This document shows, piece after piece, positions 1-49,947 of a stretch of DNA of 49,947 bases; the stretch's first letter is position 1; each line of letters opens with the position of its first letter. Below the pieces are notes generated by a model that saw only the letters and a program-made list of their open reading frames with translations, was not told the DNA's origin and did no database searches. The position numbers and the translations under genes are program-made. This stretch comes from a virus, in the IMG/VR virus record IMGVR_UViG_3300025141_000151, positions 1 through 49,947 of that record, one strand, 5' to 3'.

Positions 1-2
1 GT

Positions 3-335
3 ACCGGACCGATTTATGCGCAGATGAACGGTGGAAGTGCTACTCTCTTGCGCACTGACCGTCCGACTGATGCCATTCTGGCTGATGATGCCCTCCTGGG
101 TATCGGCCCGGTTGGTGACTTCAGTTTTGCGTTCCATCGGGATGTGCTGACTTTCGTTAGTCGTCCCCTCGCGAAGGATCCGGATGCCAATATGGCCGTC
201 TTGGACCATAACGGACTGGCTCTCCGTGTTGAGTTGAGTCGTGATTCCGTTGGACAAGGTAAGCGGGTAACCGTTGACCTTCTGTACGGGATTAAGGTCC
301 TGGACACCAATCTCGGATTCCTGCTCTACAGCTAA
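3..335 (+). CDS. Major capsid protein, C-terminal part (gene cut by window edge)
   Basis: The frame is open from the first bases, so this is the 3' end of a longer gene. The last ~110 residues contain 'GDFSFAFHRDVLTFVSRPLA', a glycine/arginine strand 'GLALRVELSRD' and the ending 'VTVDLLYGIKVLDTNLGFLL'. This resembles the C-terminal axial domain of P22-coat-like or HK97-fold capsid proteins, which commonly end in a LYG-K-L-P-LG-type segment. The following genes are neck and tail completion genes, the usual order after a capsid gene. An internal ATG at 24 is probably not the start. The family call is from pattern recognition and has no database support here. Confidence 0.7.
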   Translation, partial: TGPIYAQMNGGSATLLRTDRPTDAILADDALLGIGPVGDFSFAFHRDVLTFVSRPLAKDPDANMAVLDHNGLALRVELSRDSVGQGKRVTVDLLYGIKVLDTNLGFLLYS

Positions 336-341
336 AGGCCC

Positions 342-367
342 GGCGGGTGGGGTAACTCCCACCCGCC
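342..367. terminator. Perfect 10-bp hairpin after the capsid gene
   Basis: Arms GGCGGGTGGG (342-351) and CCCACCCGCC (358-367) enclose the 6-nt loop GTAACT. It sits 7 nt after the capsid stop and just before the next start. Only a weak T tract follows (TTACCTGATT), so it may be an attenuator or 3'-end stabiliser that keeps capsid mRNA more abundant than downstream messages, and not a full terminator. Confidence 0.6.
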
Positions 368-377
368 TTACCTGATT

Positions 378-797
378 ATGGTTACATCACGAGCTAAACA
401 GACTAGGAAGGTGCTCTACAGGCTGAAACGCCTATTAGGTGAACCTATCACTGTGCGTAATCGGGTAATTCACGATGTCGCTCTCGACACTGGGTTAGTA
501 ACTGAGAATTTCGTAGGATATCACGTTCGTCGAGCAATCGTATTGGATGTAAGCATTGGGCTTAAGTTCAGTTTTGATCTGGCCTACATTGCATCTGGTA
601 AGAATTTTACCTACGGAGCTAATTACAGTGTTGGTGAGCGGAATTTGCTCATTGATGCCAAGGATGTGACAGGCGACTTGACCGTCACTTCTGAGGTCGT
701 AATCAATGATAAGGTGTATCAGGTGAAATCTACACCTAACTACGTTGAGTCACTACTTTACGCAGTGACGATCTCACTACTAGGGAGTGAGGAATGA
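378..797 (+). CDS. Putative head-completion / neck protein
   Basis: 139 residues, basic at the N-terminus, with no recognised catalytic motif. It lies directly between the capsid gene and the tail terminator/tube genes, where siphophages encode head-tail connector or head-closure proteins. The C-terminal stretch with 'VYQVKSTPNYVESLLYAVTI' is mostly beta/hydrophobic, as in small connector proteins. ATG start at 378; the stop overlaps the next start (ATGA-type, 794-797), so the two are translationally coupled. The role is inferred from position only. Confidence 0.5.
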   Translation: MVTSRAKQTRKVLYRLKRLLGEPITVRNRVIHDVALDTGLVTENFVGYHVRRAIVLDVSIGLKFSFDLAYIASGKNFTYGANYSVGERNLLIDAKDVTGDLTVTSEVVINDKVYQVKSTPNYVESLLYAVTISLLGSEE

Positions 798-1306
798 GCA
801 CCAAACGATACTGGGATAAATGGATAACTGCCTCAGTTTATAAGCACTTTAATGATAACATCACGACGGTGCCTATCTTCTTTACACACGTTTTCGCTGA
901 GACAGCCAGTGCCCTAGGACACAGTATCGTCAGCAAGAAACAGGATGAAGCGGAACTGCTGGAAGTGAGAATGGATGGTCCATGGTTGTACGTAGAAGGA
1001 AAGACGGACTGGACGGCGCGAGTGGAATTGAATATCCTGGTTCAGCGCAACCTACGTGGCAGTAACATCTATCGTTTCAACGAATTACTTGGTCTGGTGA
1101 CAGACAATATGACGAAAGTACCTGTATACAAATATGGTTCCGAGACAGCAGATGATGAAACATTCGTTGGCTGTTTAACCATATCTGGAACAGGGCGGAG
1201 AGGTAGCGGCATCGAAATCAATAAGTTTGGTCGTATTGACAAGACAATACCCTTGGTACAAGGGACTGTTGAAGCTCATTACGAGATCACGTTGGAGGAA
1301 ACCTAA
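794..1306 (+). CDS. Putative tail terminator / tail completion protein
   Basis: 170 residues beginning 'MSTKRYWDKWITASVYKHFN', followed by alternating strands ('GPWLYVEGKTDWTARVELNI'). The place between the neck gene and the tail tube gene is that of tail-terminator (gpU-like) proteins, which cap the tube and join it to the head. It overlaps both neighbours by a few bases (ATG at 794; TAATG junction at 1304-1308). No signature motif was recognised, so the assignment rests on synteny and size. Confidence 0.45.
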   Translation: MSTKRYWDKWITASVYKHFNDNITTVPIFFTHVFAETASALGHSIVSKKQDEAELLEVRMDGPWLYVEGKTDWTARVELNILVQRNLRGSNIYRFNELLGLVTDNMTKVPVYKYGSETADDETFVGCLTISGTGRRGSGIEINKFGRIDKTIPLVQGTVEAHYEITLEET

Positions 1307-1740
1307 TGTCTACGCGCGTAGATTTGAGAGATGCAACCCTGACGATTGGTGGCGTAACCGCCAAGATTGCTGATGGTACTCTTACCATCGAGCAAGCTCG
1401 GAATATCGAGTATGTACTCGATAGACGGCAGTTGGATGATGTGCGACAAGGGGACGATGTGCCCTTGACCGTGGATATGTCCATTCGTTGGCTGTACTCG
1501 AACGGTAGTTTGCGTACGGCAATTGATGGTAATGGTGGTGAGACCTCCTCGGACTCATCGCCCTGCCGACCGTATGCCTGCGATCTAGTCTTGGCCCTTG
1601 ATCCTAGTTGTTCTAGCTTGGGTCAGAGTGTGGAGATCAGCGATTTCAGGTATGAAAACATCACTTTCGATGCGCCCAACGGAGTGATGCGAGTACGAGG
1701 TCGGGCGAATGTGACGACGCCAGTATTTGGTAGTGAGTAA
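1306..1740 (+). CDS. Major tail tube protein
   Basis: 144 residues. The central segment 'TIEQARNIEYVLDRRQLDDV' followed by 'RQGDDVPLTVDMSIRW' matches the pattern of a common siphophage tail tube family (N-IEY-LDRG-LD-VR-GDE-P--V). The end 'ENITFDAPNGVMRVRGRANV' is a typical closing beta-hairpin. The gene precedes the chaperone and tape measure genes, as tube genes do. A strong double hairpin follows the stop, consistent with high expression of this one cistron. About 144 residues is within the usual tube protein range. Confidence 0.75.
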   Translation: MSTRVDLRDATLTIGGVTAKIADGTLTIEQARNIEYVLDRRQLDDVRQGDDVPLTVDMSIRWLYSNGSLRTAIDGNGGETSSDSSPCRPYACDLVLALDPSCSSLGQSVEISDFRYENITFDAPNGVMRVRGRANVTTPVFGSE

Positions 1741-1742
1741 TG

Positions 1743-1794
1743 ACCACCCTATTTTAGGGTGGTGTACATCCCCGCCCTCGTAATGAGGGCGGGG
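1743..1794. terminator. Tandem hairpins after the tail tube gene
   Basis: Two adjacent perfect stem-loops: ACCACCCTA/TAGGGTGGT (1743-1763, 3-nt loop) and CCCCGCCCTC/GAGGGCGGGG (1770-1794, 5-nt loop GTAAT). There is no T tract after the second arm (CCTTAACAGG). They probably act as a partial terminator or mRNA 3' protection, lowering expression of the chaperone and tape measure genes relative to the tube gene. Confidence 0.7.
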
Positions 1795-1822
1795 CCTTAA
1801 CAGGAACCCAGCGGAAGGACGA

Positions 1823-2359
1823 ATGATGAAATTCAAGGGCAAGGCAGTAACTAAAGCAGATCCGGTGATTGTGGTGATCCCTAAGGGTGATGATCACATC
1901 GTATTCACGTGTAAGCCAGTCGAGGACTATAAGCCGTTCGACGCGCTCTGCCCTGAACCGGTTGAACAAGTGTTTAAGCGACCAAACGGGGAGATTGTGG
2001 AAGGGGCTGATCCGAATTACGAGAAGGCAAATGGGGATTGGTTCCTTCGTAAGTTCAACTATATGTTCTATCAGTCTATTCAAGGTGACGGGATTGAATT
2101 CGAGACAGTTGACGCTAACAAACCAGACACTTGGGAGAATGCAGAACAGGAACTGCGTGATAATGGCTTCTCCTCGCTTGAAGTGAGTAAGCTCATCACA
2201 GCTTGTCAGACTGCGAACGGTCTGAATAATGATGCAATACAGGCGGCAACAGACTCTTTTTTAGCTTCTCGGCGGGAGGGGTCAAAGCTGAGCCCGTCAT
2301 CCCAGACTACCGATCAACCCGCTACTGCATCTGGCGAGTCTGCGAAAGATGGGGAATGA
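1823..2359 (+). CDS. Tail assembly chaperone (gpG-like, zero-frame product)
   Basis: 178 residues; starts 'MMKFKGKAVTKADPVIVVIP' after the RBS GAAGGACGA. It lies between the tail tube and tape measure, the canonical place for lambda gpG-type chaperones, which bind the tape measure during tail assembly. The 3' part carries a T_TTT_TTA heptamer in X_XXY_YYZ register (2257-2263). The -1 frame is open from there to 2493, so a longer gpGT-like product is expected. The zero-frame tail (SPSSQTTDQPATASGESAKD) is low-complexity, as is common for the short form. Confidence 0.75.
   Translation: MMKFKGKAVTKADPVIVVIPKGDDHIVFTCKPVEDYKPFDALCPEPVEQVFKRPNGEIVEGADPNYEKANGDWFLRKFNYMFYQSIQGDGIEFETVDANKPDTWENAEQELRDNGFSSLEVSKLITACQTANGLNNDAIQAATDSFLASRREGSKLSPSSQTTDQPATASGESAKDGE
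2257..2263 (+). promoter_or_regulatory. Programmed -1 ribosomal frameshift site (slippery heptamer)
   Basis: TTTTTTA in zero-frame register T TTT TTA (codons TTT at 2258, TTA at 2261). This is a canonical -1 slippery sequence. The -1 frame continues without a stop for 76 codons, past the zero-frame stop at 2357-2359. GC-rich sequence just downstream (TTCTCGGCGGGAGGGG) could provide a pausing structure. Position within the gene and the phage context agree with the conserved tail-chaperone frameshift. Confidence 0.8.
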
Positions 2360-2493
2360 GGCCTCCCGCGGTCAGTGAAGAATGGGCCAACATACCGGGT
2401 TTCGTTCAGGCTTCTTTAATAGCTTACGAGAATTTAAGGCAACTAGAAGATGCCAACGAGCGCAGCGCCCTTATTCAAGCTGGCCAACATTGA
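2263..2493 (+). CDS. Tail assembly chaperone, -1 frame T-domain
   Basis: Codons read after the -1 slip at 2257-2263 give a 76-residue extension containing 'RSTRYCIWRVCERWGMRPPA' and 'VSEEWANIPGFVQASLIAYE', a helical, W/P-rich domain like the gpT part of gpGT fusions, which recruits tail tube subunits to the tape measure. The fusion would be about 223 residues. An in-frame ATG at 2356 overlaps the zero-frame stop (ATGA), so independent translation of a 45-residue piece is an alternative, but the slippery site makes the fusion more likely. Confidence 0.7.
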   Translation, partial: SFSAGGVKAEPVIPDYRSTRYCIWRVCERWGMRPPAVSEEWANIPGFVQASLIAYENLRQLEDANERSALIQAGQH

Positions 2494-2971
2494 TAAATTT
2501 GCTACTGGGCCGGCAACTGCCCAGCAGCAATTAGCAATCAAACGATTCTGGCGTTTGGCTATACGGGAATTCGTCCGTGTAGCCATTCGCCACGTTAACT
2601 GGCAAACTGGGATGACTAGAGGCTCATTTATACCATTAGCAACAGCCGTACAGGCTAAGACTGCTATACAAGGTGTTTTGTCAGGCACATCCTTATCTGG
2701 CAAACGTTACTGGCACATTGGTTCTCCTTTTCACAAACAGCCCCAAACAAGAACCCTAGGTGAGCGGGCAGGACAGGATGCTTATAATATAGGTTGGGGT
2801 TCACCAACTAAATTGCATCTCACCTTTGAGTTTAGGATTAGTACAATCCAGCATCAGGTGCACGAGAGTCTGTGGCAGAGTTTGGATGCTGGGATAGAGG
2901 CAATGGAAGCCTTCATTGACATGAATAGTCCTGCGGGATTAGATGATACATTTGGGAGCTTTTGGGTGTAA
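2450..2971 (+). CDS. Hypothetical tail-associated protein before the tape measure
   Basis: 173 residues; starts at ATG 2450 within the end of the chaperone T-domain (44-nt overlap, different frame), with a weak AAGG 10 nt upstream. It contains a basic 'KRFWRLAIREFVRVAIRHV' helix and 'NWQTGMTRGSFIPLA', reminiscent of small gp10-like tail completion proteins that carry G-(M/L)-R-S near a helix, but I cannot assign a family. Its position suggests a minor virion or assembly protein. It ends 2 nt before the tape measure ATG. Confidence 0.55.
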   Translation: MPTSAAPLFKLANIDKFATGPATAQQQLAIKRFWRLAIREFVRVAIRHVNWQTGMTRGSFIPLATAVQAKTAIQGVLSGTSLSGKRYWHIGSPFHKQPQTRTLGERAGQDAYNIGWGSPTKLHLTFEFRISTIQHQVHESLWQSLDAGIEAMEAFIDMNSPAGLDDTFGSFWV

Positions 2972-2973
2972 AT

Positions 2974-5900
2974 ATGCCAAACGAAAAAGAACTTAAATGG
3001 ATCTTAGATTCCACACAGCCGCAGTTGTCGCTGGAGAATCTGGGGAAAGTATTTCGTACCTTCCAGGATAGTGGGGAAAAGGCCGCTGAAGCATTCATTA
3101 ACTTTTCCCGTAAGGGGAATGTTACTACTGCAACCCTAAAAAAGATTGATGAGCAGGGTAGGACTACTACTAAAACTCTCCAAGCAATGGGCGATGGTTG
3201 GGTACAGGTTGCTGCTAAAACTGATAGAGCAGTTGAAGCCTTTCAGCGATTTAATACTGCACAAGAGGCGGCAAGGCAAGTTGGTACCCTTGGCACTTTG
3301 GCTGGACAAAGCAGTGATTCAATTGCGGCGACAATAAGTGCTCGTGAGCTAGTTGATCAAGCGGGAATCAAATACAGAAAATATAGGGCTCAGGCTGATG
3401 CGAATATAGCTGGTGTCCAAGAATTACAAACGGCTGAAATTAACGCAACGAAAGCAGAATTAGAAGCTGAGCGAATATCAACCAGACAAAAGTTAGACAA
3501 TAGGCATAACTTACGGGAGCTGAATAGGTTAGGCCATAAAGAGGCTTTACAGCAGAATGAACAGCGAACACAAGCTAGTCAAATAGCAGCGCAACATGAG
3601 CGGGATAATACGAGGAATAATGCATCATTAGAACGTGCACAATTTGCAAAAACTCAACAAGAGATAAAGGCTGCTGATTTCCAGCGTTTTATAGCTCGTA
3701 AAAATGCTGCTGAAGTGGCCAGAGTAACTAAAAGCCGACAGGTAGCGGATGCTATAGCCGATCAGAAAAAAATTGAAGATCAATTGGATGAGAGTAAACG
3801 CCAAGCAGCAACAAATGCCAGGCAAGCTGCACTTAATCAAAATGTCCAACTTCGAAAAAATCGAAATCTACGGGTGCAAGCTAATAGAGAGGCAGCAGAA
3901 GGGATTAAACGCGTTCGTATTGAGCAAATGCGGGCCAATTCAATGGCTACTAAGTTCAGTCAGACTTGGTCTAATATTGGTAGGATAGTCAAGGTCTCCC
4001 TTATCCATCGAGCTATCTTTGCCTTAACCAGAGGGATAGCTGAGGGAGTTAAGGGTGCGGTGGAGCTACAGAAGCGTATTGCTGAGATAAGAACTATATC
4101 CCAGGGCCAGCCTATAATGGTGCCTGGTTGGATTGAGGGACTAAGGGCAATATCTGATACTAGTGGTCAGGATATAGGTGCAGTTACGGAAGGTGCGTAT
4201 CAAGCTCTCAGTAACCAAATTACACAGGGTGTCGATACATTTGGATTTCTTCAAGAGGCAGCTAAATTCGCAAATGTGGCTGTTACTACAGTCGACCAAT
4301 CAGTCAACCTACTTACTGCATCATTGAATGCTTTTGGGCGGACTTCTGGTTCTGCAGGAAAAACAGCGGCACAGTTGTTTAAGACAATTGAGTTGGGTCG
4401 GTTACGTGCTGATGATATGGCCAATTCTTTTGGGCGGATCGCTGTCCTTGCCAACCAACTAGGTATTGCTAATACTGAACTACTTGCCTCGATTAGTACA
4501 CTTACTATCCAGGGTATGAAATACAACGAGGTAGCTACACAGTTACGCGGTTTGATGATTTCTCTTATTAAGCCCACCAAGGACATGCCTAAATTTTTGG
4601 CCAGTATGGGTGTTGAAACAGGTGAGGCAGCTATTGCAATTGATGGGCTTTGGGGTGTAATGTCTAAATTGCAGGATTTCACTAAAGGTAGTGCGAGCGA
4701 ATTAGCTAAATTAGTACCGCGTATCCGTGGTATCACGGGTGCCGCTGGATTGAGTGGACGAGGATTGCGACAGTATCTTGAGAACTGGAAAGAGATTTCA
4801 TCGGCCCAAGAGGACTATGGTAAGGCTGCTGAGATTATTTTGAATAATGTGGGTAAGCGTCTCGAAATTGGAGCAACTCAGCTCAAGAGTTTCTTTCGAG
4901 TAGATATTGCCAATGAGATGCTGATGACGCTAGATAAGCTACCTGGCGGTATTGACAAGGTAGTTGCTAGTTTGCAAGGACTGGTTCGTGTTACTGTGCG
5001 TGGATTAGTTCCAGGTATAGCGGCAGCTCTTATTGGTTTCAAAGGCTTGCAGGCTGCTTTTGTTGCGACTGGTCCAATTATATTATTGGGGCTGACGATT
5101 GATATGCTTTGGACCAAACTGCGTGAAGGCACGGAGATTATCAAAGCCCAGGCCAAATTCTGGCGTGAGTATTATGCCGCTCAATTAACTGCCACTAAAG
5201 AGTTTTCGGCCGCGATTTTGGAGGCTCATAAGGATAGAGTATCACAATTAACGTCCCAGGTAATCTCGGCTAGTGCTGAGCGAGTTAAGGCTCTCAGTGG
5301 ACGGATATCTGAGAGTATTGCGGCTGAGAAAAAGATAACTAATGCGGTAGTTCAGGAGTTTGACGTCCGTAAGAAGGCATTTGATCAGATGGAGGCTGCT
5401 CAACGGAATCTAATTAGTGGTAAACGACAATCATCAGATGCCTTTTTGGATGAAGCAAAGACTGCTCGTGGGGAGCGTATTGATATTCTTGTCGAAGGTC
5501 GTGGTGGCGGTCGTGGCTTTATGGGCCAACAACGGGGTTTCAAGCGGCAATTAACTTATCTTCAGAATGCTCAGAAACAGATAAAGGTAGGTTCTGATGC
5601 TTACTTTGACATACAACGACGTATCCGAGATATCCTGAAGCAGAGAGTGGATGCGGCAATTCAGTTTGCAAAGACAGATAAGAAGGGTAAGAGTAAGAGT
5701 GAGATTAGGGAGATTGAGAGAGCCGAGAGGTCGATCAACACCTTAATTAACCAAAGATTGCGCTTTCTGATTAGACTTGAGAAGCAATCTGTAGCAATGG
5801 CAAAGCAACGAGCAGCAGAGGCTAATGTTGAGGAAGCGCGTTTAATCCGATTTCAAGCTCTTCGGCAGGATTTCACTCTTGCCTTTAAGACAGTCAAGGG

Positions 5901-6846
5901 CGTGGATACTGAAAAGGCTGCTAAGGCTGGTGATGCAGGAACTCTTGCCCAGCAGACAGAGAACCTTAAACAGTTGATTAAAACACAGAAGGCACTTGGT
6001 CTAGATCCTAGTGTCACAGAGAATGCAGTACGCAGTCTCTTCAAAACAATGGAAAATCTATTTGTAAAAGAGGTTGAGTTAACAAAACAACAAACCGGTC
6101 TAAATCTAGAGAAGGATTTGAACGCAGCGGCGGAGGAAAGCGTTAGAAGAATGAATGAGGTCGCTACTACTGGAGCGCAACTGAGTTCTACTTTTGCGGG
6201 GATAACTGCTGATATATTGTTGGCTAAAAAGGAAGCATTTGGACGGGGGTTAGTGCTGCAGAAGGGGGCAAGGGCTGCCGATCGTCCACCTTATCGGCCT
6301 ATTGTGGAAGAGGGTGATCAGGTACTAACCGCCGCGTTACGTGCCTTCAGAGAAGCTCTCGAAACAGGTGGACCACTTGAAAAGAGTCGACAAGCACTCC
6401 TCGAAGCCTCGCAGAATATGTTAAAAATAGCAGATCCGACATTCCTTCAAAGGATGGAGGGGTTACGGGGTCAATTAGAGAGAATGAATCGTATATTGGA
6501 ACAGGACAAACCCTTCCAAATTCTTAAAGGTAAGAGCGCTGTTATCGATGCTGTTCAGACTCTAAGAGTAGCCCAGAAGGCAACTGAGAATATTGATGGA
6601 TTGCAAAGTGTATCTGCTCGCATGATAGACAATGCCCAGATACGCTCAAAGGCTATTGAGAAGCTAACGACGCAATTGGGTGAGATGGTGCTACAAGCAC
6701 AAGGTGGATCAGGTGGTGGGGATACTTACCAGATTGATAATATTACTATTCAGGGAAAAGGATCAGCGAAAAGTACCGCTGATGGGTTAGTTGATGAACT
6801 GCGGCAACGTAAATCAAGAGTGCGGCCGAGGACGGTAACACCATGA
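2974..6846 (+). CDS. Tail tape measure protein
   Basis: About 1290 residues, by far the longest gene, directly after the chaperones. It is largely helical, with long alanine/glutamine/arginine-rich coiled-coil stretches (approx. residues 120-320 and 880-960) and a hydrophobic core region (approx. 670-715, 'GLVPGIAAALIGFKGLQAAF ...') that could insert in the host membrane. The segment around residues 360-620 ('ISDTSGQDIGAVTEGAYQAL', 'GMKYNEVATQLRGLMISLIK') resembles the TP901-type tape measure core. Tape measure length sets tail length; ~1290 residues implies roughly a 190-nm tail by the usual ~1.5 Angstrom per residue rule (inference). ATG 2974 is preferred to the TTG at 2962. Confidence 0.9.
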   Translation: MPNEKELKWILDSTQPQLSLENLGKVFRTFQDSGEKAAEAFINFSRKGNVTTATLKKIDEQGRTTTKTLQAMGDGWVQVAAKTDRAVEAFQRFNTAQEAARQVGTLGTLAGQSSDSIAATISARELVDQAGIKYRKYRAQADANIAGVQELQTAEINATKAELEAERISTRQKLDNRHNLRELNRLGHKEALQQNEQRTQASQIAAQHERDNTRNNASLERAQFAKTQQEIKAADFQRFIARKNAAEVARVTKSRQVADAIADQKKIEDQLDESKRQAATNARQAALNQNVQLRKNRNLRVQANREAAEGIKRVRIEQMRANSMATKFSQTWSNIGRIVKVSLIHRAIFALTRGIAEGVKGAVELQKRIAEIRTISQGQPIMVPGWIEGLRAISDTSGQDIGAVTEGAYQALSNQITQGVDTFGFLQEAAKFANVAVTTVDQSVNLLTASLNAFGRTSGSAGKTAAQLFKTIELGRLRADDMANSFGRIAVLANQLGIANTELLASISTLTIQGMKYNEVATQLRGLMISLIKPTKDMPKFLASMGVETGEAAIAIDGLWGVMSKLQDFTKGSASELAKLVPRIRGITGAAGLSGRGLRQYLENWKEISSAQEDYGKAAEIILNNVGKRLEIGATQLKSFFRVDIANEMLMTLDKLPGGIDKVVASLQGLVRVTVRGLVPGIAAALIGFKGLQAAFVATGPIILLGLTIDMLWTKLREGTEIIKAQAKFWREYYAAQLTATKEFSAAILEAHKDRVSQLTSQVISASAERVKALSGRISESIAAEKKITNAVVQEFDVRKKAFDQMEAAQRNLISGKRQSSDAFLDEAKTARGERIDILVEGRGGGRGFMGQQRGFKRQLTYLQNAQKQIKVGSDAYFDIQRRIRDILKQRVDAAIQFAKTDKKGKSKSEIREIERAERSINTLINQRLRFLIRLEKQSVAMAKQRAAEANVEEARLIRFQALRQDFTLAFKTVKGVDTEKAAKAGDAGTLAQQTENLKQLIKTQKALGLDPSVTENAVRSLFKTMENLFVKEVELTKQQTGLNLEKDLNAAAEESVRRMNEVATTGAQLSSTFAGITADILLAKKEAFGRGLVLQKGARAADRPPYRPIVEEGDQVLTAALRAFREALETGGPLEKSRQALLEASQNMLKIADPTFLQRMEGLRGQLERMNRILEQDKPFQILKGKSAVIDAVQTLRVAQKATENIDGLQSVSARMIDNAQIRSKAIEKLTTQLGEMVLQAQGGSGGGDTYQIDNITIQGKGSAKSTADGLVDELRQRKSRVRPRTVTP

Positions 6847-7214
6847 GCTTCCTAATAGCACAAGGCGCGAATGAGATGCTTCTTAGTGAACCCCAACTCA
6901 TGAACAGGGATATGTTCACTAAGAAGCAGCGTACGATGTTTAATCGTAGTGGACAGAGTTTCGTCGGTGAGCGTGAGTGGGGCTCTAAGATCAAGTATAG
7001 TCTCTCTTTCAATCAGAAGCTACGGGATAGTGTGCTGACGATGGATGGGCTAGTTACGTTCTTCAATACAGTGCTCGGTCAGACACTAACGATCACGTCA
7101 GCAGCCCTTACTTATCTAACGAGTGGTTATATACTGGTGCCACCGACAGTTAGAGACGCTGGTGTGTCTGAGGGGTGTAACTGGGCCACTTTTGACCTGG
7201 AGATCTGGCAATAA
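6843..7214 (+). CDS. Minor tail protein, distal-tail-type position
   Basis: 123 residues, overlapping the tape measure stop by ATGA. Beta-rich with 'REWGSKIKYSLSFNQKLRDS' and an ending 'NWATFDLEIWQ', typical of small proteins encoded between tape measure and hub that build the distal tail ring. The last codon overlaps the next start (7214). No catalytic motifs. The function is assigned by position. Confidence 0.55.
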   Translation: MSFLIAQGANEMLLSEPQLMNRDMFTKKQRTMFNRSGQSFVGEREWGSKIKYSLSFNQKLRDSVLTMDGLVTFFNTVLGQTLTITSAALTYLTSGYILVPPTVRDAGVSEGCNWATFDLEIWQ

Positions 7215-7573
7215 TGGTCACCTTCACAGGGTATAAAAGTGGGGATACGGTCTCAGTTGACCTACCCAATCCACAGGATGATAGCCGTAATGAGGACAGT
7301 GTTGCGGTATTTCAGAAAGCCGAGGATGACACGCAATTCTCATATATCAGAACAGGTGGGTATGTTATTTTTAATCTGAGATTTAACAATTTAACTGAAA
7401 CGGAATGGGATGATCTGTGGGATGTGTGGCGTGCCGCCGCCGCGCAGGATCAAGTGAATTATACTGATCAATTTAGCACAGTTTATAGCGGCCACTTTCT
7501 CAATGATGAGATCGAGCGCGAATACATTGATAACTGCAATTCATTCGTGAGCATACAGTTTAAGGGTGTATAA
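7214..7573 (+). CDS. Minor tail protein
   Basis: 119 residues; ATG overlaps the previous stop (TAATG). Segments 'FNLRFNNLTETEWDDLWDVW' and 'FVSIQFKGV' alternate strands and a helix, like small tail-tip adaptor proteins. It sits between another small tail gene and the large hub gene, with 1-nt overlaps on both sides, so the three are probably made together for the tail tip. Family not recognised. Confidence 0.5.
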   Translation: MVTFTGYKSGDTVSVDLPNPQDDSRNEDSVAVFQKAEDDTQFSYIRTGGYVIFNLRFNNLTETEWDDLWDVWRAAAAQDQVNYTDQFSTVYSGHFLNDEIEREYIDNCNSFVSIQFKGV

Positions 7574-10323
7574 TGAGAGTCATCGACGGTGGAGTAGATG
7601 CAAAGGTCACTACTAGGATCGGCACTGAGCCGCTGATCATAGTATGGGTTGATTGGCCTAGTGGGGCAGTATACTATAGTGAGAAAGCATATAAAACGGC
7701 TAGCCCCTGGCTAAAGAGCGTTGGTGACATCAGTGTAAGTGGCACATATAATGAGTTGAATAGTGTCAGTACTGTGCAGATCCAGCTCATTGACCCAGAA
7801 GAATCACTTGAGGATCTATACCAGCAAGATGAAATAGAGGGTATTGATTGTACTGTCTATCTCACTTATCCTAACATAACAAACTACAATCAGATGGAGC
7901 CATTGCTTAAGGGCAGAATCAAGGGTGATAGTTCCTTTGATACAGGCACTAGTATTCTCACTTTTAGTGTTGAGAATATCTTCAGTGATCAGAAGATTGG
8001 CTATGCCCCAGAGGATGGCGATATCACGGATATGTCGCCTGATGCAGTCGGCGTAGCTTGGCCTGTCTCCTTTGGCTCGGTGCTTAAGATCCCCGCTATT
8101 AGAGTGAAGAAGGCTGTTGTTGGTCAGGCTGGGGAAACAGTCAGTGCAAATCAAACCAGTTTCATCATTGAGAATGGTTCCTCGTTTCCTCAGAATAGCT
8201 CAATAGATATTAAGATTGGGCAGATCGGTTTCACCGGTACGTTCAACGGCAATGTCTTTACGCCGAGCGCAGATAATATCGTCCTACATAGCAATCTAGG
8301 CCTAGATACTAATCTAGGTACTGATGGACAAATAGCATACCTCGACGAGTATAAGCATATCGTCGGGTTATATTGTTATGTTGATCACCCTACCTATGGA
8401 GATATGTTCAATAAATGTGTTGCACAGAGTGGGAAGAAATGCTGGTTCTCTAAGCCGTGGCGGGAGAATGGTACTTCTAATGAGCGGGTGCTAGGGGCAA
8501 CAGATATTTTGAAGGAAGTGAGTGGATGGCCACGTGAGTCATGGAGTGATAGCTATCAGCTTGAGGGTTTCTACGAGGATAGTGTGATGGTACACTATCG
8601 AGCTAATGCTGGTGGTTGGTGGATTCCTGCCGGCGTGGAGGTATCAACAGTTGAAACATTCGATGATCTATATGTCTTTAATTGCTTGACCACAATTGAC
8701 TCAGTAGCAGAAGTATACGGTTGGCGCACATTCAATGACAAGCGACTATTCTCGCCTATTCCATCCAGTTATTATACGAAGAACCTAAGTAATACACTTA
8801 ATAGTGTGGCTTGTGCCACGCTGGAGTTCCACACTAGACTAGAGGATTATCCTGGTGAGAACTGGGATGGTGACATCTTCGTCTCTGTACGCGGCTCACT
8901 AGCTGGTGATACCGGTGATATTGTTAAATGGATAATTGATAACTACACTGGGTTAGCTAGTGATAGTGGTTCCTTCGCGGGCGTCAGCACGTCATTGACT
9001 AATTTCCCCAGCCATTTCCACATTAACAAAGTGTGGAATGCCCTCGATTTAGCTCAAGAGATAGCTTGGCAGGCACGGTGCTCGTTGTACGTAAAGAACG
9101 GCACTGTCTTCATGGATTACCTAAGTGAGATCGTTGCCGGCGTAGGAACGATCACACTAGCTGATGTACTACAAGGTAGTCTCACTTATGGTAGACGGCC
9201 ATCCCGTGATATAGTCACAAGAATCGAAGCTAACTGGCTCAAAGACCACAGTGGTCGTCCCTCCGCCACACAGCAATACGTATACGAGAATAACATTGAT
9301 TCATTCGGTATGCAAGAAGAAACATATGATTTCTTCATATACAATATCTTCGAGCTAGTGGAGGCATCAGTCGATTTCTGGGGGTACAGGAAGAGTCAGG
9401 CATGGATGCACGTTACTTTTGTTACGCCACTATTCAATCTAAAGTATGAATATCTTGATGTATTGACTATCAATATGCTGGATATCTCCTCTGTACGTGG
9501 CGTACTGATGGAGCAAACTATATCGGATTTCCTTAGTGAGACACCCATAACGAATAGGGTAGAGATAGCAATGGCATCGGATTCTGCTGTCTCTGAGGAT
9601 ACACAATATTGGGGCGCACCATATGTTGCCCTACCTGATGATCCCACTGACAACATGGCGGAGATTGACTATGACCCGATAAAGAAGCCAGGAACTATAA
9701 CGTGGCGAGGTAGGACAGATGACGATGAAGATGATATCTCCTGCTATTTTAGAGTGAGGACAAAGACGGAGATAGAGCGTAGTACGAATTTCAACGTTAG
9801 GATTGATGCATATGATGAGCGACGTAAAGTTCGTCTCAGTATTAATGTAGATGTGCGACTGATTCTACAAAGTAGTGACGGTAGTGATGCTCTTAGTGAC
9901 ACAACTAAGACTTTGAAGAACGGTCGATGGGAGGGTAATCTTCAGGTTACAGGTGGGACAGGTGATGATGTTGCTCAGATTGAAGTTATCCAGGAGGGTG
10001 GTGATCGCGGTGCAACTAAATGTACTTCTGGCTCATCTGAGTTCTTTGATATTTCGGGGACAGCAATCAGTCCGTCACCTGGAGACATAGGGCCGGCTTA
10101 CTTAATCCCCGTTAAGGTCACCAGTAAACACGATAACACTACTTATGTTTGTAGTATATATGAGGATGGAACAGATGCTGCGGCCACACAGACGGGTGTT
10201 GGGGTGAAGGTCAATCAAATAGCTGCCAATCAAACTATCCCTAATGACACTATTCTTTCTGCTCACAGGCAAAAGTGGGCTGGAGTGTGGTGGCTTACAA
10301 TAGATGTGACGAGGTTATACTAA
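7573..10323 (+). CDS. Large tail hub / tail tip protein
   Basis: 916 residues. The N-terminal ~250 residues ('VSGTYNELNSVSTVQIQLID', 'LLKGRIKGDSSFDTGTSILT') resemble the beta-rich hub domains of siphophage tail tips (gp27/gpJ-like organisation). The central region is rich in aromatic residues and the C-terminal ~250 residues are acidic and beta-rich, probably surface domains. It follows the two small tail genes and precedes another probable virion gene. There is no lysozyme or peptidase motif that I can see, so a wall-degrading activity is not supported. Confidence 0.65.
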   Translation: MRVIDGGVDAKVTTRIGTEPLIIVWVDWPSGAVYYSEKAYKTASPWLKSVGDISVSGTYNELNSVSTVQIQLIDPEESLEDLYQQDEIEGIDCTVYLTYPNITNYNQMEPLLKGRIKGDSSFDTGTSILTFSVENIFSDQKIGYAPEDGDITDMSPDAVGVAWPVSFGSVLKIPAIRVKKAVVGQAGETVSANQTSFIIENGSSFPQNSSIDIKIGQIGFTGTFNGNVFTPSADNIVLHSNLGLDTNLGTDGQIAYLDEYKHIVGLYCYVDHPTYGDMFNKCVAQSGKKCWFSKPWRENGTSNERVLGATDILKEVSGWPRESWSDSYQLEGFYEDSVMVHYRANAGGWWIPAGVEVSTVETFDDLYVFNCLTTIDSVAEVYGWRTFNDKRLFSPIPSSYYTKNLSNTLNSVACATLEFHTRLEDYPGENWDGDIFVSVRGSLAGDTGDIVKWIIDNYTGLASDSGSFAGVSTSLTNFPSHFHINKVWNALDLAQEIAWQARCSLYVKNGTVFMDYLSEIVAGVGTITLADVLQGSLTYGRRPSRDIVTRIEANWLKDHSGRPSATQQYVYENNIDSFGMQEETYDFFIYNIFELVEASVDFWGYRKSQAWMHVTFVTPLFNLKYEYLDVLTINMLDISSVRGVLMEQTISDFLSETPITNRVEIAMASDSAVSEDTQYWGAPYVALPDDPTDNMAEIDYDPIKKPGTITWRGRTDDDEDDISCYFRVRTKTEIERSTNFNVRIDAYDERRKVRLSINVDVRLILQSSDGSDALSDTTKTLKNGRWEGNLQVTGGTGDDVAQIEVIQEGGDRGATKCTSGSSEFFDISGTAISPSPGDIGPAYLIPVKVTSKHDNTTYVCSIYEDGTDAAATQTGVGVKVNQIAANQTIPNDTILSAHRQKWAGVWWLTIDVTRLY

Positions 10324-11304
10324 ATGAGCTATGAAGAGCCAGCTAGTTGGACAGACGTAGATGCTGGGGGCAATGCCATATCCTGGGCATCTATGACAAA
10401 TAAACTCATATATCCGGCTGTAGAAATGATACGTCGAGCTATCGATGAGAGGACACTTGGCGGGAGTACAAGTTTGAGTGAACTGGAACCAGGAGGTTCA
10501 CTTATCCCCACTGGATGGATGTATGCTGTTGAACAAGAAATAGATGCGTTGGTACCTCTGTTTGTTGATCATACACAAGTGGGTGGGTCAGATGCTTTTG
10601 AGGATGTCTCCATTATTCCAATGTGGACCATAGCTAATTTGATGACAGCAATTAGTGAGACTCGTATTACACATACTGATACTGGTCATCAAATACCTTT
10701 AGCGGCTTGGGCTGTACAACAATACAAAATGTTGAATATGCTCCGATGGCGGCGCTATTGGGATACAATCATTGATCTAAAAGAGAACACCGAAGAAATT
10801 AAGGTAGTTGAAAATGTCACTACTTGGGGCACTGTTGAGTCCTCTTTCCCAGGCCAATCGTGGAATGCAGTGGAGACTGAAGATGGTGCATTATTCGCGA
10901 TGGCTTGGGCTCAAGCTGCTGACGATTTCTCAGCCCAGCGAGAACGTGTAACTGCACAGTATAAACAAACATCTCATGGGTTTGATGTGGCATTAGATAT
11001 ATATGTCAGACCTGAAAATCACGCGTTAATTGATAATTGGGAATGTAATGATTTCGGCTCACCGTCTGAAGCTAATTTAGGTCTAGATTTCCAGGTAACA
11101 ACACCTGCAGAATATGATAGTAATCCCACAGATATTGGGGTAGTGGCCGACTATGATACAGTTCCTGTTGCGGAACCAGCAGAAGGAGAGAATGCAGGTT
11201 ATCGTTTAGGGGAGATGGATGCTGGCTTGAATGAGAATGCTGCTGGATTAATTGTAGTGGCCAAGTTTGACGTGGCAGGTGGCTTTGTGTGGAAGGATTG
11301 GTAA
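10324..11304 (+). CDS. Putative virion protein (tail tip or fibre-associated)
   Basis: 326 residues, starting directly after the hub stop. It begins 'MSYEEPASWTDVDAGGNAIS'; the middle has a helical 'QQYKMLNMLRWRRYWDTIID' and the C-terminal half is beta-like and acidic, ending 'IVVAKFDVAGGFVWKDW', similar in style to receptor-binding or fibre-base proteins. It is the last structural-looking gene before the glycan cassette, where receptor-binding genes often lie. No family recognised. Confidence 0.5.
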   Translation: MSYEEPASWTDVDAGGNAISWASMTNKLIYPAVEMIRRAIDERTLGGSTSLSELEPGGSLIPTGWMYAVEQEIDALVPLFVDHTQVGGSDAFEDVSIIPMWTIANLMTAISETRITHTDTGHQIPLAAWAVQQYKMLNMLRWRRYWDTIIDLKENTEEIKVVENVTTWGTVESSFPGQSWNAVETEDGALFAMAWAQAADDFSAQRERVTAQYKQTSHGFDVALDIYVRPENHALIDNWECNDFGSPSEANLGLDFQVTTPAEYDSNPTDIGVVADYDTVPVAEPAEGENAGYRLGEMDAGLNENAAGLIVVAKFDVAGGFVWKDW

Positions 11305-11305
11305 G

Positions 11306-12343
11306 ATGTTATTCGGCTTCGGACACTGCGAGGAACCGTTCAGATCCAATGTAGTGGATATACTAGAGGCAAACGGACTATCTGTCCAAAGCAAGAAGAG
11401 TGTCAATCCTGTATTCTGGGATGGCACCTTTGCTTGGAATATGGGCTATCGGTTGGATGAGTTCAAGCGAGAGCGTAATATTCTGGCCATGGAGAATACT
11501 GTTCTCGGTGATAGTAAGAACTACTATTACTTAGACATTGATGGTTACGGCTATACTGGCTCAATACGTAAGTATCGGTGCGATGAACTGGCCACTGTGA
11601 AGGGCACATACGCTGAGGACGGCCCGATCCTAATCTGCCTGCAAGGTCCGACCTACCAGACTACGCGGGGTATGTACCACGATACCTCTAATTACACTAA
11701 CCACTTCCTTGAGCAATGCTATAAGTACCTACCTGAGTGGAAGTATGAAGTGCGTATGCATCCGAGTCATAGGAATTATCCTATCAGAAATATGCGTAGT
11801 GATTGGACGATTGATCCGTGGGATATGAAGCTACATGATAAGTTGCCACACTGCCGTGGCATTGTCACAATTAATAGCAATTGTGCTATCCAAGCTATGT
11901 ACGCAGGTGTGCCAGTAGCAACACTTGGACGCGGCCCCTGGAGCGAAGCTAATGCGGCTTTTGATTGCTACGTAGCTTCCAATTTGAGGATGTTCCTACA
12001 TTATAAAGTGAATACACTCTCGGTTAGGAGTTTCCTTGCTAAGTTCCGCCGCTTCTGTTTATGTGCTGACAGCACTAAAGAGGATATCCTACACTGCCCA
12101 CCTTTCAAGAAATTCATTGATCGGTTGCTCTTCAAAGAGATCAAGACAGCTAATGCAATGAATGATTACAAGAAGGTGAAAGCCAAGATCCTTGTGAGTG
12201 AGGACAGCCTGTTACAGGCATTCCTAGAAGAGCATGAGCTTTTAGTTGAAAATAGCGACACTATGTCAGCCTGCCAAAAGAATGCGCGTCGGAACCATTT
12301 CGTAGGAAAGTATAATGCTAACTATCGTCATGTCCACATATAA
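11306..12343 (+). CDS. KpsS/LipB-like capsule-type glycosyltransferase (GT-B fold)
   Basis: 345 residues from ATG 11306, one base after the previous TAA. The motif 'GIVTINSNCAIQAMYAGVPV' followed by 'ATLGRGPW' matches the nucleotide-sugar-binding C-terminal part of capsule polysaccharide synthesis proteins (T-INS--G-EA---GKPV--LG), and 'EVRMHPSHRNYPI' corresponds to the conserved HP element. Such enzymes transfer sugars, often Kdo, to glycolipids at the inner membrane. It is the first gene of a six-gene cassette on the late strand and overlaps the next gene by 29 nt. The donor and acceptor cannot be deduced. An upstream in-frame TTG (11267) lies inside the previous gene and is rejected. Confidence 0.65.
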   Translation: MLFGFGHCEEPFRSNVVDILEANGLSVQSKKSVNPVFWDGTFAWNMGYRLDEFKRERNILAMENTVLGDSKNYYYLDIDGYGYTGSIRKYRCDELATVKGTYAEDGPILICLQGPTYQTTRGMYHDTSNYTNHFLEQCYKYLPEWKYEVRMHPSHRNYPIRNMRSDWTIDPWDMKLHDKLPHCRGIVTINSNCAIQAMYAGVPVATLGRGPWSEANAAFDCYVASNLRMFLHYKVNTLSVRSFLAKFRRFCLCADSTKEDILHCPPFKKFIDRLLFKEIKTANAMNDYKKVKAKILVSEDSLLQAFLEEHELLVENSDTMSACQKNARRNHFVGKYNANYRHVHI

Positions 12344-12989
12344 CAGAGACCACTTGCTCAGGCTTACCCTTCCTCGCTTACGCAAATATACAGATGCCAA
12401 GGTTATACTAATAGATGATGGTGTGGTTGGAACAGGGCCGGAGCTAGCAGCACAGTATGATTGTAAGTATGTATTGACTGAGAACACTGCGTGGCGCTCA
12501 CCAGTAACCAGCCACAATCTAGGTGCTGGTATGGTGACCACACCATATATGGCGCTAATGTGTGCTGAGATCTACCTAGTTAACGATTGCATCACACCGA
12601 TGCTATTCAATGTTAAGCACTTTTCTTGCATGGCGATACCGACAGGCCGCCACGGTGGTGGAGCTAATCTGAATGCTCTTCAGGATGGTCGACCTGTGCC
12701 TTATAAAGGTAGTGTCCTCAATACATACCTACCTTTCTTCATGATGTTTCGCACTGCTGATTACGTTGGTTATAGTGAGGAATTCGCTCACGGCCATGGC
12801 TGGGATGATGATGATTTCGTTCTGCGTATGAACATACCATATGGATTAACATATGGTCGCTGCATACACTTGAAGCATGCTAAGGGTCATTCAGTCCGCA
12901 AAAATCTACGTTCCAATACAAGAGTCTTTAAGCGACAAAAATACAACGGTCTGTATTCAAAGAAGAGTATTGAAAATGGAGCTTTCTGA
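12315..12989 (+). CDS. Family 2-like GT-A glycosyltransferase
   Basis: 224 residues. The N-terminal 'MLTIVMSTYNRDHLLRLTLP' is the classical GT2 opening, 'ILIDDG' (residues 31-36) is the nucleotide-binding DD pair, and 'HGWDDDDFVLRM' (161-172) resembles the W-x-(D/E)-D-D-x galactosyltransferase-type acceptor/catalytic motif. The protein lacks a membrane segment, so it is probably cytoplasmic. It overlaps the KpsS-like gene upstream and the GxGPSLD gene downstream by a few codons, indicating one transcription unit. Confidence 0.75.
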   Translation: MLTIVMSTYNRDHLLRLTLPRLRKYTDAKVILIDDGVVGTGPELAAQYDCKYVLTENTAWRSPVTSHNLGAGMVTTPYMALMCAEIYLVNDCITPMLFNVKHFSCMAIPTGRHGGGANLNALQDGRPVPYKGSVLNTYLPFFMMFRTADYVGYSEEFAHGHGWDDDDFVLRMNIPYGLTYGRCIHLKHAKGHSVRKNLRSNTRVFKRQKYNGLYSKKSIENGAF

Positions 12990-13506
12990 AAGCAGGATAA
13001 GATCAGTTGTGGAGGAGGAGGTGTGGGTAGCCGGCAAGGGTCCATCTCTGGACACCTACAATTGGGGCAATAGTAACGGCTGCAATTTCGGCCTAAATGA
13101 AGCTGCCTTTCTCGTGCCACACTGTGTTGGTGCCTTCGCTGTGGACACGAAGATACTGGAGAAATTCACGCGTGAGTTAGCACTCCCTACTATTGTCTTC
13201 ATTGAGCACCGCAAAAGATTCACCTATGAAAAGTATTTCAAATTCAACCGACCGAAACACTTCGCCTTTAGTGGTGGCGTTATACTAGTAGCAACACAGG
13301 TATTGAGCTATTTCGGTGTTAAAGTGATCCATTTCGTAGGCTGTGATAGTATCACACAGCGACAGGAAGATCGTGGTTATGCTAAGGGTATAAGGAAGAT
13401 AAAAGGGCAAGGTACGAATAATGATTTTTTTAAGGTTATCAATACTAGGTTAGTCGAGAACTTAGATAAGATGGGTTTGGAGGTAGTATGGGAACATACC
13501 GAGTAG
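12976..13506 (+). CDS. GxGPSLD Rossmann-like protein (MAF/DUF115- or GT42-like), copy 1
   Basis: 176 residues from ATG 12976; a GTG at 13021 preceded by GGAGGAGGAG is an alternative start. The core 'VWVAGKGPSLDTYNW' resembles the G-GPSL nucleotide-binding loop of DUF115/MAF and sialyltransferase-42-like proteins, and 'KVIHFVGCDS' resembles their second conserved strand (h-h-G-D). These families act on CMP- or other nucleotide-activated nine-carbon sugars, but the substrate here is unknown. A paralogue follows immediately (13488). The two share NEAA--VP-C-GAFAVD and the C-terminal NN-(D/N)(F/Y)(F/Y). Confidence 0.5.
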   Translation: MELSESRIRSVVEEEVWVAGKGPSLDTYNWGNSNGCNFGLNEAAFLVPHCVGAFAVDTKILEKFTRELALPTIVFIEHRKRFTYEKYFKFNRPKHFAFSGGVILVATQVLSYFGVKVIHFVGCDSITQRQEDRGYAKGIRKIKGQGTNNDFFKVINTRLVENLDKMGLEVVWEHTE

Positions 13507-14091
13507 GGAAGGACGTATGGTCAGCCGGCAAGGGGGCATCCCTTGATACATATAACTGGTCACTTGCTAATGATTGGCGCTTTGCTTTGAATGAAGCAGC
13601 TATGATTGTGCCTCGTTGTATAGGGGCCTTCGCTGTTGATATCGAATCAATGTGGAATATAGTAAAATATAAAGCCAATCAGTGTACACTGTTTATTGAT
13701 CCCGAGTATGTATGTACGGTCAAGAGTGTTGAGAAACTGAAGAATACCAAGTTAGAGGTGAAGCAATACCATGAGTTACGCCAAGGCATTCACTACAAAA
13801 CGATCTTTGGTGTAGTTAAGCCAGCGATACAATCACTATACTCCTTCGGTGCAAGAAGAATACATTTCATTGGTTTCGACAGTATGGAGGGCTACCATAA
13901 AGGAACGATGGATGGATGGATGTAACGTAGCGAATAGTCTAAGACTATTTAATTGCAAAGTACCAAGAAATAATAATTACTACCATTTCAGTATTCATGT
14001 ACTTGCTATGCTTAGGACACTTGAAATGGAGGGTATCTGGCATCTACCGAGTGGCGACCTAACTTTGGAGTTTCTCCGTGAGCCTGAATAA
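13488..14091 (+). pseudogene. GxGxSLD paralogue, copy 2, interrupted at a (GATG)4 repeat (possibly phase variable)
   Basis: The ATG at 13488 opens a frame that matches copy 1 ('DVWSAGKGASLDTYNW', 'NEAAMIVPRCIGAFAVD', 'RRIHFIGFDS') but stops at 13923-13925, just after (GATG)4. The +1 frame then continues to 14091 with 'NNNYYHFSIHVLAMLRTLEM', which aligns with the C-terminal NNDFFKVI...LDKMGLEVVW of copy 1. Removing one 4-bp unit (three copies) would join the two halves into one ~199-residue protein. So the gene is either broken, phase variable, or read by +1 frameshifting. The sequence shows the split; the switching is inference. Confidence 0.65.
13907..13922 (+). repeat. (GATG)4 tetranucleotide repeat at the frame break
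   Basis: Four perfect GATG units. Slippage by one unit shifts the reading frame by one base. With four units the host gene stops 1 codon later; with three it would stay open to 14091. Confidence 0.9.
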
Positions 14092-14995
14092 ATTCACATC
14101 AACAGCATTGTTGCCGACTAAGGTGCTACGTAAGCACCCAATCGACAAAAACAATCATATTATCCCATACCATATACAATTGTATCCAACGCATAAGTGC
14201 AATCGGAATTGCCACTATTGTGTGCTCAGTAAACTGGACAGAACAGTCGAGATGCACTTTGATGAGATATGTGCATTACTGCGTCACTTCTGGTTCTTAG
14301 GCACACGTGCCGTAACGTTGACCGGTGGTGGTGAACCAACACTACACCCTAAATTCTGGGAGATAGTTGCCTTTTGTTACAATGAAGGCATTGAAACAGG
14401 GCTCGTAACCAATGGAGATTTCCTCCATAATGCGCCAAATATAGCGCATACTCTCACTTGGATTCGAATGTCAGTTAATGACATAACTAAGGTGCCTAAA
14501 GCTATCGAGAGCCTAATTAATATCGACGTTGGACTGTCTTTGGTTATTACTGATCGAACACCACTTTGCCAAGTGGAAGCATTGTGTGAACTAGCTAATG
14601 CTTACAAGCACGTAACGCATGTACGCTTTGCGCAGGATGTGGTGCATTTGCCAAAAACGATCTTTGAAGAGGCGAAGAAAGTGGCCGCAGGATTGACGGA
14701 TAAGGCTGTCTTTCAAAACAGAGACAGTCCAACTGTAGGTACTAGGCAGTGTCTAGTTGGTCAGCTTAGACCGCTGATTACAGCCAATGGTGATGTCTAC
14801 CCGTGCTGTGGTATTCAGTATTCTACCCGGTGGCAAGGTAAGTACCCGGCCAAGTATAAGTATTGCCACTGGACTGATTATGAACTAGGAATGAAGGCAT
14901 TCGACGGAAGTATTTGCGAACGCTGTGATTTCATGAACTATAATACGTTACTTCAAGCCATGACAGAACCGGTTGAGCATGAGGAGTTCATTTGA
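14078..14995 (+). CDS. Radical SAM protein with SPASM-like C-terminus
   Basis: 305 residues; GTG start at 14078 with GGAG 7 nt upstream, overlapping the previous frame. The radical SAM signature CNRNCHYC (CX3CX2C, residues 41-48) binds the catalytic 4Fe-4S cluster, and 'TLTGGGEPTLHPKFW' is the GGE SAM-binding motif. The C-terminal 'ITANGDVYPCCGI' and 'SICERCDF' are SPASM-like cysteine motifs that could bind auxiliary clusters. Such enzymes carry out radical chemistry on peptides, sugars or nucleosides. Its place between transferase-like genes suggests tailoring of a sugar or of a peptide/glycan precursor, but the substrate is unknown. It couples to the next gene by a TGATG overlap. Confidence 0.85.
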   Translation: MSLNKFTSTALLPTKVLRKHPIDKNNHIIPYHIQLYPTHKCNRNCHYCVLSKLDRTVEMHFDEICALLRHFWFLGTRAVTLTGGGEPTLHPKFWEIVAFCYNEGIETGLVTNGDFLHNAPNIAHTLTWIRMSVNDITKVPKAIESLINIDVGLSLVITDRTPLCQVEALCELANAYKHVTHVRFAQDVVHLPKTIFEEAKKVAAGLTDKAVFQNRDSPTVGTRQCLVGQLRPLITANGDVYPCCGIQYSTRWQGKYPAKYKYCHWTDYELGMKAFDGSICERCDFMNYNTLLQAMTEPVEHEEFI

Positions 14996-15771
14996 TGAAT
15001 TTTGTAACATTCTACACGTTAGGTAATCGTTACGAGCAAGTGGTACAGAAACTACTTGAGTCAGCTGAGAAACACGATATCGAAGTATACGCAGAGGGTG
15101 TTGAGGATAGGGGTACGTGGGTTGCTAACTGTGGCATTAAGCCTGAGTTCATCCGTAAGTGTTATGATATGTTCGATGAACCATTTACATTTGTGGATGC
15201 TGATGCTCAGTTCCACGGCCAACCTGTGCTCCTCGATGAGTTAGATTGTGACATAGCTGTGCATTATATGCGAAAGGAACTGCTCTCAGGCACTGTCTAT
15301 GTGGGCAATACCGAAGGCGCGCTGGAGGTGTTGGACGCGTGGGTAGCAGAGCAAAAGAAAGCCCATAGAGACTGGGATCAAAGAACACTTCAGCGCGTAC
15401 TCGAACGTCTTGATGTTAATGTAACTGAGTTACCGCAACAGTACACAGCAATCTTTGATAGAGACATTGAAAATAGGATCATTGTGCACTATCAAGAGAG
15501 TAGGAAGGGTAGGCGGGGGACTGAAGGAATGATGGCGAAGCCGGTTGACGAACCGTCAACGCCAATTAATATCCTGCATACTCGGGCCGAGATTGAGTCC
15601 ATGATACAGACGAACTGTAATCGGAACCCAGGTGTGAGAGTGCATTCGAATGGCACTCTCAGCATCTGTCGTCCCTCAGAGAAGGTAACTACTTATCTTA
15701 AGAAGCATTACCGACAAGTGCATGAGGGCAACGAAAAGATCTGGGCTCCGATTGACAGTACCTCTACGTGA
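14995..15771 (+). CDS. GT-A-type nucleotide-diphospho-sugar transferase-like protein
   Basis: 258 residues from ATG 14995 (TTG at 14992 rejected). 'FTFVDADAQFHG' carries a DxD metal/nucleotide-sugar motif (residues 68-70); 'SGTVYVGNTEGALEVLDAW', 'DWDQRTLQRVLE' and 'LPQQYTAIFD' follow the order seen in GT8/GT77-like transferases (acceptor loop, D-Q, L--Y). The last ~60 residues ('NPGVRVHSNGTLSICRPSEK') look like a separate small domain. It ends the rightward cassette; its stop overlaps the convergent gene at 15764 by 8 bp, with no terminator hairpin between. Confidence 0.65.
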   Translation: MNFVTFYTLGNRYEQVVQKLLESAEKHDIEVYAEGVEDRGTWVANCGIKPEFIRKCYDMFDEPFTFVDADAQFHGQPVLLDELDCDIAVHYMRKELLSGTVYVGNTEGALEVLDAWVAEQKKAHRDWDQRTLQRVLERLDVNVTELPQQYTAIFDRDIENRIIVHYQESRKGRRGTEGMMAKPVDEPSTPINILHTRAEIESMIQTNCNRNPGVRVHSNGTLSICRPSEKVTTYLKKHYRQVHEGNEKIWAPIDSTST

Positions 15772-16099
15772 TGTAGATCGGTTGATTAGTGTCTTCAGCA
15801 ACATACAGTAATATGCAGAAATCACTAAGCCATTCTCTTTCAGTGCTAGGTACCCAGTTAATTAGGATATGCTCTAGTGTTTCTAAAAGAATGGCGGCCT
15901 CTTGATCAGTTATCATCGTCGTGAATGTGAAGAATTTAATGGCCGGATGTCCATCCAATCGTGCGATGGCATCCGGCCATGTCAGTTTAGTCCCCTTGTG
16001 TACACCATAACTAGCTAGCACTAACCCTCTAATGCGTGACAATTTGAGACTACTCAGCCACACATTAAAATAGTCTTTCTCACCGATTTTGAAGTTCAT
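15764..16099 (-). CDS. Hypothetical protein
   Basis: 111 residues, ATG at 16099 overlapping the previous stop (ATGA). Contains 'LSRIRGLVLASYGVHKGTKL' and a helix 'DQEAAILLETLEHILINW'. No recognised family or membrane segment. It is the promoter-distal gene of the leftward block and ends tail-to-tail with the glycan cassette. Confidence 0.6.
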   Translation of the reverse strand: MNFKIGEKDYFNVWLSSLKLSRIRGLVLASYGVHKGTKLTWPDAIARLDGHPAIKFFTFTTMITDQEAAILLETLEHILINWVPSTEREWLSDFCILLYVAEDTNQPIYIT

Positions 16100-17022
16100 T
16101 CGTCTTCATACTCCTCTAGTCCCGCTACATTCTTGAGTAGTTCCATTGCCTTAGCCCGTATTACAGCGGGTGACGGCGGTTGTCCGCGCTGGACTATTCC
16201 CTCAATACGGGTGCAAGTAGCGTCAAGTAGTTCCTTAATTAGTGGCATGATTGAGGGTTGGCGCATACTGTCAGGCAATGGTTTCCAGAAGGCCCTCTCC
16301 CAATCTATACTACCATCACAAAATGACTTTCCATCCCAATACGCATACCTCCCATTTACGGCTTTTGCCAACTGAGATATCTCATAGAAGCACTTCACAT
16401 TAGGCTCCATGAAATCAGTGTGGAAACGTTCTATTGTATCATTAGGACCGGCCGAAGTGCTGTACCTATTACACTTCTCACACAGGTGGATTAGTTTATC
16501 TTTGTCAATTACGATTTTATAATCACAGTGAGTGCATTTCATAGTTTCATTTACCTCCTCAAGTGTCCAAGCATGATGGCATTTGCTACAACAGTAAATG
16601 GCTGGATTGTCTCTTGTTGGTAGAATAGTATCGAAACTAGTCGAACCACATGCATTGCATTTATTGCTTATAGATTCATCCTTCTTATTTTGACAGTCTA
16701 TCCGACCCTTAGAGCATGCTTTACAGAGATATTCTCTATTTGGTCCATTGGGCATACCGGTAGTCGCTGTTTCTCCACACTCGTAAGTGACCATTTTCTC
16801 AGTATCCTTTTTTAACCACACATTCTCGCAATGTTTGCAGTAACAAATTGTGGGCTCGAAGTCAACACGAGCGATAACGTCAACGTCAGGCGCACCACAT
16901 TTTGGGCATTTCATCGTCTCTTCCTTTTCATTTAGCCCTATAAACATACAAGTATGACAATAATCACCACCTACAGTTTGACTGCAATTAACTGAACCGC
17001 AAGACTGACACACAGTTATCAT
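16096..17022 (-). CDS. Tandem zinc-ribbon protein
   Basis: 308 residues. The N-terminal ~190 residues hold five cysteine-pair ribbons: CQSC...CHTC, CPKC...CKHC, C...CKAC, CNAC...CSKC and CTHC...CEKC. The second and fourth are clearly related in sequence (K-C-x-x-C-G...D...I-x-C-C/Y-x-K-C-x-x-x-W). The C-terminal ~110 residues are helical and without cysteine pairs ('MPLIKELLDATCTRIEGIVQ'). Zinc ribbons mostly bind nucleic acid or transcription machinery, so a regulator or DNA adaptor is possible. Both ends overlap neighbours by 4 nt. I do not recognise the full architecture. Confidence 0.75.
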   Translation of the reverse strand: MITVCQSCGSVNCSQTVGGDYCHTCMFIGLNEKEETMKCPKCGAPDVDVIARVDFEPTICYCKHCENVWLKKDTEKMVTYECGETATTGMPNGPNREYLCKACSKGRIDCQNKKDESISNKCNACGSTSFDTILPTRDNPAIYCCSKCHHAWTLEEVNETMKCTHCDYKIVIDKDKLIHLCEKCNRYSTSAGPNDTIERFHTDFMEPNVKCFYEISQLAKAVNGRYAYWDGKSFCDGSIDWERAFWKPLPDSMRQPSIMPLIKELLDATCTRIEGIVQRGQPPSPAVIRAKAMELLKNVAGLEEYEDE

Positions 17023-17612
17023 ATCCTAGTCATCCTCTTGTATGTTTCCGCCATTGCTAAGCAATCAGTTAATACTGCGATTGGCCTCTCCCGAGCCACC
17101 TTCATCGTTACACAAAGATAACTGAAACTGAACTTAGGGAATGGTGTCTCTGTTGAGCGCAACCCTGCCTTATCATTTAGGAATTGCGCTGTTGCACACA
17201 GGCTACGTTCGTGAAAGAAAAGCCTGTCATAGTCATCTTTGAGCCAATTTCTTAGGAAAAGTGTTTCCATGTGGCTGTAGACTAGTGGTATGATTTTACG
17301 TGGATTACCGTTTTTATCAGTACCGATCCCCATTCTACGTATCCAGTTCTCAAATGTGTCAATTGCATCGATTGACTCTATCCCTAGTTCTAATGCCTCG
17401 TAAAGATCTGCTTTTTTGATTTTAGCTCGATGTGGATGATCAGGTGCCTTCAGCATACGAAAAGAAGACTTAGTCTTATTACGATCTAAGCCATCTTTTA
17501 ACATGAGACAACCTATCTCAAGAATCTCGTGGAGGAACGGATTTTCCCCTGTCGTTGTCATTGCTAGTGCTACAATCGGTCGTCCGTTCAGATGCTGCAT
17601 GAATTTGGGCAT
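17019..17612 (-). CDS. DnaQ-like DEDDh exonuclease fold with missing catalytic residues
   Basis: 197 residues. 'IVALAMTTTGENPFLHEILEIG' (trimmed: VALAMTTTG...EILEIG) lines up with the ExoI motif xxhDhETTG...EIhEIG, but the two catalytic acids are A and T. 'PLVYSHMETLFLRNW' is in the place of ExoII (HN-x-FD) and lacks the Asp; 'RPIAVLTDCLAMAETY' matches ExoIII (HRAL-DA-A) with the His lost and only Asp kept. So the fold is recognisable but exonuclease activity is unlikely. It may be a structural or regulatory partner of the phage polymerase (inference). Its N-terminal codons overlap the upstream gene by 95 nt. Confidence 0.65.
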   Translation of the reverse strand: MPKFMQHLNGRPIVALAMTTTGENPFLHEILEIGCLMLKDGLDRNKTKSSFRMLKAPDHPHRAKIKKADLYEALELGIESIDAIDTFENWIRRMGIGTDKNGNPRKIIPLVYSHMETLFLRNWLKDDYDRLFFHERSLCATAQFLNDKAGLRSTETPFPKFSFSYLCVTMKVARERPIAVLTDCLAMAETYKRMTRI

Positions 17613-18069
17613 TACTCTTCTCTCCGTGCTCGTCGAACCAACGTAGGAACAAAAGATTACATATTACATGGGCCATAGTAGCAACCCCGCTCTTAGTATC
17701 TACACGTTCACCTTGCATGTAGGCACTAATGTGGCGCATTAAAGCACCTTCGTAACGCTCTATCCCTACCTCCATCCAGTTATTATCACTGTACTCGATT
17801 GCACCCAATGTGAGGACTTTGACTATTTCGTCGAGATAAGGCCAGAAGGGTTTCATCAGTTCCCATCTATTCTTGCCCTTATCGTGCTTGGTACCTAATG
17901 GTATCCCTCCTGCCCGCAGGTTGAGCGTGTCATTAGGGCCAAACTCTCCATCCGTGAACATTAGTCGCGCCGCCTTTTTCTCTTCATCTGTCATGGGCTT
18001 CCTAAACTCCTCTAGTGTCCGCTTATTCTCATCTAGGATGTGTTGTATGTATGGGTCTAGAGTGTGCAT
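17518..18069 (-). CDS. dATP/dGTP diphosphohydrolase-type protein (DUF5664-like)
   Basis: 183 residues. The segment 'KHDKGKNRWELMKPFWPYLD', 'VKVLTLGAIEYSDNNWMEVG', 'RYEGALMRHISAYMQGERVD' and 'MAHVICNLLFLRWF' is the hallmark of the phage dATP/dGTP diphosphohydrolase N-terminal family (K-D-x-K--W-L...G--KY--NW...AL-RH...G---D...G--H). Members cleave purine dNTPs and in some phages act with PurZ to shift the pool toward 2-aminoadenine. No PurZ is visible here. The last ~30 residues are low-complexity and overlap the exonuclease-fold gene in another frame. Confidence 0.75.
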   Translation of the reverse strand: MHTLDPYIQHILDENKRTLEEFRKPMTDEEKKAARLMFTDGEFGPNDTLNLRAGGIPLGTKHDKGKNRWELMKPFWPYLDEIVKVLTLGAIEYSDNNWMEVGIERYEGALMRHISAYMQGERVDTKSGVATMAHVICNLLFLRWFDEHGEKSNAQIHAASERTTDCSTSNDNDRGKSVPPRDS

Positions 18070-18308
18070 GCGTCACCACAGTCAGCCTCCTCTTCCGTGG
18101 TATCGGAAACTACCTCTGCCAAACACTCATACCGTCTGCCTATCTTTGTTTCCTCCATCAATCTGATTGTATACCTGATGGTTAGGAGGGTGTAATGACA
18201 GGGCTGAATCAAATGGATAGCACTCATAGCAGCCCTGTGCTGCAAGTCTATCCGCTGTTCAACTGTCAACTCATCGGTAGTTATCTCTTTTCGGCCTATG
18301 TAGGTCAT
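18057..18308 (-). CDS. Hypothetical small protein
   Basis: 83 residues; ATG at 18308 overlaps the upstream stop (ATGA). A helical middle ('TVEQRIDLQHRAAMSAIHLI') and an acidic C-terminus. Overlaps the following gene by 13 nt. No family recognised. Confidence 0.55.
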   Translation of the reverse strand: MTYIGRKEITTDELTVEQRIDLQHRAAMSAIHLIQPCHYTLLTIRYTIRLMEETKIGRRYECLAEVVSDTTEEEADCGDACTL

Positions 18309-18502
18309 GAGAGTGGTGGTCCTCCAACTATGAAACCGTGTTTGTTAGGATGGCCTGCTTTACCACAGGCGCTACATTGATAGAATTTATTGTTGGCTAT
18401 ATGTTCATAATCATGGGTACAACGCTCTTGTACAAATTTGATTGTGTCATCACGTTGCTTGTTTGCGAAATCAAGTATTGCCTTGGCTGTGTATGGGGTC
18501 AA
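18305..18502 (-). CDS. Small C-H-C-C zinc protein, family member A
   Basis: 65 residues, TTG start at 18502 preceded by GGGGAGG at suitable spacing. 'ILDFANKQRDDTIKFVQERC' and 'FYQCSACGKAG' align with the protein from 18669-18875 (NKQ helix, then C-x-H, then Y-x-C-x-x-C-G). The helix plus one C-x-H / C-x-x-C site suggests a single zinc fold. Function unknown; the copies are adjacent and probably arose by tandem duplication. Confidence 0.6.
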   Translation of the reverse strand: MTPYTAKAILDFANKQRDDTIKFVQERCTHDYEHIANNKFYQCSACGKAGHPNKHGFIVGGPPLS

Positions 18503-18672
18503 AAGTTATCCTCCCCTGTGATAGCAATTTCAGATACATGGCAGATACTACAATAAACAGGATCACGTTCCCGATCCCACTTATGTGGACATAATTCCCA
18601 TATTCTATGTATTTCTTCCCAATGCTTTTTCCAAGCGTCTTTTTTTGCCTGTTTCACTTCTGCTTCCGTCAT
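18499..18672 (-). CDS. Small C-H-C-C zinc protein, family member C
   Basis: 57 residues, ATG at 18672 overlapping the neighbour's stop (ATGA). The sequence is a charged helix 'KKDAWKKHWEEIHRIW' followed by 'CPHKWDRERDPVYCSICH', i.e. C-x-H-x(9)-Y-C-x-x-C spacing as in the flanking genes. It overlaps the next gene's TTG. It fits the same degenerate family as the neighbouring 65- and 68-residue proteins. Confidence 0.6.
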   Translation of the reverse strand: MTEAEVKQAKKDAWKKHWEEIHRIWELCPHKWDRERDPVYCSICHVSEIAITGEDNF

Positions 18673-18875
18673 GATTGCTTCCCCAATTTATGGACTGGGA
18701 TGATTTGACCGGCTTCATTAGCAACACCACATGCAGCACACACCTCACAAATGTAATATGTTTCCTGTGGGTACCATTCATGGCGACAGAGTTTCTGTAA
18801 CAACTGGAATAGTTCCTCGTGTTGCTTGTTGCTAAGGTCCATAATTTCCTTGATGTCGCATATCTCCAAACTCAT
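18669..18875 (-). CDS. Small C-H-C-C zinc protein, family member B
   Basis: 68 residues from ATG 18875, preceded by TAAGGTG. An ATG at 18902 lies inside the helicase gene without a ribosome site and is less likely. 'IMDLSNKQHEELFQLLQKLC' then 'RHEW...YYICEVCAACG' is the same layout as member A. It begins right at the stop of the PrimPol-helicase gene, so it is co-transcribed with replication functions. Confidence 0.6.
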   Translation of the reverse strand: MSLEICDIKEIMDLSNKQHEELFQLLQKLCRHEWYPQETYYICEVCAACGVANEAGQIIPVHKLGKQS

Positions 18876-18876
18876 A

Positions 18877-21537
18877 TCACACCTTAGATTTAAGAAACCC
18901 ATTAACTGGAATTAGTGACTTCTCGCCTATCTTTGACACGTTACAACTATGTGCTGTTCCTTTCGGTATGATGTTCCCAATATAATGACTACTGTCCTTA
19001 CCGCGGCCCTTAGGATACTTCTCTGGATTTAGCTCCTTACCGAACTTACGTTTCGTCCAGTTCAGTTCCGCAGTGGCGTCACTCGTCGCCAGGAAGAGGT
19101 CAAACAGATCACCATACTTAGTCGCCATGCCAGGAGCATATGAACATTGTTCCTCCAGGAATATCTCCACTTCGTTCCGATTCATGCCCTGTAATGCCTC
19201 CTTATGGGCACTTGTAATAGTAGGTAGATTAAGTCTACCAGTCGCTTCAGGCAGCTCAAGCCGCTGTATAGCGGCTAAGAAATCAGATGCTTCTTTCTCA
19301 AGTAACGATAGTAATGTTCGTTTGCTTATCTCCTCTGTTAGGTCATCCACAAAGATTATGACAATACGTGTATCACCTCTGAAGACTGGGCAGTAACTGT
19401 GATGATTTGCACACTGTACCCAATGCGTTGTATTCTTAGTATGGTAGGGGGCATGATACATCGGTCGAATCAATAGCTCCCTTCCTGTTACCCAATCTTT
19501 TATTCTATTGTGAGCGATCTTATTCGTTCCCAGATTAACCTCCTCTACTACACAAATGATTGCACCATCAAGTTCACCATTGAAATTGGAACTACTAGTT
19601 AAGGCTTGATCAGCGCGCTGATACCCTTTCGTCACTAAAAGTGATAGTGCCTCGTGAAAGATACTCTTTCCACTATTCTCTGGGCCATAAAAGAATAGAT
19701 AAGGTAGTGGCTCTGTGGGTTGCTGAAAGATACTCGCTATCCAACATTTAAGATAATCGCTCCCGGTTAGGATACCTGCATTTTGACACCACGCATTCTC
19801 TTTAACTGGACCGTCTAAATTTTCCCCACAGTGATCCAATATACGGAGCCAATTTGGGTAATTTAGTTCCTCTTCCTGTGTGGGGTGAAAACGAAATTGA
19901 GCAGCGTTAAAGTTCCATTCACGGTCACCAGGATACTCACTTTGAAAGGGCTTATTAACAAGTGACCATGGACGCTTAATCGCGTTACCGATGATTGACG
20001 TTACTTCATGGCTGTTTAATCCCTCCGCAGCTAGAGCTGCACGAATATGCACTAAGGGCTCACCTTTCCATGTTTCATCTGTGTGGATCATCCAGCCGGC
20101 GTCACTACCTGTTTGTTCAACGATGTGGCGTATGAAATCATCATAGTTCCCCATCTCTAATTCAGTTGAGGGTGATATCTGTGGTTTGGCGACTTTTGTC
20201 CATACTTTAGGCTTACGCAACCATGTCCCCATATCCTCTATTCTGTCATTCTTATCCCCTTCCACTTCAATGACTAATCGGCCATCCTTGGCTTGTTTGA
20301 GCTTAGTTTCACGTCCCTGCTGCCGCATTCCGACCTCAAAGAACACACCCATCATCTTCGCCGCAGCTGCCGCTGAATTAGTGTCCAAGAAGACGAAGCC
20401 ACCAGACGGATCTTCGATACCTTCGAATGCTTTGCATGTGGTTATGAAATCAGGCTCCCGATTATAAAAACATCTAGTCCATCCTTGACCGTCTTGATCC
20501 CACGATATGTCCTCCTGTACCCCCATACCGTATCTACGCACAACCCAAGCTCCCTTCCTAATGGGGAAGAGAAAGCAGTTGTGGGCGCTACTGTGGGAGC
20601 TATTGGTTCTGAATATACCCTTGAAAGAGAGTGCTGTGAAGGCATCGGCGAGATGTGACGTGTGCGTGACCAGCATATGGTGATCGCTATCCCACCACCA
20701 TACACATTCATTAGTATCTAACCATGCTATCAGTGCCTTGTGAGGTTCCTCAAGAGCCGCCTTAGTAAGTTGACCGTATAAGTCAGCAAAAGCAGTCTTA
20801 TTCTTAATTACACTAGGGGCATTCTTGCGTCGGTTACCCTTCACTACTTCGAGATGGTCACGCCAATTGATTGGAGGATCAATCTGCTCAGTTGATTCCT
20901 TCATCAATGTGAGTCCGTCGGTGCCAGCCATCTTTCTATGCCACACCCACAGAATACCGCCGCAAGCATCTACCTTCGACTGGAAGTCAATGGATGTAAG
21001 CGCTGCCAATTGACCAAGGACAGCCCTAGCCAGAGCAGCATGTTCAGTGTGGTTAACTGTAACATTGGGGTTGAGGTAGACGTAGATATGCAGGCCATTG
21101 CCAGAAGTAGATTTGCGAAGCTCAACCCAGGGTATATCAGATACGGCATCTATTATCTCCTTAATCTCTATATCGGTTAGCCCTTGCTTGTGACTGATTA
21201 TATCATCAAAATCAAAGGCTACCCACTCACTGCATTCCAATACCCAATTCCATCCTGTCAGACCTATGCCCTCAGCATGTACACTTAGGTCAAAGCGTAT
21301 TTCTGTATCAGTATATTCGGGTTCTGACATGGCCTTATACGGTATGCGTATCGGTTTCCATGTCGTTAAGTGGTCGGTCCATCCCTGCCACTTGTGTCCT
21401 AAATACTCGCCTTCAATACGCTCACCCTCACCTCGGGCTACATTTACCTGTACCTCCATTTCATGGCTATACTTCGATGCTAATTCAGGCAGTGTTTCAT
21501 TCTGTAAGAATAGCTGGATTGCCTTGGTCTTATTCAC
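18877..21537 (-). CDS. PrimPol (AEP primase)-SF3 helicase replication protein
   Basis: 886 residues. The N-terminal domain has the archaeo-eukaryotic primase motifs: 'WVAFDFDD' (residues 106-112, hhhDhD) and 'SGNGLHIYVYL' (about 145-155, sxH). The C-terminal domain is a superfamily 3 / D5-type helicase: Walker A GPENSGKS (about 618-625), Walker B 'AIICVVEEV', and a sensor region 'HWVQCANHHSYCP...DTRIVIIF'. Such fusions prime and unwind at the phage origin. It is the largest gene of the leftward block and lies next to the candidate origin at 22.5-23.0 kb. ATG 21537 overlaps the upstream stop. Confidence 0.85.
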   Translation of the reverse strand: MNKTKAIQLFLQNETLPELASKYSHEMEVQVNVARGEGERIEGEYLGHKWQGWTDHLTTWKPIRIPYKAMSEPEYTDTEIRFDLSVHAEGIGLTGWNWVLECSEWVAFDFDDIISHKQGLTDIEIKEIIDAVSDIPWVELRKSTSGNGLHIYVYLNPNVTVNHTEHAALARAVLGQLAALTSIDFQSKVDACGGILWVWHRKMAGTDGLTLMKESTEQIDPPINWRDHLEVVKGNRRKNAPSVIKNKTAFADLYGQLTKAALEEPHKALIAWLDTNECVWWWDSDHHMLVTHTSHLADAFTALSFKGIFRTNSSHSSAHNCFLFPIRKGAWVVRRYGMGVQEDISWDQDGQGWTRCFYNREPDFITTCKAFEGIEDPSGGFVFLDTNSAAAAAKMMGVFFEVGMRQQGRETKLKQAKDGRLVIEVEGDKNDRIEDMGTWLRKPKVWTKVAKPQISPSTELEMGNYDDFIRHIVEQTGSDAGWMIHTDETWKGEPLVHIRAALAAEGLNSHEVTSIIGNAIKRPWSLVNKPFQSEYPGDREWNFNAAQFRFHPTQEEELNYPNWLRILDHCGENLDGPVKENAWCQNAGILTGSDYLKCWIASIFQQPTEPLPYLFFYGPENSGKSIFHEALSLLVTKGYQRADQALTSSSNFNGELDGAIICVVEEVNLGTNKIAHNRIKDWVTGRELLIRPMYHAPYHTKNTTHWVQCANHHSYCPVFRGDTRIVIIFVDDLTEEISKRTLLSLLEKEASDFLAAIQRLELPEATGRLNLPTITSAHKEALQGMNRNEVEIFLEEQCSYAPGMATKYGDLFDLFLATSDATAELNWTKRKFGKELNPEKYPKGRGKDSSHYIGNIIPKGTAHSCNVSKIGEKSLIPVNGFLKSKV

Positions 21538-21800
21538 TTATGCCTCGATGCTTGCGCCTTCGCTTGAACTACAGGATTGCGAAAACCATGATTCTTGCCT
21601 CTCTTGAACCCTCTCCTCCTTCCTGTTTTCTTCTTTGCTGTGTAATGGCTTTTTGTCCAGTAGCCAACCAACCAACCCAACATAAAGACAGCCTGCTCTC
21701 TATTTACCTGGAATCTGTGCATGTAATCATTCACCAGATGATGACTAGGTTGGAATGATCGTGCCGCTGTCTCTAGTACGCCTAGCTCAGTTAAATTCAT
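21534..21800 (-). CDS. Hypothetical basic protein
   Basis: 88 residues; helical N-terminus ('VNDYMHRFQVNREQAVFMLG') and a very basic C-terminus ('KKKTGRRRGFKRGKNHGFR'), which suggests nucleic acid binding. Coupled by ATGA to the helicase downstream and to the gene upstream. Confidence 0.6.
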   Translation of the reverse strand: MNLTELGVLETAARSFQPSHHLVNDYMHRFQVNREQAVFMLGWLVGYWTKSHYTAKKKTGRRRGFKRGKNHGFRNPVVQAKAQASRHK

Positions 21801-21988
21801 GTGTTCACCTTTTGATCGGGTAATCTTTCCAATTCCTTCTTGGCCTCCTCTAATACATTACGAATTCGAGTAGTCCGCATAAATGTTTCATAATCAAGTT
21901 GTTTGACACCACCCCTGTGGTGGATAATAGGTACCACTTCATTGTCCAACTTACGCATAGTCGCTGTTACTTTACTTAGCGCGCTCAT
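21797..21988 (-). CDS. Hypothetical small protein
   Basis: 63 residues, charged and helical ('VLEEAKKELERLPDQ'). Its start overlaps the end of the coiled-coil gene upstream by 17 nt. No family recognised. Confidence 0.5.
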   Translation of the reverse strand: MSALSKVTATMRKLDNEVVPIIHHRGGVKQLDYETFMRTTRIRNVLEEAKKELERLPDQKVNT

Positions 21989-22313
21989 CTTTGTACTCCT
22001 TGACTACAGAATCAAATTCATTCAGGACAGTCTCGATTAGTAGTTTCTTAAATTTGTCTCGTAACCATTGTGGGTCACGCAACTCAATGCAGGCCATCTG
22101 CCACCTGAAATTCAAACATAGATCAAGATAGCCAGTGGTAAAATGATGTTCAATAGCCTCCTTAATAGGACCTAATTGTTGCCATTTGGTATAGGTTATG
22201 TCATCAAGTTGCTCCTGAAGGGTATCAATGTGGGCCACCGCATTCTTTAGTTGATTACGTAATCGGAAGTTGCTCTCTTTTGCTCGTTGGTACTCAGTTA
22301 ATAGTTTCTTCAT
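21972..22313 (-). CDS. Hypothetical coiled-coil protein
   Basis: 113 residues. The first ~45 residues form a heptad-like coiled coil ('LRNQLKNAVAHIDTLQEQLD'), followed by a helical C-terminus. ATG at 22313 overlaps the upstream stop. The coding sequence contains TGATTACGTAATC near its 5' end, resembling the origin palindromes. Function unknown. Confidence 0.6.
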   Translation of the reverse strand: MKKLLTEYQRAKESNFRLRNQLKNAVAHIDTLQEQLDDITYTKWQQLGPIKEAIEHHFTTGYLDLCLNFRWQMACIELRDPQWLRDKFKKLLIETVLNEFDSVVKEYKDERAK

Positions 22314-22504
22314 GGACGTTCTCCATGCAATATCTCCGCTACACGTTGGTTGATGTAGCTTCTGTTTATGTAATCACTCACGTGATGGTAAGACGATTTA
22401 CATGTAGGGATAGTCGGCCCACTGTATGGCAGACTGTACATCCTACGCATGTGCTCCTTCGTGTACGTGCGCCTCTTTTTAATAAGGTTAATGCACGCGC
22501 CCAT
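22310..22504 (-). CDS. Small basic helical protein, first gene of the leftward block
   Basis: 64 residues from ATG 22504, preceded by a strong CAGGAGG; the upstream GTG at 22543 is rejected because it lacks such a site. 'RRTYTKEHMRRMYSLPY' and 'VSDYINRSYINQRVAEIL' could form a DNA-binding helix pair. Being first after the origin region it could be autoregulatory (inference only). Confidence 0.55.
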   Translation of the reverse strand: MGACINLIKKRRTYTKEHMRRMYSLPYSGPTIPTCKSSYHHVSDYINRSYINQRVAEILHGERP

Positions 22505-22556
22505 AATCAATTCCTCCTGTTCTACTTTATCCAACTGTAGCACGCGACGACAGAGG

Positions 22557-22595
22557 TGATTGTGTAATCAAAAGCGCAGACTGATTACGAAATCA
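22557..22595. promoter_or_regulatory. Two TGATT-N4-AATCA palindromes, left of the inverted repeat
   Basis: TGATTGTGTAATCA at 22557-22570 and TGATTACGAAATCA at 22582-22595; start-to-start spacing 25 bp. They lie 53-91 bp upstream of the first leftward gene, where an operator or initiator site would be expected. Confidence 0.8.
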
Positions 22596-22621
22596 AATGC
22601 TGACATTTATTAGCTAGTAAA

Positions 22622-22857
22622 TGATTTGATTACACGGCGTGTAGGACTTTTACCTACTATATTCCCAAAAAACCGAAAAACGGAACTATGTAGTTCCTAA
22701 TATTTCTCTAGCACTCTCTTTTCTATCTCTCTATTATGTAGTAGAACTATATTTCCTTTGTAGTAAAGTATGTAAGTAAGAATAGAAGAAAGTCCGATTT
22801 TACGGCTTTTTGGGAATATAGTGGTATGTAGGTTGAAAGCGTCGTGTAATCAAATCA
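22622..22857. repeat. Long imperfect inverted repeat in the origin region
   Basis: Left arm starts TGATTTGATTACACG (22622-22636) and right arm ends with its exact complement CGTGTAATCAAATCA (22843-22857). Further in, ACTATATTCCCAAAAA (22656-22671) pairs exactly with TTTTTGGGAATATAGT (22807-22822), followed on both sides by similar CCG-rich/A-rich stretches up to about 22686 and 22791. The arms are thus ~65 bp each and enclose ~105 bp. Confidence 0.85.
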
Positions 22858-22870
22858 TTTTCGACATTAT

Positions 22871-23000
22871 TGATTATACAATCACTTGATTCTGTAATCA
22901 CTTATTAACCTGGTGATTATGTAATCAAGTAAGTACATAGGAGGAACCTAATGCGTTGATACTTACGATGAGGTGAGTGTGAGTGTTGATTGTGTAATCA
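22871..23000. promoter_or_regulatory. Four TGATT-N4-AATCA palindromes, right of the inverted repeat
   Basis: TGATTATACAATCA (22871-22884), TGATTCTGTAATCA (22887-22900), TGATTATGTAATCA (22914-22927) and TGATTGTGTAATCA (22987-23000). The last ends immediately before the GAAGGAGAG ribosome site of the ParB-like gene, so a bound protein would repress that gene. Perfect 5+4+5 symmetry indicates a dimeric DNA-binding protein. Confidence 0.85.
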
Positions 23001-23015
23001 GAAGGAGAGAGAACG

Positions 23016-24053
23016 ATGTCTGACGAAGCGACGATTATTCCGACAAGTAAGCTCAAGACGGTGTCCGTTGATAGGTGCGTGGCATCACCCACTCTTATGA
23101 GGGAAGTGGACAAAGAGAGTGAGGAATTCATCGGGATCTGTGACAGTATTCGGCAAGAGGGATTTATCTCAGCGGTCACGGTTAGACCGGCAGAACGGGG
23201 GCAGAAAGATTACGACTATTATGTCGTTGATGGTCTTCACAGATTCCTCGCCGCGCAGACAGTTGGTATGACTGACATTCCCGTTGTCATTCGCAACATC
23301 GACGAAGCGGAGGCTTTGAAGGTGATGTTGATGGGCAACATCCACAAGAAGGATGCGAAGCCTTTTGAAGAGGCTAAAATGATTCGGGCAGTATTGGCGA
23401 ATGAGCCAACTATGACGATCACCGACATGGGACAGTCCCTCGGTAAGAACGTTATTTACATCCGTAAGAGGCTCAAGCTCGTTGCCAAAATCACGAATCC
23501 TGAGATTATGAAAGAAGTGGATTCGGGTAAAATCAACCTGAATAACGCTATCGAGCTGTCACGTCTGCCTGCTGCTGATCAGGTTGCCATGTTGGCCGAT
23601 GCCAAGACCATGTCTTCACAGGAATTTACTGCGAATGTTGAATCGCATCTGACTGAGGCTCGTAAGGCCGCCAACAAAGGTGAAAAAGCCGCACCTAAAT
23701 TCGAACCCCATTTGATTCTGCAAACAAGGAAGAAACTCCGTGAGGAGATGGAATCTCTTACAGCAGGTCATGCCCTCTGCGCTGACCTCAAGACCCCTCT
23801 TGAGGGCTACGCTGTCGCCTTGAAGTGGATTCACTCTATGGACCCATTGACCTTGGAAGAAAGACAGGCGAAGTGGGAAGAAAAGCAACTACAAAAGGAG
23901 CAAGACAAACAGCGAAGGACGATGGAAGCATCGTTGAGGAAGACCGAGAAGACGCGGAAGGAGTTGGCAGAAGCGGAAGCATCAGCCCAAACCGCAACTG
24001 ATTGGCTCCAGAAGCACAGTAACGAAATCGCAGCAGCAGCAGTGAACAGTTAA
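23016..24053 (+). CDS. ParB-like protein 1
   Basis: 345 residues, ATG with GAAGGAGAG upstream. N-terminal ParB/Srx-type domain: 'FIGICDSIRQEGFISAVTVR' (SI--G), 'YYVVDGLHRFLAAQTVGM' (G-HR--A, usual GxRR), 'VMLMGNIHKKDAKPFEEA' (the EN-x-R-D-P-E-A box with G in place of E). A central HTH 'TITDMGQSLGKNVIYIRKRL' follows, and a long charged coiled coil at the C-terminus (about 280-340). ParB proteins bind palindromes through the HTH, so the adjacent TGATT-N4-AATCA sites are natural candidates for its target (inference). Confidence 0.8.
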   Translation: MSDEATIIPTSKLKTVSVDRCVASPTLMREVDKESEEFIGICDSIRQEGFISAVTVRPAERGQKDYDYYVVDGLHRFLAAQTVGMTDIPVVIRNIDEAEALKVMLMGNIHKKDAKPFEEAKMIRAVLANEPTMTITDMGQSLGKNVIYIRKRLKLVAKITNPEIMKEVDSGKINLNNAIELSRLPAADQVAMLADAKTMSSQEFTANVESHLTEARKAANKGEKAAPKFEPHLILQTRKKLREEMESLTAGHALCADLKTPLEGYAVALKWIHSMDPLTLEERQAKWEEKQLQKEQDKQRRTMEASLRKTEKTRKELAEAEASAQTATDWLQKHSNEIAAAAVNS

Positions 24054-24067
24054 GGTAAAATAAGAAA

Positions 24068-24757
24068 ATGGCAAAGAAAGAACTGACAGTAGCGGATAGT
24101 GTTCTGCCGGCGACAGCGGACGAACTGGGTGCCCTCCCAACGGGGATGGTGAAGCAAGAGGAGGCAATCAATCAGTATGAATTGAGTGGGTTCCTCCCTC
24201 GAATGCAGGTTTGTAACGCGACGTCGGATGCATGTAAGGTCCACGGTGTACCCATTGGCAACATGGCAGTCGTACCCTTCGGCTCGAAGTCAGTTGACGT
24301 CGGTACTCAGGTGGATGTTTTTCCAATTGCTTACAGAATGTTTGCATTGGATACACGCCAAGAGAAGGGTATGTCGAGTTCCGACCCTAATCATCAGGTG
24401 TACAAGGACATTCTAGAGGCATTCAGTGCCGGAGCGAAGTTCACGTATCATGGCCCTCAGGTATTGTGTTACATTCCGATTCACGGGTTCGTATCCGTGT
24501 ATTACGGAACGAAATCAATGGCCTATGTCTTTGCTCAGGTCAAGGTACAGATGAATCCGCGTGTTTGGTGTTCCATGGAACCCAAGCTCATCGAAAAGAA
24601 CCGGAATTCCTGGTATGTAATCGAAACGAGAGCTACCGGGGCCGAGTTCGAGCTACCTCCGACGTCTGAGATTCAGAAGGTTCTGGATAAGTTCCTTGTG
24701 GAAGAGACTACGGGCGTTGAGGAGGAAGAGGAGGAAGTGGAAGGCCGCAGTGTCTAA
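24068..24757 (+). CDS. Hypothetical protein with acidic tail (possible SSB-like)
   Basis: 229 residues. The N-terminal 200 residues are beta-rich ('MAVVPFGSKSVDVGTQVDVF', 'SMAYVFAQVKVQMNPRVW') and the C-terminus is strongly acidic (VEEEEEEVEGRSV), an arrangement seen in single-stranded DNA-binding proteins whose tail recruits partners. It lies between a ParB-like gene and a helicase and is followed by a large hairpin that could set its expression apart. The SSB idea is only from layout; no OB-fold signature is certain. Confidence 0.5.
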   Translation: MAKKELTVADSVLPATADELGALPTGMVKQEEAINQYELSGFLPRMQVCNATSDACKVHGVPIGNMAVVPFGSKSVDVGTQVDVFPIAYRMFALDTRQEKGMSSSDPNHQVYKDILEAFSAGAKFTYHGPQVLCYIPIHGFVSVYYGTKSMAYVFAQVKVQMNPRVWCSMEPKLIEKNRNSWYVIETRATGAEFELPPTSEIQKVLDKFLVEETTGVEEEEEEVEGRSV

Positions 24758-24766
24758 CTAAACAAC

Positions 24767-24818
24767 GGGCCGCATCGGGTACTCACCTCGCCTGTCTCTA
24801 CACCACCCGATGCGGCCC
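24767..24818. terminator. 14-bp perfect stem with 24-nt loop
   Basis: Arms GGGCCGCATCGGGT (24767-24780) and ACCCGATGCGGCCC (24805-24818) are perfect complements. The loop is pyrimidine-rich. No T tract follows, and the next start codon is 16 nt later, so it may be a terminator, an attenuator or a site that controls translation of the next gene. Confidence 0.65.
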
Positions 24819-24834
24819 ACCTCAGGAATTGATC

Positions 24835-25248
24835 ATGGTCCCTATCGCTATCACTATACCCGATCCAGCCGCTATACAAAAAGCTACACAAGAGTTCAAG
24901 GTCGGCATTGATTGTAAAAGCAGAAACCCGAGTGATCTATTGTCAAGCACTGATGACAGTAGATTCGTGCACTTAGTGGTTGTCGAGACGGTAGATCGAA
25001 AAATAGTGATGGAGCTAACTAAGTATGTCGATGTGAAAGTGGCCCATGTGGATGAGTTTGGTTATTATTCATTCATAGGGGGGACGGTTGATAATTGGGA
25101 GCTACTAATAAAGGAATGGTGTACGGATGAATTTGACACTGATGCTGAGCGCCGCTTCGGTACCGATGTATACAGAATACTGAAGTCCCTATCGCTCACT
25201 ACTATTAACGTCAGTACACACGCGGATGGATCATTTATATGCAAGTGA
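24835..25248 (+). CDS. Hypothetical protein upstream of the SNF2-like helicase
   Basis: 137 residues from ATG 24835 (CAGG 8 nt upstream; a TTG at 24829 is less likely). Beta/alpha pattern with 'RFVHLVVVETVDRKIVMELT'. It overlaps the helicase start by 10 nt, so the two are coupled. No family recognised. Confidence 0.6.
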   Translation: MVPIAITIPDPAAIQKATQEFKVGIDCKSRNPSDLLSSTDDSRFVHLVVVETVDRKIVMELTKYVDVKVAHVDEFGYYSFIGGTVDNWELLIKEWCTDEFDTDAERRFGTDVYRILKSLSLTTINVSTHADGSFICK

Positions 25249-27125
25249 CATTGGCTACAACACACAAGCGTCTCGCAACTATTACTCGAATAAACAACAG
25301 ATTATCATTCGATTTCCGCTATGATCTTGGAATCAAAGATCACATTAAGGCCCAATCAGGGGCTCGCTTTGATTGGACGAGTAACATGTGGAGTTTCGAT
25401 ATTACTCCACATAATATGTTCCAGCTTGCCTACCTTCTACGTTTGAATCCACCAGACCCAAACTCGGAACTACCTCTCGGTTTCAATCCATACGCGCTAT
25501 GGGAGTCCCCTACCTTGGGACTCACTTACGAGCGGCCCCTCTACTCCCATCAAAAAGCCATGGTCGAGCACGGCATAGCGCACCACTATGTCGTTTTCGC
25601 GTGTGAAATGGGTACTGGTAAGACTCTTTCTGCCATCGAAATGATGGAGCGCATTGAGGGTGAATGCTGGTATGTCGGTCCCAAAGCAGGCGTGTATGCC
25701 GTCACACGTGAGTTAAATAAATGGAAGAGTAAGGTGCGCCCACGTATGTTAACATATGAGGGTATGAAGAAGGTACTCAGTCAGTGGGATGGTAGTAAGG
25801 CACCACGAATGCTCATCTTCGATGAGTTTCACAAGATCAAGAATGAGACTGCCCAACGCAGTAAGGCAGCACGTCATCTTGCCGATGCCATCAGACGAGA
25901 ATATGGTCAGGATGGTTTCATAATCGGAATGAGTGGTACGCCGGCACCGAAGTCACCTTTGGATTGGTGGTGGCCTTGTGAAGTGATTGCGCCGGGGTTT
26001 CTACGGGAAGGAACGAAGGGGAAATTCAAGCGTAGGCTGGCGTTTACTGAGAAGAGAGAAGGATTGTATGGTGCCTATGAACATCTGCTATCTTGGCGTG
26101 ACGACGAGGAAAAGTGTGAGGTATGTGGTCAATATTGGGAGGAGGCAATAGAGCATCACGTACCTGAGGTACCTGATTATCACATATTTAAGCATAGTAC
26201 CAATGAGGTAGCTGGGCTGTTTGAGCGGATGAAGGGATTGGTGCTAGTGCAGTTCAAGAAGGACTGTATACAGTTGCCTGAGATGACCTATGAGGTGATT
26301 AAGGCGAAGCCAACAGTCGATATGCTGCGGGCAATGCAGACTATAATCAATACGTCTACACGTGCAATTACAGCACTTAGCCGGTGTAGGCAACTGAGTG
26401 ATGGTTTCCAGTACGTAAAGGAAAAGGAAGGTGATGAGATATGTGCGGCATGTGATGGTAAAGGCAAAGGTATTCATCCTATTGCAACGGATACAGAAGG
26501 CCCCAATACAGACACTGTGTATGAGTTTGAGGAGGGACCATGTGCTGAGTGTAACGGAACAGGAAAACAGCCTATAATCGTCAGGAATGTAAAGGATGTG
26601 ACGTCGCCTAAAGATGAATACTTAATGGGGGAGGTAGAGAAACATGAAGAGATAGGCAGGCTAGTGATCTGGGCCGGCTTCCAAGCCAGTATCGAAAGGA
26701 TTACACAACTATTAGTAGCAAAGGATTGGGCGGTACTTAGGCTCGATGGCCGAGGTTACATTCCATACAATACAGATGCATCAGTCGAGACACTGATGAA
26801 TGAGATGGACTGGTCAACTAACCCAGGAACAATTGAGAAACTATGTATCGTTGCCAATCCACAGGCAGGAGGAACAGCCAATACTTTCACAGCTAGTCCC
26901 ACCGCTATCTACTTCAGCAATACATTCGATGCTGATGCACGGCAACAGAGCGAACCGCGTATCCATAGGATGGGCATGGACCCAAATAGAGGCGCGAGAA
27001 TAGTCGATATATTCTGCCTCCCAACGGATGTTTTAATCTATGATAACATCCACTTGAAGAAGAAACTGCAAGGTATGTCAATGGGGCAACTAAAGGAGCA
27101 ATTGTGGACCAGCAAACAGAAATAG
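25239..27125 (+). CDS. SNF2/SF2-type DNA helicase with DnaJ-like zinc insertion
   Basis: 628 residues. Residues ~1-80 resemble a HARP-like N-terminal domain ('ARFDWTSNMWSFDITPHNMF'). The ATPase core has 'YSHQKAMVEHG' (Q-like), Walker A 'CEMGTGKT' (about 122-129), Walker B DEFH (195-198), 'GMSGTPAPKSPLDWW' (motif III) and in the second lobe 'RLVIWAGFQASIERI' and 'QQSEPRIHRMGM' (motif VI). Between the lobes lie CEVC...HH and the DnaJ-like pair CAACDGKGKG (about 402) and CAECNGTGK (about 435). Such enzymes remodel forks or displace protein. Starts at ATG 25239. Confidence 0.85.
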   Translation: MQVTLATTHKRLATITRINNRLSFDFRYDLGIKDHIKAQSGARFDWTSNMWSFDITPHNMFQLAYLLRLNPPDPNSELPLGFNPYALWESPTLGLTYERPLYSHQKAMVEHGIAHHYVVFACEMGTGKTLSAIEMMERIEGECWYVGPKAGVYAVTRELNKWKSKVRPRMLTYEGMKKVLSQWDGSKAPRMLIFDEFHKIKNETAQRSKAARHLADAIRREYGQDGFIIGMSGTPAPKSPLDWWWPCEVIAPGFLREGTKGKFKRRLAFTEKREGLYGAYEHLLSWRDDEEKCEVCGQYWEEAIEHHVPEVPDYHIFKHSTNEVAGLFERMKGLVLVQFKKDCIQLPEMTYEVIKAKPTVDMLRAMQTIINTSTRAITALSRCRQLSDGFQYVKEKEGDEICAACDGKGKGIHPIATDTEGPNTDTVYEFEEGPCAECNGTGKQPIIVRNVKDVTSPKDEYLMGEVEKHEEIGRLVIWAGFQASIERITQLLVAKDWAVLRLDGRGYIPYNTDASVETLMNEMDWSTNPGTIEKLCIVANPQAGGTANTFTASPTAIYFSNTFDADARQQSEPRIHRMGMDPNRGARIVDIFCLPTDVLIYDNIHLKKKLQGMSMGQLKEQLWTSKQK

Positions 27126-28093
27126 TAGAGCAACCTGAGGTCGAGGTCGAGCAAAGAGTAGAGCGTCTTCTTCTCAGAGACATCTGGGTCAATGAGGAGT
27201 TCAATTGTCGGGGGAGAATCATACCGTCTGAGTGCGTAGATTTGGCTAAGGCGATTGAAGCTCAGGGATTGATTCAACCGGTAACGGTCTGTCCAGTTCC
27301 AAGCGATATGGCGAATCCACTTAATAAGAAGTACCTTCTTGTTTGTGGTTATCGACGCGTCCTGGCTATGCACAGGATACTGAAATGGGAACGTGTGCCC
27401 AGTGTAATCTCGACTCGCGTTGACTCCCTCAGTATGGCTATGGCATACAATCTGAGTGAGAACCTGAAGCGAGAGGACTTGGACATTCTTCAGGAGGCTC
27501 TCGCAATTGCGAAGCTCAAAAAGCTCGCTGTGCGTCGGGATGCTATCATGGAACAGATGGGGGTGAGTAATGGTTGGCTCCAGATACGTGAGCAGCTATT
27601 GCAGCTACCTGTTGAAATCTTTCCCTCCATTAAAGCGGAATTCATCAATCAAACAGATATCCGCGAGCTATACACGATGCTCAGGCTAGAGGGACGGGAT
27701 GCCTGCTTGGAGATGGCTGGTGAAATACGGGAGGCTAAGCAAAAGGGCAATACTCGGATCAATAAAAGCAGTATCGAGATGGGGAAAAAGAAGAAAACGA
27801 AGAGGGCGAGAAAGAAGCAAGAGATGGTAGAGATGATACACCACTTGCTGGCTACCATCGGTGAAGAGACAGCTACGTTTGCCTTGGCGTGGGGCTCCGG
27901 TGAGCTGTCAATGGGTGATTTCGATACCAAGATGGTGCAGCATATACAGGCTCAAAACGCTATGTTGGAGAATATGAGAAAATACATCATAGCCACAATG
28001 GAGGGTATTGCTGTTCCTGATGGTGTAACGGATGCGCTGATACAATGGATTGACGATCAAGAGCGTATCTATATTCAGTATGGGGATCTGTAA
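27104..28093 (+). CDS. ParB-like protein 2
   Basis: 329 residues; GTG 27104 with AAAGGAG upstream, overlapping the helicase end by 22 nt. ParB motifs: 'VDLAKAIEAQGLIQPVTVCP' , 'YLLVCGYRRVLAMHRILKW' (G-x-R-R) and 'NLSENLKREDLDILQEALAI' (EN-x-R-x-D-x-x-x-E-A), then an HTH ('MEQMGVSNGWLQIREQLLQL') and a lysine-rich linker ('KKKKTKRARKK'). It keeps all canonical residues, unlike ParB-like protein 1. A DNA-binding, CTPase or nuclease activity are all possible; the sequence does not decide. Confidence 0.85.
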   Translation: MDQQTEIVEQPEVEVEQRVERLLLRDIWVNEEFNCRGRIIPSECVDLAKAIEAQGLIQPVTVCPVPSDMANPLNKKYLLVCGYRRVLAMHRILKWERVPSVISTRVDSLSMAMAYNLSENLKREDLDILQEALAIAKLKKLAVRRDAIMEQMGVSNGWLQIREQLLQLPVEIFPSIKAEFINQTDIRELYTMLRLEGRDACLEMAGEIREAKQKGNTRINKSSIEMGKKKKTKRARKKQEMVEMIHHLLATIGEETATFALAWGSGELSMGDFDTKMVQHIQAQNAMLENMRKYIIATMEGIAVPDGVTDALIQWIDDQERIYIQYGDL

Positions 28094-28422
28094 TGAAATA
28101 TCGAAAAAGACCTATTGAGGCATCACAATGGAAGAAGAACGGTGATCATCCTAAGGATGCTTGTGAGTATATTCCTGTTGAAGAGGGTGCTGGTCTGGCT
28201 TTAACAGAGGGTAAAGTAGTTCGCTATTATAGAGACCCCTCACTCAACGGTCAGCTAGAATGCCCTCACTGTGGCCGTAAGTCTCATGATCATGGTTGGA
28301 TTGATACACTTGAGGGTGGTCATACAGTATGTCCAGGTGATTGGATAATCACTGGCATCAAAGGCGAATATTACCCTTGTAAGCACAGTATCTTCATGCT
28401 CACATATGAGAGGGTCACATGA
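28093..28422 (+). CDS. Conserved phage protein (PGDWIITG-x-KGEYYPC family)
   Basis: 109 residues. Start 'MKYRKRPIEASQWKKNGDHP' and end 'CPGDWIITGIKGEYYPCKHS' followed by 'FMLTYE' match a very common phage family of unknown function (MKYRKKPV-IEA-QW...PGD-II-G--GE-YPCK---F--TYE). A CPHCGRKSHDHGW insert adds a likely zinc site. TAATG junction with the ParB-like gene. Confidence 0.75.
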   Translation: MKYRKRPIEASQWKKNGDHPKDACEYIPVEEGAGLALTEGKVVRYYRDPSLNGQLECPHCGRKSHDHGWIDTLEGGHTVCPGDWIITGIKGEYYPCKHSIFMLTYERVT

Positions 28423-28508
28423 GTAGGGTGTGGATCCACACAAGCAACAGGAAGAATAAAAAGAAAAAGCGCAAAGTGGTGAAGGCAAGCAGGAGGAAGA
28501 ACAGATGA
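28419..28508 (+). CDS. Tiny basic peptide
   Basis: 29 codons, ATG overlapping the previous stop (ATGA) and stop overlapping the next ATG. About half of the residues are K or R (RKNKKKKRKVVKASRRKNR). Coupling on both sides argues that it is translated; function unknown. Confidence 0.45.
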   Translation: MSRVWIHTSNRKNKKKKRKVVKASRRKNR

Positions 28509-28654
28509 ATAAGTTTGTGGTGGATGAGATCACAGGTGGCGTTGCACTGATCTTCGCCCTTATCGTTTTCGCCTTCATCGCCGGCTTCTATCTAGGCCAC
28601 GAGACAGGCGAAGCCAAAGCATTGGCTCAGATCTATTTGGAGACAGAAAAGTGA
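28505..28654 (+). CDS. Small single-pass membrane protein
   Basis: 49 residues; one hydrophobic helix 'GGVALIFALIVFAFIAGFYL' (about residues 11-30) then a charged tail. AGGAGGAAG lies upstream. It is coupled by overlaps to both neighbours. Could be holin-like or an envelope-stress factor, but nothing specific supports either. Confidence 0.6.
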   Translation: MNKFVVDEITGGVALIFALIVFAFIAGFYLGHETGEAKALAQIYLETEK

Positions 28655-28788
28655 TTTTAGTATATCTAGCAGGGATATGTTTAGCTGTTCTCATTGTCGG
28701 TCGTGAAATCATACATGCTATTGATGGCGTCATATATGAAATATATGAATTGAGGATGCAGATCGAAAGAGAGAGTATGAACAGATGA
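28651..28788 (+). CDS. Small single-pass membrane protein
   Basis: 45 residues, GTG start overlapping the previous stop (GTGA). N-terminal helix 'ILVYLAGICLAVLIVGREII' then an amphipathic acidic/basic tail. Coupled to the next gene by ATGA. Confidence 0.55.
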   Translation: MILVYLAGICLAVLIVGREIIHAIDGVIYEIYELRMQIERESMNR

Positions 28789-28946
28789 AACCAGACTTTT
28801 ATGATAACGTACTGGGGCAGCCAGTTAAGGTTCAAGGTACATTGTTCAGGTGCCCTAAATGTTGGAAGATACACCCTAGTTTGAATAAGGCAGTCAAATG
28901 TCACGGCATGAAGAGTAAGCACATACATAGGAAGGTACTGTCATGA
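28785..28946 (+). CDS. Small C2H2-like zinc protein
   Basis: 53 residues, with 'FRCPKCWKIHPSLNKAVKCH' and 'GMKSKHIHRK': a CxxC pair followed by CH...H residues as in a zinc finger. Overlaps both neighbours by 4 nt. Confidence 0.55.
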   Translation: MKPDFYDNVLGQPVKVQGTLFRCPKCWKIHPSLNKAVKCHGMKSKHIHRKVLS

Positions 28947-29185
28947 AATTATGGATACTTGAACCGTGTGTTAACCGTGAGTATGATCCATGGAAAGCCG
29001 GCTATGATACATATGCCGGTCACGTAATCAGAGCAGAGACAGAGCGCAAGGCTCGCGAAATAGCGGCTCGACACCACGGTGACGAGGGTGCTAATGCGTG
29101 GCTACACTCGACGCTCTCAACGTGCATTGAACTATTACCTGAAGGCCCAGAGGGGACTGTACTATACAGTTACATTGGGTCCTAA
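28943..29185 (+). CDS. Conserved phage hypothetical protein
   Basis: 80 residues. 'MKLWILEPCVNREYDPWKAG', 'HVIRAETERKAREIAARHHG' and 'STCIEL' match a common phage family (W----G-VV-A-SE--AR-IA---GDEG...W----STC-EL) of unknown function. Confidence 0.65.
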   Translation: MKLWILEPCVNREYDPWKAGYDTYAGHVIRAETERKAREIAARHHGDEGANAWLHSTLSTCIELLPEGPEGTVLYSYIGS

Positions 29186-29210
29186 AGTCCAATCAAACTA
29201 AAGGTAGATC

Positions 29211-29390
29211 ATGAGCAGTTATGCATACATCAGAGTAAAGCGGGGCAAGGGGTTCGACTCGATTATGTTGGAGGATTTGAGTGAGGGAGAAAGGACCAGC
29301 CTATTGCAAAGCAAGGGTACTGATGAGTTGATTCGGTGGATTAACATGCTGTGTGATGCACTGAAGGACAATGAAGGGACTGTAGAGTGA
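29211..29390 (+). CDS. Hypothetical small protein upstream of DNA polymerase
   Basis: 59 residues, ATG with AAAGGTAG upstream. Mixed charged helix ('GTDELIRWINMLCDALKDN'). Its stop overlaps the GTG of the polymerase gene, so it may set polymerase translation. Confidence 0.6.
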   Translation: MSSYAYIRVKRGKGFDSIMLEDLSEGERTSLLQSKGTDELIRWINMLCDALKDNEGTVE

Positions 29391-31714
29391 TCTATGCTGA
29401 CACAGAAACATGTGGACTATATGGTCCGATTGTGTTAATGCAGTGGGCTATCGATGATGGCCCAGTGCATATGCTCAATCCGTGGACCACTACTATTGAT
29501 ACCACTATAGACTGCATACAGACTATTGTGGATAGTGATAGTGTGTGGTTCAATGTAGCATTTGATTGGTTCCACCTGTGTCAAATGTACACAACACTGA
29601 CATTACTAAGAGGACTACAGGGTAATTCAATTCCTATCATTGATGATTACGCAATCATGGAGGGCCAAGCTCGTGAAGTAGACATATGCTTAAAACCAAA
29701 AGGCGTGTTCGACATTATGTTACACGCCAGAAAGGGTCCGTATCAGGCTTTAATGGATAGAAAGCCAATCAGGATCAAAAGAGTACCTCGCGTTCTAGCG
29801 CAACCATTAGCTGATAAGCTAACTGAGCTGATTAAGCTGAAGGATGTGCTCTTTGCTAAGAAGGCAGATAGTAGTAAGCGTTGGTCTGTACTGGAGGCAA
29901 CCAACACACTTGGCGAGGTTGATGATGATTTTAGAGACCTGGAACTTAGCTTTGCCCCTAGTGGTGGACTTAAGGCTCTTGCCGTCGATGCTCTTGGTGC
30001 TACGGTGCAACATTATGTCGATATTGCTATTGATAGCCAGTTTCTACCTAAGGAAGTGGGCTACGCACCTTTCGCATTAGCGCCATACAAGAAGAATAAA
30101 CGCTGGGTACAACCAAGGGTAGGCGACTGGAAAGGCAAATGGCCAGATGTAATCACACAGCATATCAGTCATTGGGAGAATAATCAACAAGCAAGGGAGT
30201 ATGCAGAGCATGATGTAACCTATGTAAGGTCGCTATATAACTATTTTAAGCGCCCTGCTATTAATGACAAGGACAGCATATTGGCGGCTATGGTAGGTGC
30301 CGTTCGCTGGCGGGGATTCACACTCGATATACCTAAACTAAAGGCTCTACTTACGGCTAATCGGACAGCACGAGGTAAGCTAGTGCCGCTGAATAGCCCA
30401 CAGGTATGTAGGGTATACCTAGAGCAAGTGATGTCGGACACCGAAAAGATCGTTTTGATTGACAATGATAAGGTGACAACAAAGAGAACTATACTAGAGG
30501 AAGTGGCACAGTGGACGGTCGATGAAGTGTGCGACGATTGCTATGGTGCCGGCTGCGACAAGTGTGTTGATGGCTTAATCAAAGGAACTGAGAAACATAA
30601 GGCCGCTGTAAGAGCACAGAACATAGTTGATTACAGAAGACTGTGTCATGCTATTAATATGTTCGAGAAGCTGTTAACAGCGGGTAAGTTTCACGCATCA
30701 TTTGAGGTGATTGGTACTCTCAGTAGTAGGATGAGTGGTGGCGACGGTCTAAATGCGCAGGGGATTAATCACGCTAAAGATGTGCGAGAATGCTTCACAT
30801 TAGCTAACAAAGGCCACGTACTCGAAGGAGGTGACTTCGACTCATTTGAGATTAGTATAGCTGATGCGGTCTATGATGACGATTGGCTACATGAGCAGCT
30901 ACTGAGTGGAAAGAAACTACACGGATTAATGGGGGAGAATTTCTTCCCCGGAAAGAGTTATGATGAAATACTTTCGACTGATGGTTCGGTTAATCAAGTG
31001 GATGATCTCTACAAAAGATCAAAGCAAGGGGTGTTCGCCTTGCTCTACGGAGGCACACCATACACTCTCCACATCCGAGTTGGCATTGCTACCGACGTCG
31101 CAGAGGAAGCAGAACGAAGCTGGCTCAAACGATGCAAAGGATGGGGAGAAGCAAGAGCTAGAATCTTTGACAAATTCTGTACAATGCGCCAGCCTGGAGG
31201 ACTTGGAACAAGAGTAGAATGGCATGAGCCAGTACAGTACATAGAATCAATCCTAGGCTTTAGGAGGTATTTCACTCTAGAGACACAGATATGTCACGCA
31301 TTGTATAAGCTGGGTGAAGAGCCACCTGAGGAGTGGGTACGATTCCCTGTTAAGGTGACTAGGCGTGATCGAGAACAGACGGCAGGTGGTGCGTTGAGGA
31401 GTGCTCTCTTCGGTGCTGCATTCAAAATCCAAGCTAGGATTATGCGAGCAGCAGCTAATCATGAGATACAAAGTCCTGGTGGTGAGCTAACGAAGGAGGT
31501 GCAAAGTGATCTGTGGACGCTACAGCCGGCAGGCATTAACTCCTGGCATGTGCAGCCGCTCAATGTCCATGATGAGGTGAAGTCACCTTGCATTCCTTCA
31601 TTATGTGGTAAACAAAAGGAGATAGTGGAAGCCTTCATAGAGAGGAGAAAGGCAACGGTGCCACTGTTGGCGATGGATTGGCTCACGGGACTTAATAACT
31701 GGGGAGACAAATGA
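29387..31714 (+). CDS. polA-like: Family A DNA polymerase with 3'-5' exonuclease domain
   Basis: 775 residues, GTG start. Exonuclease motifs: 'IYADTETCG' (ExoI, DxE), 'WFNVAFDWFHL' (ExoII), 'YAEHDVTYVRSLY' (ExoIII). Polymerase motif A 'EGGDFDSFEISIADAV', motif B 'RSKQGVFALLYGG' with K and F at the positions of E. coli K758 and F762, motif C 'NVHDEV'. The thumb region carries an insertion CDDCYGAGCDKC (from residue ~382), a DnaJ-like CxxCxGxG zinc motif that is unusual for PolA. There is no 5'-3' exonuclease domain. It is the replicative polymerase of the phage. Confidence 0.92.
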   Translation: MIYADTETCGLYGPIVLMQWAIDDGPVHMLNPWTTTIDTTIDCIQTIVDSDSVWFNVAFDWFHLCQMYTTLTLLRGLQGNSIPIIDDYAIMEGQAREVDICLKPKGVFDIMLHARKGPYQALMDRKPIRIKRVPRVLAQPLADKLTELIKLKDVLFAKKADSSKRWSVLEATNTLGEVDDDFRDLELSFAPSGGLKALAVDALGATVQHYVDIAIDSQFLPKEVGYAPFALAPYKKNKRWVQPRVGDWKGKWPDVITQHISHWENNQQAREYAEHDVTYVRSLYNYFKRPAINDKDSILAAMVGAVRWRGFTLDIPKLKALLTANRTARGKLVPLNSPQVCRVYLEQVMSDTEKIVLIDNDKVTTKRTILEEVAQWTVDEVCDDCYGAGCDKCVDGLIKGTEKHKAAVRAQNIVDYRRLCHAINMFEKLLTAGKFHASFEVIGTLSSRMSGGDGLNAQGINHAKDVRECFTLANKGHVLEGGDFDSFEISIADAVYDDDWLHEQLLSGKKLHGLMGENFFPGKSYDEILSTDGSVNQVDDLYKRSKQGVFALLYGGTPYTLHIRVGIATDVAEEAERSWLKRCKGWGEARARIFDKFCTMRQPGGLGTRVEWHEPVQYIESILGFRRYFTLETQICHALYKLGEEPPEEWVRFPVKVTRRDREQTAGGALRSALFGAAFKIQARIMRAAANHEIQSPGGELTKEVQSDLWTLQPAGINSWHVQPLNVHDEVKSPCIPSLCGKQKEIVEAFIERRKATVPLLAMDWLTGLNNWGDK

Positions 31715-32085
31715 GAGCACACACAAAACGGGAACTACGAAGATGGAGGGCAATTGACTATTTTTTACGTCGGGATTGGTTCCCTATATGGTTCACCCGA
31801 CAGCCGGAGGCACTTAAAGAGACTTTTCAGTCTCATGTGAAATCGGGTGATTTAGACGCAATGCGCACATTGGTCCGTGACTCAGACTGTCTTGAGATCA
31901 TGACATACGGCGAACTACTGTGGTTGGCAAGAGAGTATCGAATACATAATTATTCACGATTGAATAGAACAGAATTAATGGAGGCAATCCATGCGAAAAG
32001 ACGAGCTAACCAAACTAATCCAGAACAAGATTCGGATGCTGGATACAATTTGCCAGATGGCGGGAGTGGAGCTAAAACTAGCTGA
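31711..32085 (+). CDS. SAP/Rho-N-like domain protein
   Basis: 124 residues, ATG overlapping the polymerase stop (ATGA). The segment 'LLWLAREYRIHNYSRLNRTE' followed by 'LMEAI' fits the SAP/Rho-N helix-extended-loop-helix pattern (L--LA---gI--YSRLnK-ELI-aI), a small nucleic acid-binding motif. The basic N-terminus ('KRELRRWRAIDYFLRRDW') fits with this. The last ~30 residues are low-complexity and overlap the next gene. Confidence 0.6.
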   Translation: MRAHTKRELRRWRAIDYFLRRDWFPIWFTRQPEALKETFQSHVKSGDLDAMRTLVRDSDCLEIMTYGELLWLAREYRIHNYSRLNRTELMEAIHAKRRANQTNPEQDSDAGYNLPDGGSGAKTS

Positions 32086-32305
32086 TGACCTACCGATGTC
32101 AAGACTGTATTTTGTACATACCTGGCTGAAGGGACTGTTGCTTGGCCCTGTCAAGGAGGTGAAAATGTATATGAATGCTACCGATCCTGAGCACTGGGAT
32201 CTGAAGAATCGCAGTTTCCAGCAGCTACCTAAGGTGAAGAAACTCAAGAGAGCGGTATTGGCATTCAAAAAAGCATGTTACAAAGCACCGAAGGAGCTAA
32301 AATGA
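31991..32305 (+). CDS. Hypothetical protein
   Basis: 104 residues, ATG 31991 preceded by GGAGG at 6-nt spacing inside the previous gene (95-nt overlap in another frame). Helical, with a basic C-terminus ('LPKVKKLKRAVLAFKKACYK'). No family recognised. Confidence 0.6.
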   Translation: MRKDELTKLIQNKIRMLDTICQMAGVELKLADDLPMSRLYFVHTWLKGLLLGPVKEVKMYMNATDPEHWDLKNRSFQQLPKVKKLKRAVLAFKKACYKAPKELK

Positions 32306-32538
32306 CCCATCGAGATGTCACTAGAATCCTTCATCAGTGTAAGTTCAAGCCAAAGGGAACAGCTATCAATGAGATGCGGTTCTGTCTGGCAAAGGGACAC
32401 CAGTATTACCGACTACAAGCGAAGATAGCACTTGCTGAGATTGAGGAGTGTACTGATGATGGGATGCTTAAAGCTGGTCTGATTGATGCAATTCGATTCC
32501 TCGCCATAGCAATCCATGAATTGGAGGAACCCTCGTGA
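32302..32538 (+). CDS. Hypothetical protein
   Basis: 78 residues from ATG 32302 with AAGGAG upstream (a start at 32275 lacks this). Helical, 'YRLQAKIALAEIEECTDDGM'. ATGA overlap with the preceding gene and GTGA overlap with the following. Confidence 0.55.
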   Translation: MTHRDVTRILHQCKFKPKGTAINEMRFCLAKGHQYYRLQAKIALAEIEECTDDGMLKAGLIDAIRFLAIAIHELEEPS

Positions 32539-32747
32539 GTAACTTCACTAATGCAATGATTGTGTTCTCACTGTTAACGTTGGGCGTGTTTACCATAATT
32601 AATAACAGTGAAATAGTGGCACTAGAGCGAAAAGTAGCAGATTTGATTGAAGTGGCAGAAGGGCACATGGAGGTAATGCAAGGCCATAGCAAACTACTAG
32701 AAGAATATGACGCCTTAGTTGGAAGGATGATTAAGCTACATGAATAA
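32535..32747 (+). CDS. Membrane-anchored coiled-coil protein
   Basis: 70 residues, GTG start with GGAGG 7 nt upstream. One N-terminal membrane helix ('NAMIVFSLLTLGVFTIINNS') and then a coiled coil ('VALERKVADLIEVAEGHMEV'). Layout resembles i-spanin or holin-associated proteins, but no outer-membrane partner is evident. Confidence 0.55.
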   Translation: MSNFTNAMIVFSLLTLGVFTIINNSEIVALERKVADLIEVAEGHMEVMQGHSKLLEEYDALVGRMIKLHE

Positions 32748-32913
32748 GCTAACTATGTGGTGGCGTCGGCGTAAGCTAAGGAAGCTGCCGACTACGAGTA
32801 AAACCCATGAGAGTGCTTATATAGACTGGGAAATATTATGTTATCGTCGTGATCAGCTAGAGATAATGAACTTTTATCTGAAACATATGGAGTTTGATGA
32901 CTATGCTTATTAG
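32740..32913 (+). CDS. Hypothetical small protein
   Basis: 57 residues, overlapping its neighbours by 8 and 17 nt. Very basic N-terminus (MWWRRRKLRKL) and acidic, aromatic C-terminus (HMEFDDYAY). The next gene's start lies within its end. No family recognised. Confidence 0.45.
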   Translation: MNKLTMWWRRRKLRKLPTTSKTHESAYIDWEILCYRRDQLEIMNFYLKHMEFDDYAY

Positions 32914-33145
32914 TATACTAATGGCGATACTTGTATTGATTATGATGCGGATGTACTACACACAGTACGCCATCGTACAAGGTATAGGGTTAGCATCAAA
33001 AGTGGCCCAAGCACAGGAGCAAGTGAACCAAGACGTACGAACTGCAATTAAACTAAATAGTGAGGCTATATCAATAATATTGGAGGCACTGAAACGTGTT
33101 GAAAGAACTACTGAAGAAGCGAAGAGAAGCGCTAGCGATATGTAG
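32897..33145 (+). CDS. Membrane-anchored coiled-coil protein
   Basis: 82 residues from ATG 32897. N-terminal membrane helix ('LISILMAILVLIMMRMYYTQ') and an amphipathic C-terminal helix ('ISIILEALKRVERTTEEAKR'). Same plan as the protein at 32535-32747. No further match. Confidence 0.55.
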   Translation: MTMLISILMAILVLIMMRMYYTQYAIVQGIGLASKVAQAQEQVNQDVRTAIKLNSEAISIILEALKRVERTTEEAKRSASDM

Positions 33146-33206
33146 GGAGTGTCTGTCGGCCGATTATAGCCCTGATATTACTAGTGACATCCCTTCGTTT
33201 GTGTGA
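33096..33206 (+). CDS. Tiny CxxC-containing protein
   Basis: 36 residues; GTG 33096 with GGAGG 9-10 nt upstream, inside the previous gene. 'LLKKRREALAICRECLSADY' holds one CxxC. It overlaps the next gene. Short, so uncertain. Confidence 0.35.
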   Translation: MLKELLKKRREALAICRECLSADYSPDITSDIPSFV

Positions 33207-33414
33207 TAAGTGTGGTCACACATGGACGTTCGGCAAGAGTGGCGGTAAGTACGCTCAATACAGTGAGGATACTATCGCTCAGACAAGAGCTAAGGTGGAT
33301 GAGCAACCTAATACGTCCACCTCCAGTCAAGAGACCATTGATAAACTGAAGGCATCACTTTCAGGCAATGTGGAGTATACAATCAATGACGCCCTCAACT
33401 GGATTGACCTCTAG
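33184..33414 (+). CDS. Small zinc-binding protein
   Basis: 76 residues, 'LRLCDKCGHTWTFGKSGGKY' carries a CDKCGH zinc knuckle. Start is uncertain: GTG 33184 has no clear ribosome site; TTG 33199 is an alternative. The rest is low-complexity with a short acidic helix. Confidence 0.45.
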   Translation: MTSLRLCDKCGHTWTFGKSGGKYAQYSEDTIAQTRAKVDEQPNTSTSSQETIDKLKASLSGNVEYTINDALNWIDL

Positions 33415-33589
33415 GGATGATTTACCTGTGACTATACATGAGAAGGAAGTAAATGCTTTCGTTAAGAAGCGTGAATGTGAGCGTAAGCGTAAGCAACGTA
33501 CCCATCAGGTATACTGGAGGAATTATTACTATGACGATTATGGAGATGGTTACGGCGACGACTCACTATTTGATGCTGGTGATCCCTAA
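33386..33589 (+). CDS. Hypothetical protein with basic core and D/Y/G-rich tail
   Basis: ATG 33386 has GGAG 10 nt upstream; GTG 33428 is an alternative start. The core 'VKKRECERKRKQRTHQVYW' is basic and the tail 'YYYDDYGDGYGDDSLFDAGD' is acidic and tyrosine/glycine-rich. Unknown function. Confidence 0.45.
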   Translation: MTPSTGLTSRDDLPVTIHEKEVNAFVKKRECERKRKQRTHQVYWRNYYYDDYGDGYGDDSLFDAGDP

Positions 33590-33601
33590 AGGAACTGAGC
33601 T

Positions 33602-33841
33602 ATGCACTTATGGCAAGCAACATACTTATACAAGGATAAATGGAAGGCAGAATGGGTGGAGAGAGTGGCGTATGTAGCCACTGAAGGTGATAGCATACGC
33701 GATGTGACTCGCACAATAATGGCTATGTACCCAAAGTATAATGAGCCCTATATTGACGTACAAAAGGCGACTATGATGGGCCAGGTGCACGTCGAGAAAA
33801 CAGTAGAATATGGAAGGATAATCAATGAAAATATCGACTAA
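33602..33841 (+). CDS. Hypothetical protein
   Basis: 79 residues, ATG with AAAGGA upstream. 'MHLWQATYLYKDKWKAEWVE' and 'SIRDVTRTIMAMYPKYNEPY' suggest a small alpha/beta protein, similar in opening to the 65-residue protein at 38024 (TYLYK). No family recognised. Confidence 0.55.
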   Translation: MHLWQATYLYKDKWKAEWVERVAYVATEGDSIRDVTRTIMAMYPKYNEPYIDVQKATMMGQVHVEKTVEYGRIINENID

Positions 33842-34148
33842 GCTGGCTATATGGGTAATTGTGGTTGGGGTACACTGTTGGCTCTGGAGCTTCCTACTTG
33901 AGAAGCCAAAGGAACCGAAGTCTCCCGAGATGTCACTCAACGCTGGGGGAACCGAGCTATGGCGGCATAGCGTTGATAGTGCCCCTACCGAACACTCCGT
34001 CTTCCTACCAATTAGTGAGCCAACAGAAATACCTGATGTAGGGATCAAAGTATACTACAGGGATAAGCTGATGTTAAAAGTAGACACAAATGGTGGTGTG
34101 TGGTCAAGTGATAAGAAGTGGTTCAATCTGTATGAGGAGTCCAAATGA
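33825..34148 (+). CDS. Membrane-anchored protein sharing a 44-nt module with another gene
   Basis: 107 residues with an N-terminal membrane anchor or signal ('KLAIWVIVVGVHCWLWSFLL') followed by a proline/acidic stretch. The C-terminal 'VWSSDKKWFNLYEE' is encoded by 34097-34140, a perfect 44-nt copy of 37916-37959 in the otherwise unrelated gene at 37821. Start overlaps the previous stop. Confidence 0.55.
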   Translation: MKISTKLAIWVIVVGVHCWLWSFLLEKPKEPKSPEMSLNAGGTELWRHSVDSAPTEHSVFLPISEPTEIPDVGIKVYYRDKLMLKVDTNGGVWSSDKKWFNLYEESK

Positions 34149-34291
34149 TTATTATAGTTATTGTAGTGTTGACTCTCATCCTGTTGTTGGAGGTGTCAGA
34201 TGAACTATTCACCTACTTAAGGATGAGACAATGCAGTCTGAAGAAACTGGAGCAGAGAGTAACGGAACTGGAGCGAAGAAGTAATGATTAA
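34145..34291 (+). CDS. Small membrane protein with coiled-coil tail
   Basis: 48 residues, ATGA-coupled on its left. Membrane helix 'IIIVIVVLTLILLLEVSDEL' then a charged coiled coil 'LKKLEQRVTELERRS'. Overlaps the next start by 8 nt. Confidence 0.55.
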   Translation: MIIIVIVVLTLILLLEVSDELFTYLRMRQCSLKKLEQRVTELERRSND

Positions 34292-34622
34292 GTTCGAACT
34301 AGGCAGCAGCTACGTCGTTAGTCCGTTGGTACGGTACACGCAGACTAATCTATTCTTCCTGTTCAAGGGGAACCTTATCAAGAGGCATGTCTATAAGCAT
34401 CTGATGATGCAATGCAACAGATGCATGGCATGGATTCGAGTGAAGTCAGTGCGTAGCGACTGCGAAACATGTGGCTGCCGACACAATACCAGAACAATAG
34501 AGGAGGTACTTGAATGTGGAAGCTTTCCAGACAAGCGCACACAACAAGGAAGCGAAGATACAGAAAGCGATCAAACTGATGCTGGAGAAGCGAAGTTGGT
34601 TCGTGAAAGTGACGACAGCTAG
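34284..34622 (+). CDS. Zinc-binding hypothetical protein
   Basis: 112 residues. 'MMQCNRCMAWIRVKSVRSDC' continues with ETCGC, giving CxxC...CxxCxC spacing for one zinc. The C-terminal ~35 residues are acidic and low-complexity, and overlap the nuclease gene in another frame. Confidence 0.55.
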   Translation: MIKFELGSSYVVSPLVRYTQTNLFFLFKGNLIKRHVYKHLMMQCNRCMAWIRVKSVRSDCETCGCRHNTRTIEEVLECGSFPDKRTQQGSEDTESDQTDAGEAKLVRESDDS

Positions 34623-34866
34623 TCAGTATATGAGTGGGTTCCCTGATTTGTTTGCTACACACAAAGACTACGGTCAACGCTGGATCGAGGTGAAGCTACC
34701 TGGCATGAAAGGCAGTCACTTCACAAAAGCACAACTGAAGGACTTCCCTCAGTTTGAGAAACACGGCTGTGGCATCTGGATAATGACAGCCGACACAGAG
34801 AGAGAATACATGAAGCTATTTAATAAGTCGAACTGGTCAACCTATTTGTTTTTGAAGAGGAAATAA
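34516..34866 (+). CDS. VRR-NUC domain nuclease
   Basis: 116 residues from GTG 34516, 9 nt after AGGAGG (TTG 34510 is too close to it). The motif set 'SGFPDLFATHKDYGQRWIEV' and 'KLPGMKGSHFTKAQLKDFPQ' is the VRR-NUC core (G-PDL...W-EVK...Q), with catalytic D in GFPDL and E-x-K in IEVK. Stand-alone phage VRR-NUC proteins are thought to cut branched DNA, so a role in recombination or resolution of replication intermediates is likely. Confidence 0.85.
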   Translation: MEAFQTSAHNKEAKIQKAIKLMLEKRSWFVKVTTASQYMSGFPDLFATHKDYGQRWIEVKLPGMKGSHFTKAQLKDFPQFEKHGCGIWIMTADTEREYMKLFNKSNWSTYLFLKRK

Positions 34867-34868
34867 TC

Positions 34869-35072
34869 ATGTGTGGCAAAGAAGTATGTCGAATTGCTAT
34901 GATAGTCGCCTGCGGAGTAGTAGGCATCGCACTGTGCGTCACAGCATTTGTATGTCAAAGTAAGAATGTAGAGGGTGCCTGGGTGATCGGAGTGCCAGCA
35001 GTGTTACTACTCCATGCTTGTGGGCACGGACTAAGAGGTACACCATATGAAAATCCAAAAGATAATCAGTAG
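34869..35072 (+). CDS. Small two-helix membrane protein
   Basis: 67 residues with two hydrophobic stretches ('IAMIVACGVVGIALCVTAFV' and 'GVPAVLLLHACGHG'). It is cysteine-rich and ends in a polar tail. Possible holin-like size and layout, but no lysin is recognised near it. Confidence 0.6.
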   Translation: MCGKEVCRIAMIVACGVVGIALCVTAFVCQSKNVEGAWVIGVPAVLLLHACGHGLRGTPYENPKDNQ

Positions 35073-35262
35073 GAACAGAAGGGACTTCGTAGCTAAATAT
35101 ATTTGTGAACACTGCACGGCGACCGTTACGACACATGGCTATGATGACGCTCATTTCCATAATGAGGTGGTTCCTGCCATGGTGTGCAAGATATGTGGTA
35201 AGACAGCCGGCATTGATTACTTGTCGCTGGCGACTAAGTATGATGCAGAGGAGGTAGTATGA
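35047..35262 (+). CDS. Conserved phage zinc-ribbon protein
   Basis: 71 residues. 'MKIQKIISRNRRDFVAKYIC', EHC, 'GYDDAHFHNEVVPAMVCKIC' and GKTA match a widespread phage family (MKIQKIISRNRRDF-AIY-CEHC...GYDD--FH--VIP-M-CK-CGK-A) of unknown function. Two CxxC pairs form one ribbon. Its ATG is inside the previous gene; it is ATGA-coupled to the next. Confidence 0.8.
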   Translation: MKIQKIISRNRRDFVAKYICEHCTATVTTHGYDDAHFHNEVVPAMVCKICGKTAGIDYLSLATKYDAEEVV

Positions 35263-35447
35263 TAAGAACCCCCGAGGAAAGGACTAAATCGTTATTTGAT
35301 TTAGCTGAACAACAGGGGTTAGACGCACCCACTGAGGATATGGTCCAGGATGCAATCAATGACGCTATGGCTGATGCATTGGCCAACTATAGCACACCGA
35401 AAGAGTATGAGCGTTTCTATTCTGACTGGGAACATAGGTGTTACTAA
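35259..35447 (+). CDS. Hypothetical small acidic protein
   Basis: 62 residues, ATGA-coupled to the zinc-ribbon gene. Mostly helical and acidic ('TEDMVQDAINDAMADALANY'). No family recognised. Confidence 0.55.
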   Translation: MIRTPEERTKSLFDLAEQQGLDAPTEDMVQDAINDAMADALANYSTPKEYERFYSDWEHRCY

Positions 35448-35448
35448 T

Positions 35449-35901
35449 ATGGGCCTAGACACATCACATGACTGCTGGAGTGGCGGATACGGAGCCTTCA
35501 TGACATGGCGGGAGGCTATAGCAAAAGCTGCTGGTTACCCGCCGTTAAGGCTAATGCAAGGATTCTATAAGCCTAGGTATGCCTTTAAACTACAGTTTGA
35601 CAGTCCATTCTTTGGCACAGTTGAACAGGATGTATACATAAAGCAACTACTACGATCAGTAGCCGGTAAGCTACCTATCGAGTGGGACTATTACAGCCAG
35701 GATGTACTAACGTCACTACTTAGTCACAGTGACTGTGATGGTATCCTTGAGTGTGATATATGCAGTGATCTAGCGGGGCGTTTAGACGAGCTACTACCCA
35801 AGTTGGAGCAGGAAGATGACTGGATACTGCCGGCAACGATACAATTCATTGGTGGACTACGCGAAGCCTACCTCGCCGGGGAAGATGTGGTATTCTCATG
35901 A
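35449..35901 (+). CDS. Conserved phage protein (MGLDTSHDCW family)
   Basis: 150 residues from ATG 35449; a longer in-frame extension upstream overlaps other genes and is rejected. The opening 'MGLDTSHDCWSGGYGAFMTW' followed by REAIAKAAG is a widespread phage signature (MGLDT-HDCWHG-Y-AF--WR--IA--AG) of unknown function. 'HSDCDGILECDICSDLAGRL' (S-CDG-I) is also conserved in the family; H/D/C residues suggest metal binding. Confidence 0.7.
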   Translation: MGLDTSHDCWSGGYGAFMTWREAIAKAAGYPPLRLMQGFYKPRYAFKLQFDSPFFGTVEQDVYIKQLLRSVAGKLPIEWDYYSQDVLTSLLSHSDCDGILECDICSDLAGRLDELLPKLEQEDDWILPATIQFIGGLREAYLAGEDVVFS

Positions 35902-36143
35902 GATCCGACATGCGCTGGCGCAGATTAAGTGATACCGAATCAATTGCGCACATGGATGGTGCTGTAATATTTAGGTACATTGAATACTATCATAGATCAC
36001 ACGGTACCAACTATAAGGCGTTGCGATGCAACCTACCTATTCGATTAGGTATGCATGTAATCAACGAGACTACTACCTTTCAAGTAGTCCCAGGTATCTG
36101 TACTCAGGATATCTTCGTGGATAGTTACCGGCATGCCAAATGA
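35898..36143 (+). CDS. Hypothetical protein
   Basis: 81 residues, ATGA-coupled to the previous gene. Beta-like ('MDGAVIFRYIEYYHRSHGTN'). No family recognised. Confidence 0.55.
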   Translation: MRSDMRWRRLSDTESIAHMDGAVIFRYIEYYHRSHGTNYKALRCNLPIRLGMHVINETTTFQVVPGICTQDIFVDSYRHAK

Positions 36144-36187
36144 TTGGCTAAGGCTATAAGTTAGCAGTTTGCAAGGAGATTATACTC

Positions 36188-36427
36188 GTGAAGGTCAATG
36201 TCTGCCATTCTGACTATATTGAAATCGCCCATAGAATAACTGAGGAAATGATTAAAGGAGGACCGTTGCCGCACCCTAAGATGGAAAGAGGACCGGATCA
36301 TGTACGGATTGATTTGGAGCACTGCACACTATATGGCTTCGTTAGCGATTGGGTTATCCTCGGGGAGGGTGAGCCCGACATAGTGTCGGCAAACACATAC
36401 AGATGTAATTACGCTGAGGTAAAGTAA
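36188..36427 (+). CDS. Hypothetical protein
   Basis: 79 residues, GTG start with AAGGAG upstream. Alpha then beta pattern ('YIEIAHRITEEMIKGG', 'VRIDLEHCTLYGFVSDWVIL'). One base separates it from the NYN gene. No family recognised. Confidence 0.55.
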   Translation: MKVNVCHSDYIEIAHRITEEMIKGGPLPHPKMERGPDHVRIDLEHCTLYGFVSDWVILGEGEPDIVSANTYRCNYAEVK

Positions 36428-36428
36428 T

Positions 36429-36908
36429 ATGAAAGTGTCCGTTTATGTTGACATCAGTAACTTGTTCTTTGCGTTGAAAAGTACGTATGATGGAGGGAAA
36501 CTGAACTATAAGAAATTGTATGGGTATTGTAGTGAGCTAGGTGAAGTGGTGGTGGCCCGAGCCTACGGTGGCTATTTCAAAGGCAATAAGAAATTCATCG
36601 ATGCCCTCACACACGCCGGATTCGAGCCTAGATTCCAGCCGTGTAAGGTGTACAAAGAAAGGGTTAAATGTAACGTCGATCCCGAATTATCCATGGATAT
36701 AATCGAACACGTGAACTCCACCGACACTGATATGATTATACTCTGTTCGGCTGATGGTGATTTCCGCCGTACAATTGAGTATTGTCAAAGTAAGAGGGTG
36801 AGGGTCACAGTGATAGCTCGACAGATAAGTAAGGCGCTATTGAATGTAGCTGATCATTGTGTTGAGATACCGAGGAGCCTACTTTATGAAGATGATAAAA
36901 GTAAATGA
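36429..36908 (+). CDS. NYN/PIN-like ribonuclease domain protein
   Basis: 159 residues. 'VSVYVDISNLFFALK' has the first catalytic Asp (D8), 'VDPELSMDIIEHVNSTDTDM' has the second acidic cluster and 'ILCSADGDFRRTIEYCQSKR' has the S-DGDF/R signature of NYN (LabA/DUF88-like) domains, ending in 'GVRVTVIA'-type strand (here RVRVTVIARQ). These domains cleave RNA with a metal ion; a role in mRNA or tRNA processing during infection is possible. It overlaps the next gene by 23 nt. Confidence 0.8.
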   Translation: MKVSVYVDISNLFFALKSTYDGGKLNYKKLYGYCSELGEVVVARAYGGYFKGNKKFIDALTHAGFEPRFQPCKVYKERVKCNVDPELSMDIIEHVNSTDTDMIILCSADGDFRRTIEYCQSKRVRVTVIARQISKALLNVADHCVEIPRSLLYEDDKSK

Positions 36909-37350
36909 AGATCAGTGTATGGTTGCGTCGTGGGCGATGGCATTGAGTACGACAATAGATACGTTAGTGGAGGAGATTGGTGTTGACGGTAGGGAGTGGG
37001 TATGGCCGGAAGCCGGCACTACACCGGCTAAGCGTCGCTCCCATCATCCTCTCGAATTCTACCATAGCTGCCTCAAGCGCAATAAGATTCCTGTTTATGT
37101 AATCAATCGGCCCGGCCTCAGTCCTGGCACCAATTACGAACCAATCGAGATAGTGTATAGTGTGCCTGATTATAAGCGGGCTGTACTCATGGATAATACT
37201 CACGCTGTCGCCTATGATGGTACCTATTATTATGATCCTGCCGATGGAATCAAAAAGGACACATTTGATTGGAGAATCGGTTGGGCCTTGATTGATTTGA
37301 TTACACTGAATACAATGCACAAAGATATAGTAATTAACGAAATAGTGTAG
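36886..37350 (+). CDS. C39-like papain-fold cysteine peptidase
   Basis: 154 residues from ATG 36886, preceded by GAGGAG. 'VNEDQCMVASWAMALSTTID' carries the catalytic Cys (C11) after Gln, as in C39-like folds; 'MDNTHAVAYDG' gives the His (H106) and 'YYYDPADG' the Asp (D117). The middle 'HHPLEFYHSCLKRNKIPVYV' matches the phage members of this fold. Substrate unknown. It is the last gene before a strong promoter. Confidence 0.65.
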   Translation: MKMIKVNEDQCMVASWAMALSTTIDTLVEEIGVDGREWVWPEAGTTPAKRRSHHPLEFYHSCLKRNKIPVYVINRPGLSPGTNYEPIEIVYSVPDYKRAVLMDNTHAVAYDGTYYYDPADGIKKDTFDWRIGWALIDLITLNTMHKDIVINEIV

Positions 37351-37367
37351 TAATTCCGACATATTGC

Positions 37368-37396
37368 TTGACAAAAGCCCTCTCGCGTGTTATATT
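37368..37396 (+). promoter_or_regulatory. Near-consensus sigma70 promoter
   Basis: TTGACA (37368-37373), 17-nt spacer, TATATT (37391-37396). This is the best promoter-like sequence I found in the window. It reads rightward into the block of small genes starting at 37468 and could be used by host RNA polymerase early in infection. Confidence 0.8.
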
Positions 37397-37407
37397 AATA
37401 ATGGGTG

Positions 37408-37436
37408 GATTACGCGCGGGCCGCGTAATCAAATCA
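37408..37436. promoter_or_regulatory. Operator-like palindrome at the transcription start
   Basis: GATTACGCG (37408-37416) and CGCGTAATC (37422-37430) form a 9+5+9 palindrome, placed just after the -10 box. It continues into AATCAAATCA, so CGCGTAATCAAATCA here differs by one base from CGTGTAATCAAATCA in the origin inverted repeat (22843-22857). A repressor bound here would block the promoter. Confidence 0.75.
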
Positions 37437-37467
37437 AACGTGGGTGTGACCAGTATGGAGGTTGATT

Positions 37468-37590
37468 ATGGAATCAGAAGAGACAATCACATGGAACACA
37501 GAACCGATGACGGCACCAGAGTGTGTTAGATTATTGCTCCTGTTTGAAAAGAATAGGATCTGTCTAGCACGAACTAAAAAAGGATATTGA
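37468..37590 (+). CDS. Small protein, first gene after the 37.37-kb promoter
   Basis: 40 residues, ATG preceded by TGGAGG. 'MESEETITWNTEPMTAPECV' then a helix 'RLLLLFEKNRICLART'. Function unknown. Confidence 0.5.
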   Translation: MESEETITWNTEPMTAPECVRLLLLFEKNRICLARTKKGY

Positions 37591-37599
37591 GGTGGAGTT

Positions 37600-37824
37600 A
37601 TGAGTGAGCAGAGTGTAATTATGCGTGGCATCAGGGATGGTCTAGAGGACGTGTGGATACGCTGTCACGCAGAGAATATCGTGGCGTTGCGCGAGATGCG
37701 CGAGAAGCTGAAGCCAATTAAGCGGGATTATATGCTCAACAGTACCCACCACAAAGAGCTATTTGTGTTAGCTTGCCAAATGGAACTGATTATCGAATCA
37801 ATGGAGAGGGAGAGTATGGGATGA
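37600..37824 (+). CDS. Small helical protein with the GIRDGLEDVWIR module
   Basis: 74 residues, ATG with GAGGTGGAG upstream. The N-terminal 'GIRDGLEDVWIR' is encoded by 37628-37663, a perfect 36-nt copy of 42166-42201, which encodes the C-terminal part of an unrelated gene. The rest is helical. ATGA-coupled to the next gene. Confidence 0.55.
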   Translation: MSEQSVIMRGIRDGLEDVWIRCHAENIVALREMREKLKPIKRDYMLNSTHHKELFVLACQMELIIESMERESMG

Positions 37825-38027
37825 CTACTATACAAAGATTACAGAAAATGAGGGATGAAGTAATTAAGGAAAGGATAAAGTATTGTCGTAAGGTATACGG
37901 CGAGCGCGTAGGTGATGTGTGGTCAAGTGATAAGAAGTGGTTCAATCTGTATGAGGAGTGGCTAGTTCTGAACAATCTAGTAACACAATTTGATCACACT
38001 ATTGAAGACTTGAGGGATCTACAATGA
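37821..38027 (+). CDS. Small helical protein with the VWSSDKKWFNLYEE module
   Basis: 68 residues from ATG 37821. A basic helix ('MRDEVIKERIKYCRKVYGER') precedes 'DVWSSDKKWFNLYEEW' (37916-37959, perfect 44-nt repeat of 34097-34140). ATGA-coupled on both sides. Confidence 0.55.
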   Translation: MTTIQRLQKMRDEVIKERIKYCRKVYGERVGDVWSSDKKWFNLYEEWLVLNNLVTQFDHTIEDLRDLQ

Positions 38028-38221
38028 AAACATACCTATACAAGATCGGCCGAGCTACGGTAGGTAAGATAGTCCATATTCAAAAAGATAAATGGACGCT
38101 GATTCTGCCGTACAGCGCTGAAGTAAGTGCCTATACTAATCTACGCGACGCAAAGAGGGAGCTATTTGGGCGGTTTCCTCTTGAGGTGCAAGGGAGCATC
38201 TGCACTGTGGTGACGAAATGA
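38024..38221 (+). CDS. Hypothetical small protein
   Basis: 65 residues, beta then helix ('TYLYKIGRATVGKIVHIQKD', 'NLRDAKRELFGRFPL'). ATGA-coupled on both sides. Confidence 0.55.
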   Translation: MKTYLYKIGRATVGKIVHIQKDKWTLILPYSAEVSAYTNLRDAKRELFGRFPLEVQGSICTVVTK

Positions 38222-38415
38222 ATATACCACCAGTGCCAGGATTGTATCTGATTCAAGGTCACAATAGAGCTAATAACACGTGGATGCTCGCCGCATGGAC
38301 AGGTAAGGCGTGGCTTAACGCTGTGCATGACACGAAGTGGCTTATGATCAACGTGGGACAATGGAAGCATCTGACGATGCAACAGAATCTCGACATCGCA
38401 AGGAGTATATCATAA
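38218..38415 (+). CDS. Hypothetical small protein with the WLNAVHD module
   Basis: 65 residues, ATGA-coupled. 'KAWLNAVHDTKWLMINVGQW' shares WLNAVHD-KWL with the next protein; the DNA (38310-38342 and 38474-38506) is about 27/33 identical, pointing to an older module duplication. Confidence 0.5.
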   Translation: MNIPPVPGLYLIQGHNRANNTWMLAAWTGKAWLNAVHDTKWLMINVGQWKHLTMQQNLDIARSIS

Positions 38416-38753
38416 TGGACTACGGTTTTATCAATGTATTTCGTAATCAGGCTGCATCCATAGTATTCACTAGGTGGCTAAACGCCGTCCATGACGGTAA
38501 GTGGCTATTGAGTAAAGACGAGAGTGACTCAATCATTGATGTGCGTGAGGAGGATGAGGCACGAGCACTAGTGGCGGAGCTACGGTCACTACCATCAGAT
38601 ACCATCTTCGTGGACTCATTTGGTGATGTATACCCTCTCGTACAACTATTTGACATCCTTGAGGTCTCAGCCTATTTAGTCAAGGATGCCGAGGGTTGGT
38701 ACCGCCCGTTGGGTAGTTTCAAGCCGTTGCTACAGGAGGGGCGTAAATGCTAA
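38415..38753 (+). CDS. Hypothetical protein with the WLNAVHD module
   Basis: 112 residues from ATG 38415, preceded by AAGGAG. The longer frame starting at 38337 overlaps the previous gene and is rejected. 'FTRWLNAVHDGKWLLSKDES' carries the module. The rest is alpha/beta, with the C-terminal segment 'LVKDAEGWYRPLGSFKPLLQ'. No family recognised. Confidence 0.5.
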   Translation: MDYGFINVFRNQAASIVFTRWLNAVHDGKWLLSKDESDSIIDVREEDEARALVAELRSLPSDTIFVDSFGDVYPLVQLFDILEVSAYLVKDAEGWYRPLGSFKPLLQEGRKC

Positions 38754-38962
38754 CTGACGTAATGGTGAGTAAGCAAGGCGATGTGTATCTACTGGAGGAC
38801 ACAAACGGCGATCAAATAGTGTTGAAGAATGTGGAGGAAAAGTATGTAGGGAAATGGTGCACTATTAGGAAGAGTAAAGAGTATTATTACATAGTACGAC
38901 GTTGTAGCTATAATCGAGCTATGGCACTATTCAAGAAGGTGGCACATGTACAAGATTACTGA
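38747..38962 (+). CDS. Hypothetical small beta-rich protein
   Basis: 71 residues, overlaps both neighbours. 'DVYLLEDTNGDQIVLKNVEE' followed by a basic strand pair. Possibly an SH3-like barrel by pattern, not certain. Confidence 0.5.
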   Translation: MLTDVMVSKQGDVYLLEDTNGDQIVLKNVEEKYVGKWCTIRKSKEYYYIVRRCSYNRAMALFKKVAHVQDY

Positions 38963-39425
38963 TAACGGGATGCGGACACACGGTAGTAGGTTTCAGTGGG
39001 AACTAGGCGTGAAGCAGACGATAGCGCGTACATTAGGATACCCTGATGAGAGGGCATCACTGTGTAGTGGCGCATGGTTCCACTATTATGAGACAAAACT
39101 AGCCGCAAGGGCGCTGAATCTGATTCAAGGTGCCTTCTGGGAAGATAACTGTCGGCTATTCAAGATCGAGGTGGGTGGATTGATTAAGGTGGCTGAAGGT
39201 AAGGCCGGCTGCACTGAGCTAACATTGGTTGAGGAGATACCATTCGTGTCGATGGGGAGGACTGAATTGGAGGCTCTTGCTCGGCCTATATTCGCACATC
39301 TTTCAAAGGTAGAGACGGGGTACCTGCTGGCTGACAGGACTATGACTGGTCTCCGACTCATGATTGAGGCTCACTGGACACTGTTGAGGGCCGTGTTCGC
39401 AAAAAGAGAGCAACAAAATGTATAA
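38946..39425 (+). CDS. Tandem paralogue 1 (GCTELTL family)
   Basis: 159 residues. 'GSRFQWELGVKQTIARTLGY', 'CSGAWFHYYETKLAARALNL', 'LFKIEVGGLIKVAEGKAGCT' and ELTLVEEIPF define a phage family in which the C--G-FH-Y---L-A--LN---G and G-K-GCT-LTL--EIP segments are conserved. Two more copies follow directly. The conserved cysteine, histidine and aromatic residues suggest a compact, possibly metal-binding fold; function unknown. Confidence 0.6.
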   Translation: MYKITDNGMRTHGSRFQWELGVKQTIARTLGYPDERASLCSGAWFHYYETKLAARALNLIQGAFWEDNCRLFKIEVGGLIKVAEGKAGCTELTLVEEIPFVSMGRTELEALARPIFAHLSKVETGYLLADRTMTGLRLMIEAHWTLLRAVFAKREQQNV

Positions 39426-39864
39426 GATAACAAGTGGGCATATGACGACGTATGGTGGGCTCCAGTGGAAACTAGGCGTGAAGCAGACGATTGAGTGGCC
39501 TAATGCTGAGGTGGGGCTATGCAACGATTACTGGTTTCACTACTATGAAACGAAACTAGCCGCAAGGGCGCTGAATAGTATCCAGGGTGCTTTCATTGAG
39601 CGTGACTGTAGGTTATTCAAGATCGAAGTAGGTGGATTGATTAGGCAGGGGTATGGTAAGACTGGTTGCACCGAGCTAACATTGCTTGAGGAGGTGCCGT
39701 TTGTGCCAATGGGGAGTATGGAACTAATGAATATTACGGGCGTGGATTCGATCCCCCTACACTGGGTGAATAACCCACAACGTATCAAACGCTACATCGA
39801 GCGTAAATGGGACAAGTATGGTCCGCGTTTCGATATGCTGGAGAAGGCGAATGCGAGTATATAA
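39418..39864 (+). CDS. Tandem paralogue 2 (GCTELTL family)
   Basis: 148 residues. Close to paralogue 1 over its first ~95 residues ('GLQWKLGVKQTIEW', 'YWFHYYETKLAARALNSIQG', 'TGCTELTLLEEVPFVPMG') and divergent afterwards. Overlaps its neighbours by a few codons. Confidence 0.6.
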   Translation: MYKITSGHMTTYGGLQWKLGVKQTIEWPNAEVGLCNDYWFHYYETKLAARALNSIQGAFIERDCRLFKIEVGGLIRQGYGKTGCTELTLLEEVPFVPMGSMELMNITGVDSIPLHWVNNPQRIKRYIERKWDKYGPRFDMLEKANASI

Positions 39865-40372
39865 GCTGACAAATCAAGACAGGTGTACATTCAAGGGCTA
39901 TTACTGGAGGGTAGGTAGGAAGGAGATGATAAAGAAGGTGGATGAGGAGGCAAAACTATGTAAGTCGCATTGGTTCCACTGCTATGAGAAAGAGGGCTAC
40001 GCACGAATGCTGAACCCTGTACATGCCGGTTTCTTCAATACGAGGATGTTTGTAGCTGAGGCTGGAGGTGAGATAAAGGTTGGACAAGGGAAAATGGGTT
40101 GCACTGAACTAACACTATTAGAGGAGGTGCCGTATAGCCCCTATACGTGGATTGAAACAGAGAGGGTATTGGTTGCTCTGGCTAATTTTCATTACGGATA
40201 TACGCCTGATTGGGTGAAGTGGAAGGAAGGGAGTGTAACCACTAAGTTCATCTGTGACTCTGGTGTATACCACGTAGCAGCGGCTATTGAGGTGAAATCA
40301 ATATACGGAGCCACCTCTTGTATACTAAGACTGTGGAACAAGGACATCGTCGATGGATCACTTAGTAGCTGA
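39851..40372 (+). CDS. Tandem paralogue 3 (GCTELTL family)
   Basis: 173 residues from ATG 39851 with GGAGAAGG upstream. 'YYWRVGRKEMIKKVDEEAKL', 'SHWFHCYEKEGYARMLNPVH' and 'MGCTELTLLEEVPYSPYTWI' match the other two. It has a longer C-terminus. Most diverged copy, and closest in form to single-copy family members (LNP-H-G). Confidence 0.6.
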   Translation: MRVYKLTNQDRCTFKGYYWRVGRKEMIKKVDEEAKLCKSHWFHCYEKEGYARMLNPVHAGFFNTRMFVAEAGGEIKVGQGKMGCTELTLLEEVPYSPYTWIETERVLVALANFHYGYTPDWVKWKEGSVTTKFICDSGVYHVAAAIEVKSIYGATSCILRLWNKDIVDGSLSS

Positions 40373-40844
40373 GATAGAGGCAAGTATCGAGATGGCAGAG
40401 GTGGAAGCGAGTAGGGTGGCGAGGATCTACCCAAACAGGAGAGACGATCTAGTTGCTGAAGCGTACTACTGGTTGGTAAGTGTATTCAATCAGAATGCAG
40501 GGAAGCCGTTAGACCAAAGGAGGAAGATGGCGCGCGTAGCAATACGCCATCGGCTCACTAAGTGGCATCCATATGATGTACGTGTACCTAAGACGAGCTA
40601 TGATCGCGGTGTTCGTCAGAAAGAGGGCTACACTAAGGTAGCTGTCACTACACCACTTGAAGAAGCTACATTCAACAGTAGCCTGGCTAATTTGAGTAGA
40701 AAAGGCAAAAGAGGTGTTGTTCTTGATATAATCATAAACAACGAGGGTATATTGAAGAAGGAGATCTGTTCGGAGGCAGGAGTGTGTTGGAAGACACTAA
40801 AAAGGTGGCAACAGCAGTGGAGGGAGCAATGGACGAACTGCTAG
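40353..40844 (+). CDS. Sigma-factor-like protein
   Basis: 163 residues, ATG with AAGGA upstream. 'RIYPNRRDDLVAEAYYWLVS' and 'RRKMARVAIRHRLTKWHPYD' followed by 'VRVPKTSYDRG' resemble sigma-70 region 2/3 (R-DL-QEA...IR--L--Y-----VP). The C-terminal 'NNEGILKKEICSEAGVCWKT' is a probable HTH, as in region 4. It could direct transcription of middle or late phage genes. It lacks the longer regions of primary sigma factors. Confidence 0.55.
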   Translation: MDHLVAEIEASIEMAEVEASRVARIYPNRRDDLVAEAYYWLVSVFNQNAGKPLDQRRKMARVAIRHRLTKWHPYDVRVPKTSYDRGVRQKEGYTKVAVTTPLEEATFNSSLANLSRKGKRGVVLDIIINNEGILKKEICSEAGVCWKTLKRWQQQWREQWTNC

Positions 40845-41125
40845 CGATGTATATAAAGGGCGTTAGTGTACGGCACATCCTTGAGTATGTTTACAGGTAT
40901 AAGGAGGAGATAGCTATAGGAGATTACCATGTATTCGTGACGAAAGTGGACACTAAATGGAGGACGATAGACGCGAAATGGGACTTCAGGTTTGAGGAGA
41001 TCGAAGCTGTTGATTGTACCGAATGGGTACATAAGTTGCGTTGTAGAGGCGCAAGCTTGAGAGCAGTGAATTCATTCTATCTGATGCCGTGGGCTGGACT
41101 ATTCGTACTGATAGGAAGGAACTGA
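40829..41125 (+). CDS. Hypothetical protein
   Basis: 98 residues from ATG 40829, preceded by GGAGGGAG (GTG 40784 is less likely). 'LLAMYIKGVSVRHILEYVYR' is HTH-like in size; the rest is alpha/beta, ending in a hydrophobic stretch 'MPWAGLFVLIG'. Overlaps the sigma-like gene end. Confidence 0.5.
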   Translation: MDELLAMYIKGVSVRHILEYVYRYKEEIAIGDYHVFVTKVDTKWRTIDAKWDFRFEEIEAVDCTEWVHKLRCRGASLRAVNSFYLMPWAGLFVLIGRN

Positions 41126-41128
41126 GCA

Positions 41129-41476
41129 ATGAATATTGATTATATGATCAACACTGACTGGGAAACAGGGCTTTATCTGACGGGCAGTCGGTTCTTCGGT
41201 GGGGCTAATGTCTATAGCGACTGGGATTTCTTCATGCAGTACACGCCGGAATTATATCAGCGGCTGATAGCGGAGGGGTGGGAGCCCAGAGCAGGTGATT
41301 ACGTGGATGGCGGGTGTGTGAATGTCCTACAGAAGAGCAATGTGCATCTTCAGTTGGTGAAGGATGCGAGCGTACGAGCAAAACAGAGGGACATGATCGC
41401 TGCCTACATTAATATAAGCGAAGTAGAGGTGAGTAAGCGGCAGATGCAACTGCTGTGGGGATTGGTGCGGTCATGA
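41129..41476 (+). CDS. Nucleotidyltransferase-like protein
   Basis: 115 residues. 'LYLTGSRFFGGANVYSDWDF' contains the GS...D-x-D signature of pol-beta-type nucleotidyltransferases (G-S-R...S-D-W-D-F-F). The short length matches minimal MNT-like proteins. 'YTPELYQRLIAEGWEP' is repeated in the next gene at DNA level (41243-41281 vs 41644-41682). Possibly an AMP- or NMP-transferase acting on a protein or RNA; no partner HEPN gene is recognised. Confidence 0.6.
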   Translation: MNIDYMINTDWETGLYLTGSRFFGGANVYSDWDFFMQYTPELYQRLIAEGWEPRAGDYVDGGCVNVLQKSNVHLQLVKDASVRAKQRDMIAAYINISEVEVSKRQMQLLWGLVRS

Positions 41477-41709
41477 CCTGGCACACTAAAGAGCAGCTAC
41501 CCGCCGATGAGGGATTCGTTATGTTTAGATTCCCTGGTAGGAAGGAGGCACACCGGACGACGGCGGATTGGGTACGAAAGGCATATGTGGATGGCGAGTG
41601 GCGACCATGCACGGATGAGGAGTTAATTACTGTGGGTGCACTTACGCCGGAATTGTATAAGCGGCTGATAGAGGAGGGGTGGCAATGGGCTACTAGTAGA
41701 AGGGCCTAA
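41473..41709 (+). CDS. Hypothetical protein ending in a copied module
   Basis: 78 residues from ATG 41473 (overlaps previous stop). 'FVMFRFPGRKEAHRTTADWV' and 'YVDGEWRPC' are typical of small phage DUF-like proteins. The end 'LTPELYKRLIEEGWQW' is a copy of a segment of the upstream nucleotidyltransferase gene, probably added by a short duplication. Confidence 0.5.
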   Translation: MTWHTKEQLPADEGFVMFRFPGRKEAHRTTADWVRKAYVDGEWRPCTDEELITVGALTPELYKRLIEEGWQWATSRRA

Positions 41710-41809
41710 TTGGCGCGTTCGGTGGCCCTGTTGCATATGGGGAGCACCTGTGGCCAGGTCTGAGAAGGACGCTATTGCAATGGCGAAAAGGGTGAGACTA
41801 TGTACATAA
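41685..41809 (+). pseudogene. Possible decayed small gene
   Basis: An ATG at 41685 with GAGGAGGGG upstream is followed by two stops (ATG GGC TAC TAG TAG), but the neighbouring frame is open to 41809 and encodes a protein-like 'GPNWRVRWPCCIWGAPVARS' then 'EKDAIAMAKRVRLC', with no start codon of its own. A single-base deletion near 41690 could explain this. Short and uncertain. Confidence 0.35.
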
Positions 41810-42045
41810 CAATCAAAGCGGAACCAGGACAGACGATACACGATACATGTACTATGGCACTGGCAATACAAGCGGCCCTGGGCAATAGGCATAGTTGTAC
41901 GGTAGTACACAATGGGACCAAGATGCCCGTAGGAAGTACAGTTAAGAAAATGGTGGAGTTTTGGGAGTGGAAGAGGCGCGTTAACGGTGAGCTGGATGAG
42001 TGGGTAAAAACATTGGGTATAGCTCGATCGGAGGCAATATTATGA
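41800..42045 (+). CDS. Hypothetical protein
   Basis: 81 residues, ATG with AAAAGGGTGAG upstream. 'GQTIHDTCTMALAIQAALGN' then 'SCTVVHNGTKMPVGSTVKKM'. No family recognised. Overlaps the next start. Confidence 0.55.
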   Translation: MYITIKAEPGQTIHDTCTMALAIQAALGNRHSCTVVHNGTKMPVGSTVKKMVEFWEWKRRVNGELDEWVKTLGIARSEAIL

Positions 42046-42233
42046 CAGTCACACCAGCATACGGCAGGGATTACTCGTCTGCTAAGGCAGCACGAATGGA
42101 TTGGCAGAAAGGAAATGATTTTATCATAAGGGATGTGACGAGTAGGTGGGATGGTAAGCCGTGTAGCATCAGGGATGGTCTAGAGGACGTGTGGATACGC
42201 TATGACAAGCTAAGGAAAAAGGTGCAAGCATGA
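42042..42233 (+). CDS. Small protein with the SIRDGLEDVWIR module
   Basis: 63 residues from ATG 42042 with GGAGG upstream. 'SIRDGLEDVWIRYD' is encoded by 42166-42201, an exact 36-nt copy of 37628-37663, here near the C-terminus and there near the N-terminus. ATGA-coupled to the next gene. Confidence 0.5.
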   Translation: MTVTPAYGRDYSSAKAARMDWQKGNDFIIRDVTSRWDGKPCSIRDGLEDVWIRYDKLRKKVQA

Positions 42234-42391
42234 CTGTACAACCCAATTGGCACGATCCTATGCTGGGCGAAGTACCAGTGGTGTGGAAAGGTGAGCGCTA
42301 TAATACTGCACTTGAGACGGGTAAGGCCGATAGTTGGCGCGAGCTGACTAATACTAAGTGGGTGGAAACTGGAGTGAGGCACCATGAGTAA
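42230..42391 (+). CDS. Hypothetical small protein
   Basis: 53 residues, ATGA-coupled to the previous gene; its stop overlaps the ligase start. 'WHDPMLGEVPVVWKGERYNT' and 'ADSWRELTNTKWVE' show a W-rich composition. Function unknown. Confidence 0.5.
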   Translation: MTVQPNWHDPMLGEVPVVWKGERYNTALETGKADSWRELTNTKWVETGVRHHE

Positions 42392-43388
42392 GCGTGAATT
42401 GGTACCATTAGCGAAGACATTCCGTGGCACACTACCACTTGGTGGGGCTTATGTTAGTGAAAAGATCGATGGGATGAGGTGTATATGGGATGGTGGGGTG
42501 ACTATAGGGATGGCGAAGAGAGGTGTGCCGTGGGCGTCGAAGGTGACCCTTGTAGATGGGGTGTGTACAGGGTTGTGGAGTCGTTTGGGTAACGTAATCC
42601 ACGCCCCTGACTGGTGGGTAGAGCAGCTACCCCGCGGGGTGATGTTGGATGGGGAACTAATGGGAGAGGAGATGAGTCATCAGGAGACGATGAGCGTTTG
42701 CAAAAGGCATGTGCCTGATAGTAGGTGGCAAAAGGTAGCGTTTCATGTGTTCGATTTAGTGGATAAAACTGCCTTTGGTGGGCGTGGGGTGATTAGGCTG
42801 GGGAGGTATGCGGGGGAAGCGAATGAAGTGATTGTGGGGAGCGAGGGGAGTGCGCTGCTACGAGGTGTGGCCTATTATAGTAATATTGATTATGCAGTGA
42901 GGTATGATAAGCTATGTGCGTTGATGGCTGGAGTGGCGTACACAGTGGGGCGGGTGGTGCAACAGGTGCAAGTGAAGGATAGGGGGGAAGTGGAGGAGGC
43001 AGCATCGGCTGTATGGAATGACGGTGGTGAGGGTGTAATCATAAGGGGTAGGTATGGTAAGTGGGTACCGCTCCGTAGGCAGACATTGCAGAAACTGAAG
43101 GAGGTAAATGATAGCGAGGGGGTAGTGACCGGGTATACAGCAGGTGATGGGCGACATGAGGGTCGTATAGGTGCGCTCGTGTTGCAATGGGGAGATGTTG
43201 TGTTTGAGGTGGCAGGGCTGACAGACGCAGAAAGAGAGGTAGTAACACCATGTGTGGAGCGGCCGGGCCAACTAACTAATAGTAATAGTGTGCATTTTGG
43301 TGTAGGACGAGTAGTGGGCTTTAAGTATCGTGGGCTGAGCGATGGCGGCGTACCAATCGAGGCTAGATATGACAGGAGTAGACTATGA
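42384..43388 (+). CDS. ATP-dependent DNA ligase
   Basis: 334 residues. Nucleotidyltransferase motifs in order: motif I 'SEKIDGMRCIW' with the adenylated lysine K27, motif III-like 'FHVFDLVDK', 'MLDGELMG', motif IV 'GGEGVIIRG' and motif V 'LQKLKEV', followed by an OB-fold-like C-terminal domain ('EGVVTGYTAGDGRHEGRIGA'). It seals nicks in phage DNA after replication or recombination. Single-domain size agrees with small viral ligases. ATG start overlaps the previous gene by 8 nt. Confidence 0.9.
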   Translation: MSKRELVPLAKTFRGTLPLGGAYVSEKIDGMRCIWDGGVTIGMAKRGVPWASKVTLVDGVCTGLWSRLGNVIHAPDWWVEQLPRGVMLDGELMGEEMSHQETMSVCKRHVPDSRWQKVAFHVFDLVDKTAFGGRGVIRLGRYAGEANEVIVGSEGSALLRGVAYYSNIDYAVRYDKLCALMAGVAYTVGRVVQQVQVKDRGEVEEAASAVWNDGGEGVIIRGRYGKWVPLRRQTLQKLKEVNDSEGVVTGYTAGDGRHEGRIGALVLQWGDVVFEVAGLTDAEREVVTPCVERPGQLTNSNSVHFGVGRVVGFKYRGLSDGGVPIEARYDRSRL

Positions 43389-43726
43389 CGTATAAAGAGT
43401 GTCAATCTGAGTGGGCGAAATTGTGTAAGATTGTTCGAAGATTGGCAGCGAGAGGAGAAGGTGGGGATATCACTACGGTGCCCTCATTGAGGATTGACGA
43501 ATTAAAGGGGTTGCACAGTTATGATTTTGAGATCCAGGTACGTGGGTTGAAAATAGGACAGGACATAGTCAATGTACGTAAGATAGTGGCGTGGGTCATA
43601 GTAAATACTGTGTATGCTGGGCATATGGCATACGAGGGAGAGCCAGGCGATCCATATTATGGTGGTATAATGTGTGTGGGAGATGATGGATACGTATTGC
43701 TTAAAAGAATGGGGCAGTTGATATGA
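43385..43726 (+). CDS. Hypothetical protein, paralogous to the next gene
   Basis: 113 residues, ATGA-coupled on both sides. The start 'MTYKECQSEWAKLCK' and the middle 'FEIQVRGLKIGQDIVN' are similar to the following protein (MTWSDCEGAWAKL, VEVCGLRIADRTLD). Function unknown. Confidence 0.5.
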   Translation: MTYKECQSEWAKLCKIVRRLAARGEGGDITTVPSLRIDELKGLHSYDFEIQVRGLKIGQDIVNVRKIVAWVIVNTVYAGHMAYEGEPGDPYYGGIMCVGDDGYVLLKRMGQLI

Positions 43727-43980
43727 CATGGAGTGATTGTGAAGGGGCGTGGGCTAAGCTAGTGACGGAGCTGAGTGCAAATGATTATAACATGGTTACA
43801 CTGGATGGAGTAAGATTTAAGAAGGAGAGTGTTGAGGTATGTGGGTTAAGGATAGCCGATAGGACGCTGGATAAGATGGCATTGATGAGGTATATCGAGG
43901 TGAAGACTAAGTATGATTACAGAGTGGTCGCTTGTGGTGACGCCAATGAAGGGGACAGAATAGTGAGGGTTATGTTATGA
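43723..43980 (+). CDS. Hypothetical protein, paralogous to the previous gene
   Basis: 85 residues. Same layout as the preceding protein: MT---C---WAKL, then V-(V/C)-GL-I. Probably a tandem duplicate that has diverged. Located between ligase and nuclease genes. Confidence 0.5.
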   Translation: MTWSDCEGAWAKLVTELSANDYNMVTLDGVRFKKESVEVCGLRIADRTLDKMALMRYIEVKTKYDYRVVACGDANEGDRIVRVML

Positions 43981-44828
43981 GAGATTACATCAGTCCCACG
44001 CAGTTCACGATGTGGTATGATTGTCCAATCAAATGGTACATTGGCTACGTACTTGATAGAAGGTTATTTAAACAGACGATGCCGATGGCAGTAGGATCTG
44101 CTTTCGATGCATTCGTCAAAGTTAAAGTGCTATCATTGTTTGGGCGGCAGATAGACGGTAATAAGCTATTGGAGCAGCAGGTACAGATAAAGGGTGAGAT
44201 GAGAGACGTCGCCATAGCAGAGGGTTTTCGCGTGTTTCAGTTGTACTGTCAGAGTGGTGTGCTAGAGCGGCTAGCGCGCGAGCTGGATGAGAATGTGGAT
44301 GTGACTGGGGAGTTGAAAAAGGATATCGGCGGTGTGACAGTGCTTGGCCTACCTGACTGCTCGACTAAGTGGTTAGTGTTGGACTGGAAAGTGACGGGGT
44401 ATGGAAAAGGGCGGACAGTGTCACCTGAGGGAGGAGCGACATGGGTGAGTAGAGAGCATGCGCGAAGAGTGAAGCCACGCACTGCGGTGGCGCATGGCGT
44501 GACAATCAACTCGGAGACTATCGCTCCTGACAAGGGCAAATGGATATACTGGTATCCACAAGTGGTGATTTATTCAATGTTGCTTGATGTGCCTTTAGCA
44601 GGTATCGATCAAGTGTGTTATCGGGGTGATGGATCAGTGAATGTGGCTTGCCATCGGTATCGTATAAGCCCAGAGGAAAAGGAGCACATAAGAGAGCGCT
44701 TAGTGAATATGCAGGCCCACATTAATAAAGGCCACTATTTGCATGATTTGTCCTTTGAGCAGAGCATTGAGCTTTGTGCTGAGCTAAGAGATGACACAAC
44801 ACTACAGGACTGGTACCTAGCGCTTTGA
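43977..44828 (+). CDS. PD-(D/E)XK nuclease (RecB/Cas4-like)
   Basis: 283 residues. 'ISPTQFTMWYDCPIKWYIGY' and 'MPMAVGSAFDAF' are the usual opening (S-S----Y--CP--Y... G---H/D); 'GLPDCSTKWLVLDWKV' contains the catalytic D127 and D136-x-K138; 'YPQVVIYSMLL' is the Q-x-x-x-Y motif. No Cas genes or CRISPR array are nearby and the four Fe-S cysteines of Cas4 are not obvious. It is likely a replication/recombination exonuclease. It is the last gene of the rightward block. Confidence 0.8.
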   Translation: MRDYISPTQFTMWYDCPIKWYIGYVLDRRLFKQTMPMAVGSAFDAFVKVKVLSLFGRQIDGNKLLEQQVQIKGEMRDVAIAEGFRVFQLYCQSGVLERLARELDENVDVTGELKKDIGGVTVLGLPDCSTKWLVLDWKVTGYGKGRTVSPEGGATWVSREHARRVKPRTAVAHGVTINSETIAPDKGKWIYWYPQVVIYSMLLDVPLAGIDQVCYRGDGSVNVACHRYRISPEEKEHIRERLVNMQAHINKGHYLHDLSFEQSIELCAELRDDTTLQDWYLAL

Positions 44829-44841
44829 GAGGTAACCTTTC

Positions 44842-44855
44842 TGATTATCTAATCA
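44842..44855. promoter_or_regulatory. TGATT-N4-AATCA palindrome after the last rightward gene
   Basis: TGATTATCTAATCA, the same 5+4+5 palindrome found six times at 22.5-23.0 kb, here 14 nt downstream of the nuclease stop. Confidence 0.75.
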
Positions 44856-44956
44856 AGCATAAAGCATAAAGCTAGGGAGGGATCTATTAGCTAATGAATG
44901 TTAGCATGTAGGGTAGTGCTTCAGGAGGTGTGAGCCACCTTGGCTATGAGGTGGAA

Positions 44957-44997
44957 GGCGGCGTAGAGAGAGGGTTTGAGGGCCTCTCTACGTCGCC
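44957..44997. terminator. Strong hairpin at the end of the rightward transcription unit
   Basis: Arms GGCGGCGTAGAGAG (44957-44970) and CTCTCTACGTCGCC (44984-44997) pair over 14 bp with one G-U and a 13-nt loop. Likely 3' end of the rightward transcript, possibly with Rho, since no T tract follows. Confidence 0.6.
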
Positions 44998-45297
44998 ATC
45001 GCTTAGCCTCACCTCGGGCCGGTAAGGTGGATTAGAGCGGCTGAGGAGAGGCTTAGAGCGGCTGTAGCGGCTGTGGATGCATCCCTTCCAGTCTAACCTT
45101 TGGGCCTAACAACATCTGCCCTGAGCTTCTTTCACTACACTCTCACTACCCTTCTATTTTCTCTAGGAGAGGTATATTTCTTAGGTAGTAAGGTATATAG
45201 GTATGGAGCAGGAATCGTGCCAATCGCTGCTTATTGCCCCATTTATTTTCACCTTTCTGTGATTGCTAATTTCGGATAAAGTGCTCCCGTTGGTCGC

Positions 45298-45509
45298 TTT
45301 ACTAGTCGCATTATGCATTGCTTAGGTGTGATTTACTAGTCGCATTATGCATTGCTTAGGTGTGATTTACTAGTCGCATTGTGCATTGCTTAGGTGTGAT
45401 TTACTAGTCGCATTGTGCATTGCTTAGGTGATTTACTAGTCGCATTGTGCATTGCTTAGGTGTGATTTACTAGTCGCATTGTGCATTGCTTAGGTGTGAT
45501 TTACTAGTT
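45298..45509. repeat. 34-bp tandem repeat array (six full copies)
   Basis: The unit starts ACTAGTCGCATTATGCATTG and continues CTTAGGTGTGATTT. Unit starts at 45301, 45335, 45369, 45403, 45435 and 45469 with a partial seventh at 45503. Copies 1-2 have ATTATG, copies 3-6 ATTGTG; copy 4 lacks 2 bp (32-bp spacing). There are no spacers, so it is not CRISPR. It resembles iteron-type arrays. Confidence 0.9.
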
Positions 45510-45715
45510 ATAATTGCGTACTGTTTCTAACCTTATGCTTCTGGTTGATTACTCGCCCATTTCGGACCCAAATGGTGCTCTGAAACGGCTCTAGGTTTAC
45601 ACTTTTCAGCGACCTCCCAGACCCTTGATTACGAAATCTTTTGGCCCTCGATCCTTTAATGACAGTTCCTCTTCCTCTAAAGCATCCGGAGTGGGTACCG
45701 GCTGTTAGATAAAGA

Positions 45716-45765
45716 GAGGAGTCACCTTTCGATGACTCCTCAGGGTCAACATGTAGGCTGACCCT
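45716..45765 (-). terminator. Double hairpin terminator of the leftward block
   Basis: Perfect stems AGGGTCA/TGACCCT (45742-45765) and GAGGAGTCA/TGACTCCTC (45716-45741). Read leftward, the second is followed by TCTTTATCTAA, a T-rich tail, so it fits a Rho-independent terminator for the genes to its right. The minus-strand frame across it (45508-45786) is an artefact of the repeats. Confidence 0.65.
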
Positions 45766-45803
45766 TTGCATGGAGGTGCACTCCATAGCAACAAAGGGGC
45801 AGG

Positions 45804-45871
45804 TGCTAATTTACTCAGTCCACTATCGGAACACCGATGCTAATTTACTCAGTCCACTATCGGAACGCCGA
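45804..45871. repeat. 34-bp tandem duplication over the 3' end of a gene
   Basis: Two copies, 45804-45837 and 45838-45871, with one difference (ACACCGA vs ACGCCGA). The second contains the last codons and stop of the leftward gene ending at 45849. Confidence 0.85.
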
Positions 45872-46259
45872 CCAGATCGTAGTAGGTGTCCCTTATATAG
45901 TCCATTTCCTCCATTGGGACCGCACTATAGACACTCAGGTACAGCTTGTCCTTCTGATACGTGAAGTCAAAGTACGGAATGTGATGGACCTCAATAGTCC
46001 GCTTCAATCGCTTGAGAAGGACAGGCGCCTCTTCCAGGCTGATACGAACCTTGCAGGCTGTCACTCCTTCGGGCAAAGTACCGCACTCAAAGCTGGCCAT
46101 GAGGGTATTATCTTCGAGCAGAGTACCGCACTCAAAGCTGGCCATGAGGGTATTATCCTCGTGCCGAATCTGAGCACTATTGATGGACCTGTCCTTGCGC
46201 ATGGCAGTGACGAGGCTTTCAACATCCTCAGTATAATACACTCGACGCTTTGTAACCAT
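45849..46259 (-). CDS. Hypothetical protein with a 15-residue internal duplication
   Basis: 136 residues, ATG at 46259 preceded by AGAGGTGCACA. 'EDNTLMASFECGTL' occurs twice in tandem; the DNA (46078-46167, 45-bp period, first 35 bases identical) shows that the duplication is recent. The rest is alpha/beta ('APVLLKRLKRTIEVHHIPYF'). Function unknown. It is the last gene of the leftward block, before the double hairpin. Confidence 0.6.
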   Translation of the reverse strand: MVTKRRVYYTEDVESLVTAMRKDRSINSAQIRHEDNTLMASFECGTLLEDNTLMASFECGTLPEGVTACKVRISLEEAPVLLKRLKRTIEVHHIPYFDFTYQKDKLYLSVYSAVPMEEMDYIRDTYYDLVGVPIVD

Positions 46260-46381
46260 TGTGCACCTCTTCGCTTGCGCACCTGCCCCTATGTTGCCAT
46301 AGAGTACAAAAGCTTAGGCCCTCAATTGTACGCCGTCAGCAGGAACTCTAGAATACAGGCGGGAAGGTCAGTAGCTGACCT
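46260..46381. other. Intergenic leader of the 45849-46259 gene
   Basis: Contains the left copy of a 30-bp inverted repeat (46311-46340), a GGTCAG-CTA-CTGACC hairpin (about 46366-46380) and a CTATG/CATAG hairpin. The ribosome site AGGTGCACA precedes the ATG, and the same bases precede the GTG of the 46382-47524 gene. Confidence 0.5.
46311..46340 (+). repeat. 30-bp inverted repeat, left copy
   Basis: Starts AGCTTAGGCCCTCAATTGTA. Its inverted partner at 47543-47572 is 27/30 identical. Together they bracket the ParB-like gene at 46382-47524. Confidence 0.85.
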
Positions 46382-47524
46382 TTACCCTTCGGCGCTCTCG
46401 GATTCCGGCAGGGGAGCCACGTCGTACTTGTACTTGTGCTCCCGGTTAAAGTACCGCTTGAGTTCTTCGGTGAACTCTGTCTCGAAGAGGCGGCTTCCCG
46501 CCTCTATCTGCTCAAGCGCATGCTTGAACCTGTCGTGGTCGCCCACATGGGCGAGTTGGATCAGGAGGGCCACGTCATCACACGTGGTATTCTCCAGAAG
46601 ATCCTTCTGGACCTTCACGCTCAGCGCACGTGGAGGCTTTCCCTCTGCGGGATTGCGGATGTACTTATCCACCTGTACCTCGCTGGACCTGTTCTTCAAC
46701 AGATCATCGAGCTTCTGGTACGTGATCGGGCCCCAGGAATTCTCGCTTATGACAGTATCCACGACGTTGATTGCCGGGAATTTGTCATGGAGCTTGAGAA
46801 GCCTCCAGATCTTCTGCGCGATCGTGGGCGAGTACTCCTTCCTGAGTCTATTCTCATTGCAGCCAAGGCCGCGGAGAATCTTGCAGCTTCGGAGCTTCGC
46901 CGCGAACGAGGGCTCAACGACGCCCACATTCCGCCGTTCATTCTCATGAACGTTGTCATACGCGCGGTCGAGCTCATCCTCAAACGCCTTCACGATGACG
47001 CTCACCTCAGTGAGCTGCCCCATGCCCAGTGCTATCCTTGCAGCGTTCGCCGCAGGGAACACACTGTTGCGTCTGTTGGCATCATTGGCAATGTGCGTGG
47101 GCTTGATCGGATTGCCGGCAGCCGTCAGCCACATGGCCTTCAGCTCACGCAAGACCTCAGCAGGTAGAACCTCGAACGATCCTTCCTGACTGGAGCCCTT
47201 CGCGTCAGCAATCGGAGCTTCGCCCTTCTGCGTCCCGTAGAGGTACTGGTCCATGTCAGCCCAGTCCTTCTGCGGACTCTCAGCCAGCCGTTCGATGCGC
47301 TTCAGCTCAGCCTTCCTGTAGGCCAGAACTTCCTCCACATCCTCAGGCGTGGCCGCGTACACACTCACCGCTTGGTTGTGGTCCCAGCCGCCCACGATGG
47401 AATCCCGCAGCTCGGCGGTCTTAGCCTTGCTGGGATGCAAGGCTTCGCCTTCGCGAGACACATTGCGTCCGGGGATCCAACCGATTTTACTGATGGCAGA
47501 AATGGTAGCTTTGATGATATTCAC
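46382..47524 (-). CDS. ParB-like protein 3 (divergent)
   Basis: 380 residues from GTG 47524, 7 nt after AGGTG (TTG 47557 lies in the inverted repeat and is rejected). 'ELRDSIVGGWDHNQAVSVYA' fits the SI--G--P--V opening of ParB domains, 'PTHIANDANRRNSVFPAANA' replaces the GxRR box, and 'EVSVIVKAFEDELDRAYDNV' with HENERRNVGVVEPSFAAKL corresponds to the EN-x-R box. 'GLGCNENRLRKEYSPTIAQK' is the expected HTH. The C-terminal ~120 residues are unfamiliar. The gene is more GC-rich than the other two ParB-like genes. Homology is by pattern only. Confidence 0.6.
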   Translation of the reverse strand: MNIIKATISAISKIGWIPGRNVSREGEALHPSKAKTAELRDSIVGGWDHNQAVSVYAATPEDVEEVLAYRKAELKRIERLAESPQKDWADMDQYLYGTQKGEAPIADAKGSSQEGSFEVLPAEVLRELKAMWLTAAGNPIKPTHIANDANRRNSVFPAANAARIALGMGQLTEVSVIVKAFEDELDRAYDNVHENERRNVGVVEPSFAAKLRSCKILRGLGCNENRLRKEYSPTIAQKIWRLLKLHDKFPAINVVDTVISENSWGPITYQKLDDLLKNRSSEVQVDKYIRNPAEGKPPRALSVKVQKDLLENTTCDDVALLIQLAHVGDHDRFKHALEQIEAGSRLFETEFTEELKRYFNREHKYKYDVAPLPESESAEG

Positions 47525-47542
47525 GATTGTGCACCTCAATAC

Positions 47543-47572
47543 GCTGACGGCGCACAATTGAGAACCTAAGCT
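47543..47572 (-). repeat. 30-bp inverted repeat, right copy
   Basis: Reverse complement begins AGCTTAGGTTCTCAATTGTG, matching the left copy at 46311-46340 with 3 differences. Overlaps the leader of the ParB-like gene 3. Confidence 0.85.
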
Positions 47573-47574
47573 CT

Positions 47575-47602
47575 GTTCCCTCCCCTATAGGGGAAGGGAG
47601 CG
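47575..47602. promoter_or_regulatory. Repeated CCCTATAGGGG element, copy 1
   Basis: GTTCCCTCCCCTATAGGGGA then AGGGAGCG. Nearly palindromic around CCCCTATAGGGG. The same element is at 47865-47892 and a variant at 48301-48327, each in a gap between leftward genes. Read leftward, CCCTATAGGGGAGGG looks like the initiation half of a T7-type promoter, but could equally be a processing hairpin. Confidence 0.65.
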
Positions 47603-47611
47603 GTCCTTATG

Positions 47612-47848
47612 TTACTTGTACTGCTTCTCGTGACTGTAGAAGTGCTTGAGCACTTCATCCGCCCGCTTCAACCGCTCAACCTTACCCGTCGCCTTGTGGG
47701 TCAGTTCCCACTCATCGACAGCGTTCAAGTAGAGGGCATCCAGGTGTCGAGACTCCACTCGGGATAGCTGTCCACTGCTTCCTTCGATATGGAAGTTCGT
47801 AAGCACCTTATCCACATATCCGAGCTTCACTAGAAAAGAGTAGTTCAT
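47612..47848 (-). CDS. Hypothetical small protein
   Basis: 78 residues, ATG at 47848 with AAGAAGGA upstream. Helical with 'SRVESRHLDALYLNAVDEWE'. Flanked on both sides by the CCCTATAGGGG element, so it forms a separate expression unit. Confidence 0.55.
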   Translation of the reverse strand: MNYSFLVKLGYVDKVLTNFHIEGSSGQLSRVESRHLDALYLNAVDEWELTHKATGKVERLKRADEVLKHFYSHEKQYK

Positions 47849-47864
47849 GTCCTTCTTTCCGGAC

Positions 47865-47892
47865 CGTTCCCTCCCCTATAGGGTAAGGGAGC
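47865..47892. promoter_or_regulatory. Repeated CCCTATAGGGG element, copy 2
   Basis: GTTCCCTCCCCTATAGGGTA then AGGGAGCG; differs from copy 1 by one base. Lies 17-44 nt upstream of the leftward gene starting at 47848. Confidence 0.65.
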
Positions 47893-47914
47893 GCAAGCGT
47901 TGAGGGTGAGAGTG

Positions 47915-48277
47915 CTAGGCTTGGAGTTGTGCGGCCTGAAGCTCAATGCTCCGCCGCAGGGTGAATGTCGCCAGGAGGTGGAGGGTCGGGTAGAAGTGCT
48001 TCACCTCCTTGTCGTACTCTTTATCCATGCTATTCCAGAGGTGCAGGATGATAATAGGGAACTCCGGCGGAGCCATAATGGCTCCACGGCTCAGGAGGGT
48101 TTTCGCGACTTTTCCGCCGACGCTAGTCAGCGGGAAAGCGACGTACCCGGACCAATCATAGCTCGCCAGCTCATGAAACTCTTCAATCCCTGGCTGCATG
48201 TGATCTCTCCCGTTGGAGAGATACATTTGCGGTGGGGTCCGAACCCACCGCCCGTTCCGGTTGCGCCAAATGGTCAT
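47915..48277 (-). CDS. Hypothetical protein
   Basis: 120 residues, ATG at 48277 with AGAGGCC upstream. Contains 'GYVAFPLTSVGGKVAKTLLS' and 'KEVKHFYPTLHLLATFTLRR'; no motif recognised. Flanked by the CCCTATAGGGG element on its left and a variant of it in its leader (48301-48327). Confidence 0.5.
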   Translation of the reverse strand: MTIWRNRNGRWVRTPPQMYLSNGRDHMQPGIEEFHELASYDWSGYVAFPLTSVGGKVAKTLLSRGAIMAPPEFPIIILHLWNSMDKEYDKEVKHFYPTLHLLATFTLRRSIELQAAQLQA

Positions 48278-48300
48278 CGTGGCCTCTATCTTTCTGCCCG

Positions 48301-48327
48301 CGCTCCCTTCCCTAGAGGAGAGGGAAC
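48301..48327. promoter_or_regulatory. Variant of the CCCTATAGGGG element
   Basis: CGCTCCCTTCCCTAGAGGAG then AGGGAAC. It has the same ends as copies 1 and 2 but in the opposite orientation and with CTAGAG at the centre; a second GAGGAGAGGGAA follows directly. Confidence 0.5.
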
Positions 48328-48399
48328 TGAGAGGAGAGGGAATTGATTGGTTTTTGTCAGGCTCAACGAACCTGTTTTGTTAATCCGGCGTGAACGAGT

Positions 48400-48439
48400 A
48401 CGTCAGTACGTCAGTACGTCAGTACGTCAGTACGTCAGT
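48400..48439. repeat. (ACGTCAGT)5 octanucleotide array
   Basis: Five perfect 8-bp units, ending at the stop codon of the leftward gene 48439-48657. Confidence 0.95.
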
Positions 48440-48657
48440 TACTGGAGGACCCAATGAACTGCATCATTAAAGCTATTGCCGGTGCCATGGTTGGTGGCAC
48501 CGCCCGGGGCGACCCAGTGCAAGCTGTAGCCATCGTCCCTTAAAACGGCGAAACCGCGGCCACGTTCGATGTGGTTGATTTCGAGGACGGCGCCTGCCTT
48601 AACGAAAAGACGCAGGTTGCCGATTGTGGACCATTTGCCGGTGGTCATGTCAGTCAT
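48439..48657 (-). CDS. Hypothetical small protein bracketed by octanucleotide arrays
   Basis: 72 residues, ATG at 48657 with AAGGAG upstream. Beta-rich: 'IGNLRLFVKAGAVLEINHIE', 'GFAVLRDDGYSLHWVAPGG'. (ACGTCAGT)n arrays lie on both sides, five copies after it and six before. No family recognised. Confidence 0.55.
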   Translation of the reverse strand: MTDMTTGKWSTIGNLRLFVKAGAVLEINHIERGRGFAVLRDDGYSLHWVAPGGATNHGTGNSFNDAVHWVLQ

Positions 48658-48708
48658 GTCAATCTCCTTAGTATTCTGGTTTTCTCGGGCAGGGCAACGA
48701 AGACGCCC

Positions 48709-48756
48709 ACGTCAGTACGTCAGTACGTCAGTACGTCAGTACGTCAGTACGTCAGT
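48709..48756. repeat. (ACGTCAGT)6 octanucleotide array
   Basis: Six perfect 8-bp units, 52 bp upstream of the leftward gene starting at 48657. Same unit and orientation as the array at 48400-48439. Confidence 0.95.
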
Positions 48757-48774
48757 TCTCGCCGGTCAATCGTT

Positions 48775-49039
48775 ACCGTTAAGATGCTAATAGCTCAGGA
48801 TTTCAAGATCTGGTTTCATGGCCTGCGTAGGCTCGCCAGCGCCAGTCCAATGGATTGGCTACTCTCGCCATCTCATGGCCCCCGCTATACTGGGATTACA
48901 GCCCCAACTCTCGCCATCGGGTCTCGTGGCCTGCGTAGGCTCGCAAACACCAGTCTAATAGATTGGCGTTCCCGGCTCCGGCTCAAGCGGTTACCATGGC
49001 GCAAGTCGCGAGTACTTTCGCCACTTGCATCTTAACGGT
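48775..49039. repeat. 13-bp inverted repeat pair with internal direct repeats
   Basis: ACCGTTAAGATGC (48775-48787) and GCATCTTAACGGT (49027-49039) are exact complements. Between them TGGCCTGCGTAGGCTCGC starts two copies of a ~41-bp imperfect repeat at 48819 and 48927 (108 bp apart). This looks like a small non-coding element with terminal inverted repeats. Confidence 0.65.
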
Positions 49040-49112
49040 GTAATTATCGTGGCACCATAATTGGCGGCGTCCCGCTTTCGCGGGGTACTTTCACCACGTT
49101 CAGCGAATTTGC

Positions 49113-49655
49113 TCAGTCTTGCATATTGCCCCCCGTGTAGTCATGGTCATAGCAGGACGGCCCGTTGGCCGTCGCGGCGTTTGGGCTCGCGCTCTTTGCG
49201 CGGCCCAAACCCAAACGCCGCGACGTTCCTATTCCCTCGCCTTCGGTCGCTGGGTCGCGCTGCACTCGTCGCGTGGCCAGTCCACGCCCCGCGTAATCTG
49301 GTTGGAGTTTAGCCCGCGCCAACTTGCGGCGCTGGGCATGGTTCAGTTTCGAGTACTCGGCGAGAGTAGCCAATCCGTGGCCAGGAGACGGGCGGCGTAT
49401 GCTACCCGTCCGATTATTTTTGACACGCTCTCGCGTAGGCTTGATAGTCAAGCGGACGCGACCCACTGTCCTCTCATTTAGCGTAGCTACCTGCTCGCGC
49501 ACGGGGTCGGTCGGGATTGTGCTCGCATCTCTCGGTTGACCGAGGACGTCCTCTCCGGCAGCTTGCATCCTCCGCACACGTTCATCATACGTGCCATGGT
49601 ACCGGCTACCGTCTCCCGTCGTTCTCGTCGATGTTGTTTTGTTAGACTGGCGCAT
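49113..49655 (-). CDS. Putative basic protein (uncertain gene)
   Basis: 180 residues, ATG at 49655. R/T/S-rich and without a hydrophobic core: 'MRQSNKTTSTRTTGDGSRYH', 'RVRLTIKPTRERVKNNRTGS'. The middle 'HAQRRKLARAKLQPDYAGRG' is basic and helical. A 16-bp perfect hairpin (49170-49185/49210-49225) lies in its 3' part. It could be a DNA-binding early protein or a chance frame in GC-rich DNA. No family recognised. Confidence 0.4.
   Translation of the reverse strand: MRQSNKTTSTRTTGDGSRYHGTYDERVRRMQAAGEDVLGQPRDASTIPTDPVREQVATLNERTVGRVRLTIKPTRERVKNNRTGSIRRPSPGHGLATLAEYSKLNHAQRRKLARAKLQPDYAGRGLATRRVQRDPATEGEGIGTSRRLGLGRAKSASPNAATANGPSCYDHDYTGGNMQD
49170..49225. terminator. 16-bp perfect hairpin
   Basis: CGTCGCGGCGTTTGGG (49170-49185) pairs with CCCAAACGCCGCGACG (49210-49225), loop 24 nt. 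A second CCCAAA (49204-49209) gives an alternative pairing. It lies within the questionable leftward frame 49113-49655. Confidence 0.6.
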
Positions 49656-49821
49656 GTCCCTAAGTACAATGTCCTACACTAAATGCAAGGGTAAACGCGC
49701 AAAAATCTTTCGCCAGGCACGAAAAAAGTTGGCGTTTTCGGTGATTCCGGAATCATCAAAATATACGGCACCACTATCATAGTGTTATGGTATAATGTGG
49801 TATTGTCCGAATTAATATGTT

Positions 49822-49886
49822 GAGTTGATGTACTGAGTTGATGTACTGAGTTGATGTACTGAGTTGATGTACTGAGTTAATATGTT
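49822..49886. repeat. 13-bp tandem repeat (GAGTTGATGTACT)4 plus a degenerate copy
   Basis: Four perfect units at 49822, 49835, 49848 and 49861, then GAGTTAATATGTT at 49874. The array is preceded by AATTAATATGTT, similar to the degenerate copy. Confidence 0.9.
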
Positions 49887-49924
49887 AGGGGTAGGGGTTA
49901 TTCTTACAATCCGTGTTCAGTTAT

Positions 49925-49938
49925 CCTACACGTGTAGG
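49925..49938. repeat. 14-bp perfect palindrome
   Basis: CCTACACGTGTAGG, near the right edge. Possible protein-binding site; too short to say more. Confidence 0.6.
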
Positions 49939-49947
49939 TGTACCCCC

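Follow-up and report, generated by a model that had tools for sequence, protein, structure and literature searches.

Two perfect octanucleotide arrays around a small gene of an orphan virus, most likely of the long-unit intergenic repeat class

Tandem repeats with long units are known in bacterial intergenic DNA, where heptamers outnumber every other class in most genomes (PMC4679880, PMC4692102). Replication slippage has been proposed as their cause, and strains differ by indels of whole units, in increments of 7 nt (PMC4679880, PMC4692102). The bacterial heptanucleotide arrays, such as STRR, TAACTGA and GGGAATC, share several features with the two arrays described here: perfect head-to-tail units of 7-8 bp, an intergenic position and an occurrence across unrelated taxa (PMC4679880, PMC4692102). 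The whole-unit indels between close strains, for which slippage has been proposed, are a further common point, seen for the present unit, ACGTCAGT, in the group of Mycobacterium phage Dori and in Vibrio. In contrast to the bacterial repeats, the unit is here an octamer, it is found in a phage and at two sites round one gene, and it does not belong to a genome-wide family. A second described system with some likeness is that of the parS/omega heptad operators of pSM19035, in which short direct repeats also follow each other without gaps close to small genes (PMC9499535). Unlike these operators, the present arrays show no linked binding protein or partition system and no promoter overlap. They most likely fit the known class of long-unit intergenic repeats, as a real, non-random and mildly interesting case.

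The linear virus record analysed here as the window (IMGVR_UViG_3300025141_000151, 49,947 bases) represents a fragment of about 50 kb of an orphan virus, for which the searches gave no close relative. It contains tail genes, a primase, a family A polymerase, two ParB-like proteins, a ligase and an exonuclease, and no tRNA was found in it. No nucleotide relatives were obtained for positions 44000-49947 in the phage collection, nor for 48390-49947 among phages or plasmids. Array 1 consists of five perfect copies of ACGTCAGT at 48400-48439, the period of 8 being perfect from 48397 (48397-48439). Array 2 consists of six perfect copies at 48709-48756, and the units of both arrays lie in the same, plus-strand orientation. 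The two sets of copies around a 72-residue gene, as first noticed from the sequence, could thus be confirmed, and so could their placement relative to this gene. Array 1 lies directly downstream of it, sharing base 48439 with its TAA stop codon, and about 120 bp upstream of the next gene on the same minus strand (120 aa, 47915-48277). Array 2 lies in the presumed 5' leader, starting 51 bp upstream of the ATG, and its other end adjoins a folded non-coding stretch. Apart from the one base in the stop codon both arrays are intergenic; ORFs that cross them on the opposite strand exist and were not taken as genes. As head-to-tail perfect units, they fall within the 5-11 bp range that defines long-unit intergenic simple sequence repeats (VNTRs), and both lie mainly outside coding sequence, as this class does.

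The octamer is found 13 times in the window against 1.3 expected, a number reached in none of 100 dinucleotide shuffles, and a chance origin of the arrays is excluded. When dimers of ACGTCAGT with up to three mismatches were searched in the whole window, none was found beyond the arrays, except for one match with three mismatches at 8981. The two arrays have 44 identical bases in direct orientation (48397-48440 and 48714-48757), at a distance of 317 bp from start to start, and no flanking homology extends this identity.

The 72-aa gene (48439-48657, minus strand) is plausible and of unknown function. An AAGGAG motif lies just 5' of its ATG, and its GC content by codon position (0.56/0.45/0.67) is similar to that of the adjacent minus-strand genes. 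No relatives of the 72-aa protein or of the 391-aa protein encoded nearby were found in the viral contig or phage collections, and none of the 283-aa protein among the viral contigs. No DNA-binding family could be recognized in the 72-aa protein. Its predicted structure is beta-rich, with a low confidence (pLDDT 53) that makes it unusable for a fold search.

The same octamer occurs in other genomes. Arrays of at least three copies are present in five viral contig records, which represent three viruses, and two copies are found in 13 records. For comparison, two copies of the reversed control octamer are found in 16 records, mostly as a repeated element or as isolated matches of 16-18 bp, and three matches, all short, were obtained with a second control octamer in the same collection. 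Counting only independent arrays of at least 27 bp among the viral contigs, there are four for ACGTCAGT, one for the reversed control and none for the second control. This excess over the two controls hints at a selection specific to the unit, on small numbers. Among 84,980 species genomes, at least three copies were found in ten records from unrelated taxa, with one array in each, except for a MAG in which a further short match was present. The arrays of this octamer are thus sporadic and at most mildly favoured. A literature search gave no paper with the doubled octamer, and the matches to the bare octamer were unrelated.

The direct identity of 44 bp raises the question of a cassette, in which recombination between the two arrays would remove or exchange the 72-aa gene. 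Recombination over such an identity could occur, and this part of the sequence-only reading stands; the deletion itself was not met with, as no empty or swapped version was seen. The view of the arrays as cassette borders turned out to be unsupported, since different genes are enclosed and the flanks have nothing in common. A gene flanked by the same octamer on both sides was sought in all other records bearing it, viral and cellular, and none was found. Moreover, in a distant relative of the virus, described below, the two arrays that flank a small gene have different units and thus cannot recombine with each other. A deletion or insertion cassette is therefore very improbable.

One of the viral records with the octamer is Mycobacterium phage Dori. 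Its ACGTCAGT array lies in the tail genes, in the gap that separates gp22 from gp23, a short distance past the stop codon of gp22. Like those of the window, it is made of the same octamer in perfect copies (5-7 units in this group), shortly after a stop codon and in an intergenic gap. It differs in being single, in lying in a tail operon of an unrelated phage, and in bracketing no gene. Four near-identical mycobacteriophages carry the array at one site with identical flanks, with 5 units in Dori, 6 in Mask and 7 in both Mao1 and Sejanus. Across 7.1 kb, a single substitution and one 8-bp unit separate Dori from Mask. The more distant relatives of Dori (prophiT49-1, Jeon, Mycofy2, Laurie and Argie) are without the array, and no neighbouring gene is lost in them. 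A similar variation is observed in bacteria, with about 13 units in Vibrio inusitatus and about 6 in V. comitans at a common intergenic site. In the Dori group and in Vibrio, the array therefore changes by whole units and faster than the neighbouring DNA. As a separate observation, a lake virus carries an array of the same octamer (L009 4118-4189) at a place homologous to that of Dori (L011 5124-5164), after its gp22 homologue; its orientation is opposite to that in Dori, and it opens with the palindrome CTGACGTCAG.

The two window arrays are thus probably octanucleotide simple sequence repeats generated by replication slippage in a repeat-rich non-coding zone, with no dedicated function. The first step would be a short, imperfectly repeated seed; the polymerase would then slip by whole 8-bp units, so that the array could grow, shrink and stay perfect. 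Local copying, through template switching or recombination, would have carried the ACGTCAGT unit over 270 bp to the second site. The arrays would be kept outside genes because steps of 8 bp would disrupt reading frames. The 72-aa gene would lie between them incidentally, array 2 adjusting at most the length of its leader. For the window arrays themselves, we infer the slippage, the copying step and the absence of a dedicated function; local copying is circumstantially supported by the other dispersed duplications of the zone. Some points count against slippage: the presence of one unit at two positions separated by 270 bp requires this extra copying step; the presence of arrays at the same genomic position in the distant relative could mean a positional function; and ACGTCAGT is somewhat commoner than the two control octamers, although in few cases. 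If slippage holds, the arrays would be fast markers for separating phage strains, and the Dori group would provide a culturable system for measuring octamer slippage in phages.

A regulatory role may also be considered, by analogy with omega (the ParB of pSM19035), which attaches to unspaced heptads at more than one promoter: a dimeric phage regulator would bind the contiguous octamers cooperatively, as on operator or centromere arrays, and both transcription units would be co-regulated. Each of the two arrays indeed lies upstream of a minus-strand gene, their five and six contiguous copies are more than the four required in pSM19035 (PMC9499535), and the virus encodes two ParB-like proteins. 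However, the ParB-like genes are unlinked, at a distance of 20-25 kb, no RHH or ParA family was found in the neighbouring genes examined, and the 72-aa protein, as noted, has no recognizable DNA-binding family. The window holds no further ACGTCAGT sites, no sigma-70-like promoter was found at the arrays, and in the phages that carry the octamer its number of units drifts. In addition, one gene of the distant relative has different units on its two sides. Such an operator function is accordingly judged unlikely.

This distant relative, G017 (IMGVR_UViG_3300048591_000302, a contig of 70.7 kb), was found by a search with the ligase. It has the same gene order as the window virus, with 46% identity in the polymerase, 36% in the ligase and 30% in the exonuclease. 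About 3 kb after the exonuclease, a nearly perfect heptamer array of GAGCGTG, of at least 22 units, runs off the contig. Both contig ends carry this array in one orientation (L060 14907-15066 and L061 18634-18749), which makes the contig a probable complete circular map, broken within a long array. This array is followed by a small gene (about 99 aa), an AGGGACA array of 9.4 units, degenerate 45-bp repeats, a TerS-like gene and a gpA-type TerL. The TerL has a Pfam match (E 4e-37), whereas the TerS-like gene, without a Pfam match, is called by its position and size only. Elsewhere in G017, the same filter passes a single array, which is coding and has a 15-bp unit in 2.4 copies.

The window virus and G017 therefore have in common short perfect arrays between the exonuclease and the terminase zone, flanking a single small gene, and in both viruses such arrays appear largely confined to the zone before the terminase. 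In the window, the terminase would lie past the end of the record, as judged from its position in G017. The two viruses differ in that the units of G017 are not the same as each other, and its gene of about 99 aa, located on the other strand, is unrelated to the 72-aa gene. The 391-aa gene was likewise compared with a 340-aa gene of G017, and no homology was found. The two viruses thus agree in the position of the arrays and differ in the unit and the gene. This speaks against both a dedicated deletion cassette and a fixed operator. G017 also bears on the initial view that no phage arrangement of this kind had been described: single arrays of the octamer are present in phages, and in G017 two different arrays enclose a small gene; for the rest, this view stands.

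The location of these arrays could also point to a packaging or replication site, in which the zone before the terminase would be a pac or cos site or an origin, with repeats recognized by a TerS or a replication protein that evolves fast. The arrays of G017 immediately precede its TerS-like and TerL genes, at the assembly break of the apparently circular map, and the window ends at the equivalent place. On the other hand, two heptamers in G017 and an octamer with a 13-mer in the window do not make up a single site type, and the ACGTCAGT array of Dori lies between tail genes. Perfect homogeneity together with a changing copy number is unlike the known pac or cos sites. It is by its position that the zone suggests a packaging or replication role, which we consider quite unlikely; a regulatory role is possible but unlikely too. 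In a broader reading, also unlikely, one phage lineage would keep short perfect arrays round a small gene just upstream of the terminase for a role tied to their position (start of packaging, replication or control of that gene), and the units would be replaced between lineages, in co-evolution with a fast-changing binding protein. If a positional reading were true, short arrays before the terminase would point to a type of packaging or replication site with a quickly evolving unit.

The end of the window differs from its remainder in composition and in repeats. The orphan minus-strand genes of the last 5 kb have a GC3 of 0.62-0.73, against 0.33-0.56 in the other genes measured. The window has five perfect tandem arrays, of which four sit within its final 4.7 kb; their units measure 34, 8, 8 and 13 bp. 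Besides the two octamer arrays, these are a non-coding array of 6.3 nearly perfect copies of a 34-bp unit (45298-45508) and, near the contig end, an array of 4.5 copies of the 13-bp unit TGAGTTGATGTAC (49821-49878). Short direct and inverted duplications are also concentrated in the last 5 kb. Sigma-70 promoters and intrinsic terminators show no clear excess over shuffles in the array-rich zone, and an Rfam search of 44800-49947 with a relaxed threshold gave matches at chance level only.

The stretch that adjoins array 2 (48757-49655, plus strand, about 0.9 kb) folds strongly and is probably non-coding. Against 20 shuffles of each strand, the folding of 48700-49660 has a z-score of -7.0 on the plus and -4.6 on the minus strand. 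A 180-aa ORF within it (49113-49655) has a flat GC content by codon position and looks non-coding. A 52-bp segment is duplicated at 48808 and 48916, with a compensatory change in its hairpin (CCAGTCC..GGATTGG and CCAGTCT..AGATTGG), and an 18-nt perfect long-range complement links 48852-48869 to 49359-49376. No Rfam family matches 48757-49655, which is a candidate for a large structured RNA.

Several other repeats were observed along the record. A 136-aa gene is bracketed by inverted repeats of about 30 nt (45777-45806 and 46279-46308, 87%), and so is its neighbour, the 391-aa gene (46311-46340 and 47543-47572, 90%). The 136-aa gene contains an in-frame 45-bp tandem duplication (46067-46161), and a 34-bp duplication (45804-45871) overlaps its 3' end. 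Three related REP-like palindromes of the CCCTCCCCTATAGGGGAAGGGAG type (47575-47602, 47866-47893 and 48302-48329) separate successive minus-strand genes. Outside the last 5 kb, short duplications are nearly limited to duplicated genes and to one region at 22-23 kb. In this region, a cluster of inverted and direct repeats at 22550-23010 (for example 22619-22639 and 22840-22860) lies between divergently oriented gene blocks, and is a candidate origin-like or regulatory element. At 38946-40372, three adjacent paralogous genes of about 150-180 aa derive from tandem gene duplication.
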